From contig NZ_CP133594.1 in the NCBI RefSeq assembly GCF_031312535.1, positions 1,612,001 to 1,676,000 on the forward strand: DNA of 64,000 bases, given 5' to 3'. The stretch comes from Methanolobus mangrovi (GTDB lineage: Archaea > Halobacteriota > Methanosarcinia > Methanosarcinales > Methanosarcinaceae). The notes below the pieces were generated by a model. That model was not told the DNA's origin and did no database searches. It saw only the letters and a program-made list of their open reading frames with translations. A program made the translations under genes and the position numbers. Positions within the stretch are counted from its first letter, which is position 1. Each line of letters opens with the position of its first letter. Below, piece by piece: positions 1 to 64,000 of the stretch.

Positions 1-510
1 TGCTGCAAGGATGACGCTGGCTGCATCATTAAAAACGCCTTCAATTTCAAGTATCTTACTTACTTTATGATTGACATGTATGTTCCTTACAAGAGGCGTT
101 ATCACTGTCGGACCCGTTGCAGCCACTAGGGCTCCGAAAAGTGCTGCAAGTTTTAAGGGAACGTCTAACAGGGAATACGTAACCAGCGTTGCCCCGATGA
201 AAGTTATCAGAACACCGATAGTAGTTAATTTTAAAGCAGTCTTCTGTATAGGTCGAATGCTTTTAACATCAATATGCAGACCGCCGTCAAATACTATTAC
301 AGCAACCGAAAGAGATACAATCGCCGTAAGACCGTCACCGAACATGTTCGGATCGATAAAATTCAGTACTTCAGGGCCAACAAGTATCCCTTCCAGCAGA
401 AGGAACATAATAACAGGTACTTTGAAGTACTTACTAAGTGTCTGGGCGACCATGCTCATGAAAAGCACAGAAACCACTATTTCCAGAAGGTATATCGAAT
501 CCACAACCAT
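1..510 (-). CDS. CPA1-type Na+/H+ antiporter, N-terminal part (cut by window edge)
   Basis: Integral membrane cation/proton antiporter of the CPA1 (NhaP-like) type, exchanging Na+ or K+ for protons across the cytoplasmic membrane. The visible 170 residues hold several hydrophobic helices and the family pattern of a VVFDGGL-like segment, then ALVAATGPTVITPL, then EGVFNDAASVI, the usual ion-binding core with its ND pair. The gene runs off the left edge, so the C-terminal half and any regulatory domain are not seen. ATG is at 510-508, but GGAG lies only two bases before it. The in-frame GTG two codons later (504-502) has better spacing and may be the real start. The upstream 276 bases, up to the aldolase gene, form a divergent promoter region. 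The family call is firm; the transported ion is inferred. Confidence 0.85.
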   Translation of the reverse strand, partial: MVVDSIYLLEIVVSVLFMSMVAQTLSKYFKVPVIMFLLLEGILVGPEVLNFIDPNMFGDGLTAIVSLSVAVIVFDGGLHIDVKSIRPIQKTALKLTTIGVLITFIGATLVTYSLLDVPLKLAALFGALVAATGPTVITPLVRNIHVNHKVSKILEIEGVFNDAASVILAA

Positions 511-795
511 GCTCCGTGAGTATGCAAAATTATGCTTACGTGATTTTAATATATGCACTATGTATTTTATTTATCTGATAGGACTATAGATATAAAACCC
601 TGATGCAGGGAATAAAATGATAATTCCAGACCAATATATGTTATGTGGTATCGTAGTTTGCCATTGATAAAAATGTATTTGTCGAAATCATATACTTTCC
701 TCCAGCCACACAATGATTAAAATAGAAAAACATGATTAAGGGTAGGTAGGAAACAAAACGCTTATTGAATAACATTTTAAACTCGAGTGATTAAA

Positions 796-1719
796 ATGGT
801 CTTAATAAAAGAAGAAGACATCAAAGTCCCATTAGATGTGCCGCAGGAAGCACGTGAGACATACATTAAGAATTACATGGAGATTACCCGCGAAACCGGC
901 AGGTTGATGCTATTTGCAGGTGACCAGAAAGTCGAACATCTGAATGATGATTTTTTCGGAGAGGACATACCCTCAGATGACAACGATCCTGAGCACCTTT
1001 TCAAAATTGCTGCAAATTCAAATATAGGAGTCTTTGCCACCCAGATGGGACTCATTGCCAGATATGGCATGGATTACCCTGATGTCCCATACCTTGTAAA
1101 GGTCAACTCCAAATCCCACCTTATTAAAACAGAGCAGGATGACCCATTCAGCAATCAGTGGTATGATATGCACCAAGTGGCACAGTTCCGCGACAACAGT
1201 GGTCTGAAGATACTTGGTATTGGATACACAATATACCTTGGAAGCGAGTATGAAGCTGAAATGCTGCATCAGGCTGCACAGCTGATCTATACTGCACATA
1301 AGTATGGCATGATAACAGTACTCTGGATATATCCAAGAGGAAAAGCTGTTGGAAATGAGAAAGACCCACATCTTATAGCAGGTGCAACAGGTGTTGGAGC
1401 ATGCCTTAATTCAGACTTTGTGAAGGTCAATTATCCAAAAGCAGAAGGTATGAAGTCAGAAGATGCATTCAAGGAAGCAGTCCTTGCTGCAGGAAGGACA
1501 AAGGTCGTTTGTGCAGGCGGTTCCAGCGATGATCCTGAAGCTTTCCTCAAGAAACTCTATGCACAGATTCATGTCAGCGGTGCAGAAGGTAATGCAACAG
1601 GAAGGAACATACACCAAAGATCACTTGACGAAGCTATTAGGCTATGCAATGCCATCTATGCTATTACCATTGAGGATGCACCTGTTGAAGATGCATTGAA
1701 GATCTACAAAGGTGAATAA
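796..1719 (+). CDS. Class I fructose-bisphosphate aldolase-like protein (DhnA/FbaB family)
   Basis: Beta/alpha-barrel aldolase of the archaeal class I (DhnA/FbaB) family, which in methanogens cleaves or forms fructose 1,6-bisphosphate through a lysine Schiff base. Visible barrel segments include LFAGDQKVEHL near the N-terminus, VKVNYPK around residue 215 with a candidate catalytic lysine, and VCAGGSS near residue 240, typical of the phosphate-binding loop. The length of 307 residues is normal for this group. A GTG lies at 787, but the ATG at 796 is preceded by GAGTG at six-base spacing and is preferred. The gene stands alone and ends in a clear hairpin terminator. The substrate has not been proven for this divergent methanogen subgroup; a related sugar-phosphate or aromatic-precursor aldolase remains possible. 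Confidence 0.75.
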   Translation: MVLIKEEDIKVPLDVPQEARETYIKNYMEITRETGRLMLFAGDQKVEHLNDDFFGEDIPSDDNDPEHLFKIAANSNIGVFATQMGLIARYGMDYPDVPYLVKVNSKSHLIKTEQDDPFSNQWYDMHQVAQFRDNSGLKILGIGYTIYLGSEYEAEMLHQAAQLIYTAHKYGMITVLWIYPRGKAVGNEKDPHLIAGATGVGACLNSDFVKVNYPKAEGMKSEDAFKEAVLAAGRTKVVCAGGSSDDPEAFLKKLYAQIHVSGAEGNATGRNIHQRSLDEAIRLCNAIYAITIEDAPVEDALKIYKGE

Positions 1720-1730
1720 TTATTAAGATA

Positions 1731-1766
1731 AGAGGGAAACACTGGCCTTGCCATGTTGCCCTCTTT
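1731..1766 (+). terminator. Hairpin terminator after the aldolase gene
   Basis: AGAGGG and AACA pair with TGTT and CCCTCT, with one mismatch between the two helical parts. A T-run follows directly and another lies at 1775-1780. It begins 11 bases after the stop codon. Confidence 0.6.
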
Positions 1767-1951
1767 TAACTGACTTTTTTATTTTCAATTTTTTCATGAT
1801 CTGGAATTTTACTGTGTTATACTTTCCACTCTGCTCGCCTCTGAAAATTGTTAAATATTTGCTTAAAATACAATATTTATCTGATTAACAAGAACAGGCA
1901 TATATAGAAAGGAGGAAATATATTTCCGGATATAACTAGGATAAGCCGGTC

Positions 1952-2932
1952 ATGGATGAAAAATCAATAAACACACGAAAAGAAATTATCCATAGGAGAA
2001 TAATTTTTGATACGTTACTGATAGCCTTAGCAACGATAACTGTACTATTCATATCATCACTCATCGGCGTTTCAAGTATTTTTTTTGGTATCTTCGATTC
2101 TGTTGAAAAATGGAGATTCGGAGAATTATTGGTCACCATTACATTCCTGATGGCTGCATCATGGATATTTTCATTTCGAAGATGCATGGATGTCAGGAGT
2201 GCAGTTAAAGAATTCAATTCTGTTGCAATCATTAAGGAAGAGTTCATTTCAAATCTCAGGCATGAACTCAAAACCCCTCTTGTCCCCATCAGAGGTTATT
2301 CTGAACTCCTTTACGATGAAACTCTTGGTGAAACAAACCAAAGGCAAAAAGAATCTTTGAAAAAAATGATAGCTTCTTCTGAGAAACTTGAAAGACTCAT
2401 TGATTCCCTGATATTTGTCAGTGCTGCAAAATCAGGAGATATAGAATATACATTTACAACTCTTAGAATAGATGATGTGATTACAGGAGCTGTTTTCGAA
2501 TTATCCGACCAGCTCATACAAAAAAGGCAGAATATTGAAGTTGATATCCAGCCGGGACTTTCTTTTATAGAAGGAGATAAGAAATACCTCCTGGAAGTGT
2601 TGATACAGTTATTGGAAAATGCCACCAAATTCAGCCCCACTGAAAAAACAATCCGTGTAGTAGCGCACGAAGGCTACAAAAGTCTCCACATAAAAATTAT
2701 TGATGAGGGAATAGGCATATCCGAAAATGAGATCGATAACATTTTTGAAAGATTCTATCAGGTAGACGGTTCCAAAACAAGACATTATGGCGGTAACGGA
2801 CTGGGATTACATATTGCAAGGTCCATCACGGAAGCACATAAAGGAAAGATCTGGATAGAAAGCGAGCTTGGGAAAGGGACAATAGCTCACATAAGGCTTC
2901 CAACCCCAAAACACGGACAGATTAAAAAATAG
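1952..2932 (+). CDS. Membrane sensor histidine kinase
   Basis: Two-component sensor kinase of 326 residues. Two membrane helices (about residues 20-42 and 58-75) leave almost no extracytoplasmic sensor, so the signal is probably sensed in or at the membrane. A HisKA domain follows with the phosphoacceptor H-box HELKTPL near residue 110. The HATPase domain has an N-box (ENATKF), G1 (DEGIGIS), F-box (ERFYQVD) and G2 (GGNGLGL). All catalytic boxes are intact. No response regulator gene is adjacent, which is common for methanogen kinases. The ATG at 1952 follows AGGAT at ten-base spacing. The gene is monocistronic and convergent with the next one. Confidence 0.85.
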   Translation: MDEKSINTRKEIIHRRIIFDTLLIALATITVLFISSLIGVSSIFFGIFDSVEKWRFGELLVTITFLMAASWIFSFRRCMDVRSAVKEFNSVAIIKEEFISNLRHELKTPLVPIRGYSELLYDETLGETNQRQKESLKKMIASSEKLERLIDSLIFVSAAKSGDIEYTFTTLRIDDVITGAVFELSDQLIQKRQNIEVDIQPGLSFIEGDKKYLLEVLIQLLENATKFSPTEKTIRVVAHEGYKSLHIKIIDEGIGISENEIDNIFERFYQVDGSKTRHYGGNGLGLHIARSITEAHKGKIWIESELGKGTIAHIRLPTPKHGQIKK

Positions 2933-2969
2933 AATATAAGATGTTTGCAAGCAAACACCATACTAATTA

Positions 2970-3557
2970 TTAATTACAGGAACAATCGAAATCGAATCCC
3001 AGCAGGAAAGTACCTGTCCCGTGGAGATTGTCAAGTCCCATCTTTCCCTTAAGATACTCATCACTTGGAGGGGAAGGGGATGCGAGTACTACATTACACA
3101 CCTTGTCCACACATTCGACTTCCTCGCAGGGTTTCGGTGGCAATACAACGATCAATGGATTATTCTTGGCGTCCATCTTTTTGAGGACACTTGTGTCGTA
3201 TATGACAATATTACCGATAACAAGTTTATCCTTGCAGGATTTCATTTCCTCAAGTTTGGCCTCATCGTCAAGATCCTGACCTACAACACACTCGTTGTGC
3301 ATGAGAATTACATTCGGACCTTCAGGCCAGCTGAAATCCATATTTGTGGTAAAAGCAAAGATGACATCATTTTTCAGAACTGCTTTTACACCTTTATTAT
3401 CACCCCTACCAAGCCCCATAAGAGTCATCTCATCCGCTTTTTTCTCAAGTTCCTGGATAATCTCACGGTCCTCCTCATTAAGTAAAAGTGTAGTCCCTAC
3501 ACCCTTCATACTAATGATGCTAGTTTTTACATTTTCTATGATCTCATCATTTTCCAT
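2970..3557 (-). CDS. Conserved hypothetical protein with C-terminal cysteines
   Basis: I do not recognise this 195-residue protein. It has no signal peptide or membrane helix and reads as a soluble alpha/beta protein. Segments such as VKAVLKNDVIFAFTT and KLVIGNIVIYDTS alternate predicted strands and helices. Cysteines are concentrated in the second half (CEEVECVDKVC, then a terminal DCSC), which could bind a metal or form disulfides. The start ATG at 3557 follows AAGGGG at a suitable distance. It is transcribed alone, convergent with the histidine kinase and downstream of the RPA pair on the same strand. No function is proposed. Confidence 0.7.
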   Translation of the reverse strand: MENDEIIENVKTSIISMKGVGTTLLLNEEDREIIQELEKKADEMTLMGLGRGDNKGVKAVLKNDVIFAFTTNMDFSWPEGPNVILMHNECVVGQDLDDEAKLEEMKSCKDKLVIGNIVIYDTSVLKKMDAKNNPLIVVLPPKPCEEVECVDKVCNVVLASPSPPSDEYLKGKMGLDNLHGTGTFLLGFDFDCSCN

Positions 3558-3678
3558 GAATACCCCTTCTTTGATAAAATGTACATTTGATGTGTTGAAT
3601 TACTTATCAGGTGTAACATTTTTGCATATTTAAGTATATCGCCATGTAGAAACACTTTTAGTAAATAAATAGCCACCT

Positions 3679-4557
3679 TCAGTGGATTACCTTGAAAAGA
3701 CCTGCTTTGGGTTCATAAATATGCCCTTTTGACAATAAAGACTTTAATGTTGAATCTGCAATGCTTTGCGGTATCTTTTGAGAAACTGCTTCCCCAATAT
3801 ATTTCGAATAATCAAAACCACCGCCATCATCTAGAGTTTCAAGAATGGACTGAACGATTGATTCATAATCCGGCTCATCCTCCGGGTTATCAAGTGATGC
3901 ACCTATAGAACAAAGAGCTTTTTTGAGAACACACTTTAGAGAATCATAGTATTCCTTATCCTTGTGATAATAATCCAATGAAAGACACATACCACTTGCA
4001 AGTGTCTGCGGAATATTACATGATTTTATCCTGTCCATCAGTTTTTCTGTTCCGATGCTTGAAGAGAAAAATCTGTCAAATGCATCCAGACGCTCAAGAG
4101 TCATTTCCGCAGTGTCCACTATCCACCTGTCACGTACTGACTCATCAACATAGTTGATTTCCTCCGGACGCAGGGATACATAAACAGAACCATCCCCCGG
4201 CTCATAGGAACGGACTTTGCCAAGTACCATTACATATGAAGGAACACTGACAGTTGATAGAAAAACAGAAGCTTCCGGCTGATAACTACCAGCATAGACT
4301 GTAAAAGCCCCTGTTGGATCAGATATACGCGCCCTCCATAGTTCTTTTTCACTCCCGTTCTGGTCAGAGAGACGGTCTACTTCCGTGATTACACCTACTA
4401 CAAATACCCGGTTAACTTTAAGCCCTGTGGGACTTATGAGGAAATTCGGAGAATATACTTCCTGATTTCCCGGTAAAGAGGAATTTGAATATAAATTAAA
4501 ACGGGAGTCGTTGAATTCCTGTGCGAACATTCTGTGTGCTACTTCTCTCTCAACCAT
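3679..4557 (-). CDS. RPA-associated protein (RAP, COG3390)
   Basis: Partner of the single-stranded DNA-binding protein RPA in euryarchaea. The 292-residue protein has an N-terminal OB-fold region (about residues 45-140, containing RVFVVGVITEVDRL, RARISDPTGAFTVYAG and YVMVLGKV) and a C-terminal helical region ending in a small winged-helix-like segment. It overlaps the RPA gene end (ATG within the TGATG junction), so the two are translationally coupled and probably act as a complex on ssDNA during replication and repair. A GTG one codon upstream is possible. The family assignment rests on the OB-fold pattern together with the fixed gene order next to RPA. Confidence 0.8.
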   Translation of the reverse strand: MVEREVAHRMFAQEFNDSRFNLYSNSSLPGNQEVYSPNFLISPTGLKVNRVFVVGVITEVDRLSDQNGSEKELWRARISDPTGAFTVYAGSYQPEASVFLSTVSVPSYVMVLGKVRSYEPGDGSVYVSLRPEEINYVDESVRDRWIVDTAEMTLERLDAFDRFFSSSIGTEKLMDRIKSCNIPQTLASGMCLSLDYYHKDKEYYDSLKCVLKKALCSIGASLDNPEDEPDYESIVQSILETLDDGGGFDYSKYIGEAVSQKIPQSIADSTLKSLLSKGHIYEPKAGLFKVIH

Positions 4558-5864
4558 CACTCACCACATCCGTTACCAATCTTTTCCAGAAGCTGATCCA
4601 TACGTTCCTGAAGGTCATTCTCCGGGGCCCAGACTGATCTGGCTACCAGTGATACACCAAATTCGTTCTTTGAAGAATTACCGCGGGCTGCAAGATATTT
4701 GCCGGTCAGTACCTTTCTCATATCCTCAAATACCGAATCACTGGCCATTGAGATCTGAGCCATTTTTTCCGCATCATACATGCTTTTTCCATAAATGGCT
4801 TCGGAAAGTTCACGGTTAAGCATCAAGTGAACGGCACCCGTACCATCATCGAGAATTGCTTTTATACGCATATCCATCAGGCATTCCACTTCCCCATGGG
4901 AACGACATACGGATTTCTGTGTGACGCGATTACATGCAGGACATCTTTCGATAAGACCGGAGCCTGGCCTGATGGAAATTATATTCCCCCTGACAGTTAC
5001 ATCAAACATACCTTCTTTTTCAAGAACCTGTTCAATAGCTAAAGGTGAACTTGACCTGTTTACAGATTCAAGGGTAAATGGCAGATCCTCAGTAGATTCC
5101 ACCGGTTCAATAGAAGTAGTCTCATTGAAATTAATAGATGGCAAACCTCTGAATATTCTTACAGCTGCGCCTTCAAAACGGATATAATTACCTATGTCAA
5201 GAGTTCCCAGCGGGACCCATGCTGTGAAGGGGAGTTTGGCAGTCTCGTCTGCTATGACACCTTCCACAACAGTCACTTCCTCTCCTTTTAGCATGATCTC
5301 CCTGTGATACATCTCAACTATCAGTACCAAAGAACTTGCAAGTACATCAGCAGGAACAATCTCATCCAGTTTCTTGAGATTGGAATGTGACATTTGCTCA
5401 ATATCAGGAAGCTCATCGTCCTGCAAATATGAGATTGTACACCTTTTACCAAAATACAGCTCCGGACGGTTATTCCATAAACGGGTATACGCATTTCTGA
5501 TAGAAATAGCATCCCCGGACTTTAAGGACATGTCATCCCAGCATGTGAAAGAACAAATACCAGTACCATCTCCCAGGGTTCCTGAGAATATAGTCTTTTT
5601 CTCGCCCTGTATTGACACTGTTTTTTCAACTATATCAATAATACGGCCCTTGATGTCAATTCCATTCAATCCCGGAGAAAGGTCTCTTACCTTCACAGAA
5701 TTAGATGAAACTGCTGCATATTTGGATTTTAATATTCTTTTCGCTTCATCAAGAGGAACACGATATTTAAGAAGCTTTTCCAGTTCCTTACTAATTTCCT
5801 CTTTACTAATATTTCCAAGCGCCATGGTTAATTCGTCGATATGCGGCGCGATTTTTTCGTCCAT
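4557..5864 (-). CDS. Replication protein A, large subunit-like, zinc finger
   Basis: Single-stranded DNA-binding protein of the archaeal RPA family, 435 residues. After an N-terminal helical region of about 65 residues come repeated OB-folds (for example GIDIKGRIIDIVEKTVS with GDGTGICSFTCWDD, a second beginning near residue 200, and a third with DDGTGAVHLML). The last OB-fold carries a zinc-binding insertion, CPACNRVTQKSVCRSHGEVEC, here with Cys and His ligands. The start ATG is preceded by GGAG at seven-base spacing. It is the first gene of a two-gene operon with the RPA-associated protein. Multi-OB RPAs with one zinc finger are known from Methanosarcina, where several RPA paralogues coexist. 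Confidence 0.88.
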   Translation of the reverse strand: MDEKIAPHIDELTMALGNISKEEISKELEKLLKYRVPLDEAKRILKSKYAAVSSNSVKVRDLSPGLNGIDIKGRIIDIVEKTVSIQGEKKTIFSGTLGDGTGICSFTCWDDMSLKSGDAISIRNAYTRLWNNRPELYFGKRCTISYLQDDELPDIEQMSHSNLKKLDEIVPADVLASSLVLIVEMYHREIMLKGEEVTVVEGVIADETAKLPFTAWVPLGTLDIGNYIRFEGAAVRIFRGLPSINFNETTSIEPVESTEDLPFTLESVNRSSSPLAIEQVLEKEGMFDVTVRGNIISIRPGSGLIERCPACNRVTQKSVCRSHGEVECLMDMRIKAILDDGTGAVHLMLNRELSEAIYGKSMYDAEKMAQISMASDSVFEDMRKVLTGKYLAARGNSSKNEFGVSLVARSVWAPENDLQERMDQLLEKIGNGCGE

Positions 5865-6063
5865 ATGGAATCTCCGTTATTTGAGGTAGGTAATATTGTA
5901 TTTCCTGATTGGCAATAAAGATAACCTTTTTGTAAAGATATTGGCTCTTGCCATCAAATACTGGAAATGTTTAATAATAAGCAAACTGCATATTCTTAAA
6001 TGAATTATTTTGAATCTTTATAAAAGCCGATAATAGAATACAAATAAATGGGGAGTATGGAAA

Positions 6064-6501
6064 ATGTCAAAACTTGCAATCATATACCTTAGTACACAGG
6101 GAAGCACAAAAATGATGGCAGAGGCTATTGCAAAGGGTGCACGTGAAAAGCATGTAGATGTTGATATAGATAATTTTTATGAATGGGATCCGGCAGACAT
6201 AAGCAAGTATGATGCTATTTGTATTGGTTCTTCAACGTTCTATTATACAATGCTTGAGCCAATTGCCAAATTCATAGACAAACTCATAGAAATAGGTATT
6301 GAAGGAAAGATTGGTGCTGCTTTTGGCTCTTATGGATGGAGTGGAGAAGCTCCTGTGATGATAGCGGAGAAACTAAGGAAAGCAGGAGTAGATGTCATAG
6401 ACCCGGTACTGAGAATTCAGTATGTACCAAATGAAAAAGACCTGGCAGAATGTATGAGACTTGGAAAGGACCTGGCAAAGAAGATGAAAAAGAAAGAATA
6501 A
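6064..6501 (+). CDS. Flavodoxin-like protein
   Basis: FMN-binding flavodoxin domain of 145 residues, close to the C-terminal half of FprA-type A-flavoproteins. The phosphate loop is near the N-terminus (YLSTQGSTKMMAEAI, a T/S-x-G-S/T-x pattern). FMN-ring-contacting loops are around GSSTFYYTML and GSYGWSGEAP. It would act as a soluble one- or two-electron carrier. A TATA element (CTTTATAAAA) lies about 45 bases upstream, and GGGGAG gives the ribosome binding site. It is monocistronic, between the RPA operon and the histone gene. The redox partner is not evident from context. Confidence 0.85.
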   Translation: MSKLAIIYLSTQGSTKMMAEAIAKGAREKHVDVDIDNFYEWDPADISKYDAICIGSSTFYYTMLEPIAKFIDKLIEIGIEGKIGAAFGSYGWSGEAPVMIAEKLRKAGVDVIDPVLRIQYVPNEKDLAECMRLGKDLAKKMKKKE

Positions 6502-6540
6502 TAAAAATCAAATAGTCTGATAAAATACTCCTGATAAGGC

Positions 6541-6592
6541 AAATTGCATTAATTTCACGTTGAAATTGCATTAATAAACTATTTATAGTTTA
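6541..6592 (+). promoter_or_regulatory. 13-bp direct repeats and TATA-like element before the histone gene
   Basis: AAATTGCATTAAT occurs at 6541-6553 and again, identical, at 6563-6575, a 22-bp period (about two helical turns). It is followed by the inverted repeat AAACTA/TAGTTT (6577-6592) enclosing a TATA-like sequence. This looks like a tandem activator or repressor site just upstream of the core promoter. Confidence 0.45.
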
Positions 6593-6655
6593 TTTTGCTA
6601 ATTAACAGGTGGAATTAAAGTAAATTTTAAATATAAGACACATAAGAGGATATTT

Positions 6656-6868
6656 ATGACAATTATACCATTTGCACCTATTGAGAGAGTTATAAGAAAC
6701 GCAGGAGCACAAAGAGTTAGTGAATCAGCTGGAATGGCACTTACCGAGATACTTGAAGAATTCGGACTTGAAATATCCAGAGAAGCTATCAAACTCGCAG
6801 AGCATGCTGGCAGAAAGACTGTAAAAGCTGAAGATATCAAGCTCGCAAAAGATATGCTGGGTAAGTAA
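6656..6868 (+). CDS. Archaeal histone (HMf family)
   Basis: Seventy-residue histone-fold protein that forms dimers and tetramers wrapping DNA. The sequence contains the three histone helices. IPFAPIERVIRNAG opens the fold, the central helix carries RVSESAGMALTEILEEFG, and the C-terminal part has the GRKTVKAEDIKLA pattern that contacts DNA through the R-x-T pair. The length is that of a minimal histone without tails. The ribosome binding site GAGG lies seven bases before the ATG. The promoter region has paired 13-bp repeats, and an oligo-T tract follows the stop codon. Methanosarcinaceae usually have a single histone gene. Confidence 0.95.
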   Translation: MTIIPFAPIERVIRNAGAQRVSESAGMALTEILEEFGLEISREAIKLAEHAGRKTVKAEDIKLAKDMLGK

Positions 6869-6869
6869 T

Positions 6870-6893
6870 ACCCATTTTTTTTATTTCTTTTTA
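6870..6893 (+). terminator. Oligo-T terminator after the histone gene
   Basis: Eight consecutive T followed by ATTTCTTTTT directly after the stop codon. This is the usual archaeal intrinsic termination signal and has no hairpin. Confidence 0.55.
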
Positions 6894-6918
6894 CATTTTC
6901 AATGATGCTTTGAAGGCA

Positions 6919-7422
6919 TCAGATAAGGTCTAAAAGACCTATTCCTGTCAATGTGACAACACTGACTATCAATCCGGCTATAAGCACACCTGCAAGTATC
7001 GCAATAATTGCATGCCTGAACTTGATCCCAAAAACAAATGCTGCTGCACATCCGGTCCATGCACCTGTAACAGGCAGCGGGATTGCCACGAATATCGTTA
7101 ATGCAAGAGTACCGTACTTTTCAAACCTGGCAGAATGATTTCGCTGAGTTCTGCCAAATAACCATGAGAAGAAGCTATCAAATATAGCATACCTGCGGAG
7201 ATACTTTGAAACGGGATCAAGATAAAGAAGTAACGGAACCACCGGTATCATGTTACCCAACACTGCAAACAAATACGCAGCAATGGGATTCATATCATAT
7301 ATCCCCAGAGCAATGGGGATAGCGCCCCTTAGCTCAAAGATTGGAAGGGCACCAATGATCACTGTTGCAAGCCAGTGAGGTACTGAAGAAAGTAACTCCA
7401 GCACCACTGCTTCAAGACTCAC
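6919..7422 (-). CDS. Small multidrug export-like membrane protein (COG2426)
   Basis: Integral membrane protein of 167 residues in the COG2426 family (Pfam name Sm_multidrug_ex). About four to five hydrophobic helices are seen, with the family features ELRGAIPIALGIY near residue 30 and FVAIPLPVTGAWTG near residue 115. The name comes from an early annotation; transport of drugs is not established. The GTG start at 7422 overlaps the rfcS stop codon and has AAGGA at suitable spacing, so the gene is co-translated with RFC small subunit. Whether the pairing has any functional meaning is unknown. Confidence 0.8.
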   Translation of the reverse strand: MSLEAVVLELLSSVPHWLATVIIGALPIFELRGAIPIALGIYDMNPIAAYLFAVLGNMIPVVPLLLYLDPVSKYLRRYAIFDSFFSWLFGRTQRNHSARFEKYGTLALTIFVAIPLPVTGAWTGCAAAFVFGIKFRHAIIAILAGVLIAGLIVSVVTLTGIGLLDLI

Positions 7423-8381
7423 CGATATTCCTTTCCTGACAGTGCAAAGTGTGCCAGCAGGGATTCAAGCTGTATTCTCTCATTTGCACCTTCTGTTAAC
7501 CTGAAGTCGATCTCACCAATGACATCTATCAGTTCAACCATCCTTTTCTCAGGAAGCTCTATCTCAAAGATAGCACGGTATATCTGCCCGACCACATCCT
7601 CACCTGAAAGACCCTGCTCAAGCAGAAGAGTATCAAGGTGTTTTCTGGCAGCACTGAAATTACCAGCCAATGCGGTATTTATAAGTTCACGGACCTGCTC
7701 AGGACGGGCTGTTGCTGTAATCTTGTATATTGCATCCTTATGAATGGTATCCTCTACCAAAGCTGCTGCCTGAAGGGCATTAATTGCCTTTCTCATATCA
7801 CCCTGGGCAACATACTTGATCGCATCCACACCATCGTCTGCTATATCCAGGCCTTCATTCTGCGCTACAAAACGGACCCTTTCAGCAACCGCTTCATCTG
7901 CAAGTGGACGGAACCTGTAAACAGCACACCTGGACTGGATAGGTTCGATTATTTTGGATGAGTAATTACATGAAAGAATGAAACGACAGTTATTAGTATA
8001 ACGTTCCATTGTACGCCTGAGAGCTGACTGGGCATCTGACGTAAGTGCATCAGCTTCATCAAGGAAAATTATCTTGAAATCTGCACCGCCGATAGGAGTT
8101 GTTTTTGCAAAGTTCTTGATCTTTGTCCTGACAACATCTATACCTCGCTCATCGGAAGCATTGAGTTCCGTGAAGTTTTCACGCCATGAATCTCCAAAAA
8201 GCTCACGTGCAATAGATACGGAAGTTGCTGTTTTTCCAACTCCCGGAGGACCTGAGAAAAGAAGATGTGGAAGGTTTCTCGTTTTTATGTACGATTTGAG
8301 CCTTTCTACAGTCTCTTTCTGGCCGACCACATCATCGAGCTTAAAGGGCCTATACTTTTCAATCCATATCTCTTCTTTAAT
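7419..8381 (-). CDS. rfcS: Replication factor C small subunit (probable ATT start)
   Basis: AAA+ clamp-loader subunit that opens PCNA at primer-template junctions. It has Walker A GPPGVGKT, Walker B LDEADALT, the SRC arginine-finger motif (QSRCAVYRF) and a C-terminal collar domain with EIDFRLTEGANERIQLE. The length is normal at about 320 residues. The start is unusual. The only conventional in-frame candidate is a TTG at 8417 with no ribosome binding site, and it lies upstream of the transcription start expected from the TATA-like CTTAAAAAA at 8433-8442. GGAGGG at 8393-8388 sits six bases before an ATT codon at 8381-8379, which would give a protein beginning M-K-E-E-I-W, matching the conserved family N-terminus. 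Confidence 0.9.
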   Translation of the reverse strand: MKEEIWIEKYRPFKLDDVVGQKETVERLKSYIKTRNLPHLLFSGPPGVGKTATSVSIARELFGDSWRENFTELNASDERGIDVVRTKIKNFAKTTPIGGADFKIIFLDEADALTSDAQSALRRTMERYTNNCRFILSCNYSSKIIEPIQSRCAVYRFRPLADEAVAERVRFVAQNEGLDIADDGVDAIKYVAQGDMRKAINALQAAALVEDTIHKDAIYKITATARPEQVRELINTALAGNFSAARKHLDTLLLEQGLSGEDVVGQIYRAIFEIELPEKRMVELIDVIGEIDFRLTEGANERIQLESLLAHFALSGKEYR

Positions 8382-8445
8382 TTCAAACCCTCCGCATAAA
8401 AGTGTACATTCCAGCAATAATAGGAAGATGTAGTTTTTTAAGTTT

Positions 8446-8496
8446 TCGTAAATAAAAAAGATACAGGATTTAATGCCAGATAAGGCATTTCCTGTA
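8446..8496 (-). terminator. Terminator of the rnf operon
   Basis: On the minus strand TACAGGA pairs with TCCTGTA and, inside it, ATGCC pairs with GGCAT (8462-8496). This is followed by CTTTTTTATTT. It lies immediately after the DUF4870 gene, placing that gene inside the rnf transcript. Confidence 0.6.
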
Positions 8497-8502
8497 TAGA
8501 GT

Positions 8503-8835
8503 TCACTGATATATCAGCTTGTAAGCGTAAGTGCCCACGACAGGAACCTTTAATAAAGCGCCCCTGTATGCTATTATTACAAATATCAGTATTAAAAAGA
8601 GTGCACCGAATCCAAGGAAATCAGCTATTATCCAGCCAACTACCGGCACCCATCCCACTAAAAAGATCAATAATGAAAGAGGGAGGAATATCAGCAATGA
8701 CTGCATTGCATGGAACCTGACAAACTTGTTGTCAGGCTCTATTAGCAGGAAGATTATCCCTGTGATCCAGAAACCTGCATAGCTAAGTGCTGCTACGATG
8801 TTCTCGTCCAGGCCTATCTTTGTCTTATATGTCAT
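8503..8835 (-). CDS. DUF4870-type small membrane protein, last gene of the rnf operon
   Basis: Membrane protein of 110 residues with three hydrophobic helices and the DUF4870 pattern (NIVAALSYAGFWITGIIFLLIE near the N-terminus, then FVRFHAMQSL). The start at 8835 has AGGTGAT four bases upstream, within the end of rnfB. The genes are separated by four bases, so it is co-translated with rnfB. In Methanosarcina acetivorans the rnf cluster likewise ends in a small membrane-protein gene of unknown role (MA0665), so this is likely its counterpart. A role in assembly or stability of the complex is a guess from position only. Confidence 0.8.
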   Translation of the reverse strand: MTYKTKIGLDENIVAALSYAGFWITGIIFLLIEPDNKFVRFHAMQSLLIFLPLSLLIFLVGWVPVVGWIIADFLGFGALFLILIFVIIAYRGALLKVPVVGTYAYKLIYQ

Positions 8836-8839
8836 ATGA

Positions 8840-9643
8840 TCACCTGATAGAAATTGTATTCTGCGGACATTTTTCAACACATATTCCACATGCTGTACAT
8901 TTGTCCTGATCGATCTGTGCAAGGAAGTTAGTGACAGTTATAGCCTCTTCTGGGCAATTCTTTTCACATATCTTACAGCCGATGCAACCAACAGTACAGG
9001 ACTCCTTAACAGCCTTTCCTTTATCATGTGACATACAGAGTACATGCACTTTTTCGGATTCCTTTGCAAACACCAGTATGTCATTTGGACATGAGGCAAT
9101 ACATAGGCCACAGCTTGTACACAGATTCTGGTTAACATGAGGTAGACGGTCCGCTCCTATGGAAAGTGCATCAAACGGACATGCACGTACACAGGTTCCC
9201 CTGCCCATGCATCCGTAGTTACAACCTTTTTCCCCGTCAGAGAGCAACATGACAGCCTTACAGTCCTCAAAGCCCACGTACTCAAAACGGTCAACACAAT
9301 TGAGACCGCCGTTGCACCTGACGAAAGGATACTGTGATTCACCTTCGGCAACTTCCTGACCGAGTATGCCACCAATCTCCTTGGCGACTTCAAAGCCACC
9401 GACAGGACAACCATTGAGAGGTGCACCTTCATTTACCACACGTTCTGCAAAGTCAGCACAGCCCGCATAACCACAGGCACCACAGTTAGCCCCAGGGAGT
9501 ACTTCCACTATTTCATCAACTAGCGGATTAGTATCTACCTTAAATTTCTTTGCTGCCACAACAAGCATGACACCAACAACCAGTCCAAGACCTCCGAGGA
9601 TTGCCACTGCCTCTATAAGTAAAGTGCTAAATGATACGCTCAT
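8840..9643 (-). CDS. rnfB: Rnf complex subunit B, polyferredoxin
   Basis: Iron-sulfur subunit that accepts electrons from ferredoxin for the Rnf complex. It has an N-terminal membrane anchor (about residues 8-30), then the four-cysteine RnfB motif GANCGACGYAGC with a downstream partner Cys. The C-terminal half is cysteine-rich, with four ferredoxin-like CxxCxxC...CP motifs (CMGRGTCVRACP, CTSCGLCIASCP, CIGCKICEKNCP, CTACGICVEKCP). These are enough for several [4Fe-4S] clusters, as in the Methanosarcina protein. At 267 residues it is typical of the methanogen form. The start ATG overlaps the rnfA stop (ATGA). Confidence 0.95.
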   Translation of the reverse strand: MSVSFSTLLIEAVAILGGLGLVVGVMLVVAAKKFKVDTNPLVDEIVEVLPGANCGACGYAGCADFAERVVNEGAPLNGCPVGGFEVAKEIGGILGQEVAEGESQYPFVRCNGGLNCVDRFEYVGFEDCKAVMLLSDGEKGCNYGCMGRGTCVRACPFDALSIGADRLPHVNQNLCTSCGLCIASCPNDILVFAKESEKVHVLCMSHDKGKAVKESCTVGCIGCKICEKNCPEEAITVTNFLAQIDQDKCTACGICVEKCPQNTISIR

Positions 9644-10227
9644 ATTGGAATCACCCAGAAGTAATTAACAAAAGCCATAGAAAGCATCAGTGCGATGAAG
9701 AATGCCTGAGGAAGTCCGCGGATAGATGAAGGAACATTAACGAATGTTGAGCGTTCCCTGATAGCAGACATCATCAACATGACGATGGTATATCCAAGAC
9801 CTGCTGAAGTACCGAAAACAACACTCTGTGCAAAGTTGTAGCCTGCATTCTCATTAAGTAATACAGCACCTAATACTGCACAGTTCGTTGTGATCAATGG
9901 CAAGTAAATACCAAGTGACCGGTAAAGAGAAGGTATGTTCTTCCTGACAACGAACTCTACCAGCTGTACAAGTGCTGCAATCACAACAATGAAGCTGATA
10001 AGGTCAAGGAATTGCATATTTGTAGGCACCAGAATATATGTATAGAGCAAATATGACACCGTAGATGCCATTGCCATAACGAAGACCACGGCTCCTGACA
10101 TTCCTGCAGCACTCTTGACATCCTTGGTAACACCTACAAAAGAGCAGAGTCCAAGGAACTGGATAAGCAGGAAGTTCTTGATGAAAATACCATCCATAAA
10201 GATAGCGAATAATGCTTTTTCCACCAT
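9640..10227 (-). CDS. rnfA: Rnf complex subunit A, membrane
   Basis: Polytopic membrane subunit (195 residues, six helices) of the Na+-translocating Rnf complex, paralogous to RnfE. Together the two form the central half-channel, which in related complexes carries a [2Fe-2S] centre between conserved cysteines. The cysteine-containing segments LGLCSFVGVTKD (near residue 30) and TNCAVLGAVLL (near residue 110) match this. The ATG at 10227 follows the rnfE stop by one base, with GGGTGG upstream. The longer reading from 10236 would start at a GTG inside rnfE. Confidence 0.95.
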   Translation of the reverse strand: MVEKALFAIFMDGIFIKNFLLIQFLGLCSFVGVTKDVKSAAGMSGAVVFVMAMASTVSYLLYTYILVPTNMQFLDLISFIVVIAALVQLVEFVVRKNIPSLYRSLGIYLPLITTNCAVLGAVLLNENAGYNFAQSVVFGTSAGLGYTIVMLMMSAIRERSTFVNVPSSIRGLPQAFFIALMLSMAFVNYFWVIPI

Positions 10228-10228
10228 T

Positions 10229-10843
10229 TTAACCACCCTTTGCTCTCTTCTTTGCTCTCTGATAGTTTACGATTGCCATTAAAGATCCTATTGTCAGGAA
10301 TGCTCCCGGAGGAAGGATCATTGTTGTAATGGATGGGTTGATAGGTAAAGTGATCAAAGTGTAATCGAACGTTACTATCTGTCCAGTACCAAGGAGTTCC
10401 CTTATACCACCGATGAGCATCAAAACCAACAGGAAACCTGTTGAGATACCGAGACCATCTATGAAAGAATAGAACACATTGTTCTTATTGGCATATGCCT
10501 CCGCACGGCCGATGATGATACAGTTTACCACAATCAGCGGAATAAACACACCTAACGCCGCATACATTGGAGGGAAATACGCCTGCATTATCATCTTGAC
10601 TATTGACACAAAGGTCGCTATGATGATAATGAATATTGGAAGTCTTACAGCTGAGGGAATCTGTTTCCTCAGGGCTGAAACGAAAATGTTAGAACATATA
10701 AGCACAAATGCAGTGCCTGCAGACATACCGATCGCATTTTCGACTGATGTAGTCACTGCCAGCGTAGGGCAGAGGCCCAGAACAAGTCCGAAAATCGGGT
10801 TGTCTCTTGTAATACCACGAATATATTCACTTAATGGGTCCAT
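10229..10843 (-). CDS. rnfE: Rnf complex subunit E, membrane
   Basis: Polytopic membrane subunit (204 residues) pairing with RnfA in the ion-translocating core. It has the signature NPIFGLVLGLCPTLAVT near the N-terminus and VNCIIIGRAEAYA in the middle, each with the conserved cysteine expected to ligate the intramembrane iron-sulfur centre. The preferred start is the ATG at 10843 (M-D-P-L-S-E-Y). A GTG three codons earlier is too close to GAGGAG. The C-terminus is basic (AKKRAKGG). It sits between rnfG and rnfA, with eight bases or fewer on either side. Confidence 0.94.
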   Translation of the reverse strand: MDPLSEYIRGITRDNPIFGLVLGLCPTLAVTTSVENAIGMSAGTAFVLICSNIFVSALRKQIPSAVRLPIFIIIIATFVSIVKMIMQAYFPPMYAALGVFIPLIVVNCIIIGRAEAYANKNNVFYSFIDGLGISTGFLLVLMLIGGIRELLGTGQIVTFDYTLITLPINPSITTMILPPGAFLTIGSLMAIVNYQRAKKRAKGG

Positions 10844-10851
10844 TAATACCA

Positions 10852-11424
10852 CTACTCCTCTGCCTCTTCTATTTCACTTATCTTGGAATTAAGAGCATCT
10901 ACCACTGCCTTTGAGGATATTGTCGCACCTGTTATCGCATCAATTGATCCTCCAGAACTGCTAAGGCCCAATGAGGCGATTGGAAGATCAGCGAACTGGC
11001 TCTGGAAATTGGCTTCTACAATCTTTGCACCCAGACCAGGTGTTTCTTCATGACTCAACACACTCATCCCGCGGAGAGTTGAAAATGTGGAATCTACACC
11101 ACCTGCTACAACGATCGGTCCCTGGGCACCTGCCTGTTGCTTAAAGAAAGCATATCCTATGATATTACCTGAAGCGTCCTTTGCACGATAGTAAAGGACT
11201 TCCCTGTTACCATCTTCATCAACAACGTCGCCTTCAATCGGTTCGAAGTTATTGTTAGCTTCCGGAATAAGCTCTCCCAGAATTGATGTTCGGGCATTTT
11301 CCTCATTTATCTTAAGCTGCGCACTTGTAGGAACATAGGTGATACCAAGCAAGAGAGCCGCTACGACTGATATAATTACAATTTTCCCTACAATCATTAT
11401 CGTATCTTTGTTGGATTCACTCAT
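10852..11424 (-). CDS. rnfG: Rnf complex subunit G, FMN-carrying
   Basis: Membrane-anchored flavoprotein subunit of 190 residues. One N-terminal helix (about 10-30) precedes an extracytoplasmic FMN-binding domain. The flavinylation motif TGATIS is at residues 165-170, and Thr168 is the expected acceptor of FMN through a phosphoester bond made by ApbE. A candidate apbE lies just beyond this operon. The start overlaps the end of rnfD by eight bases (ATGAGTGA). Covalent FMN on RnfG has been shown for the Methanosarcina acetivorans complex; here it is inferred from the motif. Confidence 0.95.
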   Translation of the reverse strand: MSESNKDTIMIVGKIVIISVVAALLLGITYVPTSAQLKINEENARTSILGELIPEANNNFEPIEGDVVDEDGNREVLYYRAKDASGNIIGYAFFKQQAGAQGPIVVAGGVDSTFSTLRGMSVLSHEETPGLGAKIVEANFQSQFADLPIASLGLSSSGGSIDAITGATISSKAVVDALNSKISEIEEAEE

Positions 11425-12433
11425 TGTTCATCACCTCGAATTTAAGTGATGCAGGAATCTTATCCATTACACCCCTATACACCTTCTGAGGAAGTGTTTT
11501 GGTTCCGAATGATGCAGGCATTGTGTTTATTTCAATGAATGAAGCAACACAGTTTGCAAGGAAGATACCATATAATGTTCCATCAACGAAGTTCCCAAAG
11601 TGTCCATAGATGAAAACGAGTACACCACATGTAATACCGTATATTATGCGTCCTTTCTTTGTAACCGGGGATGTTGATGTGTCAGTAGCAATGAAAAGAA
11701 TTCCAAAGAAAACTATTCCTATCATTTCATATGGCAATTCCGGACTCATCTCCAGGAAGGTGAAAAACTGTGACATGTACATTAAAGGATTCAGTACACC
11801 TTCATGAACAAGAGCAGCCACACCAGAGATGAATAATAGTGTCTGTGGCAACACAATCATTGTTGCAAAGAATGCAAGAGGAATCCTCCAGTCAATATAT
11901 CTCTTGTATATGAGATATAGGCCGCCTACCAGCAATATAGGAGAAACATCCACCATAAGACCTGCACCGTTCTCAAGTATAAAATCAGAGAACTGGCCGA
12001 CATGAGGAATAGATAAAGGAGTCATGTAGGAAGTCCAGGCACTTCTGGTAAAGACCCAAGCCACCAGGGCGGGGTTAAATATGTAAGAACCAATGCCACC
12101 AAAAACATGTTTTCCAATGGCAATCGCAAAGAAACCAGCAAAAACAGCAACCCATAGAGGAGCGGACGCTGGGATTAGGAGCGCAAGTACAAGTCCTGTC
12201 AGGGCTGCATGTCCATCTGCAATCGTTACTTTCTGCTTGAACATTGTCTGAATACCAAATTCAGTTACTACAGCGGCTACTACACATGCAATGAGTATTC
12301 CAAGAGCTGGAACACCAAAGAAGTATATCGCCGCAAGACACAATGGAAGCAAAGCGATTATTTTGCTTATATTCAATGACCTGAAGTCAAGTTTTGTTTT
12401 CTTATGAGGGGGGGCTGAAATAGTATAGGTCAT
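11417..12433 (-). CDS. rnfD: Rnf complex subunit D, membrane
   Basis: Large polytopic membrane subunit (338 residues, about nine helices) homologous to NqrB. It forms part of the Na+ path and in bacterial homologues binds FMN and riboflavin. The candidate FMN-attachment region is the DTSTSPVTKKGR segment, followed by further membrane helices. This Thr assignment is less certain than that in RnfG. The start is the ATG at 12433, two bases after the rnfC stop, with AGGTGA five bases upstream. The longer reading from 12457 lies inside rnfC. Confidence 0.94.
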   Translation of the reverse strand: MTYTISAPPHKKTKLDFRSLNISKIIALLPLCLAAIYFFGVPALGILIACVVAAVVTEFGIQTMFKQKVTIADGHAALTGLVLALLIPASAPLWVAVFAGFFAIAIGKHVFGGIGSYIFNPALVAWVFTRSAWTSYMTPLSIPHVGQFSDFILENGAGLMVDVSPILLVGGLYLIYKRYIDWRIPLAFFATMIVLPQTLLFISGVAALVHEGVLNPLMYMSQFFTFLEMSPELPYEMIGIVFFGILFIATDTSTSPVTKKGRIIYGITCGVLVFIYGHFGNFVDGTLYGIFLANCVASFIEINTMPASFGTKTLPQKVYRGVMDKIPASLKFEVMNNE

Positions 12434-12434
12434 T

Positions 12435-13781
12435 TTACTCACCTCCACAGCAACCAAGTTTCAGATTGGATGATTCCTTTGAAGGCAGATCCTCATAGGC
12501 CATCTCTATAGCATCTTTTGCATATCTGATAAGCTGTAATATGTGTATCTTTGAAGGACAGACCGCTGCACAGTCACCACATTCGATACAGTTTTCAATG
12601 TATATTTGCCTGCATTCATCAAAGCGACCCTGGTCTGCCATGACAGCAAGGCGACTTGGGATCAGTTCAACCGGACAAACATCCACACAGCGTGCACAAT
12701 GGATACATTCGATAGACTCATCCCTAATTATCTCTTCTGGCTTCTGCAGGGATATCCTTGTGGTTCCTTTTGTTACAGGGACCTGGTCAGTATACTGGGC
12801 TACACCAGTTCTTACACCGTTTGCGATTATCTTACCGATGTCACCAGTGTATCCATAAGAATCGATAACATCTTTGAATGGTGTGCCTATCCTGACAATG
12901 AGGTATTCCATGCGATCAGAAACACCTTCTATAGAAACAACTGTTTCATAGTAGGGCTTGCCCTCATGAACAGCATCATAAAAAGCCTTTGCAGATTTAA
13001 TGCCGCATACTGCAACTCCCACATCCGTAGGATCACAGCCGACATTTACCTTCCTTCCTGTTACATTATAAGTGAAGAAGTTGAGAATCTTTTTGCCGTA
13101 AATGCGTTTTTGTGACAGGACGACTATGTCTGAGTTCTGCTCCTTGAAATAATAGCCAATCTTACGACCGCCAACCAGTGGAGCAACTCTCAGCTTTTTC
13201 TTGTCAACTTCAATGCCTTCAAAAGCATTAATAGACTCTTTATCATCAGTCCTCAACACAATAGCTCCCTTTTTTGCACCTGCTGTTTTCATGAGCAGCT
13301 TGAGGGCATCCATTACATGAGATGCATATTCCTTGGGAGTCTTGAAAGTTCCACCGATCCATTCGGATGATGTCGCATTGATAAGTACTGTGTCGATTTT
13401 CTTGCCCTTTGGCTTGAGAACGGTATGTGTAGGCATTCCGTAATGCTCCACAATACCCGATTCCTTTATGAGTTCCACAAGTTTCTCTGGTTTGAGATCC
13501 TTACATGGAGAAAATTCAACAGCCTCATTGCTGTCTTCAGGCTGGATGACAATACTCATTGCCTTGTTACCATCCGGATGAGCAGCCTCTTCAATAGCAA
13601 GAACCTCACCACAGACACTTGAATGGACTGCAGATGAGTAGTATTCCTTGCTTTCGCCTATTTTCTGACCGATAAGAACCCTGTCGCCCTTCTTCACAAG
13701 GGGTTCACAGACAGCACCCCTGTGCTGCCTTAGTGGAATTATTATTTTTTCCGGTAATTTATCCAATGTTTTGATTTCCAC
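12435..13781 (-). CDS. rnfC: Rnf complex subunit C, iron-sulfur
   Basis: Soluble iron-sulfur subunit of 448 residues. It shows an N-terminal barrel-sandwich region (PLRQHRGAVCEPLVKKGDRV), a Rossmann-like middle domain related to the NADH-binding part of bacterial RnfC, an SLBB-type region, and two C-terminal [4Fe-4S] motifs (CIHCARCVDVCP and CIECGDCAAVCP). In Methanosarcina the complex oxidises ferredoxin, not NADH, and passes electrons to MmcA, so the nucleotide site is probably not used for NADH. The GTG start at 13781 has AAGGAG at eight-base spacing. A nearby ATG is out of frame. Confidence 0.95.
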   Translation of the reverse strand: MEIKTLDKLPEKIIIPLRQHRGAVCEPLVKKGDRVLIGQKIGESKEYYSSAVHSSVCGEVLAIEEAAHPDGNKAMSIVIQPEDSNEAVEFSPCKDLKPEKLVELIKESGIVEHYGMPTHTVLKPKGKKIDTVLINATSSEWIGGTFKTPKEYASHVMDALKLLMKTAGAKKGAIVLRTDDKESINAFEGIEVDKKKLRVAPLVGGRKIGYYFKEQNSDIVVLSQKRIYGKKILNFFTYNVTGRKVNVGCDPTDVGVAVCGIKSAKAFYDAVHEGKPYYETVVSIEGVSDRMEYLIVRIGTPFKDVIDSYGYTGDIGKIIANGVRTGVAQYTDQVPVTKGTTRISLQKPEEIIRDESIECIHCARCVDVCPVELIPSRLAVMADQGRFDECRQIYIENCIECGDCAAVCPSKIHILQLIRYAKDAIEMAYEDLPSKESSNLKLGCCGGE

Positions 13782-13793
13782 ATTACCAACTCC

Positions 13794-15281
13794 TTAGAAT
13801 GCAGGTTCCCTTTCTACCTCAGTAGGCTTTGCACCCGGGATTGTTACTTCTATTGTCTTTGTGGAGAAATCGGTTGCCGGATCAGTTGCTGCCGGATCCT
13901 TCTCATATCCCAGAGCTGTCCAGTTGATAGCTGTTGCAGTTGTACCGTGGCAGTCTGCACAAACAAGAGGGTCATCAAGACCTACACTTGAACTTGCAAT
14001 GTTATGACTTACCTGGTAATACATCTCAACGTGCCTCAGAACTGCATTCGGATAATCCGGGGTTCCGTCCGCATTACCATCATATGATGTAATCTCATCT
14101 TCTGTGACAACACCATCTGCATCCGCATCTGCATTCAATACTTTAGCAGGAGCTATTGGGTTACCTATAGATGAGCTATTATCCGGATCTGCAAGAACTT
14201 CCGCATCGATTCCTGCGTCCCACCAGATACCTGTAATCACATTGAATGGTTTTAGCAGGGAGCTCTCGGTCTGTTCCTGAACTGTTGGCAAGGCATCATA
14301 ATAAACACCTGATGACCAGGATACTGTTGGAGTGAACTCTGAGTCATATACAACATCCTCGCGAACACCGTTTGCCCAGCTAAATGACTTTAACACAGGA
14401 GTTCCGGTTGCATCACTGCCCGGAAGCGCCGGGATGTGACATGTTTCACAGCTTACAGCCTCAAGGTGACCGTCAACCAGCGCACCGTGTGATATATCTT
14501 CGTGACATCCTGATGAATCACAGTCCAATACACCGCTCTGTGCTTCATGAATTGATTCGGACTCGAACAGATACGCCCTTCCACCTATCTGGTGTTCCTC
14601 AGTTTCGTGGCATTCCTGACAGCCTACAGAATCGTGAACATCATAGGAAGCGGAATCTTCAAGTGTCCATGCTACAGCAGTTGTTGCAACATCGCCTGTG
14701 TGACAGTTGCTTCCACAGAGTGCCTTGCCTGGTGCACCGTTGACCTCATCATGGATTTCAGTCACAAGAGGAAGAGGTGCCAGAACATCAAGGACATAAC
14801 TTGCTACATAGAGGGGTTCTTTCTGCAACTCTGCTCTGGATTCTTCGATCGCAGCTTCGTTTGCATTTGTGAAATCACCTGATGCTATGCTTTCTGCACG
14901 TGCCTCAAAGTCATATCCCCCAACCTGCTCGTGACAGATCATACAGTCAATGTCAACCCCATAGTCTGCCATGTAACCGCCACCAGGATGTACCTGTCCA
15001 TAGGTTACAGCCATGGTGTCAACATCAATACTGTCAATATCAACACCATATTCCATGATAGAGGACCATTTCTTTAAGTCCTGTTCTACGTGATATGATT
15101 CGGAAACTTCCTCGTACACACCTACATGACAACCGCTACATGAATTGTCAGACCATTTCTGTTCTGTCATGTAATGGGTAGAGAGTGCTTCATTGCCACT
15201 GTAACCAACAAAAGCATACACACCGGCTGCAGCGAACATCACGACGAGGATTCCAACCAGAATTACATTTAATTTTGCCAT
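13794..15281 (-). CDS. mmcA: Multihaem cytochrome c of the MmcA type (seven haem motifs)
   Basis: Extracytoplasmic electron-transfer cytochrome encoded with rnf. In Methanosarcina acetivorans MmcA is a seven-haem protein that takes electrons from Rnf and can reduce methanophenazine or extracellular acceptors. The 495-residue protein has an N-terminal signal anchor (residues 5-26) and seven haem motifs. Five are CxxCH (near residues 48, 113, 221, 278 and 441), one is Cx3CH (189-194, CGSNCH) and one is Cx4CH (254-260, CDSSGCH). Between the last two motifs lies a 12-residue EF-hand-like loop (residues 385-396, DADADGVVTEDE). No C-terminal membrane anchor is seen. The start ATG at 15281 follows AGGTAAGC; the reading from 15308 begins inside the preceding gene. 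Confidence 0.93.
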   Translation of the reverse strand: MAKLNVILVGILVVMFAAAGVYAFVGYSGNEALSTHYMTEQKWSDNSCSGCHVGVYEEVSESYHVEQDLKKWSSIMEYGVDIDSIDVDTMAVTYGQVHPGGGYMADYGVDIDCMICHEQVGGYDFEARAESIASGDFTNANEAAIEESRAELQKEPLYVASYVLDVLAPLPLVTEIHDEVNGAPGKALCGSNCHTGDVATTAVAWTLEDSASYDVHDSVGCQECHETEEHQIGGRAYLFESESIHEAQSGVLDCDSSGCHEDISHGALVDGHLEAVSCETCHIPALPGSDATGTPVLKSFSWANGVREDVVYDSEFTPTVSWSSGVYYDALPTVQEQTESSLLKPFNVITGIWWDAGIDAEVLADPDNSSSIGNPIAPAKVLNADADADGVVTEDEITSYDGNADGTPDYPNAVLRHVEMYYQVSHNIASSSVGLDDPLVCADCHGTTATAINWTALGYEKDPAATDPATDFSTKTIEVTIPGAKPTEVEREPAF

Positions 15282-15294
15282 GCTTACCTCGCCC

Positions 15295-15699
15295 TTATTT
15301 CTCTGCAACTTCCTCGAGCTGTTTGATCACAACTATAATACTGTTTCTCAAACTTTGCTCATTTGTTATTTTCATGTCATTTGAGACGTATTTACTAATC
15401 TCGAATGACTTGCGCACTACACGTACATTAAAGTCAAAGACTTTATCAAGAAGACCTTTTTGTGGAGTTATTCCTAAAAAGTCCACATCCATGTGATTAC
15501 CAAGTACATTAGCTTTAAGTTCAATTTTATCAAGAGAAGAACCTGGTTTCACGTAAATTATGTGATGTTTTACAAAACCGAAGTGTTTCTCTATACCTCT
15601 CCAACCGTATTCTTCCATTAACTGATGAAGGGCGACAACAAGATACTTATCCTTGCTTGAACTGGTTCCCGTACCTGATCCTGTGCTGGGATTGCTCAT
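15295..15699 (-). CDS. Small hypothetical protein, first gene of the rnf transcript
   Basis: I do not recognise this 134-residue soluble protein. A Ser/Gly/Thr-rich N-terminal tail (NPSTGSGTGTSSSKDK) precedes a compact domain containing VALHQLMEEYGWRGIEKHFGFVKHHIIYV. It has no cysteines, signal peptide or membrane helix. The stop codon lies 13 bases before mmcA, and the mmcA ribosome binding site is in the gap, so it is co-transcribed with mmcA and rnf. The start ATG has GAAGGAAG upstream. Position suggests a role in cytochrome or Rnf expression or maturation, but nothing in the sequence shows which. Confidence 0.75.
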   Translation of the reverse strand: MSNPSTGSGTGTSSSKDKYLVVALHQLMEEYGWRGIEKHFGFVKHHIIYVKPGSSLDKIELKANVLGNHMDVDFLGITPQKGLLDKVFDFNVRVVRKSFEISKYVSNDMKITNEQSLRNSIIVVIKQLEEVAEK

Positions 15700-15734
15700 T
15701 CTATTACTTCCTTCAGATGAATATAATAACTACA

Positions 15735-15769
15735 AAAGAAGGAAATTCGTTTCCTTCTTTACCGCGGTA
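15735..15769. promoter_or_regulatory. Perfect inverted repeat and palindrome between rnf and apbE
   Basis: AAAGAAGGAAA (15735-15745) and its exact complement TTTCCTTCTTT (15750-15760) flank a TTCG loop. The 10-bp palindrome TACCGCGGTA (15760-15769) abuts it. The pair sits between the divergent starts at 15699 and 15806. A TATA-like TTATTATATTC (15719-15729, minus) serves the rnf side and TTTAATATTAA (about 15776-15787) serves apbE. It is either a dimeric regulator site or a UUCG-capped RNA hairpin. Confidence 0.5.
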
Positions 15770-15805
15770 CATAAGTTTAATATTAATTATCTCTTTTCAT
15801 ACTGC

Positions 15806-16825
15806 ATGAGGTATAAAACTGTTGCCATTGGACTGATAGCGATTTTCACAGTATTATTCATGATAAATTATGCATATGATCAGAATACAGACATAACCGT
15901 CGAACAGGTAAGTTACTCACAAACCAGAAGCCTGATGGATACAACTGTCACAATATCAGTTATAGATTCCAACGAAACACATGCCTCAGAAGTTATTGAG
16001 CGTGCTTTTGATAGAATGTACTATGTTGACAGAATTATGAACAACTACGACAATAAGAGTGAACTCAGTATACTTAATGAAGAAGGAAGCGTTCGCGATG
16101 TAGACTACGAACTTGTCTACGTGATTAATAGATCAAGATATTACTCCGAAGTGAGCGGAGGAGCTTTTGACATATCCATACAGCCCGTTCTTGACCTGTG
16201 GGCAAGCAAGTATAGCCCTGGAGGAACTTACGAAGAACCAACGCCTGAGGAGATCAATGAAACACTTATACTGGTGAATTACTCTGCTGTAATGTTAGAA
16301 GGGAACAACATCACTCTTGGAAATGACATGAAAATCACTCTTGGAGGAGTTGCAAAAGGGTATGCTGTAGACCTTGCAATAGAATCAATGATTGATGATG
16401 GCATAGATTCAGGTTTTGTTAATGCCGGTGGCGATGGAAGATACATTGGCACTAAACCAGATGGCACCCAGTGGAGAGTCGGATTGCAGAATCCGGAAAA
16501 AAGCGAAGATGCAGTGACTATTATAAATGTTGAAAATATGGCTGTTGCCACAAGCGGTAACTACGAGCGATATTTCAATGATACTGCAAGAGTATCACAC
16601 ATTGCAGATCCCCGAACAGGTTACCCCTCCCAGAACCTCATCAGTTCAACCATAATAGCTACTTCTGCGATGGATGCTGATGCATTTGCTACAGCAGTAT
16701 TCATACTTGGAGAAAAAGATGGCATGGATATGATAGAGGATGTTGATGGAGTGGAATGTCTTCTGATTACAACAGATAAGAGGATCATACGCTCCAGTGG
16801 TTTTTCCGGTTATGAGATGAATTAA
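15806..16825 (+). CDS. apbE: FAD:protein FMN transferase (ApbE)
   Basis: Enzyme that cleaves FAD and attaches FMN to a Thr in RnfG/RnfD-type proteins, acting outside the cytoplasmic membrane. The 339-residue protein has an N-terminal signal anchor (about residues 5-22). The ApbE motifs are present: TLGGVAKGYAVD, NAGGDGRYIG, HIADPRTGYP, and the metal-binding segment TSAMDADAFATAVFILG. It is divergent from the rnf operon, whose RnfG carries the target motif, so its job is almost certainly flavinylation of Rnf. The ATG at 15806 lies about 25 bases downstream of a TATA box with no ribosome binding site, pointing to a leaderless mRNA. Confidence 0.92.
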   Translation: MRYKTVAIGLIAIFTVLFMINYAYDQNTDITVEQVSYSQTRSLMDTTVTISVIDSNETHASEVIERAFDRMYYVDRIMNNYDNKSELSILNEEGSVRDVDYELVYVINRSRYYSEVSGGAFDISIQPVLDLWASKYSPGGTYEEPTPEEINETLILVNYSAVMLEGNNITLGNDMKITLGGVAKGYAVDLAIESMIDDGIDSGFVNAGGDGRYIGTKPDGTQWRVGLQNPEKSEDAVTIINVENMAVATSGNYERYFNDTARVSHIADPRTGYPSQNLISSTIIATSAMDADAFATAVFILGEKDGMDMIEDVDGVECLLITTDKRIIRSSGFSGYEMN

Positions 16826-16837
16826 AGAACCACATAA

Positions 16838-17380
16838 TCATTTTAGGCTGACTTCATGCAGAGTCTCATAAACGGGACCATGGGGAGTCAGCGTGCTCTT
16901 TTTCAACTTAAATGCATCGACTTGCATTGTTCCTATATCCACATCTGCCAGTTCCTCAAGCAACTTCAGAAACTCTTCTTTCTTCTTATTTGGCAGGTAC
17001 TTAACCCTGGCAAGTGTTGCATGGGCACTAAAACGATGGATATTATGTTCAAAGTCAAAGGAAGAAAGCGAGCTGTTAATTAAATCATATAGTTTGTCAA
17101 AATTTCCATCACACCCCAACCACAGAACCTTGGCGAACTTTGGCTTTGGAAATACACCAAGCCCTTTAACATGTGCTTCGAAAGGTTCACATTTTACCGA
17201 ATCAAGAGCTTTTGAAATATCAGGAATCTTATCATCAGGAATATCGCCTAGAAACTTCATCGTAATATGTACTATATGCGAATCCACAAATTTGAACTTG
17301 AAATCACTGAACTTTGACTGGATATCGGCAATTTTATCATGTAACTCCACAGGAAGGTCAACCGCAACAAAAGTTCTCAC
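16838..17380 (-). CDS. thpR: RNA 2',3'-cyclic phosphodiesterase (ThpR, 2H family)
   Basis: 2H phosphoesterase of 180 residues that opens 2',3'-cyclic phosphates on RNA ends, historically called 2'-5' RNA ligase. The two catalytic HxTx motifs are HITM in HIVHITMKFLG (near residue 45) and HATL in FSAHATLARV (near residue 130). The preferred start is the GTG at 17380 (protein MRTFVAVDLP), which has GGTGAT at seven-base spacing. The ATG at 17395 lacks a site. It is convergent with apbE and divergent from the diadenylate cyclase. The biological substrate is probably tRNA or tRNA-splicing-type ends. Confidence 0.9.
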   Translation of the reverse strand: MRTFVAVDLPVELHDKIADIQSKFSDFKFKFVDSHIVHITMKFLGDIPDDKIPDISKALDSVKCEPFEAHVKGLGVFPKPKFAKVLWLGCDGNFDKLYDLINSSLSSFDFEHNIHRFSAHATLARVKYLPNKKKEEFLKLLEELADVDIGTMQVDAFKLKKSTLTPHGPVYETLHEVSLK

Positions 17381-17517
17381 CAAACCTATCACCAATTATG
17401 ATTTATATTGGGGGCATAAATTAATAACGCTAAAGAACAGGTTTTATTTATAAAGTAAGAATGTGTAATATATTATGATTTATTATTTATATCGTTGATA
17501 TAATCAGAGGGGATAAT

Positions 17518-18390
17518 TTGGACAGTACAGAAGTAGTTGTCAACGCTGCTATAAGGCTTGCAGAAGAGCTGAAGTCTACTGCAATTATAATATCAGGAGA
17601 TATTAATTTCGAAAGGCCAGAAACATCCATACCTGTTTATTTTGCAAGCCGTAAACAAAAAACACTAATAGACCACCTCGTGGCAAGCAGTAAAACAAAA
17701 GAAGACCGCTCAAAGGAAATTATGGATAAAATAAACCAGCAGGCTTCCGGAAAAACAGAACATGTAGAAAATATCTCAGCTATTGAGTTCATGATGGAAG
17801 AAATTGAAGATGGCACAGTGATAGGAATAGTTGAAAGTAAGGATTCCTATGCTATTGTTGTTCACAATCTTGCTGACAATCACATCGTGAAGATATTGAA
17901 GGAATGTGAAGAAAGAATATCTGCCGAAATACTGCGTGCAGTTTTGAAAGTGGCTTTTGATATATCCAACACTGGTCGCGAAGGAAAACAGATTGGCACA
18001 GCATTCATTATAGGAGATGTTGAAGAAGTCATGATACGTTCCCATCAAATGATCCTGAACCCATATGCAGGACAGGCAGAAGAAGATACGGATATTCTTG
18101 ACAGAAAAAACTGGGAATCCATCAAAGAGTTCGCCCAGTTAGATGGTGTTTTTGTAATATCTGAAGAAGGAACTGTAGAAGCAGCTGGCAGATATCTGGA
18201 TGTTGATGCCAGAGACATATCCGTAGAAAAGGGCCTAGGAGGACGACATGTATCAGCTGCAGCAATTACAAGAGATACGGTTGCTATTGCGATAACAATA
18301 TCCGAATCTGGCGGAGTTATTCATATATACATGGATGGAAAGGAACTTTTACATATCGAATCCACAGAAAGAGCCATTCGTATTCAATAA
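17518..18390 (+). CDS. dacZ: Diadenylate cyclase, DacZ type
   Basis: Cyclic di-AMP synthase of the archaeal DacZ kind. The N-terminal half (residues 1-165) resembles a pyruvate-kinase alpha/beta domain. The C-terminal DAC domain has the active-site pair DGVFVISEEG (DGA-type loop, near residue 217) and GGRHVSAAAIT (RHR-type loop, near residue 247). Both loops deviate slightly from DGA/RHR but keep Asp, Gly, Arg and His. The start is a TTG at 17518 with GAGGGG at suitable spacing. c-di-AMP controls potassium and osmotic balance in other archaea. No target gene is adjacent. Confidence 0.88.
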   Translation: MDSTEVVVNAAIRLAEELKSTAIIISGDINFERPETSIPVYFASRKQKTLIDHLVASSKTKEDRSKEIMDKINQQASGKTEHVENISAIEFMMEEIEDGTVIGIVESKDSYAIVVHNLADNHIVKILKECEERISAEILRAVLKVAFDISNTGREGKQIGTAFIIGDVEEVMIRSHQMILNPYAGQAEEDTDILDRKNWESIKEFAQLDGVFVISEEGTVEAAGRYLDVDARDISVEKGLGGRHVSAAAITRDTVAIAITISESGGVIHIYMDGKELLHIESTERAIRIQ

Positions 18391-18409
18391 TACTGAAAAA
18401 CAGATTATA

Positions 18410-18438
18410 AAAAAGAGAGATCGGCCAGAATGCCGATC
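18410..18438 (-). terminator. Hairpin terminator after the acetate-type transporter gene
   Basis: On the minus strand GATCGGC and GCCGATC form a seven-bp stem with a six-base loop, followed by TCTCTTTTTT. On the plus strand it also lies 28 bases after the dacZ stop and could act in both directions. Confidence 0.6.
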
Positions 18439-18482
18439 CAATGAATTTTGCCTATACTTTTTTCGCATTCCCGATTCTAAAT

Positions 18483-19073
18483 TTAGAATACAGGGAATTT
18501 GATTAGCTTGCTGCCGACTTCATCCATTACCAGAGCAATGCCGAGGTACAGTGATGAAAGACCGAGCAGAAGAGTGATTATTGCTGCGACTGGCAGAATT
18601 GCTACACCAAAGTTTACGAGTGCAAGGGTGAAGAATGTCAGATCCAGGAACACGAAAACTATTGTTATGAGCTTTACACCGATTGCCAGTGTAACGAACG
18701 TAAGCAGTGTTGCGATGATTCCCCAGAATAAGAGGTACCATGCAAGAGAGGTTGCGAATGTTGCATCTACCGGCATTACATTTCCGAAGAGACCTACGCT
18801 TGTTACCAATAAGATGTATGCATATGAGAACCACCAGAGTGCAAATGCAGTGAATGCTGTTGCAGCAAAGGTGTCACCCTTCTTCCAGAGTTCAAGGCCT
18901 GCGAATAACTGAGCAAATCCACCAAGGGTTATTGCCATTGCAATTACCATTGTGGCGTCTGAGAACATGCCCATATTTAAAAGTCCTGCGAATGTAGCTG
19001 CGAAACCAAGACCAAGGAATCCTAATGGTGCTGGGCTTCCAGTTGTATCTTTAATTGTTACTTCTCCTTCCAT
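18483..19073 (-). CDS. GPR1/FUN34/YaaH family acetate/succinate transporter
   Basis: Membrane protein of 196 residues with six hydrophobic helices, of the YaaH/SatP/AceP family that moves acetate or succinate. In Methanosarcina the homologue is induced on acetate. The family signature NPAPLGL is here SPAPLGFLGLG near residue 13, with the first residue changed. Other family features are GGFAQLFAGLELWKKGDTFAATAF and ALWWFSYAY. A TATA element and a GGAAGTGAT ribosome binding site precede the ATG at 19073. The host may not grow on acetate, so uptake of acetate as carbon source, or excretion, is equally likely. Confidence 0.88.
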   Translation of the reverse strand: MEGEVTIKDTTGSPAPLGFLGLGFAATFAGLLNMGMFSDATMVIAMAITLGGFAQLFAGLELWKKGDTFAATAFTAFALWWFSYAYILLVTSVGLFGNVMPVDATFATSLAWYLLFWGIIATLLTFVTLAIGVKLITIVFVFLDLTFFTLALVNFGVAILPVAAIITLLLGLSSLYLGIALVMDEVGSKLIKFPVF

Positions 19074-19580
19074 AGTTTATCACTTCCCTAATATAAATAT
19101 ATATAATTGTTAAACAATACTAACAACGTTATAATTGTTTATTGCTGGTCTCAAAATCAATATACCAGAAAATTTTCCATCAAGTTAAATGAATATCGTA
19201 ACTGCTTGCTACCTCCATCAAGTGTTACCATTTTCACCTCCAGATAAGGACTTTGAAATAGAAGTATATATCATTTTTGATTATTACAAAAGAAGATAAT
19301 AGACGAAAGCCATTTGTTTCTAATTTGGGCGCTCAATAGAGCTTTAAAGTGTATATAAAATTAATATAGAGCTGTTTTACGGCTAAAACACTAAAAAAAA
19401 CCTAATATAAGTTAATAACATATAACAGTAAAAATATATATATAAACTGCAGGAGTGTTGTGCATGCTTTGCACAATCCACCCACAATCATTCCGAAAAG
19501 TATATTAACAAGGATGAAATACATGTTTGCCTTCCGATAACATACAGGAAACAATGCATTCTGCAAATTACAGGAATCAG
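19074..19580. other. 507-base intergenic region upstream of the transporter
   Basis: AT-rich and without a convincing gene. On the minus strand it contains the transporter promoter (TATA-like TTATATATATTTATAT). It also holds a GTTTTA/TAAAAC hairpin (about 19373-19388). On the plus strand a strong TATA-like run (about 19431-19445) is followed by AGGAG and a perfect TTGTGCA/TGCACAA hairpin with five-base loop (19458-19476). A possible 14-codon reading frame starts at 19464. A small plus-strand RNA antisense to the 3' end of pelota is conceivable but unproven. Confidence 0.4.
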
Positions 19581-20621
19581 CTAGATCTTGAAACGCAGAA
19601 GTGCTGCAATACCACCAAGTGCAAGCAATTTTTGACCGGGTTCAAATATTGTACTGAAAACTACCAGTTTCCCCTGAGCATTTTCTACTTCCTGCAAAAA
19701 AGAGTCGATGCTACCCTTTTCACGTTCCACCCGCAACATCTCGTCCGCCACAAGGAGCGTTTCGATAGAACCATAATTCAGGGCTATTTTCACCTCATCC
19801 AGACCGTAGGCGGCCTTGCCATCTATCGCTATTTGCTTCAGCAACTCATCCATTAGACGAGATTCACGGGCAATTCTCGACTCTTCCATTATCCTGTCAA
19901 CTGCCCCGCGCCTCAATACTTCCTGAAAACCTGACATACCTATCGAAGAAGTGTCCTCAGTAATGACCCTTGAGGCCAGTTCCGGCTCTTTGGACTGTAT
20001 ATATTTCAGGAAATCCTCCTTTGTAAATCCAGGGCCTGCAACAACGATAGCTTCTGATTCCGAAGCCGCAGTTAGGAGCTGCCCTGCAATCTCCTCGAAA
20101 AAGACATTTCTCAGGGTACCTTCACCCTTTCCCGAGGATTGATTGATATGAGAATAGACCTCTATACCATAATGACGCACAAGACCAATATCCGCATCAC
20201 CTTCTTCGATAGCCACAATCACGACTTTTGGACGTTTTGAGCTTGCTTCGGCTTCATTAATACGTTCAAGCTGGTCTTTTTTCCATGTCTTTATTATAGA
20301 AAGATCAAGACCTTCTTCAACATTAAAGGTATGATAATGACCGGCATCCATGCCGTGCTCAATAGGACCGTGGACTCTCAGGCGGTTAGAGAATTTGTGA
20401 AACTCAAGCTCCTCTACCCGAACACCGAGGCGTACTGTCTTTTTCTCCACCTTTTCCGGTCGAAGTTTATCAGCAACTCCATCAGCTTTCCTCTTGGTCA
20501 GAGCAAAGACGAGATCACCTTTCTCTATAATATACTTCAGGTGCCATAGGTCATCCAATGTTTCAGGAACCAGTGTGATCTCACCTTCTCTGCCCTTCAA
20601 AATTCTTTTTTTGACCCTCAT
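19581..20621 (-). CDS. pelA: Pelota (mRNA surveillance, ribosome rescue)
   Basis: eRF1-related factor that with archaeal EF1A recognises ribosomes stalled with an empty A site and, with ABCE1, splits them. The 346-residue protein has the N-terminal Sm-like domain (GEITLVPETLDDLWHLKYII with the KRKADG loop), the central domain with HYHTFNVEEGLDLSI, and a C-terminal eRF1-like domain. The GGQ motif of eRF1 is absent, as expected for Pelota. The ATG at 20621 has GAAGGTG at five-base spacing. It follows the Rqc2 gene on the same strand, separated by 69 bases, so two factors of the stalled-ribosome pathway are neighbours. Confidence 0.94.
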   Translation of the reverse strand: MRVKKRILKGREGEITLVPETLDDLWHLKYIIEKGDLVFALTKRKADGVADKLRPEKVEKKTVRLGVRVEELEFHKFSNRLRVHGPIEHGMDAGHYHTFNVEEGLDLSIIKTWKKDQLERINEAEASSKRPKVVIVAIEEGDADIGLVRHYGIEVYSHINQSSGKGEGTLRNVFFEEIAGQLLTAASESEAIVVAGPGFTKEDFLKYIQSKEPELASRVITEDTSSIGMSGFQEVLRRGAVDRIMEESRIARESRLMDELLKQIAIDGKAAYGLDEVKIALNYGSIETLLVADEMLRVEREKGSIDSFLQEVENAQGKLVVFSTIFEPGQKLLALGGIAALLRFKI

Positions 20622-20690
20622 TATAACACCTTCCGATCTTTATAGTCCATTAACGCAATAATCCACAATAAAATAAGGAAAATAAAGCAA

Positions 20691-22685
20691 TCACTGCCCC
20701 TTAATGTCAGATTCTCCCGGAGGGAGCACCATTGCAATCTTATCAGGGGAAGCGATCTGCTTTACAAAATTGGTATCCTTTAATTTATCAACGTATATTT
20801 TGTATATCTTTTTCGCTACATCATTCTGGTTGAACTTACCCGGAACAACTTCAACGACATGCTCCCCATGTTTACTGACAGCTGACAACGGACCGCCTAT
20901 AACCCGGGTGTTCCCCTTGAGTTGAAGAGCCACAGCAGAACCTACCTGCACATCCTTGAAATAATTTCGCTCACCACGAATAACGAATGAACCTTTCTTA
21001 AGATACTCACCGGATTCAGGCGTCTTAGATACCTGTTCAGGTTTTATCCAGTAACAATCACCACTGAACTGACCGGATTTCCATACGCTTGAGTATGAGA
21101 TGACAAACTGTGCAGCCTCATTAAGAGTTTGCTCCGGCACTTCTTTGCCTTCTGTTTTGATAACCGTGATGGGAGCACCCGGAACCTGGGTATGGAAAAC
21201 AATATCCCTCTTTTCCATGTATTTTTTAACGATCTCTTCATTGCTGTCGGCATCCCTGCCGGCAATCACAAGGAAATCATCTGAGGAAGTGAACCATCTG
21301 TAACGCTCATACCAGTATTTCTTCGTATTGACCTTACGCTTATTGGATACTTTTTTCTCCCTCTTTTGCATCGCAAGTTTTGTATCCTCTATGGCCTTCA
21401 GAGCACCTTCTCTCTTCTTGGTGAGTTTTTTAGCTTTATCATAATAGACCTGGGCATTCTGAGGAATGGTCAGTTTAATATCAATGGTTGCTTTTGTCCC
21501 ATCAAGGTCAAGGACAATATTTCCTGCTGCAGAGTCAATACTTGCAATCCATTTAGCAGCAGGTATCGAATCCTTTGCTTTTTTGAGTATGGACCTTATA
21601 TCATCCCATGAATATCCCTTTGTACGAGCTTGCTCCAGGACAGCGAGGATCTCCTCTATCTCAACATAGTAAGCATATATCTTTTCTGCCACATGAGTAT
21701 GTTTCTGGGCATCTTCCCCAAATTTCTCGATTGCAACCTGTTGTTTATGCAGCCTGCGTTCAAAAACATCCACTTTTTCTTTTTTAACCGCAGTTACCTC
21801 TTCCTGAATGGATTCTGCAGCCATCTTCCCGAAGAATGCATCAAGAGCAGCATTGAATGTAGGGAATGACTCTTTTTCATACTCCTTGTAAATATCAAGC
21901 TCAAAGGGAAGCACATCAAATGCCTGCTTCTCGCCTTTGACATCTTTTTTGACCACACATGGTTCCAGGGTCCCGGACAGAAGAGGGGAGAATACATCCC
22001 TTAATGAAGCAACGATGGCTGCGATACCATCATGGCCTATATCCTTTGCGGCCTCGCCTTTATTGACACCTGATCTTGAGCAGACCTCTTCAGCAAGGAC
22101 GCCACCAAGATTGAATCTGGTAGCAATAGTTCTCACCACATCAGCATCAGATAGGGAAAATGCTTTTTCAAGATCTTCTACGCCCGCATCCACCGGACTT
22201 ATCTGAGCTTCAGGGTATTGATATACCTCTCCACTACGTATCTTTCTTCCTTTGAAGGACACGGGCTTCATTGGAAGAATGATCTTTCGTTCGGAATCCA
22301 GAAGAACGATGTTACCTGGTGAGAAGAGTTCAACAACGAGGACTGTATCCACACCACCACGCACAATACCGATCTCCAGTATCCTGTCAAAATCATACTG
22401 CTTGACAAATGTGATACGACCGGCCATTATGTGCTTTCTGAGCATCATCGGAAATGACTGCGGAAGTTTAGGACTGGGCCGCAGGTGCTGGCTCATATGG
22501 GCGCGCTTTCCGGCCTCAATAACAAGATTATCCCTGCCCTTATTGTAAACAAAAAGATTTATCCTGATCTCATCAGCTGCAGGCTGATATATTTTAGCTA
22601 TTTTTGCATCTATTATAGATGTCTCACCAGAGCTGAGCTCAAGTGCAAGAGTAGCTACATCAGCACTTGTCATTTCCTTCTTCAT
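20691..22685 (-). CDS. Rqc2/NEMF homologue (NFACT family ribosome quality control)
   Basis: NFACT-family protein of 664 residues that binds the large ribosomal subunit carrying stalled peptidyl-tRNA. Bacterial and eukaryotic relatives add C-terminal tails. Domains in order: NFACT-N (residues 1 to about 210, beginning MTSADVATLALEL), helix-hairpin-helix region, a long coiled coil (about 280-440), then NFACT-R/DUF814 with KYWYERYRWFTSSDDFLVIAGRDADSNEEIV near residue 450. The conserved start is the ATG at 22685. Upstream codons to 22730 are not conserved. A TATA-like CTTATAG about 30 bases before suggests a nearly leaderless mRNA. It is paired with pelota downstream and divergent from priS. Confidence 0.92.
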   Translation of the reverse strand: MKKEMTSADVATLALELSSGETSIIDAKIAKIYQPAADEIRINLFVYNKGRDNLVIEAGKRAHMSQHLRPSPKLPQSFPMMLRKHIMAGRITFVKQYDFDRILEIGIVRGGVDTVLVVELFSPGNIVLLDSERKIILPMKPVSFKGRKIRSGEVYQYPEAQISPVDAGVEDLEKAFSLSDADVVRTIATRFNLGGVLAEEVCSRSGVNKGEAAKDIGHDGIAAIVASLRDVFSPLLSGTLEPCVVKKDVKGEKQAFDVLPFELDIYKEYEKESFPTFNAALDAFFGKMAAESIQEEVTAVKKEKVDVFERRLHKQQVAIEKFGEDAQKHTHVAEKIYAYYVEIEEILAVLEQARTKGYSWDDIRSILKKAKDSIPAAKWIASIDSAAGNIVLDLDGTKATIDIKLTIPQNAQVYYDKAKKLTKKREGALKAIEDTKLAMQKREKKVSNKRKVNTKKYWYERYRWFTSSDDFLVIAGRDADSNEEIVKKYMEKRDIVFHTQVPGAPITVIKTEGKEVPEQTLNEAAQFVISYSSVWKSGQFSGDCYWIKPEQVSKTPESGEYLKKGSFVIRGERNYFKDVQVGSAVALQLKGNTRVIGGPLSAVSKHGEHVVEVVPGKFNQNDVAKKIYKIYVDKLKDTNFVKQIASPDKIAMVLPPGESDIKGQ

Positions 22686-22782
22686 GCGGGGAGTATTATG
22701 TAGATGGTGACTATAAGGTTTATGACGCATTAAATAGATTTATAGCAAATCATGATTCTCAGAGAGGAGACAAAAACATCAG

Positions 22783-23958
22783 ATGAATGAGAGCACAAGA
22801 CAATATTTAGTATCTGCATTCCAGAACTACTATTCTCAGGCAGACATAAGACTGCCGCCTGAATTCACATCAAGGGAATGGGGATTCATTGAGTTTACCA
22901 GTGGTCAGGATACTTTCATGAAGAGACATCGCGCCTTTGGTTCTGAAGGCGAGCTCCACGATTACCTAAGAGGCATAGGCCCGGCACACGCTTACTACTC
23001 CGTGGCATATTACGAGTACCCCGGTGCCCCAAAGATGAAGGAAAAGAACTGGCTAAAAGCAGATCTTATATTTGATATTGACTCCGATCACCTGCCCGGC
23101 AACATAAACTCGTATGCCGACATGCTTGAAAAAGGCAAAAGAGAAACGTTGAAACTTCTTGACTTCCTCATCGAGGATTTTGGATTCAACGAAAGTCAGG
23201 TACATGCTGTTTTTTCAGGGGGAAGAGGATACCACTTCCACATCAGTGAGGAATCTGTGCTTTCACTGGGAAGCCCCGAGAGAAGAGAGATTGTTGATTA
23301 TGTAAGTTCCAAGGGTCTCAATCTGGAAAGAATATTCTCCAAAAGAGATATTACCGGAGATGCAGGAGCTGAATCTGCTAAAATGGCAGTACTTCCTTCC
23401 GAGGATGAGGGAGGATGGGGCGGGAGAATCAACCGCTACCTCATATCATATCTTTCATCACTGGCCAGTGACGAGAATGCTATTAAGATACTTACAGGAT
23501 TCAAGGGAGTAGGGAAAAAGACTGCAGAGAATCTTGTGGAGGTCTTTCAGGATGAAGCCCGTGTGGCATCATTAAGAAAGGGTAAAATGGACGCACTTGG
23601 CGGAATTAAGAAGGAAATACTGGAGACAATCGTGAAGCAGGGCGTTTCCCAGATGGCTGCATGTGTTGACGAGCCAGTTACTGCAGACATCAAGCGCCTG
23701 ATACGCCTTCCGGGGTCACTGCATGGTAAATCCGGAATGAAGGTCACAGCTCTTACAATACAGGAACTTGAAGAGTTCGAACCTTTGAATGATGCCATTG
23801 TATTCAGCGATAAGTCGGTAAAAATAAAAGTGATTAAACCGTTTGCTGTGCAAATGAAAGGAAAGGACCTCATGGTCAAAGAAGGCATACAGGAAGTACC
23901 GGAGTATGCCGCAATATATCTTATGTGTAGAGGTGTAGCGGAATATGGATCACACTGA
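22783..23958 (+). CDS. priS: DNA primase catalytic subunit PriS
   Basis: Small subunit of the archaeal/eukaryotic primase that makes primers at origins. It has the catalytic DxD in LIFDIDSDHL (near residue 95) and SGGRGYHFH (near residue 150). The C-terminal third carries the RLPGSLHGKSG segment. At 391 residues it is within the family range. Its TATA-type promoter faces the Rqc2 gene. AGAGGAG precedes the ATG at a rather long spacing. It overlaps the GINS gene by 14 bases, starting a long plus-strand operon of replication and translation genes. The large subunit PriL is not in the window. Confidence 0.93.
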   Translation: MNESTRQYLVSAFQNYYSQADIRLPPEFTSREWGFIEFTSGQDTFMKRHRAFGSEGELHDYLRGIGPAHAYYSVAYYEYPGAPKMKEKNWLKADLIFDIDSDHLPGNINSYADMLEKGKRETLKLLDFLIEDFGFNESQVHAVFSGGRGYHFHISEESVLSLGSPERREIVDYVSSKGLNLERIFSKRDITGDAGAESAKMAVLPSEDEGGWGGRINRYLISYLSSLASDENAIKILTGFKGVGKKTAENLVEVFQDEARVASLRKGKMDALGGIKKEILETIVKQGVSQMAACVDEPVTADIKRLIRLPGSLHGKSGMKVTALTIQELEEFEPLNDAIVFSDKSVKIKVIKPFAVQMKGKDLMVKEGIQEVPEYAAIYLMCRGVAEYGSH

Positions 23959-24643
23959 ACTCAAAAGCGTGCTCAGGGAAGAAAGCAGTTCAGCCCTTAA
24001 ATCACTGCACCCGGGCTTTTTCCCGGATGTGGAAAAATACGTGAAGGAGCTTGAAGAAGAAATACTCAATGTAAATAATCCACGCTCCGTTGAGTCAAAG
24101 ATGCTTGATACTGAATTGCAGAGTGCGATCACAGATATTGAAGTGATATTTATACGCCGCATCAGGAAAATAATAACCAGTGCGACAACAAATGCATTTT
24201 CCAGCAAGTCCCCTTCCCAGGATCTGAGCAAACTGCTCCCTGAAGAGAGGAAAGTATATGATGCTGTGCTTTCGGCTATTAACACAGCTCGCAAGGAACT
24301 GATCGAGCCGATACTAGAACCACAGATGATCAAGAGCAGAGTGAAGACAGGTGTAGGAAAAGAGACTGTAAGCCATCAACCAGAGGATAATGTGCAAATT
24401 GACCGTCGTGATGACGAGCAGTTGATAGCGGCCAGTCCGGGGAATGAAAGAGACAATAAGGATGAAATAGGCAAAAGTAATATAAATAAAGAATTCGTTG
24501 TTGTGCGAATACTGGAGGACCTGCCTACTTTCAAGGCTATGGATAATCGCAATTATACATTACATGCCGAAGACGTTATCGTTTTACCTGCCCTGAATGC
24601 AAAAGGGCTGATCAAACGGAATGTGGCACAAATAATCCTATAA
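23945..24643 (+). CDS. GINS complex subunit (Gins51/Gins15 type)
   Basis: Subunit of the GINS complex that binds MCM and GAN/Cdc45 in the replicative helicase. The 232-residue protein has an N-terminal helical A domain (residues 1 to about 120), a charged low-complexity linker (about 135-180), and a small C-terminal beta B domain (VVVRILEDLPTFKAMDNRNYTLHAEDVIVLPALNAKGL). This A-then-B order is that of Gins51. The start ATG lies inside the end of priS, so the two are coupled. A priS-GINS pairing is common in euryarchaea. Confidence 0.88.
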   Translation: MDHTELKSVLREESSSALKSLHPGFFPDVEKYVKELEEEILNVNNPRSVESKMLDTELQSAITDIEVIFIRRIRKIITSATTNAFSSKSPSQDLSKLLPEERKVYDAVLSAINTARKELIEPILEPQMIKSRVKTGVGKETVSHQPEDNVQIDRRDDEQLIAASPGNERDNKDEIGKSNINKEFVVVRILEDLPTFKAMDNRNYTLHAEDVIVLPALNAKGLIKRNVAQIIL

Positions 24644-24672
24644 AAAATATCTAACTTATCAAGGTGAAGATA

Positions 24673-25133
<461 letters not shown>

Positions 25134-25149
25134 ATAAAAGTGATTTATA

Positions 25150-25950
25150 ATGGATGAGAACATTTGGCCCGAAAGCGGGGATTTTGTTGTTTGTGCCGTA
25201 AAGAGCGTAACAGACTTCGGTGCATACACTACCCTTGAGGAATTCGATGGAAAGGAAGGTTTTATCCACATATCGGAGATCAAGGCCGGATGGGTCAAAT
25301 ACGTAAGAGACCACGTACGTGAAGGTCAGAAAGTAGTCTGCAAAGTGTTGAATGTAGACCCTTCACGCCGCCACATTGACCTGTCCTTAAAGGATGTCAA
25401 CGAGCATCAGAAACGTGCGAAGATACAGGACTGGAAGAACGAACAGAAGGCATTTAAGTGGCTTCAGTTCGTTTCAGAGGAAACCGGCACCGACGAAGAA
25501 GAGATGGACAAGTTAAAGCTCAAATTGCTGGAGAGCTTTGGCAGTCTTTATTCCGCATTTGAAGAAGCAGCCATTAACGCAGAGGATGCTTTCAACGAAG
25601 TAAAGATGAAGAAGAAACTTGTTTCAAGTATCGTCAGTGTCGCACAGAGCAACATCAAGTTGCCTTTTGTAGACATTGCAGGATTCATCGACCTCAACTG
25701 CTACCTACCTGATGGAATCGAGATCATTAAAGAGGCACTTAATGCCGGAAATGATGTTGACAAGGAAGAAGGTATCAGAGTGGAGATCAGTTATACCGGT
25801 GCCCCAAGATATCGTATAAAAGTGATAGCCCCTGACTATAAGAAGGCAGAAGCAGTATTGAAGAAGTCTGCAACAGCAGCCATCAGTACTATTGAGAAGC
25901 TTGGTGGAAAAGGCGAATTCCACAGGCATAACGATACCGTAAAGGCGTGA
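25150..25950 (+). CDS. Translation initiation factor aIF2 subunit alpha
   Basis: Alpha subunit of the aIF2 heterotrimer that brings initiator Met-tRNA to the ribosome. The 266-residue protein has an N-terminal S1 OB-fold (GDFVVCAVKSVTDFGAYTTLEE, then GFIHISEI), a helical middle domain (about 90-175), and a C-terminal alpha/beta domain binding the gamma subunit (RVEISYTGAPRYRIKVIAPDYKKAE). The serine phosphorylated in eukaryotes lies in the loop after the S1 fold and cannot be assigned with certainty here. It belongs to the conserved order L44e, S27e, aIF2 alpha, Nop10. Confidence 0.96.
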   Translation: MDENIWPESGDFVVCAVKSVTDFGAYTTLEEFDGKEGFIHISEIKAGWVKYVRDHVREGQKVVCKVLNVDPSRRHIDLSLKDVNEHQKRAKIQDWKNEQKAFKWLQFVSEETGTDEEEMDKLKLKLLESFGSLYSAFEEAAINAEDAFNEVKMKKKLVSSIVSVAQSNIKLPFVDIAGFIDLNCYLPDGIEIIKEALNAGNDVDKEEGIRVEISYTGAPRYRIKVIAPDYKKAEAVLKKSATAAISTIEKLGGKGEFHRHNDTVKA

Positions 25951-25957
25951 GATTCCT

Positions 25958-26131
25958 TTGGGACAAAAAATCTATAAATGCAGGAACTGTGGCAGATATA
26001 CTCTGGAAACAGTCTGTCAGCAATGTGGTTTAAGCACTATTAGGCCACAACCTGCAAAATTTTCCCCAAAAGACCCTTATGGAAAATATCGCAGGTTAGC
26101 GAGAAAAGAGGGAATTCTATGCAGGAAATAG
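25958..26131 (+). CDS. nop10: Nop10, H/ACA RNP protein
   Basis: Small zinc-ribbon subunit (57 residues) of the H/ACA ribonucleoprotein that guides pseudouridylation. It has zinc ligands CRNC (8-11) and CQQC (20-23), then the conserved PKDPYGKYRRLARKE tail that contacts Cbf5. The start is a TTG at 25958 (protein MGQKIYKCRNCG), with GCGTGAG upstream inside the aIF2 alpha stop region. It overlaps the PAC2 gene by 13 bases. It is too short for routine ORF cut-offs, but the gene order and sequence are decisive. Confidence 0.94.
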   Translation: MGQKIYKCRNCGRYTLETVCQQCGLSTIRPQPAKFSPKDPYGKYRRLARKEGILCRK

Positions 26132-26895
26132 AAGTAGTTCGTATCAAAGAAGACGTTCAGCTTAAAGACCCAATATTAATTGTAGGGCTTCCCGGAGTAG
26201 GACATGTTGGAAAACTTGTTGCTGAACACTTGGTAGAAGAACTCGACGCAGAAAAAATACTGGAGATATATTCCCATCATTTTCCACCACAGGTTCTTGT
26301 AGATGAGAACAGTGAGATTCATCTGGTAAACAATGAGATCTATGTTTGTAAAACTGAAAAGTATGATATACTTGCACTCATAGGAGATCACCAGAGCTCT
26401 TCAACAGAAGGACACTATAAGCTCTGCACACTTTACCTTGATATTGCCCGGGAATTCGGAGTGAAAAGAATATACACACTCGGCGGTTTTCCTACCGGAC
26501 AACTTACCTATTCTGACGAAGTACTCGGTGCAGTTAACAACATCGAACTTGTTGAACAACTCAAAGAACACGGAGTTACCTTTAAGGAAAACGAACCCGG
26601 CGGAGGAATCGTTGGTGCTTCAGGACTTTTGCTTGGAATGAGCAAATTAAAGCATATAGATGCAGCGTGCCTTATGGGACTCACTTCCGGCTATCTTGTA
26701 GATCCTAAAAGTGCACAGTCATTGCTTAAGGTAATCTGTAAGATACTCGAAATAGACATTGACGTAGGGCCTCTTGAAGAGCGTGCCAAGGAAATGGAAA
26801 AAATTGTTGCAAGGCTTAAGGAAGTAGAGCAGCAACAAAAAGGAATACCTGACATGAACTCTGTCAAAGATGATGATCTGAGATATATTGGCTAA
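26119..26895 (+). CDS. PAC2-family proteasome assembly chaperone
   Basis: Protein of 258 residues in the PAC2/PbaB family, linked to proteasome assembly in archaea. Signatures are DPILIVGLPGVGHVGKLVAEHL near residue 15, LALIGDHQSSSTEGHY, YTLGGFPTG and a C-terminal coiled coil (about 215-240, EERAKEMEKIVARLKEVEQQQ). The ATG overlaps the nop10 end. This chaperone closes the classical archaeal translation cluster. The exact activity of archaeal PAC2 paralogues remains partly inferred. Confidence 0.9.
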   Translation: MQEIEVVRIKEDVQLKDPILIVGLPGVGHVGKLVAEHLVEELDAEKILEIYSHHFPPQVLVDENSEIHLVNNEIYVCKTEKYDILALIGDHQSSSTEGHYKLCTLYLDIAREFGVKRIYTLGGFPTGQLTYSDEVLGAVNNIELVEQLKEHGVTFKENEPGGGIVGASGLLLGMSKLKHIDAACLMGLTSGYLVDPKSAQSLLKVICKILEIDIDVGPLEERAKEMEKIVARLKEVEQQQKGIPDMNSVKDDDLRYIG

Positions 26896-26901
26896 GATCA
26901 A

Positions 26902-28131
26902 ATGTTAATCAATGCCGACCTTCATCTTCATTCCAAATATTCGATGGCTTGTTCGAATAAAATGGAACTGCCAGTAATGGCAGAAGAAGCGGCAAAAAAA
27001 GGTATAGACCTGGTTGCAACCGGGGACTGCACCCATCCCGATTGGTTAAAGGAAATTAAAAAAGCAGCAGTGAATGATGAAACTGTAGCCATCGGGAAAA
27101 CTAATTTTATAATCACTACTGAAGTGGAAGATAGCAGCCGCGTACATCACTTGCTTATCTTACCATCAATTTCAAAAGCTGAAGAGCTTGCAGAGAGATT
27201 GAGCAAATACACCAACCTAAAAGCTGATGGAAGACCCACGGTAAGGCTCAATGGATGTGAAATTGCCGAGATTGCAAAGGATATAGATGCAATGATCGGC
27301 CCCTGTCATGCATTCACACCGTGGACAGCATTGTATGCATACCATGATTCTCTTAAAAGTTGCTATGGAGATATGAAAGACTATGTTTCATTCCTTGAAC
27401 TTGGCCTGAGTGCTGATAGTGACTATGCAGACAGGATAGAAGAACTCCACAGACTTACATTCCTTTCTAACTCCGATGCACATTCCCCCTGGTCCAATAA
27501 ACTTGCACGGGAGTTCAACCAGCTTAATGTTCCAGAAATATCCTTTGAAGGATTGCGAAAAGCTATTTTAAGAGAAGATGGTTACGGAGTTACCCATAAT
27601 GTCGGATTCTACCCCCAGGAAGGAAAATACAATGAATCCGCGTGCATCAAATGTTTTACACATTACAGCTTAGAAGAATGCCTTGCAAGCAATTGGAAAT
27701 GTGCCAACTGTGGCGGACTCGTCAAAAAAGGAGTTAAGGACAGGGTGAACGAGCTTGCAAATTTCGATGAGCCAAAACATCCCCCACACAGGCCACCTTA
27801 TGTACACCTGATGCCTCTTTCCGAAATAATTATGACTGCACTTGGACATGCAAGCATAAACACCAAGGGCGTGCAGACTGCATGGAACGGCCTGATGCAA
27901 AGATATGGTAACGAATTGAATGTACTCCTGAATGCCAATACAGACGAAATGAGCAAAATGGATTTTCTGGACAAACATGTTGTAAATGCGATACTCGCAT
28001 TCAGGGAAAAGAAACTTATAATTCACCCCGGCGGCGGTGGCCAGTACGGTCACATCGAAATCCCACAGGAAATACAGGATACAATACCATCGCTCCAAAA
28101 GAAGAATCAGAGTTCTCTCTTTGACTTCTAA
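26902..28131 (+). CDS. Endonuclease Q (PHP family DNA repair nuclease)
   Basis: EndoQ cuts 5' of deaminated bases such as hypoxanthine, uracil or xanthine and of abasic sites. The N-terminal PHP domain has the metal motif DLHLHSKYSMACS (residue 6 on), ATGDCTHPDW and FLSNSDAHSPWSNKLAREF. A zinc finger follows near residue 250 (CIKCFTHYSLEECLASNWKCANCG). A C-terminal helical domain contains a helix-hairpin-helix-like part and ends SLFDF, resembling a PCNA-interacting tail. At 409 residues it fits the Thermococcales/Methanosarcinales form. It starts seven bases after PAC2. Confidence 0.9.
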   Translation: MLINADLHLHSKYSMACSNKMELPVMAEEAAKKGIDLVATGDCTHPDWLKEIKKAAVNDETVAIGKTNFIITTEVEDSSRVHHLLILPSISKAEELAERLSKYTNLKADGRPTVRLNGCEIAEIAKDIDAMIGPCHAFTPWTALYAYHDSLKSCYGDMKDYVSFLELGLSADSDYADRIEELHRLTFLSNSDAHSPWSNKLAREFNQLNVPEISFEGLRKAILREDGYGVTHNVGFYPQEGKYNESACIKCFTHYSLEECLASNWKCANCGGLVKKGVKDRVNELANFDEPKHPPHRPPYVHLMPLSEIIMTALGHASINTKGVQTAWNGLMQRYGNELNVLLNANTDEMSKMDFLDKHVVNAILAFREKKLIIHPGGGGQYGHIEIPQEIQDTIPSLQKKNQSSLFDF

Positions 28132-28180
28132 ACATTACCTCGTTACCTTTTTAAGAGATTAAGACCTTCAAACCCAAAGT

Positions 28181-28294
28181 GCCGAGGTGGCAGAGCGGAC
28201 TAATCCAACGGCAAATGCCTTGGAGTCCATACGCGACCGGCTCGAGACCGGTTTCTCCGGAAGGAGTGCTTGGGTTCAAATCCCAACCTCGGCG
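28181..28294 (+). tRNA. tRNA-Ser(CGA) with a 28-nt insertion in the D arm
   Basis: Acceptor GCCGAGG pairs with CCTCGGC (28287-28293), with discriminator G at 28294; CCA is not encoded. The anticodon arm is ACCGG-CTCGAGA-CCGGT (28236-28252), with anticodon CGA at 28243-28245. The long variable arm CTCC-GGAA-GGAG marks a serine tRNA. The T arm TTGGG-TTCAAAT-CCCAA is perfect. The D arm is normal only if 28205-28232 is removed: GCA then pairs with TGC and an 11-base D loop remains, giving an 86-nt tRNA. The insertion extends a helix GGACT/AGTCC, a three-base bulge AAT, and CCAA/TTGG with GGCA/TGCC, resembling an archaeal splicing motif. Confidence 0.88.
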
Positions 28295-28300
28295 TTCTGC

Positions 28301-28306
28301 TTTTTT
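28301..28306 (+). terminator. Oligo-T terminator of the tRNA gene
   Basis: Six T residues seven bases after the tRNA end. Confidence 0.5.
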
Positions 28307-28714
28307 CAACAATTGATATGTTTATTACTTATTTTTAAAGTATCAGTGAGAAACTTTAGATGTATACAGTTGTATAGATTTGTACATTCACATAAATATT
28401 TATATATATGTCCATGAAATATTGTATTGTGGATTTTAAGTAAGGGAGGATTTTCTTAAAAACAGGAAATAACAAATACAAATCTAAAAAGGGCAGTTTA
28501 TTTTAGCTGGCATCATTAGGCAACAAACACCCAGTATTTAATTTATTGGTTTCCGTGCAGGAGTTTTAGACTATTCTGAAGTTTAACTCACACTTCAAGA
28601 TAGGTCATTGCCATTATTAGTTTATTCCAACCGCAAATAACTTTAATAATGAAGTAAAGGAACCTTACATTGCACATGAATTAATATAATAATTATGTAC
28701 TGGTTAATCCGAAA
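28307..28714. other. 408-base intergenic region between tRNA-Ser and a histidine kinase
   Basis: AT-rich with no supported gene. It contains TATA-like runs (near 28395) with an 11-codon frame at 28408 lacking a convincing site, and a GGGAGG at about 28445 not followed by a usable start codon. An 8-bp inverted repeat CATTATTA/TAATAATG is near 28612 and 28645. A TATA element at about 28680-28692 fits a leaderless mRNA for the downstream kinase. Confidence 0.4.
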
Positions 28715-30334
28715 ATGATACCAAAAAACCATAGCCAAAAGAATGATGATGAAGATTATCAGAAAATAATAAGAGAAGTAAAAGATCTACGTGCCAGATT
28801 AGAGGCATCTGAGTCTGAATTAAACGAAGTTAAACAGTTTTACACTGAAAGACTCGACAATCTCAACGATGTTCTTTTTTCAGTTGATACCGAGGGTTAT
28901 TTCACATACATCAACCCTGCCATCAAAAATATAACCGGCTATGAGATAGAAGAGGTTCTTGGAACGCATTTTACAAAACATGTCCATCCCAATGATGTTG
29001 CCGGACTGCTTGAAGATATTGAAAAAACAGTCTCAGGCGAACATAAGCCCTATATGTTTAGAATAATCAAAAAGGATGGCTCAATAAGTTATGTACACAC
29101 AACATCCCGTCCGATCATTAAGAATGGGGAATTCACAGGCATCAATGGCCTTATGGTTGATATAGCCAGATTGAAACAGATAGAGTTCAAACTCAAAGAA
29201 GAAAGGGACAGGGCACAAAAATATCTTGATGTCGCAGGAGTCATCATTCTTGTCATGGACAGAGAAGGTAAGATCAAACTGATCAACAAAAAAGGATGCG
29301 AACTGTTCGGATATGGAGAACATGACCTTATATCTAAAAACTGGTTAGAAATATCAATCCCTGAAGAACGTCAGATAAAAGCTAAAATTGATTATTCCGG
29401 ACTGATGGACGGAAAAACCGAACTTCAACCTTATTTTGAAGCTCCCATCCAGATCAAAGATGAAACAAGGTTCTTTGCATGGCATAACATCTTACTAGAG
29501 GACGATGATGGTAATATTACAGGAGTGTTATCATCTGGGAATGATATCACCGACCGGAGAAAAGCCGAAGAGGCACTTATTTTTGCAAAATTGATATCCG
29601 ATAATGCCCATCGTACAAAGAGACAGTTCCTTTCCAACGTCAGTCATGAACTCAGGACACCTTTAAACCTTATTATAGGATATTCCGACCTGCTCCACGA
29701 GGACTATGTCGGTACCACAAATGAAGCACAAAAACAATACCTTGATGTCATTAAAAGAAGTGGTAATCGACTACTTCTTTTAATTAACTCCATGATCGAG
29801 CTTTCAGCCATTGAAGAAGGCAAAATAGAACTGGATATGAAGGATTTTTATATCCCCGTACTTATTAAAGATATAGAAAATTCAACGCGTCCAATGGCAA
29901 AAAAGAAGCAAGTAAGTCTGGAGTTTGAACTTGAAGATGATGTAACAACCATATGTGCAGATAAAGAAAAAATAAAAACCGTTCTTTATAATCTCATTAG
30001 CAATGCAATAAAGTTCACACCTTTGTCAGGAGATGTAAAAGTTAGCATCGCCAGGGATGGGAAAATGTTAAAAATATCTGTCAAAGATACAGGTATTGGC
30101 ATGGAAAAATCGGAGATGGATAAATTATTCCAACCATTCTCACAAATTGATTCTTCGCTCAATCGTAGATTTGAAGGTGCTGGCCTTGGACTTATAATAG
30201 TGAAAGAATTCGTAGAAATGCATGGAGGAAACATACAGGTTGAAAGTGAAATAAACAAAGGAAGCAATTTTACCTTTTTTATCCCCATGCTCCCTGAAGA
30301 AAACCAGACACATGTCAGGCATCTTTTAATTTAA
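28715..30334 (+). CDS. Cytoplasmic PAS-PAS histidine kinase
   Basis: Soluble hybrid-free sensor kinase of 539 residues without membrane helices. A short coiled coil (about 10-45) is followed by two PAS domains (about 50-160, with VDTEGYFTYINPAIKNITGYE, and about 170-290, with MDREGKIKLINKKGCELFGY). Next come HisKA with HELRTPLNLI near residue 310 and HATPase with SNAIKFTP, DTGIGM and GAGLGL. The second PAS domain is followed by a PAC-like segment ending GNDITDRR. Ligands could be haem, flavin or redox signals, but none is evident. Its end overlaps the convergent YbjQ gene by 20 bases. Confidence 0.88.
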   Translation: MIPKNHSQKNDDEDYQKIIREVKDLRARLEASESELNEVKQFYTERLDNLNDVLFSVDTEGYFTYINPAIKNITGYEIEEVLGTHFTKHVHPNDVAGLLEDIEKTVSGEHKPYMFRIIKKDGSISYVHTTSRPIIKNGEFTGINGLMVDIARLKQIEFKLKEERDRAQKYLDVAGVIILVMDREGKIKLINKKGCELFGYGEHDLISKNWLEISIPEERQIKAKIDYSGLMDGKTELQPYFEAPIQIKDETRFFAWHNILLEDDDGNITGVLSSGNDITDRRKAEEALIFAKLISDNAHRTKRQFLSNVSHELRTPLNLIIGYSDLLHEDYVGTTNEAQKQYLDVIKRSGNRLLLLINSMIELSAIEEGKIELDMKDFYIPVLIKDIENSTRPMAKKKQVSLEFELEDDVTTICADKEKIKTVLYNLISNAIKFTPLSGDVKVSIARDGKMLKISVKDTGIGMEKSEMDKLFQPFSQIDSSLNRRFEGAGLGLIIVKEFVEMHGGNIQVESEINKGSNFTFFIPMLPEENQTHVRHLLI

Positions 30335-30632
30335 CTGCAGTGCCGTAAGCAAGCAATTCAGCTGCACCGGCCATTGTCTGGGAATTTGTGAATCGCACAT
30401 TTACAATTGCATCAGCACCAATTTCTTTTGCATTTTCCACCATCCTGTCAAATGCCTCTTTCCTTGCCTGTGTAAGCATATCGGAATAACCTTTTAACTC
30501 CCCTCCAACGATATTTTTCAGAACGGCCATAATGTCACTCCCGATATGTTTGGCACGTACAGTGTTCCCGAATACCACAGCAATTATGTCAAGTTCCTTT
30601 CCATCAATTCCGTCTGTTGTTGTCACGATCAT
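30315..30632 (-). CDS. YbjQ/UPF0145 family protein
   Basis: Small protein of 105 residues in the YbjQ (DUF74, UPF0145) family, which forms pentameric rings of unknown function. The family pattern is clear: VTTTDGIDGKELDII, then GNTVRAKHIGSDIMA, ARKEAFDRMVENAKEIGADAIVNVRF and the ending LLAYGTAVKL. The start overlaps the end of the membrane kinase gene upstream (four bases), so it is the last gene of the regulator-kinase operon. The 3' end overlaps the PAS kinase gene on the other strand. Confidence 0.9.
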   Translation of the reverse strand: MIVTTTDGIDGKELDIIAVVFGNTVRAKHIGSDIMAVLKNIVGGELKGYSDMLTQARKEAFDRMVENAKEIGADAIVNVRFTNSQTMAGAAELLAYGTAVKLKDA

Positions 30633-32389
30633 TGATATTCCTCAATATCTTCTTTTTTCAATGTGAAAACAAAAGTACTACCCTTACCTGCCTCACTAAT
30701 TGCAGTTATCGTTCCACCCTGACCTTCTATAATACCTTTAACGATTGACAGGCCAAGCCCTGTTCCTCCGACTTTACGAGTGGAAGTACTGTCTATCTGG
30801 TAGAATTTATCAAATATCCTTTCAAGTTCATCAGGACCCATACCAATACCGTTGTCACTTACACTAACCTTTACACTGCCATTATCATCCTCAACAGTAA
30901 TTGTGACCTTGCCGTTATTTTTACTGAACTTTACAGCATTGTTCAAGAGATTTACAAACACCTGCACAAGTTTGTCCTTATCAGTATTGATCAAAAGCAG
31001 ATCATCGGGGACCTCTACTAAAATAGTCATATTCTTCTCCCTGATAATGTTGTCAAGCACCTCTAGAGAGAGCTTTATAGCATCTTCGATGTCAACGGGA
31101 TCCTTATGGAATCTCATCCGGTTGGATTCAATTCTGGAAACATCAAGAAGGTCATCAACCATCCGGGATTGACGATCGATGTTCCGTATAATAATATCAA
31201 GCATCTGCCGTCTCAAAGAAACATCACACGTTTCATCCTCCCTCAGGAACTCACTTGATGTTTTCATAGCAGTCAGCGGAGTCTTAAGCTCATGGGATAC
31301 AATTGAGAGGAATTCTGTTTTTAACCTGTCAAGCTCCTTGAGTTTTTTATTTGCCGACCTGAGTGACTCATTTGACTCCTTAAGCTCCTGTGTCTTGTCA
31401 TCTACTTCCTTTTCAAGACTCCTACTCCAGTTAAAGAGAATAACAACGATGAAGGAACTCACAAAGATGATAAAAAGAATTGAAACTGCAACTACAATGA
31501 ACAATTTTAAGTAAACCGAGACCATCAGCCGATCAACTTCGGAAGAAGGACTTGTGATAGCCAATGACCATTTCTGGTTGTACCAGTTAATAGGAGAATA
31601 TGAGACCAGCCTTTCTTCATATATACTACCATTATCAAGAACCAGATACTTTCCACTACCTTCCGTTCCATTGACCTGTTCTGAAATAATATAAAGTAAA
31701 TCCGGAGAAATTGAAGTCAGCAGTTCGGTGTAATCAGTCCCCCTTTCATAATGTCCTGACCCATCAAAAAGTAACCTGCCTCGTTCGTCAAGCAAATACA
31801 CATAACTTGATGAATTTGATTCAACTACATACCTGCTTTTAAGATCAGACTCCCTGATAATAGCAATAAAAGCTCCCCTGAACTCGCCTCCCCCGTAAAC
31901 AGGAACCCATATAAAAGAACCATAATTACCCTCCATCAACTTCAGAGGCTCGGTAATATAGACCTCTCCGGTTTCCTTTATCCTTTCAAATGCACGATAT
32001 TGGTTTTCCTCATACAGGTTTAACCCTACAGGAACATATTCATCAGGATAACCTGAAACTATTGTCCCGTTCTCTGAGACATATTCCACCACATAGAACA
32101 TGCTTGCAACATCATAGACACTTTTAAGATCCGATGCAAAATTATCAGGCGGAACACCAGTATCCTTTTTTGCAATGACCTCTAACAACAATACCTTCTC
32201 ATTGAGGGACCTTTCTATACTATCGGAGAGATGACGGGTTAATAGCAGTTGCTGATTCTGGTATTGTTCCTCAACGACCGATCTGACCTCCATATTGGTC
32301 TTCATCCAGAGGAAGACTATGGAACTTATCAAAAGCAAGACTACTGCAGCAAAAAGAATTAGATTCCATCTGCTTTTTCGGTTCCACAT
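30629..32389 (-). CDS. Membrane histidine kinase with extracytoplasmic double-Cache domain
   Basis: Sensor kinase of 586 residues. A membrane helix (about 10-30), an extracytoplasmic region of about 240 residues with a dCache-like pattern (VYDVASMFYVVEYVSENGTIVSGYP and SSYVYLLDERGRLLFDGSGHY), and a second helix (about 280-305) are followed by a coiled coil. HisKA (HELKTPLTAMK near residue 365) and HATPase (NNAVKFSKN, DNGIGM, GTGLGLS) complete it. dCache domains usually bind small molecules outside the cell. It lies 17 bases after a response regulator gene on the same strand, so the two probably form a pair. Confidence 0.9.
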   Translation of the reverse strand: MWNRKSRWNLILFAAVVLLLISSIVFLWMKTNMEVRSVVEEQYQNQQLLLTRHLSDSIERSLNEKVLLLEVIAKKDTGVPPDNFASDLKSVYDVASMFYVVEYVSENGTIVSGYPDEYVPVGLNLYEENQYRAFERIKETGEVYITEPLKLMEGNYGSFIWVPVYGGGEFRGAFIAIIRESDLKSRYVVESNSSSYVYLLDERGRLLFDGSGHYERGTDYTELLTSISPDLLYIISEQVNGTEGSGKYLVLDNGSIYEERLVSYSPINWYNQKWSLAITSPSSEVDRLMVSVYLKLFIVVAVSILFIIFVSSFIVVILFNWSRSLEKEVDDKTQELKESNESLRSANKKLKELDRLKTEFLSIVSHELKTPLTAMKTSSEFLREDETCDVSLRRQMLDIIIRNIDRQSRMVDDLLDVSRIESNRMRFHKDPVDIEDAIKLSLEVLDNIIREKNMTILVEVPDDLLLINTDKDKLVQVFVNLLNNAVKFSKNNGKVTITVEDDNGSVKVSVSDNGIGMGPDELERIFDKFYQIDSTSTRKVGGTGLGLSIVKGIIEGQGGTITAISEAGKGSTFVFTLKKEDIEEYQ

Positions 32390-32406
32390 GGATAATTAGA
32401 AATTGA

Positions 32407-32922
32407 TTAAATATCCTGATTTCTTCTCAGGATCATTTTAATACGTGCTTTCAGTTCTTTAAGATTGAACGGCTTGGTCACATAATCATCTGCACCCAAT
32501 TCAATACCTTCAACCTTGTCATCGACTTCACCACGTGCTGTAAGCATTATAACAGGGATGTGGTTATACATCGAATCGGATTTCAGCTGCTTGCATACTT
32601 CAAAACCATCGATCCCGGGAATCATAAGATCAAGCAGTATAACATCCGGTATTTCCGAATGTACTTTATCTATAGCTTCATAGCCATCTTTGGCCTCTAC
32701 AATGTTATATCCTTCAGCCTCTAATGCTACTTTCAGAGCCAACAGGGCATCCATCTCATCATCGACTATGAGGATCTTTTGCCTTATATCCGACATGTTT
32801 TTCAACGTATCTTCAACAACTGACTCTGAAACCGATAATTTCTCTGAGATCTCCCTGGTAGTCATCCCGGGGTTCTTCTCCAGAAGTGAAAGAATCTTCT
32901 CGCTAATGTTTTCTGAATGCAT
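32407..32922 (-). CDS. Response regulator with N-terminal helix-turn-helix
   Basis: A 171-residue protein with reversed domain order. Residues 1-46 form a small helix-turn-helix (ILSLLEKNPGMTTREISEKLSVSESVVEDTLKNM), followed by a complete receiver domain. The receiver has acidic residues Asp54/55, phosphoacceptor Asp98 in LLDLMIPG, Thr128 and Lys150. No output domain follows the receiver. Bacterial response regulators normally have receiver first and DNA-binding domain last. The partner is likely the dCache kinase directly downstream. The short HTH may bind DNA or mediate dimerisation. Confidence 0.9.
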   Translation of the reverse strand: MHSENISEKILSLLEKNPGMTTREISEKLSVSESVVEDTLKNMSDIRQKILIVDDEMDALLALKVALEAEGYNIVEAKDGYEAIDKVHSEIPDVILLDLMIPGIDGFEVCKQLKSDSMYNHIPVIMLTARGEVDDKVEGIELGADDYVTKPFNLKELKARIKMILRRNQDI

Positions 32923-33073
32923 GATAATTCTACCTGAAACAAGCTCATAAAATATAGAAGAATGATATTATTAAAACCTTTCCAAATATGGTAGAGTTTC
33001 TGTTTTAGTAAACAGCCTATCCAATAAAAGAAAATCTTATAAGCCATAACAGATTATTAAATCAGGATAATAA

Positions 33074-33355
33074 ATGGATGCGCTGGAAGAGATTTTTGGA
33101 AAGACGGCCCAGATGACAGTTCTGAAGAACCTTATTGCACACAAAGATGAATCAACATATCTTTCAGGAATTGCGGACGAAACCGGACTGTCACACTCCA
33201 GTGTTGCAAGAGTAATAACACCACTTATCAAGAGTGATATTGTTATCGAAAAACCCCTTGGTAAACAGATAAGGACATTCAGGTTGAATCTTGAGAATGA
33301 AAAAACGAGACTGATACTTGATTTTTATAAGAATCTTAACCTAATACAGGATTAA
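33074..33355 (+). CDS. Winged-helix transcriptional regulator
   Basis: A 93-residue MarR/ArsR-like winged-helix protein. The helix-turn-helix segment is YLSGIADETGLSHSSVARVITPLIKSDIV, followed by a basic wing (EKPLGKQIRTFRLN). It has no ligand domain, so it probably acts as a simple dimeric repressor or activator. It is divergent from the response-regulator operon and overlaps the sensor-domain protein by four bases tail to tail. It is a candidate regulator for the nearby exporter block, on position only. Confidence 0.8.
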   Translation: MDALEEIFGKTAQMTVLKNLIAHKDESTYLSGIADETGLSHSSVARVITPLIKSDIVIEKPLGKQIRTFRLNLENEKTRLILDFYKNLNLIQD

Positions 33356-33996
33356 GATTCCGTATTTTCCATCAAATAGATATCTTGCTGTTGTCCAGAG
33401 TTACTCAGCATCTTTCTTGCAAAACCTCCCGAAATATGAGCCAGCAGATTCAGCACATGAAGTGATGCCAAACCTACAAATATCCCTGAGATAGAAATAA
33501 GAAGTGATTCATGGAAAGTGCTGGCAAAACTATTACCCATGATATAAAGAATAGGATTGATCAACAGCCCTAATGTCAAAGCTACCAGGAATACCATAAC
33601 TACAAGTGAAAATATCCCCAACGGGAACTTCACTAACAGGAATAAAAGCGCTTTCCAGGTAACCGGACTCTTGACCCTGCATATAACTCTGCCAAGAATA
33701 CTTTTTTCATTAACAGGTTTCAGTGACATGGGAGGAATGTCAATACTCAATAACCATATTGCCAGCTGGCGTTCTAAAGATGCTATCTCCCACCAGGCAA
33801 GAAATACAAGAACCAGTACAGGAATACCTATCCAGACAAGTAAAAGTCCGAAACCCAGGGACAGACCTGATACAAGGAATACGAAATAAGCTGTCCCAAG
33901 CGGGAATGAGAATAACAGATACAGGATATTCATATAGGTCTGCTTTTCAAAAGCGACCTTAACAAATTCCCTCAGACCAGTCTCTATTTCAGCCAT
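33352..33996 (-). CDS. Putative sensor-domain membrane protein (PF13796-like)
   Basis: Membrane protein of 214 residues with four to five hydrophobic helices, resembling the Putative sensor domain that often precedes histidine kinases. Here it stands alone. The typical pattern is TYMNILYLLFSFPLGTAYFVFLV followed by a second similar half (KALLFLLVKFPLGIFSLVVMV). The ATG at 33996 has AAGGAG at a suitable distance and is preferred to the one at 34020. It lies downstream of a PLDc_N-like membrane protein, near the exporter cluster. Its function is unknown. Confidence 0.75.
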   Translation of the reverse strand: MAEIETGLREFVKVAFEKQTYMNILYLLFSFPLGTAYFVFLVSGLSLGFGLLLVWIGIPVLVLVFLAWWEIASLERQLAIWLLSIDIPPMSLKPVNEKSILGRVICRVKSPVTWKALLFLLVKFPLGIFSLVVMVFLVALTLGLLINPILYIMGNSFASTFHESLLISISGIFVGLASLHVLNLLAHISGGFARKMLSNSGQQQDIYLMENTES

Positions 33997-34084
33997 TTGT
34001 TCTCCTTGTTTTTTATCCATCGGCAGAAGCCTGCCATTCCCTGAAATTCTCTGATATTATCTAATGTTTGCCGTATACTGAAAT

Positions 34085-34324
34085 CTACCTGCCATACTCT
34101 TCAATACGTTTTGGTCTTCTTACAAAGAAGTAGACAAGAGCACCCAGCAGATGAGTAAAGATAATAACAATTATCCAGATCAGCTTATCATTTCCCTCAG
34201 ACGGTTCTTTCATGGCGCAATCAATGAGAATCCACAGCCAGAACAAAGTCCCAAGTATTCCTATTCCAAAGAAAAGGAAGAACATGATAAATGGAATTAT
34301 CATAAATACAAATTCATCAAACAT
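34085..34324 (-). CDS. Small membrane protein with PLDc_N-like domain
   Basis: A 79-residue protein with two membrane helices (about 8-33 and 48-68) and the PLDc_N pattern WLWILIDCAMKEPSEGNDKLIWIIVIIFTHLLGALVYFFVRRPKR. In phospholipase-D-like proteins this region is an N-terminal membrane anchor. As a free-standing protein its role is unknown; stress-response or membrane functions have been suggested for relatives. It is monocistronic, downstream of the ABC permease gene in the same direction. Confidence 0.75.
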   Translation of the reverse strand: MFDEFVFMIIPFIMFFLFFGIGILGTLFWLWILIDCAMKEPSEGNDKLIWIIVIIFTHLLGALVYFFVRRPKRIEEYGR

Positions 34325-34382
34325 ATTATTTTATTCTCCATTACCCTGTTATTTCTATTGATTATTTCAATACTTCTTTAAA

Positions 34383-35597
34383 TTACTCGTGCCTCAGTGC
34401 ATCTACAGGATTCATCCTGGCAGCTTTGTTAGCAGGATACATACCAGCAAGCAAACCAACAATCAGTGACACCAGCATACCTAACAGTATGATATCTGCC
34501 GGGAACACGTAAGGAAGACCCATTGCATTGTCTGCAAGATAGGCACCGGCCACACCAAGGGCAATTCCCAGTATACCGCCAAGCAGCCCCACTACTATTG
34601 ATTCTACCATGAAAAGAGACAGAATCTCGTAGTTCTTGTAGCCAAGAGACTTCATGATACCAATCTCCCCGGTTCTTTCAGTGACTGTCACAAGCATGAT
34701 ATTCATAATTCCGATAGAACCTACGATCAGGGATATCAAAGCAACCGATGTGAGCAGCGAACCCAGCGCAGCTGATAATTGGTCAACTTCGTCCAGTATC
34801 TCGCCCTGATTCATAAGAGAATAGGGTTTTGCATCTTCGTTATCCAGATCCCTGAAAGGAACTCCCAGATCCCTGGCAAGTCTCTTGTCAAGCTCATCTG
34901 TTACTTCATCGATGGACTCAAGGCTCGTGGCAGCTGCAAAGAATCCCCAGTAATAGTCCTGATCCATAATCTCATTCATGGTTGAGATAGGGATGAAGAT
35001 CCTTTCGTCCGGCTCTATACCGCTTTGCACGAATGTGGTCTCGGGACTGTCCACAATACCCTTTACCTTGAACTGCTTTGTAACTGTCTCGCCATCCGGC
35101 CTTGTAAAGGTCAGTTCGATTGTATTCTTATCAGATATCTTGCGGTCGAACTTCTCATATGCAACATCGTGACCAATCACTGCCATATACCTGTCCTTGT
35201 CATCGATGAATGTCCCGCTTTCCATCTGGATATTGCCTACTTGCTCATAATCCTCAGAGACTCCCTGGACAGTGATCTGCCGCATGGTGGAAATGTACTT
35301 TACCTGAGCCACTTCCTGACTCAATGGGGATACGCCCACAATACCCGGCGTGTTTTTCACTACTTCCATTTCACCATCATGGAACAGATTAGCGGCCTTA
35401 CCTTCGATTATAATGAAATTGTTTCCCACAGAACCTATCTCTTCGGTAAAGTACTGGTTGAAACTGGCCCCCAATGATACATTGGCAATGACAGCAGCCA
35501 CACCTATGACAATACCAAGTGTTGTCAGTGCAGACCTCAGTTTTGAGCTGCTAATGCTCGCAATTGCCATCCTAAAGGAATGTTTCAGACTCAGCAT
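34383..35597 (-). CDS. MacB/FtsX-type ABC permease, locus A
   Basis: Permease of a type VII (MacB-like) ABC exporter, 404 residues. One membrane helix near residue 30, a large extracytoplasmic MacB_PCD domain (about 50-260), and three C-terminal helices in the FtsX domain (with SIGIMNIMLVTVTERTGEIGIMKSLGYKN) are present. Such permeases use ATP hydrolysis for mechanical work on extracytoplasmic substrates. The start is the ATG at 35597 (MLSLKHSF), with AAGGTG six bases before it. It ends locus A, after the ATPase and COG1361 genes. It is closely similar to the two locus B permeases. Confidence 0.92.
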   Translation of the reverse strand: MLSLKHSFRMAIASISSSKLRSALTTLGIVIGVAAVIANVSLGASFNQYFTEEIGSVGNNFIIIEGKAANLFHDGEMEVVKNTPGIVGVSPLSQEVAQVKYISTMRQITVQGVSEDYEQVGNIQMESGTFIDDKDRYMAVIGHDVAYEKFDRKISDKNTIELTFTRPDGETVTKQFKVKGIVDSPETTFVQSGIEPDERIFIPISTMNEIMDQDYYWGFFAAATSLESIDEVTDELDKRLARDLGVPFRDLDNEDAKPYSLMNQGEILDEVDQLSAALGSLLTSVALISLIVGSIGIMNIMLVTVTERTGEIGIMKSLGYKNYEILSLFMVESIVVGLLGGILGIALGVAGAYLADNAMGLPYVFPADIILLGMLVSLIVGLLAGMYPANKAARMNPVDALRHE

Positions 35598-35607
35598 AAC
35601 TGACACC

Positions 35608-36843
35608 TTAGTTGTTCTGCTTCCTACGCTTTATGAATATGACTGCAGGGATCCCAAGCAATATTGCAAGTCCGATACCTGCGGTTGCAAGATTTCCACT
35701 GTTCCCTTCTTCTTCAGTTGTGAGTTCCAGTTCGCGGACAGCAACTTCGGTGCTGTGTTCATTTATGCCGTTCCTGTAATCAACAGTGATAGTAACCGGA
35801 ACTGATGATTCCTGAATGTCAGTTTTCGCATCCACCTCTATTGTAAAGAGTTCATCTGAATCCATTGACCCGACAAAGTATTCCTCAGGAGAGAAATCAA
35901 CACCATCTGCACTTAGCTTCACACTTACAGAACTCAAGGTGTTGGGATGCATATTGGCAACATCGAACTCAAGGGTGCCCTCACCATTGATGAGTTCCAT
36001 TGGTTTGGAAGGTATGACCTTGATAGATGCAGAATCTACCTTTACAGGAATTCTCCAGTTATTATTGTAAGTGTGGGAATTGCCTACCATGGACAGGTCC
36101 AGATAGTAAGTGCCGTCCTTCACATCATCGGCCAGTTCAACATTGTAACTAAGGGTAATGGAATCACCTGCACCTACAACACCGGAACCAACATAATTGT
36201 CGCTTGTGACATCGATGCCCTCGACACCATTAAGAGCAGCCGACTGGACACGTGCGTTTGTATCATAATCCACATCATCAATGGTCACCGAACTCTCGGT
36301 TGCGGTGTTTGTGAGAGTGAAAGACACAGTCCCTATGTCCCCGGGCATGAACACCACAGGGTCGCAGGTGATATCTATGAGTTCTATGGTTCCCTTGCTG
36401 TCAAAGGTACTGGAACCCACGTTAAGACCGAAGGATGACTTATACCATGAACCACCCGTGTATATCTGATAATAGATATCTACTGTACCTGTGCCTACCT
36501 TTGCATTTTCATCCACATACAGACGATATTCATGCACCGCAGCATCTTCCGGAGAGAGTATGCCTATAAATTCCACTGCATTGTTCTGTGAATCCAGGGA
36601 AAATGGATATTCAGGTTCTATCTTTAAGGATACTGCATCAGCACGTCCATAACCTATATTCTCAATTTTCACACTCACACCCACATACTCACCTATCTGA
36701 GCCGGGAATGGATCATATTCAATTATATTAACTTTCATTGTAGCTGCTGAAGCTGCTGAAACCGGTGCCATGAAAGAAGCACTTAACATAGCAACACAAA
36801 CTAAAATGTAAATTGACCTCTGGATAACATTATTAACTTCCAT
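35608..36843 (-). CDS. COG1361 S-layer-like membrane-anchored protein, locus A
   Basis: A 411-residue secreted protein with an N-terminal signal peptide (about residues 1-32), three to four Ig/CARDB-like beta domains, and a C-terminal membrane helix followed by a basic tail (IFIKRRKQN). Characteristic strings are YDPFPAQIGEYVGVSVKIENIGYG and EPEYPFSL. It lies between the ATPase and permease genes, 12 bases after the ATPase. Its paralogue in locus B has the same arrangement, so it is probably an extracytoplasmic partner of the exporter (adaptor or substrate binder), not a structural S-layer protein. This role is inferred. Confidence 0.82.
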   Translation of the reverse strand: MEVNNVIQRSIYILVCVAMLSASFMAPVSAASAATMKVNIIEYDPFPAQIGEYVGVSVKIENIGYGRADAVSLKIEPEYPFSLDSQNNAVEFIGILSPEDAAVHEYRLYVDENAKVGTGTVDIYYQIYTGGSWYKSSFGLNVGSSTFDSKGTIELIDITCDPVVFMPGDIGTVSFTLTNTATESSVTIDDVDYDTNARVQSAALNGVEGIDVTSDNYVGSGVVGAGDSITLSYNVELADDVKDGTYYLDLSMVGNSHTYNNNWRIPVKVDSASIKVIPSKPMELINGEGTLEFDVANMHPNTLSSVSVKLSADGVDFSPEEYFVGSMDSDELFTIEVDAKTDIQESSVPVTITVDYRNGINEHSTEVAVRELELTTEEEGNSGNLATAGIGLAILLGIPAVIFIKRRKQNN

Positions 36844-36855
36844 TCAAAACCACCC

Positions 36856-37560
36856 TCAATTATTTTCGATATATCCGTCTTTGATGTAAACGACCCTGTC
36901 CACGTATTGTGCCATTTCAGGATCGTGTGTGATCATCACTATAGTACGTCCTTTTTTGTGAAGGTCGGAGAAGATTTCCATGACCTCTTCACCTGTCTTA
37001 GAGTCCAGATTACCTGTTGGCTCATCGGCAAGTATAAGTGAAGGATCATTGACCAGTGACCTGGCTATTGCAACCCTCTGCCTTTGCCCTCCTGACAATT
37101 CCGTTGGTTTGTGACCCATACGGTCATCAAGACCTACAAGTTTCAACAAGTCCCTGCCCCGCTGAGCTGTATCCACTCCTTTCTTAGAATTTGAATATGT
37201 GGGCAGCATTACATTTTCATAGGCACTCAGGCGTGGAATAAGGTTAAAATTCTGAAATACAAAACCAATCTCAAAACCCCGAAGTTCTGCAAGCTCATTG
37301 TCTGAGATACAATTCGTATCCTTACCCATAAGCAGGACCTTTCCCCCGGTAGGCCTGTCAAGACAGCCTATCATGTTCATCAGGGTACTTTTTCCGGATC
37401 CGGAAGGACCCATTATTGCAACAAATTCCCCTTTTTTGATACAGAGGTCTATCCCGTGCAGTATAGGTACCTCCATATCACCAAGAAAATAACTCTTTTT
37501 CAGATTCGAGATATCGATAACATTCATATCACCAGAAGCATCCGTATTGTAACCGGCCAT
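36856..37560 (-). CDS. ABC exporter ATPase (LolD/MacB type), locus A
   Basis: Nucleotide-binding subunit of 234 residues. Walker [10 protein letters not shown], the Q-loop in [18 protein letters not shown], signature LSGGQRQR, Walker [13 protein letters not shown] and an H-loop MITHDP are all intact. It opens locus A and pairs with the COG1361 protein and permease after it. Its sequence is nearly the same as that of the locus B ATPase in the C-terminal half ([20 protein letters not shown]), indicating recent duplication. An inverted repeat over its promoter lies 24 bases upstream. Confidence 0.94.
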   Translation of the reverse strand: MAGYNTDASGDMNVIDISNLKKSYFLGDMEVPILHGIDLCIKKGEFVAIMGPSGSGKSTLMNMIGCLDRPTGGKVLLMGKDTNCISDNELAELRGFEIGFVFQNFNLIPRLSAYENVMLPTYSNSKKGVDTAQRGRDLLKLVGLDDRMGHKPTELSGGQRQRVAIARSLVNDPSLILADEPTGNLDSKTGEEVMEIFSDLHKKGRTIVMITHDPEMAQYVDRVVYIKDGYIENN

Positions 37561-37583
37561 CTGTATTCACCTCTAATTGCACC

Positions 37584-37607
37584 AACTTGACTATTTATCG
37601 TCAAGTT
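37584..37607. promoter_or_regulatory. Inverted repeat operator candidate before locus A
   Basis: AACTTGAC and GTCAAGTT (perfect eight-bp arms) flank TATTTATC. On the minus strand the centre reads as a TATA-like GATAAATAG for the locus A ATPase gene. The core TTGACTATTTATCGTCA recurs with two changes at 42340-42356. Confidence 0.55.
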
Positions 37608-37720
37608 AGACAATGATATGGAACATACTTAAACGTTTCCATATATCGACTGGTTAGTTATTCAGAACTATAGATGTATTACACATGCCACTAAACAAGA
37701 CGAAATGTCCAGTACACTGA

Positions 37721-38935
37721 TCACTCGTGACGAAGAGCTTCCACAGGATCAAGATTTGCTGCCTTGTTAGCAGGATATACGCCAGCTACCAATCCAACGA
37801 GCACAGATATGGAGAAACCCAGGAATATAAGATAAATTGGGAATACCGGTGGGATATTCAAATAGACCTCTACCAGATAAGACCCCAGAAGACCCATAAG
37901 TGTTCCGAGGATACCTCCGATAACTCCCACTATAATAGATTCAACAATGAAAAGTATAAGGATACCGGATTTTGTATAACCCAGTGATTTCAACAGACCT
38001 ATTTCCCGCGTCCTTTCAGTAACAGTAACCAACATTATATTCATTATGCCTATGGACCCTACAACAAGAGCCACAAGTGCTACAAGTGTAATGAGTATGG
38101 TTAGTGACTGTGCAAGAGCATCCAGTTGCTCGATTATCTCTGCCTGATTGAAGATGCGGTACGGTTTTGCATCATCGTTATCAAGATCCCTGGAAGGTAC
38201 ACCCAGCGACCTTGCAAGACGTTTATCAACCTCATCCGAAACCTCCCGGACAGATTCAGCGCTTCCGGTCCTAGCCGAAAAACCTCCGTAATCTGTGACA
38301 TTCAACATCTCATTTAATGTTGCTATGGGGATGTAGATTATCACATCACGGTCCGGACCACCCGTTACAAAAGTATTATCCTCACTTGCAAGTATGCCTT
38401 TTACCCGGAATTTCCGGGTAACACTTGTTCCATCCTGACGCTTGATGGTTATATCAACATAATTCTTAATGGAGATATCCTTCTCGAATTTCTCCTCTGC
38501 AACCTCTTTCCCCAGCACTGCCACAAATTTATCCTTGTCTGTAAGGAAATTACCTTCTCCCACTTCCAGATTGGATATATACTGGGCATCTTCACTCACA
38601 CCCTGTACATCGATCTGCCTTGTAGCCGATAAATATGTGACTGCTGCCGTTTGCTGGTTGAAAGGCGAAACACCATCTATCCCCGGAGTATTCCTGATGA
38701 GTTCCAGTTCATTGTCATAGAAAATATTGACATCCTGACTGTAGATTATAATGAAATTTGAACCAAGTGAACCAAGCTCATCCGTAAAATACTGGTTAAA
38801 GCTTGCACCAAGGGAAACATTCGCCACAACCGCAGCAACGCCTATTATGATACCAAGGGCTGTGAGGGTTGAGCGCAGTTTCGCACTGCTTATGCTTCCA
38901 AGAGCAATGACAAATGCATGTCTCAGATCTATCAT
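37721..38935 (-). CDS. MacB/FtsX-type ABC permease 2, locus B
   Basis: Second permease of locus B, 404 residues, with the same layout as its neighbour: one N-terminal helix, an extracytoplasmic MacB_PCD domain, and three C-terminal helices (SIGIMNIMLVTVTERTREIGLLKSLGYTKSG). The ATG at 38935 has GGAG at five-base spacing. The GTG at 38941 overlaps the preceding stop codon. Two permease genes in tandem with one ATPase suggest a heterodimeric exporter, unlike locus A with one permease. It ends the locus B operon. Confidence 0.92.
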   Translation of the reverse strand: MIDLRHAFVIALGSISSAKLRSTLTALGIIIGVAAVVANVSLGASFNQYFTDELGSLGSNFIIIYSQDVNIFYDNELELIRNTPGIDGVSPFNQQTAAVTYLSATRQIDVQGVSEDAQYISNLEVGEGNFLTDKDKFVAVLGKEVAEEKFEKDISIKNYVDITIKRQDGTSVTRKFRVKGILASEDNTFVTGGPDRDVIIYIPIATLNEMLNVTDYGGFSARTGSAESVREVSDEVDKRLARSLGVPSRDLDNDDAKPYRIFNQAEIIEQLDALAQSLTILITLVALVALVVGSIGIMNIMLVTVTERTREIGLLKSLGYTKSGILILFIVESIIVGVIGGILGTLMGLLGSYLVEVYLNIPPVFPIYLIFLGFSISVLVGLVAGVYPANKAANLDPVEALRHE

Positions 38936-38937
38936 GC

Positions 38938-40152
38938 TCACTCCTTCCTCAAAGCTTCAACAGGGTCCATACGTGCAGCTTTCCTTGCAGGATAAACACC
39001 TGCCACCAGTCCCACGACCAGGGACACAAAGAATCCCAGGAATATCAGGCTTACTGGGAAAATGTTTGGCAGATCCAGGAAATTGTTTGCTATTGAGGCC
39101 ACCCCTATCCCAAGGATAGTACCAAAGATACCACCAATGAGACCTACTATCATTGATTCTATGATAAAGAGAGAAAGCACATCCTTTTCACTAAAACCAA
39201 GTGATTTCAAAAGGCCTATTTCCCGTGTTCTTTCTGCAACTGTCACCAGCATAATATTCATTATTCCAATGGAACCCACCAGCAATGAAATTAGAGCAAC
39301 TGAGGTCAGAAGTGATGTAAGGGCCGCAGAAAGCTGATTAGTCTGCTCCAGTATCTCGATCTGGTCAAAGACAATGTAGGGTTTTGCATCATCATTATCC
39401 AAATCCCTGCCCGGAACACCTAAACTGCGTGCAAGTCGCTTGTCTATCTCATCAGCAGTCTCCCGAACTACATCCAGACTCCTGGCTTTTATGAAAAATC
39501 CTCCGTAATCATCCCTGCCAAGTATTTCGTTCATGGTTTCTATGGGAATGAAAACACGGATTTCCGGCTCTACACCTGTTTGTGCAAAGGTGGTGTTAGG
39601 GTCCTGGATTACGCCTTTGACAATGAAAGACTGTGTGACAACTCCACCATCCTCCCTCCTGAATGTAATATCGATTGGATTTTTGATAGATATCTTCTTA
39701 TCGAACTTCTCATAGGCAACATCGGCACCTATCACTGCAACATACCTATCCTTATCTGTGAGGAATGTTCCTGAATCCAGATTGAAGTTCGCCACTTCAT
39801 CGTAGTCTTCTGTGACACCCTGAATATCGATCTGCCTTGAGACAGACATGTAAGTGACCTTGGCCATCTGCTGGTTTATGGGAGAAACACCCTCAACACC
39901 TGGCGTATTCTTTATAATTTCCAGCTCTTTATCAAAGAATACATCGATATTCTGGCTGTAAATTACAATAAAATTAGAGCCTACGGCTCCTATCTCATCA
40001 TTGAAATACTGGTTGAAGCTGGCTCCAAGTGATACATTGGCTATCACTGCTGCTACGCCTATGATAATTCCAAGGGTTGTAAGAGCAGACCTGAGTTTGG
40101 AACTGCCGATGCTACCCAATGAGATTCTTATAGCCTGAGCCAGACCTAACAT
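38938..40152 (-). CDS. MacB/FtsX-type ABC permease 1, locus B
   Basis: First permease of locus B (404 residues), very close to the locus A permease at the N-terminus (SKLRSALTTLGIIIGVAAVIANVSLGASFNQYF). It has the extracytoplasmic MacB_PCD region and C-terminal FtsX helices with LVTVAERTREIGLLKSLGFSEKD. It follows the COG1361 gene by 17 bases and overlaps the second permease gene region. The close similarity among the three permeases of A and B fits local duplication. Confidence 0.92.
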   Translation of the reverse strand: MLGLAQAIRISLGSIGSSKLRSALTTLGIIIGVAAVIANVSLGASFNQYFNDEIGAVGSNFIVIYSQNIDVFFDKELEIIKNTPGVEGVSPINQQMAKVTYMSVSRQIDIQGVTEDYDEVANFNLDSGTFLTDKDRYVAVIGADVAYEKFDKKISIKNPIDITFRREDGGVVTQSFIVKGVIQDPNTTFAQTGVEPEIRVFIPIETMNEILGRDDYGGFFIKARSLDVVRETADEIDKRLARSLGVPGRDLDNDDAKPYIVFDQIEILEQTNQLSAALTSLLTSVALISLLVGSIGIMNIMLVTVAERTREIGLLKSLGFSEKDVLSLFIIESMIVGLIGGIFGTILGIGVASIANNFLDLPNIFPVSLIFLGFFVSLVVGLVAGVYPARKAARMDPVEALRKE

Positions 40153-40169
40153 ACAAAGTGCATCCTGAG

Positions 40170-41402
40170 TTACTGTTTTTCCATTCTGCGCTTGTAAAGG
40201 ATGTAAGCACCTGCACCTACAACAATGAGGAGAAGCACTAGTAGGTAGATACCCGAACCACTATCGCTTTCAACTACATGATGCTTCAATTGACGAACTT
40301 CTACCTGCTGTGTATGTTCATTGAGGCCATTCCTGAAATCCGCATTGATAATCAGGTCAACCGGGAAAGTTATGTCCTCTGATGCAGCCTTTGCATTGAT
40401 CTCGATGGTGAAGAGTTCGTCAGGGTCCATCGAACCAATGAAATACTCTGCCGGGGAAAACTCAATACCTTCTGCTTCAAGTTGCACACTCACAGATGAA
40501 AGCATATTGGGATGGATGTTGGCAACATCAAATTCAAGCACCCCTTCTCCATTTTCAAGTGCAAGTGGCTTTGATGGAATAACCCTGACAGAGGACGAAT
40601 CCACTTTTATTGGAATCCTCCAGTTGTTATTATATGAGTGTGAACTGCCGACAATGGAAAATTCGAGATAGTATGTCCCATCAGGAGTGTCTTCATCGAC
40701 CTGCACATTGTATGTGAGGTCCACTGACTCACCCGGGCCGATGATACCGTTTCCATAATAAGTACCTGTGGTGACTTTTACTCCTTCAACGCCGCTAAGA
40801 GATGCAGATTGTATTCTGGCATTGGTATCATACTGCTCCCCGTCAATGGTGATGGAGTAATCGGTGGCACTATTCTGAAGTGTGAATGAGATTGTACCAG
40901 TATCCCCTGGCATGAAAACCTCAGGTTCCTTTACAGGCTCGCCTGAGAGCTGTATAGTTCCTTTACTGTCAAAGCTGTCGGAACCCACCCTTATCTCGAA
41001 CTCTTTCTTGAACCATGTACCACTGCTGTCTTCCTGATACCATACTTCAAAAGTACCGGTACCCTGTTTTGCAGCCGTATCCGTAAAGAGCCGGAATTCC
41101 TCAACTGCTGCATTGTCGGGCGTCAGTATTCCAATGTTGACCTGTGCGTTTGCGCTACTGTCCATGGAAAACGGATAATCAGGAACCATTCTTATGGAGA
41201 GGTCATCTGCTTTTGCATATCCCAGGTTCTCCACTTTCACCCATACACTCACATATTCCCCTATCTCTGCAGGAATAGGATCGTACTTAAGGATGCTAAC
41301 CCTGAGGTCCGCACCATCCGCAGCAGATGCATTCAGCATCATCACAAGTGACAACAATAATACACTTGCTATAATCAAAACCAGCCTCTTTTTCCCAAAC
41401 AT
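40170..41402 (-). CDS. COG1361 S-layer-like membrane-anchored protein, locus B
   Basis: A 410-residue paralogue of the locus A protein. It has a signal peptide (about 1-28), beta-sandwich repeats beginning YDPIPAEIGEYVSVWVKVENLGYAKADDLSI, a conserved EVFMPGDTGTISFTLQNSATD segment, and a C-terminal membrane helix with a basic end (ILYKRRMEKQ). It is placed between the ATPase (19 bases away) and permease genes. The conserved EVFMPGD block is shared with the locus A and C proteins, so this domain is probably the functional core. Confidence 0.82.
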   Translation of the reverse strand: MFGKKRLVLIIASVLLLSLVMMLNASAADGADLRVSILKYDPIPAEIGEYVSVWVKVENLGYAKADDLSIRMVPDYPFSMDSSANAQVNIGILTPDNAAVEEFRLFTDTAAKQGTGTFEVWYQEDSSGTWFKKEFEIRVGSDSFDSKGTIQLSGEPVKEPEVFMPGDTGTISFTLQNSATDYSITIDGEQYDTNARIQSASLSGVEGVKVTTGTYYGNGIIGPGESVDLTYNVQVDEDTPDGTYYLEFSIVGSSHSYNNNWRIPIKVDSSSVRVIPSKPLALENGEGVLEFDVANIHPNMLSSVSVQLEAEGIEFSPAEYFIGSMDPDELFTIEINAKAASEDITFPVDLIINADFRNGLNEHTQQVEVRQLKHHVVESDSGSGIYLLVLLLIVVGAGAYILYKRRMEKQ

Positions 41403-41421
41403 AACCTACCCTCCGTTTTCC

Positions 41422-42135
41422 TCAGTTATTATCAATGACCCCGTCCTTCAGATAGACGACCCTGTCCGCATATTTTGCCAGATCCGGATCGTGTGTGATC
41501 ATAACTATCGTCCTTCCTTTTTTATGAAGGTCCGAAAATATCTCCATGACCTCCTCGCCAGTCTTTGAATCCAGATTACCTGTTGGCTCATCTGCCAGAA
41601 TGAGAGAAGGATCGTTAATCAATGCCCTTGCTATTGCAACCCTCTGCTGTTGTCCCCCGGACATTTCAGACGGTTTGTAGTTCATACGATCCAGAAGACC
41701 AACCATCTCCACAAGTTCCTTTGCCTTTTTCCGGGCATCTACACCCTCTTTCTTATTAGCATAAGTAGGAAGCTCAACATTCTGGAGAGTTGTAAGTCGC
41801 GGAACAAGATTGAAGTTCTGGAAAACAAAACCTATCTCAAGACCACGCAGTTTTGCAAGTTCCGGGTCTGAAAGTGTGTTCACATCCTTCCCCATCACAA
41901 TTACCTGCCCACAATTTGGCCTGTCCAGACAACCTATCATATTCATCAATGTGCTTTTACCAGAGCCGGAAGGCCCCATTATAGCAACGAACTCACCCTG
42001 CCCAATGCTAAGGTCTATACTTTTGAGTATGGGTACATCCATATCCCCCACATGGTAACTCTTACACAGATTGACAAGTTCAATTACAGGAACTCCATCC
42101 ATCATTTTTAGACTGCTCTCATTACTCTCAGCCAT
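41422..42135 (-). CDS. ABC exporter ATPase (LolD/MacB type), locus B
   Basis: Nucleotide-binding subunit of 237 residues with Walker [11 protein letters not shown]-loop [18 protein letters not shown], signature MSGGQQQR, Walker [13 protein letters not shown] and H-loop MITHDP. It is first in locus B and divergent from locus C, with 280 bases between starts. It is the closest relative of the locus A ATPase in the window; the locus C ATPase is more divergent. Confidence 0.94.
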
Positions 42136-42253
42136 AGTATGACCCCTGAAACGCCCGCAAGCACTAATGAGTGCCTTTTATGAAAATACCAGATTTTAGG
42201 CTGTAAAGTAAATCTGGTCTGAACTTATAAAAATGTTCTTTGTTTGCCGATTA

Positions 42254-42269
42254 TTTCAACTGGTTGAAA
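42254..42269. promoter_or_regulatory. Palindromic site between loci B and C
   Basis: TTTCAAC and GTTGAAA form perfect seven-bp arms around TG, about 120 bases upstream of the locus B start and 145 bases upstream of locus C. A dimeric regulator site is plausible. Confidence 0.4.
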
Positions 42270-42339
42270 GTTGATGAAACCAAAACTGAATTATTTATTA
42301 TCGTAACAAACTATAAATATCCATAAATCCATGAATGGT

Positions 42340-42356
42340 TTGACTATATATCGACA
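42340..42356 (+). promoter_or_regulatory. Second copy of the locus A operator motif, before locus C
   Basis: TTGACTATATATCGACA matches 15 of 17 bases of TTGACTATTTATCGTCA at 37587-37603 and includes a TATA-like CTATATAT about 58 bases before the locus C start. A partial third copy ATATATCGAC lies at 37641-37650. Confidence 0.5.
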
Positions 42357-42413
42357 GATTTGAATATTTACACGTTGGTTTGCAGATTAACAACTAAATT
42401 GGATGTGGAAAGG

Positions 42414-43037
42414 ATGTTGGAAGTATTAACAGACCCTAACGGGTTTTTCAATAGAAGAATAAATCAGGATATCGAGTGGAAGAATCCACTTATTATCATG
42501 GCCCTGATGGCAATAATAGGAGCCGTAAGTGCTTATATTGTAATGATGAAAGTAATGGGAACACTGCCGGCAGAAGCAGCGCCCTTTGCAAGTATTGGAG
42601 CAGTATTTGGAATAATCGGCGCGGTAATAGGCGTCATTTTTGCGTGGATACTATACAGCGCAGTGTTCTATATCGTATCACTTGTGTTCCATGGTGAAGG
42701 AGATTTCAAGAGAGTAATGGAATTTGTATCATATGGATTCATACCAAATATAGCAGGCTCCCTCGTGAATCTCTATTTCACAAACAAAGTATTTTCAAAC
42801 ATTGATTTTAGCATGACAGAGCCGCAATTGCTGCAGGAAGCAATATTATCAGACCCCTCAATGAGAATTGCCGGGATAATAGGAATCATATTTTTGTTAT
42901 GGAGTGCAAATATCTGGATGTTTGGGCTCATGTACTCCAGAAATCTAAGTTTTAAGAATGCTGCAATGACCGTAGGAATTCCGGTATTAATATATATACT
43001 GTACACATTGCTCAACTTAAAACTTCTTGGTGCATGA
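42414..43037 (+). CDS. Yip1-domain membrane protein, locus C
   Basis: A 207-residue membrane protein with five helices and the archaeal/bacterial Yip1-family pattern: an N-terminal LTDPNGFFNRRINQDIEWKNPLIIMALMA, a middle helix pair around YIVSLVFHGEGDFKRVMEFVSYGFIPNIAGSLVNLYF, and a C-terminal helix. The start is uncertain. The ATG at 42414 fits the family N-terminus but GGAAAGG abuts it; a TTG at 42360 and a GTG at 42405 are in frame. It overlaps the COG1361 gene by four bases, so it is co-translated with the exporter. It may help insert or organise the complex. Confidence 0.78.
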   Translation: MLEVLTDPNGFFNRRINQDIEWKNPLIIMALMAIIGAVSAYIVMMKVMGTLPAEAAPFASIGAVFGIIGAVIGVIFAWILYSAVFYIVSLVFHGEGDFKRVMEFVSYGFIPNIAGSLVNLYFTNKVFSNIDFSMTEPQLLQEAILSDPSMRIAGIIGIIFLLWSANIWMFGLMYSRNLSFKNAAMTVGIPVLIYILYTLLNLKLLGA

Positions 43038-44311
43038 AAGTGAATAGCATGATAAAAATAATCACTGTGGCCATGATACTTCTGGCCACATTCTCTTTTT
43101 GCGGGTCTGCAACCACGGATATCAGGCCTACCCTTACTCTTGAATATGATATAGAACCGGAAGTATTCATGCCAGGAGACATGGGAACGATAACGGTCAC
43201 ACTTGAGAATATGGCAACAGGTGAGATATACGTAGAAGAGGATGACGAGACACTGGACATGAATGCTTACATTGCCAGTGCAAGTCTTGATGGAAACGGC
43301 AATCTGGAGATACTCGATAAGAGTTACACCGATGTCGGGCTGCTTGGTCCCGGAGATACTCTGGAACTCACATTCAATATAAAAGTCAAGGAAACAGCTA
43401 AAACAGGAGTCCATTTTGTCGACCTTATAATCGTAGGCGGCAGCAATATGTACGACCTCAACTACCGCATACCGGTAAAAGTGGATGACAGGAATGTAAA
43501 GCTGATATTGTCCAATTTACCTTCTACCCTGATGAATGAGGTTTCCACTATCAGCGTTGATGTTGTTAACAGAAGACCAAATGACGTAACAAGCGTCATT
43601 GTTACGCCTTATGCCGAAGACATGACTTTCAGCCCCTCCGATTACTTTGTGGGTAGCATCCCGGAAGGAAACAAGTCTACCGCTATATTCACCCTTAACA
43701 CCATGTCCAGTGAGGAAGGCTACAGAAACATTTCATTTACTGCGACCTATTTCAACGGAGATAATTTGCATGACTCCGATACGGCAACAAAGGATGTCAG
43801 GATCATTAAACAGTCGCCCCTTGTGTTCACAGGTATTGAGATAGAGAAAGCAGGTAACAAATACACAGTATCAGGCGACCTGAACAATTTTGGTATCACA
43901 GATGCAAAGAATGTGATGGTTTCAATCGATGATGTCGAAGGTGTGGAGCCTGTACAACCCTACGCCAATTATTTCATCGGGACCCTGGAAGCAGATGATT
44001 TCAGCAGTTTTGACCTCAGCGCCAGAGTAACATCAGGAAACATTTCCTCAATACCCGTACTCATTGAATTCAGGGACCCTGACAATGCCTACACTGCTAT
44101 TTCCCAGGAAATATCCCTTGAATCAGGAAGTACATATTCAAATGGTGAGGACGAAGGAAGTTCACTGGGCCTCTGGCTGATTGCAGGACTTATCGCTATT
44201 GGAATTGTAGCTGTGATAGGATACTCATGGAAAAAACGCAGGGATGAAGAGAATAAAGTAGAAAGGGAAGATGGAACAGAAGTTCCCGATGAGGATTATC
44301 TCCTTGAATGA
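43034..44311 (+). CDS. COG1361 S-layer-like membrane-anchored protein, locus C
   Basis: A 425-residue secreted protein with a signal peptide (about 1-26), the shared EPEVFMPGDMGTITVTLENMATG block, further beta-sandwich repeats (NFGITDAKNVMVSIDDVEGVE), a C-terminal membrane helix (about 378-397), and a basic then acidic tail. It lacks the N-terminal YDP-type domain of the A and B proteins and is therefore rearranged relative to them. ATGA overlaps join it to both neighbours, Yip1 and the ATPase. Confidence 0.82.
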   Translation: MKVNSMIKIITVAMILLATFSFCGSATTDIRPTLTLEYDIEPEVFMPGDMGTITVTLENMATGEIYVEEDDETLDMNAYIASASLDGNGNLEILDKSYTDVGLLGPGDTLELTFNIKVKETAKTGVHFVDLIIVGGSNMYDLNYRIPVKVDDRNVKLILSNLPSTLMNEVSTISVDVVNRRPNDVTSVIVTPYAEDMTFSPSDYFVGSIPEGNKSTAIFTLNTMSSEEGYRNISFTATYFNGDNLHDSDTATKDVRIIKQSPLVFTGIEIEKAGNKYTVSGDLNNFGITDAKNVMVSIDDVEGVEPVQPYANYFIGTLEADDFSSFDLSARVTSGNISSIPVLIEFRDPDNAYTAISQEISLESGSTYSNGEDEGSSLGLWLIAGLIAIGIVAVIGYSWKKRRDEENKVEREDGTEVPDEDYLLE

Positions 44312-45009
44312 ACGGTGCTTACATGCAACATCCTCAACATCCAATAGTACAACTGCAAGATGTAACCCGCATATATACACTTGGAAATAACAAAATATAT
44401 GCCCTTAACGGAGTCAGCTTTTCAATAGATAAAGGTGACTTTGTTACAATTATGGGATCATCAGGTTCCGGAAAGAGTACTCTTTTGAATATGATAGGCT
44501 GCCTTGACCTGCCCACATCCGGAAAGGTAAAGGTCAATAATGTGGACCTATCTAAACTTGATGATGATGGCCTTACAGCCATCCGTAGAAATAATATAGG
44601 TTTTATTTTTCAGCAATTCAACCTCATACCGACCCTTACAGCCCTGGAGAATGTTGAGATTCCCATGATATTCAATGGGGCATCCCCTGAAACAAGAAGG
44701 AAAAAAGCCCTTGAAGCATTGAAAAAAGCTGATTTACCATTGGAGTTTGCAGACCATAAACCCAATGAAATGTCAGGAGGACAACAGCAGAGGGTCGCAA
44801 TTGCAAGGGCACTGGCAAACGATCCGCCAATCCTTCTGGCAGACGAACCTACCGGGAACCTGGATACCAGAACCGGCCACAATATCATGGAACTGCTAAA
44901 GGAACTCAATGGTGCAGGGACGACTATTATAGTAGTTACACACGACCCTAAGCTGGAAGAATATTCCCACACAACTATAAACATACAGGATGGGGAGGTC
45001 CTGATATGA
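44308..45009 (+). CDS. ABC exporter ATPase (LolD/MacB type), locus C
   Basis: Nucleotide-binding subunit of 233 residues with Walker A GSSGSGKST, Q-loop FIFQQFNLIPTLTALENV, signature MSGGQQQR, Walker [13 protein letters not shown] and H-loop VVTHDP. The first ATG overlaps the COG1361 stop. A second in-frame ATG at 44323 has a better ribosome binding site (GGTG). It overlaps the permease gene by four bases. Confidence 0.94.
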   Translation: MNGAYMQHPQHPIVQLQDVTRIYTLGNNKIYALNGVSFSIDKGDFVTIMGSSGSGKSTLLNMIGCLDLPTSGKVKVNNVDLSKLDDDGLTAIRRNNIGFIFQQFNLIPTLTALENVEIPMIFNGASPETRRKKALEALKKADLPLEFADHKPNEMSGGQQQRVAIARALANDPPILLADEPTGNLDTRTGHNIMELLKELNGAGTTIIVVTHDPKLEEYSHTTINIQDGEVLI

Positions 45010-46187
45010 AAGGAAAGCTCTCCGACATCCTTAAGAATAATATGTATGCCGAGCTTGCAAAAAGGAATCTCAAACGACAGTCCGTCCGTACCATACTTGC
45101 TGCAATAGGAATTATCATAGGAGTTATTGCAATATCATCAATGGGAATACTGGGAAACAGCCTGAAACTTTCGGTCACGGATTCTTTTGCGGACATAGGG
45201 GACAAGCTTATCGTGTCACCTGCTCCGGGTGAGGATTACATCACTGACAAGCAGATAGACCAGATACAAAAGGTAGGGAATATCGAAAGTATAATACCTG
45301 TGTCATCCAGCGGAGAAGTGATAGAGTATAAGAACGGTGGAGGCACGGTTCAGTCATACGTTGCAGTCTACAATATTGAAAGGGATGACCTTGAGAAACT
45401 GGTAGAACTGGAAGAAGGACGTTATTTTAAACCAGGTTCAACGGACTGTGTTGTTGGTTCAAGTGTGGCAAGTAACCTGGAACTTACTCCCGGACAGAAG
45501 ATAGAGATAGATGATTCCAAGTTAAGAGTTGTCGGAATACTCAAGGAAAGAGGGCTTGGGTTTGATATTAACACAGATAGTGGTGTTTTTACGTCAGCGG
45601 AAATGTATGATAAATTATATCCTGATGCCGATGAAGGTTATGACCAGGTCATTGTCATTGTAAAAGACATAGATGAAATCGATGCCGTTTCAGATGAAAT
45701 TGAAGAACGTATCAATAAGAAGGATGAACTTGTAACGGTCTTTGCCACTAATTTAATAACAGAAAGTCTTGATGATGTATTCAGGTCCATTTCACTTTTC
45801 CTCATGGGCATCGGTTCGATATCACTGCTTGTAGCAGGTGTGAGCATACTCAATGTGATGCTCATGTCCACCATGGAACGTACAAAAGAGATTGGTATCA
45901 TGAAGGCCGTGGGAGCTTCGAGAAAAGATATACTGAAGATGTTCCTGCTGGAGGCTTTGTTCCTTGGAGTGATTGCCAGCACCGCCGGAGCAATACTAAC
46001 CCTTGGTGGCAGTTATCTTGTAATGGCCCTTGTGGTCAAGAATACATCATACCTGTTTACATTTTCCAGTATGTTCTACATAATGGAAGGCTTCTTCTTT
46101 GGCATTGCAACAAGCCTTGTGGGCGGAATGTACCCTGCATTGAAAGCCTCAAGAATGAAGCCGCTGGACGCATTAAGATACGAGTGA
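45006..46187 (+). CDS. MacB/FtsX-type ABC permease, locus C
   Basis: Permease of 393 residues, more divergent than those of loci A and B. The N-terminus KRNLKRQSVRTILAAIGIIIGVIAISSMG holds the first helix. An extracytoplasmic domain of about 200 residues (about 60-260) is followed by VSILNVMLMSTMERTKEIGIMKAVGASRKDI and three helices. GGGGAGG precedes the ATG. It closes the four-gene locus C operon, 84 bases before locus D in the same direction. Confidence 0.92.
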   Translation: MKGKLSDILKNNMYAELAKRNLKRQSVRTILAAIGIIIGVIAISSMGILGNSLKLSVTDSFADIGDKLIVSPAPGEDYITDKQIDQIQKVGNIESIIPVSSSGEVIEYKNGGGTVQSYVAVYNIERDDLEKLVELEEGRYFKPGSTDCVVGSSVASNLELTPGQKIEIDDSKLRVVGILKERGLGFDINTDSGVFTSAEMYDKLYPDADEGYDQVIVIVKDIDEIDAVSDEIEERINKKDELVTVFATNLITESLDDVFRSISLFLMGIGSISLLVAGVSILNVMLMSTMERTKEIGIMKAVGASRKDILKMFLLEALFLGVIASTAGAILTLGGSYLVMALVVKNTSYLFTFSSMFYIMEGFFFGIATSLVGGMYPALKASRMKPLDALRYE

Positions 46188-46271
46188 TGCAGCCCCCGAT
46201 ATATTAATTGAAGTCACATACTGCTATAAATAGTATCAAAAAGAACTTTATTTAGATACAGGAGCCACGAT

Positions 46272-47387
46272 ATGAGATATGCATTTTTGTCCCTGACAGC
46301 TGTTCTGCTGATACTTTCCCTCACAAGCCCTTCTTTTGCAATTGATTGTACATCAGAAAACTATGATGTCAGCATCATCGATACCTACTCGGACCTCGAT
46401 ACATGTGACATTACATTGCACAGTGCAGAACAGATAAGCGGACTGAAGCTTGATGTTCATATGGAACATGAAGGCAGCATACTGGACAGGAAAACTTTTA
46501 CCATAGACAGCATTGCACCCGGCTCAGACGTAACTAAAGCCTTCAAGTGGAATACCGACGACATGGGAGACGGAAAATATACTATCAAAAGTATTATTTC
46601 CAAAGACGGATGCACCGTCTATGAGAATGCATATAATTTTGTCAACGGAAGGCAGACAATACCAAGGATCACGGTTGACGACCTGGTCTCAAATTCCCAG
46701 GGTTTCAGCGTAATGATAACACCGCAAGAAGCTGTTCTTGTTGATGTTGAATATATGCTCATGGACGGTTCGGATGTAATTTATTCTGGTACAGAAAAGA
46801 AGATCTCAGTTCACACACAGCCAATGGAAGTGAGCAAGGACTGGAATGTGCTGCTTGAGAACAATATGGAGTACAGCGGCAGGATCAAGGTCAAACTATA
46901 CTCACCGTCTGTAAGCTACATTGCCCTTACAGAGGATTTTACAGCACAGGATGATGTTTTTATCAGTGACACCTATGAAGATGATATCGGAGCAAGCGCC
47001 ACCATTGATGGCATATCACAGGTGCCTTTTACAGGATATGTGAGATTTACAGTCTCAAAGCAGGATGATGATGGAGAAACTGTTATTGAATCTGTCACTA
47101 AGAAGTCACCAGTGCTTCTCAACGGTGATGATGAGACTGTAGAAACAATATGGGAAGAACGCCTTACCACAGGAGTATATTCACTTGTCATTGAAGTTAT
47201 CGGCAATGACGGAGACATACTTGATATTGAGGAAAGTATCATCGAATCTGATTATGAACCTGCAGCAGAGCAAGGAAATACAACAACTTCCGACAATACA
47301 GAGCAATCACCCGGACTCATGTTCCCGATCATCCTGGTAATTACTTTAATTGCTGCGTTTATGCTATCCCAAAAGAGAGATTATTGA
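46272..47387 (+). CDS. Secreted, membrane-anchored beta-rich protein, locus D
   Basis: A 371-residue protein with a signal peptide (about 1-23), three beta-sandwich-like repeats that include paired cysteines early (CTSENYDVSIIDTYSDLDTCD), and a C-terminal membrane helix after a Thr/Glu-rich linker. It shares architecture but not obvious sequence motifs with the COG1361 proteins. It precedes a LolC-type permease gene by 12 bases and would act as its extracytoplasmic partner. Its own promoter region contains CTATAAATAG within an ATACT/AGTAT inverted repeat. Confidence 0.7.
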   Translation: MRYAFLSLTAVLLILSLTSPSFAIDCTSENYDVSIIDTYSDLDTCDITLHSAEQISGLKLDVHMEHEGSILDRKTFTIDSIAPGSDVTKAFKWNTDDMGDGKYTIKSIISKDGCTVYENAYNFVNGRQTIPRITVDDLVSNSQGFSVMITPQEAVLVDVEYMLMDGSDVIYSGTEKKISVHTQPMEVSKDWNVLLENNMEYSGRIKVKLYSPSVSYIALTEDFTAQDDVFISDTYEDDIGASATIDGISQVPFTGYVRFTVSKQDDDGETVIESVTKKSPVLLNGDDETVETIWEERLTTGVYSLVIEVIGNDGDILDIEESIIESDYEPAAEQGNTTTSDNTEQSPGLMFPIILVITLIAAFMLSQKRDY

Positions 47388-47399
47388 AAGGTGTGGCTG

Positions 47400-48557
47400 A
47401 TGCGATATGAATTGTTCATTGCACTACGTCATATAAGAGCGAGAAAAAGACAGACAATTCTTTCAGTTGCTGCCATCGGGATAGCTGTTATGATCCTGAT
47501 GGTATCCCAGTCTTTCATGGCAGGATTCACCCAGGAGCTTTACAGTAAGACGGTCAATAACCTGCCTCATGTTGTCGTTTCACCCCAGGATGGCGAGGAC
47601 TATATCCACCTCTACAAGAACATTGTCGAGAAGATCAATGATATAGATGGCGTTGTTGCATCATCACCTTACCTTATAGGGGAAGCTTCATTCAAATTCA
47701 AGGACAATACGAAGAACGCTGCCCTGAAGGGAATAATTCCATCGCAGGAAGATGCCGTTGCCCATACAAAGAAAGACATAGTGAAAGGGAACTATGATGA
47801 ACTTACATATTCCGACAGGAGTATCATTATTGGAGATACGTTTGCAGAAGATATGGAACTGGACATCGGAGACAGTGTGGAAGTATCGTTCCCCAATGCA
47901 AATCCGGTTTCATTGAGAGTCATAGCAATCTATGACACCGGAACGTCACTCGATGAAAGTCTTACATACACTTCACTTAAGACTGCACAGGATTTTTACG
48001 ATATAGAAGACGTCATCAACGGCATATCACTGAGACTGGGAGATTTCAACCGGGACAGGGAGATTGCACAGATCATCGAGGAGAACGGTTACAATGCTGA
48101 AGGATGGACAACTAACAATCCAGAGATATTGAGAACCATCGCAATCGAGACCACCTCTAACAATATCACACTTGGATTCATCCTCTTGATAGCGTCCTTT
48201 GGTGTTGTCAGCACATTGAACATGGTAGTCATGGGCAAGGTGAAAGAGATCGGGATACTGCTGGCAATGGGTGCTACAAAATCCAACATTAGATTAATCT
48301 TCCTGATTGAGAGTGCTATACTTGGTCTTGCAGGAGCGGTACTGGGTACCGCATTCGGAGTTGCACTTGCATTATCAATTGGAGGTTATGCGCTTCCTGA
48401 CGGCGTATATGGACTGGATTACATACCAGTTGTTGTAAGGATAAAAGACGTGGTGACAATAATCACAATTGTATTTTTGCTGAACCTTATAGCAGGTATC
48501 TATCCCGCACAGAGGGCAGCCAGTCTCGACCCGGTTGAAGCTATAACCACAAGGTGA
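47400..48557 (+). CDS. LolC/FtsX-type ABC permease, locus D
   Basis: Permease of 385 residues of the lipoprotein-release (LolC/E) branch: MRYELFIALRHIRARKRQTILSVAAIGIAVMILMVSQSFMAGF, an extracytoplasmic domain, then GVVSTLNMVVMGKVKEIGILLAMGATKSNI and three helices. The ATG at 47400 has AAGGTG six bases upstream and is preferred to the GTG at 47391. No ATPase gene is in locus D; the LolD-like ATPase at 54838-55542 is a candidate partner, as is the related permease at 49242. Confidence 0.9.
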   Translation: MRYELFIALRHIRARKRQTILSVAAIGIAVMILMVSQSFMAGFTQELYSKTVNNLPHVVVSPQDGEDYIHLYKNIVEKINDIDGVVASSPYLIGEASFKFKDNTKNAALKGIIPSQEDAVAHTKKDIVKGNYDELTYSDRSIIIGDTFAEDMELDIGDSVEVSFPNANPVSLRVIAIYDTGTSLDESLTYTSLKTAQDFYDIEDVINGISLRLGDFNRDREIAQIIEENGYNAEGWTTNNPEILRTIAIETTSNNITLGFILLIASFGVVSTLNMVVMGKVKEIGILLAMGATKSNIRLIFLIESAILGLAGAVLGTAFGVALALSIGGYALPDGVYGLDYIPVVVRIKDVVTIITIVFLLNLIAGIYPAQRAASLDPVEAITTR

Positions 48558-48591
48558 ATAAAACAAGCGCTGTTCGGGATTATATCACTTT

Positions 48592-49008
48592 TCACTTTTT
48601 TGGTTCCCCGTTATACCTGTTGATTCCCTCGAACTTACAAACCGATATTCTCCTTTTGAGAATCAGATAATACATGATCTTGAATGTTGCATAGAGATGA
48701 AAGTAAAAGTAGAACAGCGGTTTTGAGAAGAAACCTTCAATGTAGATGATCTCTTTGTTATCCACGAGAGAATCATCGATGAAATTGATAACACCATCCG
48801 TATGTGCCACTTCAAAAACTGTGCCCTGTGACATACGGGGGCATATCACAACAACATCTTTTTCCATGCCATCGTCTGCAAGGCTTCCCTCAATAAAACC
48901 ATAATTGAATATTGTGGGTATTGGAGACAGGAATTCTTTTACGAACTGTGACCCTTTTTTATTATATTTCAAAAAACTGTATTTGGGCGTCTCAATCACA
49001 ATCTTCAT
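48592..49008 (-). CDS. Divergent family I inorganic pyrophosphatase-like protein
   Basis: A 138-residue protein whose pattern follows soluble family I pyrophosphatase: FNYGFIEGSLADDGMEKDVVVI corresponds to the NYGFIPxTLxxDGDPLDVLVI segment, and FIDDSLVDNKEIIYI to the IDExxxDDKIIAV segment. Two of three acidic residues of the first motif and the Asp and Lys of the second remain, but the aspartate equivalent to E. coli D67 is Met. It is shorter than the true enzyme and has extra hydrophobic aromatic stretches near residue 100. Catalysis is therefore doubtful. A TATA box about 25 bases before the ATG suggests a leaderless mRNA. Confidence 0.6.
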   Translation of the reverse strand: MKIVIETPKYSFLKYNKKGSQFVKEFLSPIPTIFNYGFIEGSLADDGMEKDVVVICPRMSQGTVFEVAHTDGVINFIDDSLVDNKEIIYIEGFFSKPLFYFYFHLYATFKIMYYLILKRRISVCKFEGINRYNGEPKK

Positions 49009-49042
49009 GCAACGTTATTGGTACGCTTTATAAAAAAACATA

Positions 49043-49158
49043 GGGGATGCGAACGGGCAAAGGGGGTTGGGGTTGAATGCACAGGTATGGTGGCATCAAG
49101 TGTGTTGGGTGGTTGGAGAGGTACTAATTAATAGACCCATTTATATGACCCGTTCGCA
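49043..49158 (+). ncRNA. Candidate structured RNA with G-rich 5' part
   Basis: TGCGAACGGG (49048-49057) is the exact complement of CCCGTTCGCA (49149-49158), closing a domain of about 110 bases. Inside, TTGA-A-TGC pairs with GCATCAA around a 12-base loop, and TGGGT can pair with ACCCA. The 5' part has four G-runs (49043-49072) matching a quadruplex pattern. A TATA-like TTTATAAAA lies just upstream on the plus strand. The region is far more GC-rich than its surroundings and has no reading frame. It could instead be a 3' structure of the minus-strand permease mRNA. Confidence 0.35.
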
Positions 49159-49190
49159 AGTGTACAAACGGCTTTTGAGAATAAATACTT

Positions 49191-49226
49191 TTCGTAAGGG
49201 TACGAACTAACTGCCGCGCTTTAGTT
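49191..49226 (-). terminator. Paired hairpins after the LolC-type permease gene
   Basis: AACTAA/TTAGTT (49205-49226) and TTCGTA/TACGAA with an AGGG loop (49191-49206) are two short inverted repeats just beyond the permease stop at 49242. They likely mark the mRNA end. Confidence 0.35.
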
Positions 49227-49241
49227 ACAAAGATCAGAACC

Positions 49242-50411
49242 TCAGGCGCTCTCAATAGCCTCGACAGGATCAAGCGCAGCAGCACGTCTTGCAGGATAGA
49301 CACCTGCGACTATGTTGATGAGGAAGGAAAATACAATTGCATAAGCATAGTTCATGATATCAGTCTTAAGTGGGAGGGTTGTCAGGCCAAAATACATCTC
49401 ACTTGGAAGGTCTATCTGATAAGAGGACAGTGCAGTTGAACCTAAATAACCCAGCACACATCCAAGTAATACACCCATTGTACCCAGTATGAGCGATTCC
49501 AGAAGGAATATCATTGTGATGTTTCTCTTTGAGGCACCCATTGCCATTAACATACCAATCTCACTTTTCTTGTCCATGACAACTGTAAAAAGAGTGTTGG
49601 CGATACCAAAGCCTGCTATCATGTATATAAGGCCATAATATAGCCATACGATCAACATCTGGGTATTAAGAAGATCAAGGATCTCTTTGTTAGCCTCTAT
49701 CCAGCTTAAAGCATCAAGCCCCGTATCCCGTTCAATGGAAGTCGCAATAACGTCCGCTTGGAAAGGATCATACACTCTTATATTGATCTTGCTGGCAACA
49801 CCGTTCTCATCAAAGAAATCCAGAGCCGAATCAAACCGCACATATGCAATACTTTCATCATTTGGTGTTCCACTATCGAATATACCAATTACCTTGTAGG
49901 AGGCAGCTCCAAACCCTGGCATAACAATGTCAACATTATCACCTATAACAACTTCAAGATCTTCTGCAAGCTTGTCACCAATAACAATACCTTTGTTGCT
50001 CCTGCTAAGAGCAAAAAGGTCCCCTGATACAATATCATCGGATATGTGCATAACAGTGTCTTCAGCTATTGGATCGATACCATTGAGATCAATACCCTCT
50101 GCATTATCCTTATGGCTTATGGCCGCCTGACCAATAAATACGGGAGATACCGCCTCGACACCATCCATTGCGGCTATCTGCTCAGAGTAGTAATTGTAGA
50201 AATGAACGTAATCCTCTTTCTGATCGGCTGAACTCACAACAATGTGCGGGGAATTTTCCACAGTTGTGGAAATGAGCTCTTCAGTGAAACCGGTCATCAT
50301 GGACATAAGAACAACAATAACAGCAATAGCCAGAGCTACGGCAAACACTGCAAAGAAAGTAAGACGTTTGCGTGCACTTATGTGTCTTAGGGCTATTCTC
50401 AGTTCATACAT
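49242..50411 (-). CDS. LolC/FtsX-type ABC permease, locus E
   Basis: Permease of 389 residues closely related to the locus D permease (MYELRIALRHISARKRLTFFAVFAVALAIAVIVVLMSM, an extracytoplasmic domain, GIANTLFTVVMDKKSEIGMLMAMGASKRNI, three C-terminal helices). It stands alone, with neither ATPase nor secreted partner gene beside it. AGGTGG precedes the ATG. It may combine with the locus D permease or use the ATPase at 54838-55542, which is LolD-like. This is inference from family relations. Confidence 0.9.
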   Translation of the reverse strand: MYELRIALRHISARKRLTFFAVFAVALAIAVIVVLMSMMTGFTEELISTTVENSPHIVVSSADQKEDYVHFYNYYSEQIAAMDGVEAVSPVFIGQAAISHKDNAEGIDLNGIDPIAEDTVMHISDDIVSGDLFALSRSNKGIVIGDKLAEDLEVVIGDNVDIVMPGFGAASYKVIGIFDSGTPNDESIAYVRFDSALDFFDENGVASKINIRVYDPFQADVIATSIERDTGLDALSWIEANKEILDLLNTQMLIVWLYYGLIYMIAGFGIANTLFTVVMDKKSEIGMLMAMGASKRNITMIFLLESLILGTMGVLLGCVLGYLGSTALSSYQIDLPSEMYFGLTTLPLKTDIMNYAYAIVFSFLINIVAGVYPARRAAALDPVEAIESA

Positions 50412-50491
50412 AGACTGGCCACCTATATAGAAGAGATTTGACTGTTATAATATAACTATTCCGTGAATATACAAAATAATAAAACGAAATA

Positions 50492-51118
50492 TCACTGATG
50501 GGAAAGTGCAAGCTCCACAGCAATAAATGAATAGATACCTGCTTTAGCCCTGTTGATATGTTTACCCATATTCGGCCTTTCCATGATTTTCATGCCAATA
50601 AAACCTGCAAAGATAGATACGAGGAAAAAAACAACCAGAGCCTGAATCAGAAATACAGCACCAAGAAATGTCATCTGCATAGGAACATTTCCTGCTTCAG
50701 CGCTCACGAACTGAGGTAGAAATGCCAGGAAGAACAGTGAAACTTTTGGATTCAGCAAATTCATGAAGATACCTCTCCTGTAAAGAAGAGAAATGTCTTT
50801 TTCCCTTACAGATTCCATAGATGCAAAACTGCCTTCTTCCCTCAGTGCTTTGTAAGCAAGATATAATAGGTAGATAGCTCCGGCATATTTAAGAGCTGCA
50901 AATGCAAGTGCTGAACTGTACAATATAGCAGAAACACCCAATGCTGCCGCAGTGGTGTGGAACAATAAACCAGTACACAGACCGGAGGCAGTTGACATTC
51001 CGGCTTTTTTACCCTGGGATATACTCATAGTAAGAACAAAGATAATATCAGGACCGGGTAGCAGAGTAAGAGCTACGGATGCTGCAATGAAGTACAGGAG
51101 TTGCGTAGATTCTATCAA
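50492..51118 (-). CDS. LysE/RhtB family amino-acid exporter
   Basis: Membrane exporter of 208 residues with six helices. Family features are LTLLPGPDIIFVLTMSISQGKKAGMSTASGLCTG near the N-terminus and RRGIFMNLLNPKVSLFFLAFLPQF in the middle, both diagnostic of LysE/RhtB. The TTG at 51118 has AGGTGA four bases upstream and is the likely start (protein MIESTQLLYF); the ATG at 51142 lies before that site. Substrate prediction is not possible beyond small amino acids or analogues. It is divergent from the LarA-family gene. Confidence 0.88.
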   Translation of the reverse strand: MIESTQLLYFIAASVALTLLPGPDIIFVLTMSISQGKKAGMSTASGLCTGLLFHTTAAALGVSAILYSSALAFAALKYAGAIYLLYLAYKALREEGSFASMESVREKDISLLYRRGIFMNLLNPKVSLFFLAFLPQFVSAEAGNVPMQMTFLGAVFLIQALVVFFLVSIFAGFIGMKIMERPNMGKHINRAKAGIYSFIAVELALSHQ

Positions 51119-51250
51119 TAGCTCACCTTTTTTAGATATCAAGGAAACACTGGATATCTTTAATTGGATATATGAGAACAGAATTCTATAAATAAAGCTT
51201 GCTATTTATGAACTAACCAGTTACTATCATTTTATCGTGGAGGAATTTCT

Positions 51251-52501
51251 ATCAAAATACCAATCCCTTATGGAAAAGAATTCGTTGACCTCGATGTGAA
51301 AATACCACATGAGGTAATTGCACCCAATCAGGTCGAAGTGGGGGACGAATCACAAATTATCGCCGAATCATTGAAAGAACCTGTTGCAACGGAGTCGCTT
51401 GAGGATTTCGTTAAGAACAGCGATAAGATACTGATACTTGTAAACGATGCCACCAGACCCACACCAACAGCAAAGGTACTTGCTGAGATGGCAGATATCC
51501 TGAGAGAACATGAGGATATCAGGTTCCTTGTTGCCACCGGCGCACACAGAGGACCTACCGAGGATGAGTTCAGATATATTTTCGGTGAGATATACGATGA
51601 ATTCAGTGACAGGATATTCGTCCACGATGCACGCAAGGATGAGGATATGGAATATCTTGGAGTATCAAGCAACGGCACCGAGATGTATCTCAACAAAATG
51701 GTGAACGAATACAAGAATATCATTGTCATTGGAAGCGTTGAACCCCACTATTTTGCAGGTTATACAGGAGGAAGAAAAGCATTCCTGCCTGGCGTGGCAT
51801 CATACAAGACCATCGAGATGAACCACAAGCATGCACTCTCCGATGCTGCACAACCTCTTGCCATCAAAGGGAACCCTGTTGCAGAAGATATGGAAGATGC
51901 AATGAAAGTGCTGAAGAACCTGAACGTGTTCTCAATACAGACGGTCCTGACAGCTGACCATGGCCTGTACGCAATGGTTTCAGGTGACCTATTCAAATCC
52001 TTCTATATGGCAGTAGAGAAAGCAAATGAAGTGTTCTGTGCAAAATGCAGCCGCAAAGGAAACATTGTACTCACCGCTGCCCCCTACCCTATGGATATCG
52101 ACCTCTACCAATCCCAGAAAGCGCTTGAGAACGGCAAGCTTGCACTTGAAGAAGGAGGAGTCATTATCCTTGTATCCAAATGCAGGGATGGTGTGGGAGA
52201 TGACACTTTCCTGAATCTGCTCTGTTCTGCAAATACGTGTGAAGACGTTATGTGCAAGATCGATGAGGGATACAAACTGGGATATCATAAAGCCGCCAAG
52301 ATGGCACAGATAGGTGTTTATGCGGAAATGTGGGCAATCTCAGACCTGCATCATGATACAATCAAAATGGCAAAGTTGCAACCTTGTACGGATATACAGG
52401 AAACCTTTGACAGGGCGATAGAAAAAGTAAAAGAGCAGGGCAAGGAGCCTTATGCGATAATCCTGCCACAGGGAAGTTTAACTGTTCCGTTGCTCGAATA
52501 A
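51251..52501 (+). CDS. LarA-family (nickel-pincer racemase-like) protein, probable ATC start
   Basis: Member of the LarA/DUF2088 family of 2-hydroxyacid racemases and epimerases that use a nickel-pincer nucleotide bound to lysine. Motifs are DATRPTP (near residue 60), VATGAHRGPT, and VEPHYFAGYTGGRKAFLPGVASYKTIEMNH, carrying the His and Lys residues that anchor the cofactor. The family N-terminus IPYGKEFVDL lies upstream of the first conventional start (GTG 51296, no ribosome binding site). The frame is open back to 51212 without ATG, GTG or TTG. GGAGG at 51239-51243 sits seven bases before an ATC at 51251. The substrate is unknown; no cofactor genes (larB, larC, larE) are nearby. Confidence 0.85.
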   Translation: MKIPIPYGKEFVDLDVKIPHEVIAPNQVEVGDESQIIAESLKEPVATESLEDFVKNSDKILILVNDATRPTPTAKVLAEMADILREHEDIRFLVATGAHRGPTEDEFRYIFGEIYDEFSDRIFVHDARKDEDMEYLGVSSNGTEMYLNKMVNEYKNIIVIGSVEPHYFAGYTGGRKAFLPGVASYKTIEMNHKHALSDAAQPLAIKGNPVAEDMEDAMKVLKNLNVFSIQTVLTADHGLYAMVSGDLFKSFYMAVEKANEVFCAKCSRKGNIVLTAAPYPMDIDLYQSQKALENGKLALEEGGVIILVSKCRDGVGDDTFLNLLCSANTCEDVMCKIDEGYKLGYHKAAKMAQIGVYAEMWAISDLHHDTIKMAKLQPCTDIQETFDRAIEKVKEQGKEPYAIILPQGSLTVPLLE

Positions 52502-52534
52502 AAATTAGATTGAATTAAAAGAAAAAAGGATTAA

Positions 52535-52567
52535 GCAAATTAAAGCTGAATTCAGCTTTAAATTTGC
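52535..52567. terminator. Bidirectional terminator between larA-like and enolase genes
   Basis: AAAGCTGAATTCAGCTTT (52542-52559) is a perfect palindrome, extended by GCAAATT/AATTTGC with one bulged A. On the minus strand a T-rich tract (TTAATCCTTTTTT) follows. It covers the enolase stop codon. Confidence 0.65.
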
Positions 52568-53832
52568 ATGTAACGTGCTGCCTGACCAAGATCTTCTTCA
52601 ATTCTGAGAAGCTGGTTGTATTTTGCAGTACGTTCACTTCTTGCCGGTGCTCCGGTCTTGATAAGGTCTGCACCAATTGCCACTGAAATATCGGCAATGG
52701 TTGTGTCCTCGGTCTCAGCGGAACGGTGGCTTACAACAACACTGTATCCATTGCGGTTTGCCATGTTAGCTGCATCGAATGCTTCAGACAGGGAACCAAT
52801 CTGGTTCACTTTCAAAAGCAGTGAATTTGCAGCACCCATTTCCACACCTTTTGCCAGACGATCGACATTTGTAACAAACAGGTCATCGCCTACGATAAAA
52901 GTGTCCCATGCATCATTAGTGAGGGTTGCGAAGTCTTCGAAAGACTCCTCATGGAATGGATCCTCAATAAGGATGATAGGATATGTTTCTATAAGCTCAA
53001 GATAATAATCCACGAGTTCAGCAGGTTTTAACAGTTTTCCATCAATGGAATAATTATGCCCGTCAAAGAACTCAGAAGCTGCTGCATCAAGACCAATGCT
53101 TATCTCAGATTCCGTATATCCTGCTTCTTCAATTGCACTTACAAGAGCATCGAGAGCATCGGCAGTCATTTGGATAGATGGTGCATAGCCGCCCTCATAA
53201 CCTACATTTGTTGCTGAACCGCCATACTTTGATTCAAGTATCTTGCCAAGTGCATGATATGTTTCAGTGCCCATGCGCAGAGCCTCTGAATAAGTTTCTG
53301 CCCCTTTTGGCTGGATCATGAATTCCTGAATGGAAAGATCATTGCCTGCATGCTTGCCACCGTTAAGAACATTCATTGTAGGAACAGGAAGTGTGTATGC
53401 ATTGATACCACCAAGGTAACGGTACAATGGCATCTTCATGGAATCTGCAGCCGCTCTGGCAACTGCCATTGAAACACCAAGAATTGCATTAGCACCAAGT
53501 TCCATTTTATTCTCAGTACCATCCAGTGCCAGCATCAGACCATCGATCTCACGCTGTTTTCTGACATCCATACCCAGTACTTCAGCCTCTATTGTTGTGT
53601 TTACATTGTCAATTGCGTCAAGAACACCTTTTCCCCCATAACGGTCTTCCTTGTCGCGCAGTTCAAGAGCTTCGTTGCTTCCGGTAGATGCACCGGATGG
53701 AACACTGGCCCTGCCGAATCCGCATGGCGTATAAACATCAACTTCAACTGTCGGGTTTCCTCTGGAATCCAGAATCTCACGTGCGTGAATTTTAGTTATC
53801 CTGTAATTGCTGTCATTATCGATATACGGCAT
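52558..53832 (-). CDS. eno: Enolase (phosphopyruvate hydratase)
   Basis: Glycolytic/gluconeogenic enzyme of 424 residues interconverting 2-phosphoglycerate and phosphoenolpyruvate. The N-terminal domain has AREILDSRGNPTVEVDV and SVPSGASTGSNEALELRD. The TIM barrel carries GLDAAASEF, ILIEDPF, FIVGDDLFVTN, LLKVNQIGSLSEA (catalytic Lys) and VVSHRSAETEDT (catalytic His), all intact, with Mg ligands Asp, Glu and Asp. The end KTGAPARSERTAKYNQLLRIEEDLG is canonical. Translation starts at the ATG at 53832. A divergent regulator gene lies 155 bases away. Confidence 0.97.
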   Translation of the reverse strand: MPYIDNDSNYRITKIHAREILDSRGNPTVEVDVYTPCGFGRASVPSGASTGSNEALELRDKEDRYGGKGVLDAIDNVNTTIEAEVLGMDVRKQREIDGLMLALDGTENKMELGANAILGVSMAVARAAADSMKMPLYRYLGGINAYTLPVPTMNVLNGGKHAGNDLSIQEFMIQPKGAETYSEALRMGTETYHALGKILESKYGGSATNVGYEGGYAPSIQMTADALDALVSAIEEAGYTESEISIGLDAAASEFFDGHNYSIDGKLLKPAELVDYYLELIETYPIILIEDPFHEESFEDFATLTNDAWDTFIVGDDLFVTNVDRLAKGVEMGAANSLLLKVNQIGSLSEAFDAANMANRNGYSVVVSHRSAETEDTTIADISVAIGADLIKTGAPARSERTAKYNQLLRIEEDLGQAARYMQI

Positions 53833-53987
53833 CCTATTCCACCTTTGTCATATTATAACACCTACTTTGCAATTACCGTATATATTGTTACCGTTCACTT
53901 CTTTTATTCAGGCAAATTGATTAAATTAATTTGTGAGGAGTTATATATACATAAATTATATAAACTCAAAAGTATTAATAGTAACAA

Positions 53988-54374
53988 ATGAAAACCGGAA
54001 ATAGTAACCTTTTAGATGGGAAAGGTTATGAGATAATTGAACTTTTGCAAGGTCTGGAGGTACCCAGAACCGAAGCAATATCTATTGCCTGCCTGGTATG
54101 CGGGGATGAATTGACATCCCAGAACATTGAACAGGCATCCGGGCTAAGACAACCAGAAGTAAGCATCGCTATGCGTCCGTTAAGAGAAAGAGGATGGATA
54201 GAAGAAAGGAACGAAAAAAAGAACACAGATAAAGGAAGACCTGTGAAATATTACAAACTGGTCGTTCCATTTGAGGATATTGTCAAAACCTTTGAATCCA
54301 AAGCCCTTAAAAAGAATCTGGAAATGGTTGAAGCCCTGGAGCAACTCAAGGGCCTTAGTAACAATATTCAATAG
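53988..54374 (+). CDS. Winged-helix transcriptional regulator (methanogen type)
   Basis: A 128-residue DNA-binding protein with a winged-helix domain (about 15-95). ISIACLVCGDELTSQNIEQASGLRQPEVSIAMRPLRERGWIEER forms the helix-turn-helix and wing, with PVKYYKLVVPFEDI after it and a helical C-terminus for dimerisation. It is related to TrmB/ArsR-like regulators found in methanogens. A TATA box about 28 bases before the ATG and no ribosome binding site suggest a leaderless mRNA. It is divergent from enolase and may regulate it or itself; no operator was identified. Confidence 0.8.
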   Translation: MKTGNSNLLDGKGYEIIELLQGLEVPRTEAISIACLVCGDELTSQNIEQASGLRQPEVSIAMRPLRERGWIEERNEKKNTDKGRPVKYYKLVVPFEDIVKTFESKALKKNLEMVEALEQLKGLSNNIQ

Positions 54375-54377
54375 TAA

Positions 54378-54824
54378 TCAATTAACATCCGAAAATGTCA
54401 CCGGGGCAAAACCTCTTTTCGGATCGAATATCCTATTTGCAGATATACCGGATATTTCCATGATGAATATCTCTACGACCATGAAAACTTCACTTTCTCC
54501 CCGTAAACAGCCTACTTTTATAGAGTCACCCCTTCCTGCTGCGGAATGAAGATGTATCTTTGGTTTTCCATCTTCCCGGAAGATATTTCCAATTCCCAGG
54601 ACCTCATGCGCATCATTGAACTTTGCCCATTGTGGATCAGGAGGAACATCATTGGTCTTCGGACCTACAACCAGACTCGCCTCTTTTACAGCACCGAGCA
54701 TCATGAACATCGCAGAACTGATGTCTTCTGCGACAGCCAGACCTTCAAGTTCTGAGAGAATATCGTCTCCCTGGTCCAGACGAACTGTAAATACTCTTCC
54801 GATATTTCCTTTTGAATATTCCAT
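54378..54824 (-). CDS. PPC/DUF296 domain protein
   Basis: A 148-residue protein of the PPC (DUF296) fold, found in plant AT-hook proteins and as small single-domain proteins in prokaryotes. Recognisable elements are FTVRLDQGDDILSELEGLAVAEDISSAMFMMLGAVKEASLV, then HLHSAAGRGDSIKVGCLRGESEVFMVVEIFIMEI, with the conserved His-Leu-His possibly binding metal. The ATG at 54824 has AGGTGA four bases upstream. It follows the LolD-like ATPase gene by 13 bases. Its function is not established. Confidence 0.82.
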   Translation of the reverse strand: MEYSKGNIGRVFTVRLDQGDDILSELEGLAVAEDISSAMFMMLGAVKEASLVVGPKTNDVPPDPQWAKFNDAHEVLGIGNIFREDGKPKIHLHSAAGRGDSIKVGCLRGESEVFMVVEIFIMEISGISANRIFDPKRGFAPVTFSDVN

Positions 54825-54837
54825 GAATTCACCTTTT

Positions 54838-55542
54838 TTATCGGATCTCCTGAGAGTCTCCTGATATCCGGCCGTCAACGATCCTGATAATTCGATCGGT
54901 CTTCCTGGCCATTTCCTCATCATGAGTAACAAGAATAAAGGTCTGTCCCCTGTCACGATTGAGTTTTCGCAGCAGATCGTATATCATGTCGCTTGCCTTC
55001 GTATCAAGGTTCCCCGTAGGTTCATCTCCTATAACTATACCCGGATTGTTCGCAAGAGCCCTGGCAATGGCAACTCTCTGGGCCTGACCACCTGAAAGCT
55101 GATTCGGGCGATGGTCCATTCGATCACCCAGACCAACCTCCTCAAGCAAAGAAGAAGCCTGTCTTTTTGCATCCTTGTTTTTCATGCCACCTATCAAAAG
55201 GGGCATCATTACATTTTCAAGAGCATTAAAATCAGGCATAAGATGATGATACTGGAAAATAAAGCCCAATACTTCATTACGCACTTTGGACCTCTCTTTT
55301 TCAGACATATCCGTAATTACCTTTCCATCTATAGAGATATTGCCTGAAGTAGGCGTATCAAGAATACCGATCATATGCAGAAGAGTACTTTTCCCTGAGC
55401 CAGAGGGACCGATTATAGAAAGGAACTCACCTTTTTTGATATCAAGGTCTATGTTATCGAGAGCATGGACTTCGACACCATTCATATATATCTTGGAAAG
55501 TCCACGTATCTGAATAATATCGGACCTGTTATCATCAGCCAA
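54838..55542 (-). CDS. LolD-type ABC transporter ATPase
   Basis: Nucleotide-binding subunit of 234 residues of the lipoprotein-release/MacB group. Walker [11 protein letters not shown]-loop FIFQYHHLMPDFNALENV, signature LSGGQAQR, Walker [13 protein letters not shown] (Gly replaces the usual Ala/Leu before Asp) and H-loop LVTHDE are present. FQYHHL is typical of LolD. No permease gene is next to it, whereas the two LolC-type permeases at 47400 and 49242 lack an ATPase, so they are its probable partners. It is followed by the PPC-domain gene. Confidence 0.92.
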   Translation of the reverse strand: MADDNRSDIIQIRGLSKIYMNGVEVHALDNIDLDIKKGEFLSIIGPSGSGKSTLLHMIGILDTPTSGNISIDGKVITDMSEKERSKVRNEVLGFIFQYHHLMPDFNALENVMMPLLIGGMKNKDAKRQASSLLEEVGLGDRMDHRPNQLSGGQAQRVAIARALANNPGIVIGDEPTGNLDTKASDMIYDLLRKLNRDRGQTFILVTHDEEMARKTDRIIRIVDGRISGDSQEIR

Positions 55543-55690
55543 AATAAAACCTCTGATACCTTTATTGAGGCTTAGACTATTTGAATGTATTTGGTTTTTT
55601 TATAATGAGTGGCAAAGACACTTCAGTCTTATGACTCATCAAAAACAGATAACATGAAGCAGTAAAATAAAAAACAACGGAAAAAAGACT

Positions 55691-56797
55691 TCAATAAGAT
55701 GGGTCCATTCCGTCTATCTGTGAAAATGCACGGTCAACTTCTTTATCGTTAGTTACACGGTCCTTCTTTGCACGCTCATACTTGATAGCGTCCACAGCTA
55801 TCGAATAAAGATTCTCTAGTTCGGCTGCGGATTCAAGGGTCAGAACTGCCAGAACCTGTGGAAGTTCTCCATCCCTGACAATGATACCTTTGAAAACATG
55901 ACCAACGGAGCTGGATAGTTTTTCTACTTCCGTGGATATCTCATCAATGCTCAGGCGCTCCCTATCTCCCCTTATTATAATCATGGCCCTGCTGGCCTCA
56001 TCATAAACATCACTGGAGAATAAAAGGCCGGAAGGAGAGACTGCCTTCTGAATAGCAGTCCTTACAGGCATATCTGTTTCTGCCTCATAGAAACCGATGG
56101 TTGCAAGTCCTGCACCACCGCTCATGACAGTCTTGAAGTCACCGAGATCGGTCACCATCATCATTTCGCTGTCAAGTGCATCCATGAGGAAAAGAAGACG
56201 CTTGGCTACCATATCATTGATACCATTGTAAGCTGATTCGACATTTCCTCCCATTTGTTTGAGGAACTGGTTGTCAGCAAGTATGATACCGTCTGCCCCG
56301 CTCTCGCGTATGTCCCTTAGACAAAAAGCTGCATTCTGAAGATAAAGTGTACCTTCTTCCCTGAAAGGAAGTACAACAACGACATAAACTGGAAAATCAT
56401 GCTTTTCCTTAAGTTCCTTTACAAGCATAGGCGTAAAGGAAGAACCGGTCCCACCTGATGCAGATGTTATAACAAAGGACACATCGAAATTCCCTCTTTC
56501 CTCGATCTGTCTCATGATGTGGGTCTTGTTATCCTCAAAAACATGTTTACCTACGTTTCTGTTGGCTCCGACGCCATGAAGATGAGGAATATGTATCCTG
56601 TCTTTTGCTTTTGTGAACTTCATCTCTTTGAGATCATTCACTGCAGTATTGATAGCAATTGTTTGCACATTGCTTTTGTATTTTTGCTGGGATAAGTACT
56701 TGCCAAAGCGGCTCTTTTTACCAAAAGCCTCTCTGTTAATGGCATCCAGTATGCGGTTTCCGCATTGACCGTTCCCAACGATGAGTATGTTGAGCAA
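55691..56797 (-). CDS. CetZ-like tubulin/FtsZ superfamily GTPase
   Basis: A 368-residue tubulin-superfamily GTPase nearest to archaeal CetZ proteins, which control cell shape. The N-terminal nucleotide-binding loop GNGQCGNRILDAIN and tubulin-signature loop ITSASGGTGSSFTP (GGGTGSG variant) are intact. Further GTP contacts are in DGIILADNQFLKQM, and the C-terminal domain is present. The signature loop lacks one Gly, as in CetZ/FtsZ3-type proteins. True FtsZ would have GGGTGTG. It follows a COG1361-like secreted protein gene on the same strand, 77 bases apart. Confidence 0.85.
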   Translation of the reverse strand: MLNILIVGNGQCGNRILDAINREAFGKKSRFGKYLSQQKYKSNVQTIAINTAVNDLKEMKFTKAKDRIHIPHLHGVGANRNVGKHVFEDNKTHIMRQIEERGNFDVSFVITSASGGTGSSFTPMLVKELKEKHDFPVYVVVVLPFREEGTLYLQNAAFCLRDIRESGADGIILADNQFLKQMGGNVESAYNGINDMVAKRLLFLMDALDSEMMMVTDLGDFKTVMSGGAGLATIGFYEAETDMPVRTAIQKAVSPSGLLFSSDVYDEASRAMIIIRGDRERLSIDEISTEVEKLSSSVGHVFKGIIVRDGELPQVLAVLTLESAAELENLYSIAVDAIKYERAKKDRVTNDKEVDRAFSQIDGMDPSY

Positions 56798-56874
56798 TTA
56801 ATTCCTCCGCGTAGTAATATAATTATAATCAGATAAATCTTGTGATTGTTTTTCTTTTAAGTCTAAATCAAGTA

Positions 56875-58137
56875 TCAGAACTTATATTGTTTGTGCCTGT
56901 GGAATATCCATCCGGCCACAGCTCCGATTATAACTAAAGGTATCAGGTATACATATATAGGCTGCTCAAAAAGATAATCATATTTTCCTTTTGCAACAAG
57001 TATTTTACTTGTCACTGAATCCGAACTGACCTGCTGTAACTGAGCATCTACACCATTATTGAAAAGATAGCTGTTCTCAGTAGAGATGGTATAGGTACCA
57101 ACCTCTGCAGCTTTTAAAGTGAAAGAGAATTCTTTTTCCTGCTGGACACCAAACGATTCCAGATATATCGTCGGAACACCTGAGATTGTTTCGATTCCCG
57201 AGCCACCATTAAACTCCAGCCCCTCAGGAACCTGAATATTGACAGTCACACCTGTTGCCGAAGTATCCCCTGTATTTTTGATCTTGATAGTACCCCTGAT
57301 ATCATCATTCCTGCTGACAGTATATTTGTCGAGCGTTGTTGTAAATTCGATATTGGCATTAACAAGATCCTCACCGGCTTCCACTATTACAACGGGGGAA
57401 TTGGATGAGACCTGCGGAAAGTCCAAACCGGCTGTGTTTGAGAAACTTGCCGTAGTAGGTGAAAGGGAATAAGTTCCTGCCTCAGTTGCTTTTAGTTGAT
57501 ATACCGAGACGGTTTTTAGTTCACCCACATCAACTGATGTCTGACCGGTCTGACTTACAAATGATTCGTATAATAAGAATTTAGCCTGTTGTGGTTCCTG
57601 GAATATAACTTCTGTTGCCTTGTCGTCACCGATGTTTTCAGCAGTAACAGTCACACGTATAAGGTCACCTACACTGATATCTGATTTGTCAACGGTCTTT
57701 GTGATCTTGAGTTCAGGAGTGCCTGAAAATACAGCATACTTATGACCGCCATCAATGACACCGCTTTCATAGACATCACTCAGTAAATAGTTGCTGAGCA
57801 CTATGGAGACCCTGACCACTGGAAGGGTACCACTGCTAACAGATATGAGAGTGACCTCTATAGTACCATCATCTTCAAAATCAAATTCATAAGAGTCACC
57901 TTCATTGATAAGGAAGTCATCAACCTCATTGCCATTATTATATACATAGAATGAGGCAGACTCTGCACTAGGGAAAGCATCCGTAGCATCGATGACAAAA
58001 TTGTTTATCTGATAACCATCACCAGTAGTGATAGTACCATTATACAACTCCACTGCTGCGGAGGCATTTCCTGCCAGTGATAGACAGAAGATAACTACAC
58101 ACAAAGAAATAACGAAGAATCGAGTAGGTCGAACCAT
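56875..58137 (-). CDS. COG1361-type secreted protein with C-terminal anchor
   Basis: A 420-residue protein with a signal peptide (about 1-28), an N-terminal region without clear motif, and then two CARDB/DUF11-like beta domains (LKITKTVDKSDISVGDLIRVTVTAENIGDDKATEV and a second with IKNTGDTSATGVTVNIQVPEGLEF). It ends in a membrane helix and a basic tail (FHRHKQYKF). It is of the same general class as the exporter-associated COG1361 proteins but not closely similar. It precedes the CetZ-like gene in the same direction. Confidence 0.75.
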   Translation of the reverse strand: MVRPTRFFVISLCVVIFCLSLAGNASAAVELYNGTITTGDGYQINNFVIDATDAFPSAESASFYVYNNGNEVDDFLINEGDSYEFDFEDDGTIEVTLISVSSGTLPVVRVSIVLSNYLLSDVYESGVIDGGHKYAVFSGTPELKITKTVDKSDISVGDLIRVTVTAENIGDDKATEVIFQEPQQAKFLLYESFVSQTGQTSVDVGELKTVSVYQLKATEAGTYSLSPTTASFSNTAGLDFPQVSSNSPVVIVEAGEDLVNANIEFTTTLDKYTVSRNDDIRGTIKIKNTGDTSATGVTVNIQVPEGLEFNGGSGIETISGVPTIYLESFGVQQEKEFSFTLKAAEVGTYTISTENSYLFNNGVDAQLQQVSSDSVTSKILVAKGKYDYLFEQPIYVYLIPLVIIGAVAGWIFHRHKQYKF

Positions 58138-58272
58138 ATTTTCCTCAGGAAATCAAAATTTGATTTTGTTTTTCAGTAAAATACGCTGTTTTTGATATAA
58201 ATGTTATGATTATAATCGTTTTTAAATATTACGTAATAAAAATATTTAGCCACGCCGGTGTCATAAAATCAA

Positions 58273-59100
58273 TCATACTATTATTTCAAGACTTACATCT
58301 ATCCATCTGGACTGGTGGATGAGAGAACCCATAGATATAATATCAACTCCGGTCTTAGCATAATCTTCAAGATTATCCATATTGATACCACCTGAAACCT
58401 CAATTATAATGTGTCCAGGGATTGAAGACCTCTTTAACATCTGCACAGTGTTAATGACCTCACCCGGACCCATATTATCAAGCATGATGATATCAGCACC
58501 TGAAGTTGCTGCAGTCAGTGCATCTGCAGCAGACTCGACCTCCACCTCTATTTTCTGGGTGAAACCGGCCTTTGCCTTTGCAGATAACAGAGCACCTTCC
58601 ACTCCCATCAGCTTCACATGATTGTCCTTTATCATTATAGTATCTGAAAGGTTGAACCGGTGAGGATCACCACCTCCAGCTATCACTGCCATTTTCTCAT
58701 ATTTACGAAGTCCTGGTGTTGTCTTCCTTGTACATGCGATTCTTACATCAGAATACCTGCGGGCTATATCCACACAATTTCTTGTGTTCGTTGCTACTCC
58801 GCAGAGATGACCAAGGAAATTCAGGACCAGCCTTTCCGTCCGGAGAATTGAAAGGGAACTCCCGCTTAAGGAATATATGACATCGCCTTTAGAGAGTCGG
58901 TCACCATCTGAATGTTCGGTGGAATAATGGATATTGAAATAATCAAAGAACGATTGTGCTACTTCAAGTCCGGCAAGTGTACAATCTTCTTTAGTGAAGA
59001 TAATGCCTTTTACAGGTTTTTCACCAACGAGCTTACAGGAAATATCATTATATCCGAGGTCCTCTTCAAGGAAACTCTCGATCTCATGTGTGAATATCAT
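58273..59100 (-). CDS. nadC: Nicotinate-nucleotide pyrophosphorylase (quinolinate phosphoribosyltransferase)
   Basis: De novo NAD synthesis enzyme converting quinolinate and PRPP to nicotinate mononucleotide. N-terminal motif THEIESFLEEDLGYNDIS; barrel motifs RTERLVLNFLGHLCGVAT, ACTRKTTPGLRKYEKMAV (substrate-binding Arg/Lys), GGGDPHRFNLSDTIMIKDNH, IEVEVES and IIEVSGGIN are intact. The ATG at 59100 is preferred (family N-terminus, near the transcription start set by TATAAA at about 59130). A longer reading begins at 59154. It is divergent from nadX-nadA, giving a complete aspartate-to-NaMN gene set. Confidence 0.93.
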   Translation of the reverse strand: MIFTHEIESFLEEDLGYNDISCKLVGEKPVKGIIFTKEDCTLAGLEVAQSFFDYFNIHYSTEHSDGDRLSKGDVIYSLSGSSLSILRTERLVLNFLGHLCGVATNTRNCVDIARRYSDVRIACTRKTTPGLRKYEKMAVIAGGGDPHRFNLSDTIMIKDNHVKLMGVEGALLSAKAKAGFTQKIEVEVESAADALTAATSGADIIMLDNMGPGEVINTVQMLKRSSIPGHIIIEVSGGINMDNLEDYAKTGVDIISMGSLIHQSRWIDVSLEIIV

Positions 59101-59227
59101 ATTATCTATCATATTTACAGTAAAGGGATTTATATGCTTCCAGCATATAAGCAAAACCTACTTAAATAATCAATATAAGCAGTAACCAACAAATCTACTT
59201 AACAGGCTCAATTTTCAGGGATTAATA

Positions 59228-60043
59228 ATGCTAAAGATCGGACTTATAGGTTGTGGAACAATCGGCACCAGCATCTGCAAAGCCATTGATGATGGTACCA
59301 TTGAGGCAGAGCTTTTTGCCATATATGACAGAAATATGGATGATGTGGATAAACTGTTGTCTACTCTTAAAAGATACAAACCTCAGGTAATGGAAACTTC
59401 CGCGATGATCAAAGAGATAGACCTTCTTGTTGAATGTGCTTCACAGGGAGCTGTCTATGAAGTGATACCCGCAGCCCTGCATGCACATTGTGACGTGATG
59501 ATCATGAGTGTAGGTGCTTTTGCCGATGAGAAACTGCATAAGACCATAAGGGAACTTGCAAAAGACAACAACTGCAAGGTATATCTGCCATCGGGAGCCA
59601 TCGTTGGACTTGACGGGCTTAAATCAGCTTCAAGCGAGGAAATATATTCAGTTACACTCACCACTCAAAAGCCACCAAGAGGACTTGCAGGGGCACCATA
59701 TATCATCAGGAATAAGATAGATCTGGATAAGATAAACGGGAGAAACGTTATTTTTGAAGGACCTGCCAGTGAAGCGGTCAAGGCTTTCCCGGCAAATGTG
59801 AATGTTGCTGCCACTCTGAGCATTGCAGGCATTGGTTTTGAGAAGACGAAGGTGAAGATTGTAGCAAATCCGGCACTCACTCGCAACATACACGAGATAT
59901 CAGTAGAAGGTGTATTCGGAGAGTTTACTACAAGGGTTGAGAACGTCCCATCCCCTACAAATCCAAAAAGCAGTTATCTTGCATCCCTTTCCGCCATAGC
60001 TACTTTAAAGAAGATATCCAACCCGTTCCAGATAGGAACGTGA
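59228..60043 (+). CDS. nadX: L-aspartate dehydrogenase
   Basis: NAD(P)-dependent enzyme forming iminoaspartate from aspartate, replacing NadB. The Rossmann fingerprint GLIGCGTIGTSI starts at residue 5. ECASQGAVYEVIPAAL, PSGAIVGLDGLKSA and TLTTQKPPRGLAGAP are family motifs, and the catalytic His is in the C-terminal half (SVEGVFGEFTTRVENVPSPTNPK region nearby). The length of 271 is usual. It is first gene of nadX-nadA, 86 bases before nadA. Aspartate dehydrogenase is the normal route in anaerobic archaea. Confidence 0.93.
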   Translation: MLKIGLIGCGTIGTSICKAIDDGTIEAELFAIYDRNMDDVDKLLSTLKRYKPQVMETSAMIKEIDLLVECASQGAVYEVIPAALHAHCDVMIMSVGAFADEKLHKTIRELAKDNNCKVYLPSGAIVGLDGLKSASSEEIYSVTLTTQKPPRGLAGAPYIIRNKIDLDKINGRNVIFEGPASEAVKAFPANVNVAATLSIAGIGFEKTKVKIVANPALTRNIHEISVEGVFGEFTTRVENVPSPTNPKSSYLASLSAIATLKKISNPFQIGT

Positions 60044-60129
60044 ACTGAAATTTCCGACTATTTATAATCACTATCTTCCACAAAAGGAAAGTTGAGACTG
60101 GGCGGCTGGTTAAGAAAGGTTATGATCTC

Positions 60130-61047
60130 ATGCAGGATACTCAAAATATCATTGAAAGGATACTGGAGCTGAAAGAGGAACGCAATGCTGTCATCCTGGC
60201 ACACAATTACGAAAGAGGAGAGATACAGGACATTGCAGACTTTTCAGGAGACTCTCTGGGACTGAGCAAGCAAGCGATGAAACAGGAAGCTGAAGTTATC
60301 GTTTTTTGCGGAGTGAATTTTATGGCTGAAAGTGCAGCCATCCTGAGTCCTGAAAAAATAGTGCTCTTGCCAGAGATTTATGCAGGTTGCCCTATGGCAT
60401 CAATGATAACAGCTGAGGCATTACGCGAGGAGAAAAAGAAATATCCTGATGCTGCAGTGGTTTGTTATGTCAACTCAACGGCCGAGGTAAAGGCAGAGAG
60501 TGACATATGCTGTACATCAGCAAATGCAGTTGAAGTTGTCAACTCCCTTGAAGAGGACGAGATCCTATTTGTCCCGGACAAGAATCTTGCAGATTATGTT
60601 TCCAGATTCAGTACAAAGAAGATAATTCCCTGGGAAGGATACTGCCCCACACATAACCAGATACTTGTTACGGACGTTATAAAAGCCAGGAAAGAACACC
60701 CTAATGCTGAAGTGCTGGCACACCCCGAATGTAAAAGGGACGTAATTGACCTTTCAGATAAGGTTTTCAGCACCACCGGAATGGTTGAATATGTAAAAGA
60801 TGCAGGGAATGAATTCATCATTGCAACTGAAAGAGGCATCCTTCACAAACTGGAGAAGGATAATCCGGAAAAGAAATTCTATAACGTTTCTGAATATACA
60901 GTGTGTCCGGAAATGAAGGCTATAAACCTTGAATCCCTATTGCTTTCACTTGAGGAAATGCAATATGTGATCACCATTCCTGAAGAGACCAGAGTAAAAG
61001 CCAGAGTGGCACTTGACAGAATGCTGGAAGTGAAACGAAGTAGGTAA
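60130..61047 (+). CDS. nadA: Quinolinate synthase
   Basis: [4Fe-4S] enzyme of 305 residues condensing iminoaspartate with dihydroxyacetone phosphate. Motifs in order: [24 protein letters not shown] near residue 22, [14 protein letters not shown] (first cluster Cys), [27 protein letters not shown] (with possible second Cys), [17 protein letters not shown] and a late CPEMKAINL (third Cys). The oxygen-sensitive cluster fits an anaerobe. Co-directional with nadX and followed after seven bases by the UbiA gene. Confidence 0.95.
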
Positions 61048-61054
61048 GCTTATT

Positions 61055-61906
61055 ATGCAAACATATCTGAAACTGATCCGTTCAGGCAATTGCCTCATGG
61101 CGGCTATTGCGGCTGTTGTTGGGGTTTTTATAGCATACAACATAGTTGTAGCGAATAATACCTTTTTGATCCAGTTCCCGATATTTGATGCAACTAAAGT
61201 ATTTCTGGTAGTGTTTATGATAACTGGCGCGGGCAATGCCATCAATGACTATTTTGATGTTGGTATCGATAGGATTAACAAACCGGAAAGACCCATACCT
61301 TCTGGAAAAATAGGCCTTAGAACAGCATTATATTTCTCACTTGCACTTTTTGCTACCGGTACTATCCTTGCAGCATCCATTAATCTGATATGCGGTGCTA
61401 TCGCCCTTATTAACTCCATTCTACTCATATATTATGCAAGCACCCTGAAACGTACCGCTCTTCTGGGAAATATTGCAGTCGGATACCTCACTGGTTCAAC
61501 CTTCCTTTTTGGCGGGGCAGTGTTCTTTGAGAACGGTGGTATCAACGGAGTATTTGTGCTCTTCCTGCTGGCAACCCTGGCAACTATAGCCCGGGAGATA
61601 GTCAAGGATATAGAAGATATTGAAGGTGACAGGGAAGACGGGGCACGCACACTCCCAATACTCATCGGAGCTAAAAAAGCGGCATACCTGGCATCATTGA
61701 TAGGCTTTGCTGCAGTATTGGCAAGTCCGCTACCTTATCTGCAGTCACTAATGAGCATACGCTACCTGTTCATAGTTGCTTTAGCTGACATACTCTTTGT
61801 TGTAGCTGTTTACCAAATACTTGGGAAGAACGATCCGGCAAAGTCATCAAAGATGTTCAAGATGGCAATGGCCTTCGCACTCATATCATTCATAGCCGGT
61901 GCCTGA
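61055..61906 (+). CDS. UbiA-family digeranylgeranylglyceryl phosphate synthase
   Basis: Membrane prenyltransferase of 283 residues with eight to nine helices. The first Asp-rich motif is [24 protein letters not shown] and the second is [15 protein letters not shown]. This spacing and the short length match the archaeal enzyme that adds the second geranylgeranyl chain to geranylgeranylglyceryl phosphate in ether-lipid synthesis. Other UbiA enzymes (such as those for methanophenazine) have similar motifs, so the substrate is inferred. It is co-transcribed with nadA and convergent with MAT. Confidence 0.85.
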
Positions 61907-61908
61907 TA

Positions 61909-63123
61909 TCAACAGACAGGCATCATACCTCTGGCAAGCTGCATGCAGAAATCCTGGATGTGTTCGAGTTCAAAGTCAATGACGTCCTCTACTTCTTTTG
62001 CTACAGAATCAACTGAACCTTTTTCCATGATTACCTGGGCTGCTGCCACCTTTGGTTTATCAATGGCAACACCGATGTCGCTCAGGAGCCATACGTATGC
62101 TTCTTTTACATCGGGCACTTTGTCCACAATCCTGCCAGCAATATAATGGGACAGGACATTGTATATTTTACCCACATGGCTCACCGGGTTCTTTCCTGCC
62201 GCCGCTTCACTGCTAACAGGACGATTCAGAGGAATTATACCATTCACACGGTTGCCACGACCAACCTGCCCGCAGTCGGCATCTTCAGCTGATGTACCTG
62301 TAACACTTGTATAGATTCCTTGCATTCCACGGCCGGGAATGTCAAGATTGTTGAAAGAAACAGACGCGTTCATCTCCACACCATTTGATTCCATATAATT
62401 TGCCAGGAATCCGTTCATTGCTCCAAAAAGGTCACCCTTCATGTTGAAATAATGCTGTTCGGAATCAACAAAAGAATCAATTAGAGGCATAGCAATTGTA
62501 AGATCAAGCTTGTTACCCCGCCTTATACCCATGACCTTAACATCTTCACCTGATTCAGGATATTCTTCCTTGAATTCTGCGGAATTAAGATGTTTCTCCA
62601 TATCCATCACTGCATGTTCTGTAAAGGAGAGAGGAGCATACCCAACTGCTGCAGATGTATCATTGGAACCAAGTATGCCCTTTTGCCTTCTGAAGATATC
62701 TGTTAGTTCTGCTGAGCCGGGTTTAAGTTCCACCTGATATTCCACAAAATCCTGTTTCATAAAACGCAGATTCTCATCAAACCAGCTTCTGGCAGTATCC
62801 ACAGCTATATTGGCAACATCTATCTCTGTATCTTCAGCCTTGAATGTTGCACGGTCACCAATTACAAGAAGCATGGGGTTTACTACAACGCCCCCGCCAA
62901 AGATACCTGCAGTCTCACCGGCAACAAGCAGGCATTTATCAATATTATGATGCAAGATCGCATCGAACTTTTCAAGGTATTCAGTACACAAATTGACTGA
63001 TATCCTGTCCATAATAGCATCACAAATACTGTCCGGGTGACCCAGTCCTTTTCTTTCGACTATCTCCAGGTGTTGTTCCGGAGCACTTGCTGCCCTGAAT
63101 TTCTCTACAGTTATATTTCTCAG
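61909..63123 (-). CDS. Archaeal S-adenosylmethionine synthetase (MAT), probable CTG start
   Basis: Archaeal-type methionine adenosyltransferase of 404 residues making SAM from methionine and ATP. Motifs: ERKGLGHPDSICD near residue 25, HHNIDKCLLVAG, the phosphate loop VGRGNRVNGIIPLNRP and AAGKNPVSHVGKIYN; catalytic Asp and Lys are in these blocks. The start is unusual. A TTG at 63138 is followed by the ribosome binding site GGGAGGGG (63136-63129), so it cannot be the start. A CTG at 63123-63121 lies five bases after that site and gives M-R-N-I-T-V-E-K-F, the family N-terminus. It is convergent with the UbiA gene. Confidence 0.9.
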   Translation of the reverse strand: MRNITVEKFRAASAPEQHLEIVERKGLGHPDSICDAIMDRISVNLCTEYLEKFDAILHHNIDKCLLVAGETAGIFGGGVVVNPMLLVIGDRATFKAEDTEIDVANIAVDTARSWFDENLRFMKQDFVEYQVELKPGSAELTDIFRRQKGILGSNDTSAAVGYAPLSFTEHAVMDMEKHLNSAEFKEEYPESGEDVKVMGIRRGNKLDLTIAMPLIDSFVDSEQHYFNMKGDLFGAMNGFLANYMESNGVEMNASVSFNNLDIPGRGMQGIYTSVTGTSAEDADCGQVGRGNRVNGIIPLNRPVSSEAAAGKNPVSHVGKIYNVLSHYIAGRIVDKVPDVKEAYVWLLSDIGVAIDKPKVAAAQVIMEKGSVDSVAKEVEDVIDFELEHIQDFCMQLARGMMPVC

Positions 63124-63203
63124 TTTTACCCCTCCCAAGGATCACTGACCGCCATTGGCAGTTACAATATGTAATTTAGATTAAACAGGTATCGGATTAA
63201 TAA

Positions 63204-63908
63204 TTATTCATTTTCAGAAGGAGACACATCTGATGATTGGGCATGTTTCAGATATTCCTGCAATATCATGGGGAATGTGTTAGCAGGGACAAACCTTACA
63301 CCAAGTTCCTCAGCCCATTTCTGAATTCCAAAATCGCTGGCCACAACAGCAGCATCAAGCTCCTTTGCAAGTATAAGAACATCTATATCAGGAGCACTGT
63401 CAAGAATACCATAACGAAGTGCAGAACGGTATTTGTTCCGGAATTTGCCGATATGCCCTCCGATAACCCTCTTCTCGATATCAAAACCAATATCTTTCTT
63501 GGTCTCTGCTTTTGTATCGATGAGCAGGCATTCGGTGGACGCGTCCCAGATGGTTTCCTCGGCAATTACCATTCCCTTGTTGATACGCTCGCGCATATGT
63601 GATACATATTCATGGAATACCTTGGATGGAATCTGCACATTATACCTATCAGGAGCCTTTTTCACAAGCCACGTATCTATCTTTGCAATTACATCGACGT
63701 CACAATTGTTGTTCTGGGCAAACTCATGCAGCTCTTTATAAACAGATGGAAAAGGCACGTAACAGCTTATGCCAAGGTTTAGCCTGGAACTGGCTATGAG
63801 CTCCAATACCTCTTTCATTCCCTCGCATATACCATTCGACCCCATCTTTTCTCTTGTCTGCAAATCGGTCAGTGCAGTGGTATCCAGAACAAAACGTTGC
63901 CTTAGCAT
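63204..63908 (-). CDS. HARP-type protein-only RNase P homologue (UPF0278, PIN domain)
   Basis: A 234-residue PIN-domain protein of the UPF0278 group, earlier labelled RNA ligase partner, now known as HARP for its relation to Aquifex minimal RNase P. The fold opens with [13 protein letters not shown] (first catalytic Asp), with a helical insertion carrying Arg-rich segments ([26 protein letters not shown]) and a later acidic cluster [23 protein letters not shown]. The ATG at 63908 follows GAAGGTAATCAC. Archaea with HARP usually also have RNA-based RNase P, so its job in vivo may be another RNA end-processing step. Confidence 0.85.
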
Positions 63909-64000
63909 GTGATTACCTTCGTGTTGAGGCAGGTATTGAACCTGCTCCGTATAATATAGATGGGCGGAGTATAGTTAAAGTATTTTTGGTAGTAATACAC
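63909..64000 (-). promoter_or_regulatory. HARP leader with T-arm-like hairpin
   Basis: On the minus strand GCAGG-TTCAATA-CCTGC (63945-63929) has the stem length and loop of a tRNA T arm. A second stem CTCCG/CGGAG lies just upstream (63969-63965 and 63949-63945), sharing one base. TATA-like elements flank these. No acceptor or anticodon arm is found, so it is not called a tRNA. Confidence 0.35.

Follow-up and report, generated by a model that had tools for sequence, protein, structure and literature searches.

Non-canonical tRNA introns of the bulge-helix-bulge (BHB) type occupy D-arm positions such as 20/21, 22/23 and 25/26 in the Crenarchaeota and Thaumarchaeota; euryarchaeal tRNA introns are said to sit only at position 37/38 (PMC4090602). 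Within the Euryarchaeota, non-canonical introns have been described as confined to three thermophilic methanogens (PMC3218864), and for class II tRNAs no translocatable intron is known (PMC4390854). In terms of enzymology, homodimeric (alpha-prime-2) forms of the splicing endonuclease EndA are described as confined to strict, canonical motifs (PMC6379350, PMC4033280), the (alpha-beta)2 enzyme of Methanopyrus kandleri displays a constrained broad specificity (PMC6379350), and Korarchaeum cryptofilum is described as the only archaeon in which a homodimeric EndA occurs together with non-canonical introns (PMC4033280).

The gene considered here encodes tRNA-Ser(CGA) in Methanolobus mangrovi and lies on the forward strand of the window, the whole 64,000-nt stretch of DNA that was analysed; its D-arm is enlarged by a 28-nt insert (28181-28294; Table 1). 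The gene is matched over its full length by the Rfam tRNA model RF00005 (39.7 bits, E 7.5e-07), which places a large insertion in the D-arm; ARAGORN, run on the window, reported no tRNA and missed the gene. The tRNA is intact in its acceptor stem, its anticodon arm, its long variable arm and its T arm, and taking out 28 nt leaves an 86-nt class II tRNA; the remainder is likewise 86 nt in all 62 genes of the family that were parsed. The original prediction, made from the sequence of the window, had proposed a tRNA-Ser(CGA) with a 28-nt D-arm insertion, sound acceptor, anticodon, variable and T arms and an 86-nt product, and in these respects it is borne out by the Rfam match and by the relatives. 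The genome search for an uninterrupted tRNA-Ser(CGA) that it had called for returned the interrupted copy only: in the complete, single-contig genome of 2.62 Mb, a DNA search with the gene matched only itself, and one match was obtained with a pattern built on the CGA anticodon arm and T-arm. The Ser tRNAs GCT, TGA and GGA of the same genome carry no interruption; Tyr(GTA) and one Met(CAT) have 36-nt introns in the anticodon loop. Of the 27 Methanolobus genomes, most have an A/T-rich element like CTATATAA or CTTTTTAAG at a similar place ahead of the gene. The tRNA is immediately preceded by a gene for a PHP-like protein (409 aa, 26902-28131), and the end of a similar frame is seemingly visible at this place in many Methanolobus genomes. 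A match to mir-16 (Rfam) near the tRNA gene scored under its cut-off and is meaningless.

Table 1. Features of the interrupted tRNA-Ser(CGA) gene in window coordinates; cuts (arrows) are predicted.
Feature	Position	Strand	Basis
TATA-box-like element CCTTTTTAAGAG, putative promoter	28146..28157	+	Upstream of tRNA gene; function inferred
Pre-tRNA-Ser(CGA) gene, 114 nt (discriminator base G73 counted)	28181..28294	+	Rfam RF00005 match 1-71/71
Exon 1: acceptor 5' strand, D-stem 5' strand (28190-28192), D-loop to A21	28181..28202	+	Alignment with intronless f4, f5 orthologues
Central helix 5' arm GGAC, in exon 1	28197..28200	+	Fold; 100% pairing over 46 distinct sequences
5' bulge UAA, predicted cut UA↓A (28202/28203)	28201..28203	+	Fold
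Predicted 28-nt intron at the 21/22 junction of the tRNA	28203..28230	+	Bulge geometry and intronless orthologues reading GGACTAACGCG
Inner helix 5' arm UCCAA, partner 28220-28224	28204..28208	+	Fold; UCC/GGA in all aligned rows
Variable intron hairpin (GGC/GCC)	28210..28219	+	Fold
Inner helix 3' arm UUGGA	28220..28224	+	Fold
Central helix 3' arm GUCC, in intron	28225..28228	+	Fold and alignment
3' splice-site loop AUA, predicted cut AU↓A (28230/28231)	28229..28231	+	Fold
Exon 2: A22, C23, D-stem 3' strand, anticodon arm, long variable arm, T arm, acceptor 3' strand	28231..28294	+	Alignment with relatives
Anticodon CGA	28243..28245	+	Sequence

Among relatives, the insert is present in all 27 Methanolobus genomes searched (28-32 nt), in seven more genera of the family (g3, g7, g9, g10, g11, g12 and g14, of which g7 is Methanococcoides) and, beyond the family, in f2 (17 and 23 nt) and f3, two further families of the order; over the relatives its length spans 17-38 nt. 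The genomes with the insert number about 80, comprising 64 of the family, five of f2, ten of f3 and one of another class (G321), and a survey of the phylum matched no genome outside the order besides G321. The comparison with the tRNA-Ser(CGA) of related genomes that had also been called for retrieved the same insert with the same splice motif in all 27 Methanolobus genomes and in many other genera, a recurrence far beyond chance. The original remark that such an intron would be unexpected in Methanosarcinaceae matches the literature but not the family, since the insert is the rule in eight of its genera. In f2 (L190, L191), the intron goes down to 17 nt, barely more than the splice motif. The D-arm intron of G321 (L310; 84% complete) is of the same kind, GGACAA↓ATCCG...GTTCAC↓ACGC, and would reflect an old origin, a transfer or a binning error. 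One f3 genome (G120; L194) has, some 2 kb from the gene, an additional, decayed copy of the tRNA's 3' part, perhaps the relic of an integrating element.

The exons and the insert have evolved at very different paces: within Methanolobus, mean divergence is 2.5% for the exons (86 nt) versus 28% for the intron core, and there are 26 distinct inserts versus 11 distinct exons. The elements that stay fixed in this genus are an initial GGAC...ATCC and a terminal GGAGTCYAWA. The 45-nt D-arm region folds at -15.3 kcal/mol (z -3.07), and the fold of the whole pre-tRNA has a z of -3.56, with none of 200 shuffles as good. The minimum-energy fold comprises a central helix GGAC/GUCC, the 3-nt bulge UAA, an inner helix UCCAA/UUGGA and a small hairpin, which is mostly still present in other species with a differing sequence. 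Across 46 distinct aligned sequences, the central and UCC/GGA pairs are standard in 100% of cells, the outer central pair alternating between G-C and G-U (GGAC/GUCY), and the first base of the 5' bulge is U, C or A among species with the pairs undisturbed. Covariation argues weakly for the central helix because its pairs hardly vary, and little compensatory change is seen. The 3' splice site is unpaired in 63 of 63 distinct sequences, and the complete motif appears in the minimum-energy fold of 39 of the 63 distinct inserts versus none of 1260 shuffles. In the other 24, the minimum-energy fold of the isolated region is without the complete motif, and most of these open the central helix for an alternative outer helix, GCG/CGC; this alternative has only three central pairs and a 4-nt 3' bulge and, at -14.1 kcal/mol, is 1.2 kcal/mol worse.

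Several features place the motif with the BHB type, namely a central helix, roughly 4 bp long, formed by exon 1 with the intron, a 3-nt 5' bulge followed by an intron-internal helix, a normal tRNA equal to the intronless orthologues once the insert is removed, and a genome that encodes both EndA and RtcB. By the strict definition, with outer helices on both sides and 3-nt bulges on both strands, the motif fails and is of a relaxed kind, and the insert does not lie at the canonical position 37/38. The 3' site has no directly adjoining outer helix such as a strict BHB needs, C28196 standing opposite C28232 in the main fold; this absence counts against the splicing model, and so does the description of homodimeric EndA as confined to strict motifs. 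Stacking of the D-stem pairs G10-C25 and C11-G24 beyond the internal loop brings the fold to -15.9 kcal/mol.

Cutting each of the two 3-nt elements after its second base would remove 28203-28230 and leave the D-arm GCAGAGCGGACTAACGCG, with the predicted mature junction ...GGACTA↓ACGCG; a cut at 28204-28231 is equivalent and gives the same product. Two families, f4 and f5, carry the same gene without the insert, and their D-arm equals this predicted product: 20 of the 22 intronless genes read exactly GGCAGAGCGGACTAACGCG, and the remaining two (f5, g26), which differ elsewhere in the arm too, read GGCCAAATGCG. One gene, L130, carries a U at 28203 and so speaks for the junction 21/22 over the otherwise equivalent 22/23. 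In most species, positions 12 and 23 of the predicted mature tRNA form an A-C mismatch (28192, 28232). The intronless relatives keep this A12-C23 mismatch as well; it may be tolerated, or its C may be edited to U.

Given a splice motif that is fixed while the core is free, and relatives that lack the insert, the insert is very probably a relaxed BHB-type archaeal intron that lies at the junction 21/22 and is spliced by EndA (cleavage) and RtcB (ligation). The original prediction had likewise likened the insert to a relaxed BHB splice site in the D-arm, and that interpretation gains strong support from the roughly 80 homologues, the intronless orthologues and the EndA and RtcB genes. In the precursor, GGAC of the D-loop would pair with GUCC near the 3' end of the intron, and UCC at the start of the intron with GGA, leaving the UAA bulge and the AUA loop segment; a homodimer of two-domain EndA subunits would then cut UA↓A and AU↓A, and RtcB would join the exons into an 86-nt tRNA with the D-arm GCAGAGCGGACTAACGC. 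The predicted spliced tRNA contains GCAGAGCGGACTAACGCGACCGG. That cleavage and ligation occur, with EndA as the cutter, is what we infer.

One alternative keeps the intron but shifts the cut to 28205-28232, as in the original prediction, which had drawn a helix GGACT/AGTCC with an AAT bulge and a restored GCA/TGC D-stem. Such a cut would give a Watson-Crick A12-U23 pair; moreover, 28204 is U in all aligned rows, and genes of f3, g11 and f5-g26 have U23 instead of C23. The energies of the two registers are near equal, at -15.3 kcal/mol for GGAC/GUCC versus -15.0 kcal/mol with the fifth pair U28201-A28224, and with only 0.3 kcal/mol between them it is the comparison alone that decides. The fifth pair is broken in 6 of 45 rows, and the product, ...AATGCG, is unlike the intronless f4/f5 orthologues (...TAACGCG, with C23); the GGACT/AGTCC pairing was rejected on these grounds. 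The cut would also fall inside the UCC/GGA helix, and a cut at 28205-28232 is quite improbable. Fold and comparison instead indicate GGAC/GUCC, a UAA bulge and UCC/GGA, while bulge geometry and the intronless orthologues move the insert by 1-2 bases to 28203-28230, and the D-stem would hold A12-C23, as in those orthologues, rather than A12-U23.

If the mature tRNA retained the insert, its D-arm would be enlarged by an expansion segment; this would be in keeping with the folding of the insert as a stable arm, yet it is the complementarity between exon and intron that is conserved and not the core, the length ranges over 17-38 nt, and the f4 and f5 orthologues lack the insert exactly at the predicted splice junction. 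A retained insert would also disrupt G18/G19 and the contact between D-loop and T-loop, both part of established tRNA structure, and its probability is slightly lower still than that of the shifted cut. The loss of this tRNA would be tolerable in so far as wobble could let a second Ser isoacceptor (UGA) read UCG; even so, a pseudogene or an assembly error is hardly credible given the same structure in about 80 independent genomes, near-invariant exons, the status of the gene as the only Ser(CGA) copy found and the promoter-like element upstream. The comparison thus makes a retained insert, a pseudogene and an assembly error all very unlikely, and the insert is most likely a real, old and conserved feature, to be read from its sequence as a spliced D-arm intron.

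As to the enzyme, this genome and 18 others (19 of 19), with or without the intron, encode EndA in one ORF that contains two tRNA_int_endo domains, the layout of the homodimeric alpha-prime-2 type. Its best PDB matches, 1r0v/1rlv/2gjw, are the EndA of Archaeoglobus fulgidus (PMC6379350). The RtcB gene is present in the genome (E 3.8e-184). The C-terminal unit of this EndA keeps Tyr291, His302 and Lys333, which we take to be the catalytic residues. Neither hallmark of broad specificity, a two-gene/three-unit arrangement or a crenarchaeal loop ahead of the LSL(I/V)E strand, was found: in length, the segment FYGKPLDNERLQLSLVE is close to its short counterpart in A. fulgidus, versus a long insertion in PDB 3p1y, apparently the A. 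fulgidus enzyme with a crenarchaeal loop grafted in, and it is equally short in the intronless relatives. There is a tension in the mechanism between an enzyme type described as narrow and the relaxed motif found here. The Methanosarcinales EndA might accept a canonical central helix, 5' bulge and inner helix without an outer helix; the tRNA fold might provide the outer helix through the D-stem pairs G10-C25 and C11-G24 stacking beyond the internal loop; or the alternative GCG/CGC outer helix might form transiently. On balance, we lean towards the view that in much of the Methanosarcinales an alpha-prime-2 EndA with neither the crenarchaeal nor the ARMAN loop is the natural nuclease for a relaxed motif in the D-arm of a class II tRNA, in which case the strict-motif rule and the need for an (alpha-beta)2 or epsilon-2 enzyme would be wrong or incomplete.

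Three genera of the family, g4, g5 and g13 (presumably Methanosarcina), form one clade in the EndA tree and carry another, intronless Ser(CGA) with a different body sequence, e.g. GCCCAGGTCGTCTAGTGGTATGGCG. Intronless Ser(CGA) genes of the TCGAAAACC... type were seen at L311, L234, L235, L247 and L248. An intron in Methanosarcina is ruled out, the genus and its neighbours g4 and g5 having this different intronless type, and it looks as if the interrupted gene was replaced there. Being of a different sequence type, the Ser(CGA) of these three genera is uninformative on intron loss at the D-arm site; for the history of the intron, either a loss in f4 and f5 or a gain in f1-f3 would account for its distribution. 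The intron may have been overlooked since the model Methanosarcina species are without it. In the literature searched, which did not cover the key survey of Marck and Grosjean 2003, no description of a D-arm intron in Ser(CGA) was found. tRNA databases may already list it: one model of tRNAscan-SE 2.0 was trained partly on euryarchaeal non-canonical introns, and its tally holds 673 non-canonical introns in 217 genomes (PMC8450103), which makes such a listing likely. Simple tRNA finders miss the gene, so that Ser(CGA) may seem absent from these genomes.

A D-arm intron in the tRNA-Ser of a largely mesophilic order would be an exception to the statements that restrict euryarchaeal introns to 37/38, non-canonical ones to three thermophiles, and their occurrence with a homodimeric EndA to Korarchaeum; it would extend non-canonical introns to class II tRNA and offer a natural substrate for probing the range of homodimeric EndA, with the intronless and gene-replaced relatives as controls. 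Like the introns of Crenarchaeota and Thaumarchaeota, it is short, of the enzyme-spliced type, off 37/38 and endowed with a fast-evolving core, and it shares with them a 4-bp central helix, a 3-nt bulge and a relaxed second splice site. Unlike them, it resides in a mesophilic euryarchaeon whose two-domain, homodimeric EndA lacks the crenarchaeal loop, and in place of many introns per genome there is a single class II tRNA-Ser gene that has kept its intron over much of an order. By comparison with the canonical Tyr(GTA) and Met(CAT) introns of the same genome, which sit in the anticodon loop and are presumably processed by the same EndA and RtcB, the Ser(CGA) intron lies in the D-arm and has no outer helix by its 3' site. 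The EndA of Korarchaeum cryptofilum reportedly shares the crenarchaeal-type loop, whereas the Methanosarcinales enzyme has no such insertion. Methanopyrus kandleri and Methanothermobacter are likewise euryarchaeal methanogens with introns outside 37/38 (PMC4033280, PMC3218864), but those are thermophiles.
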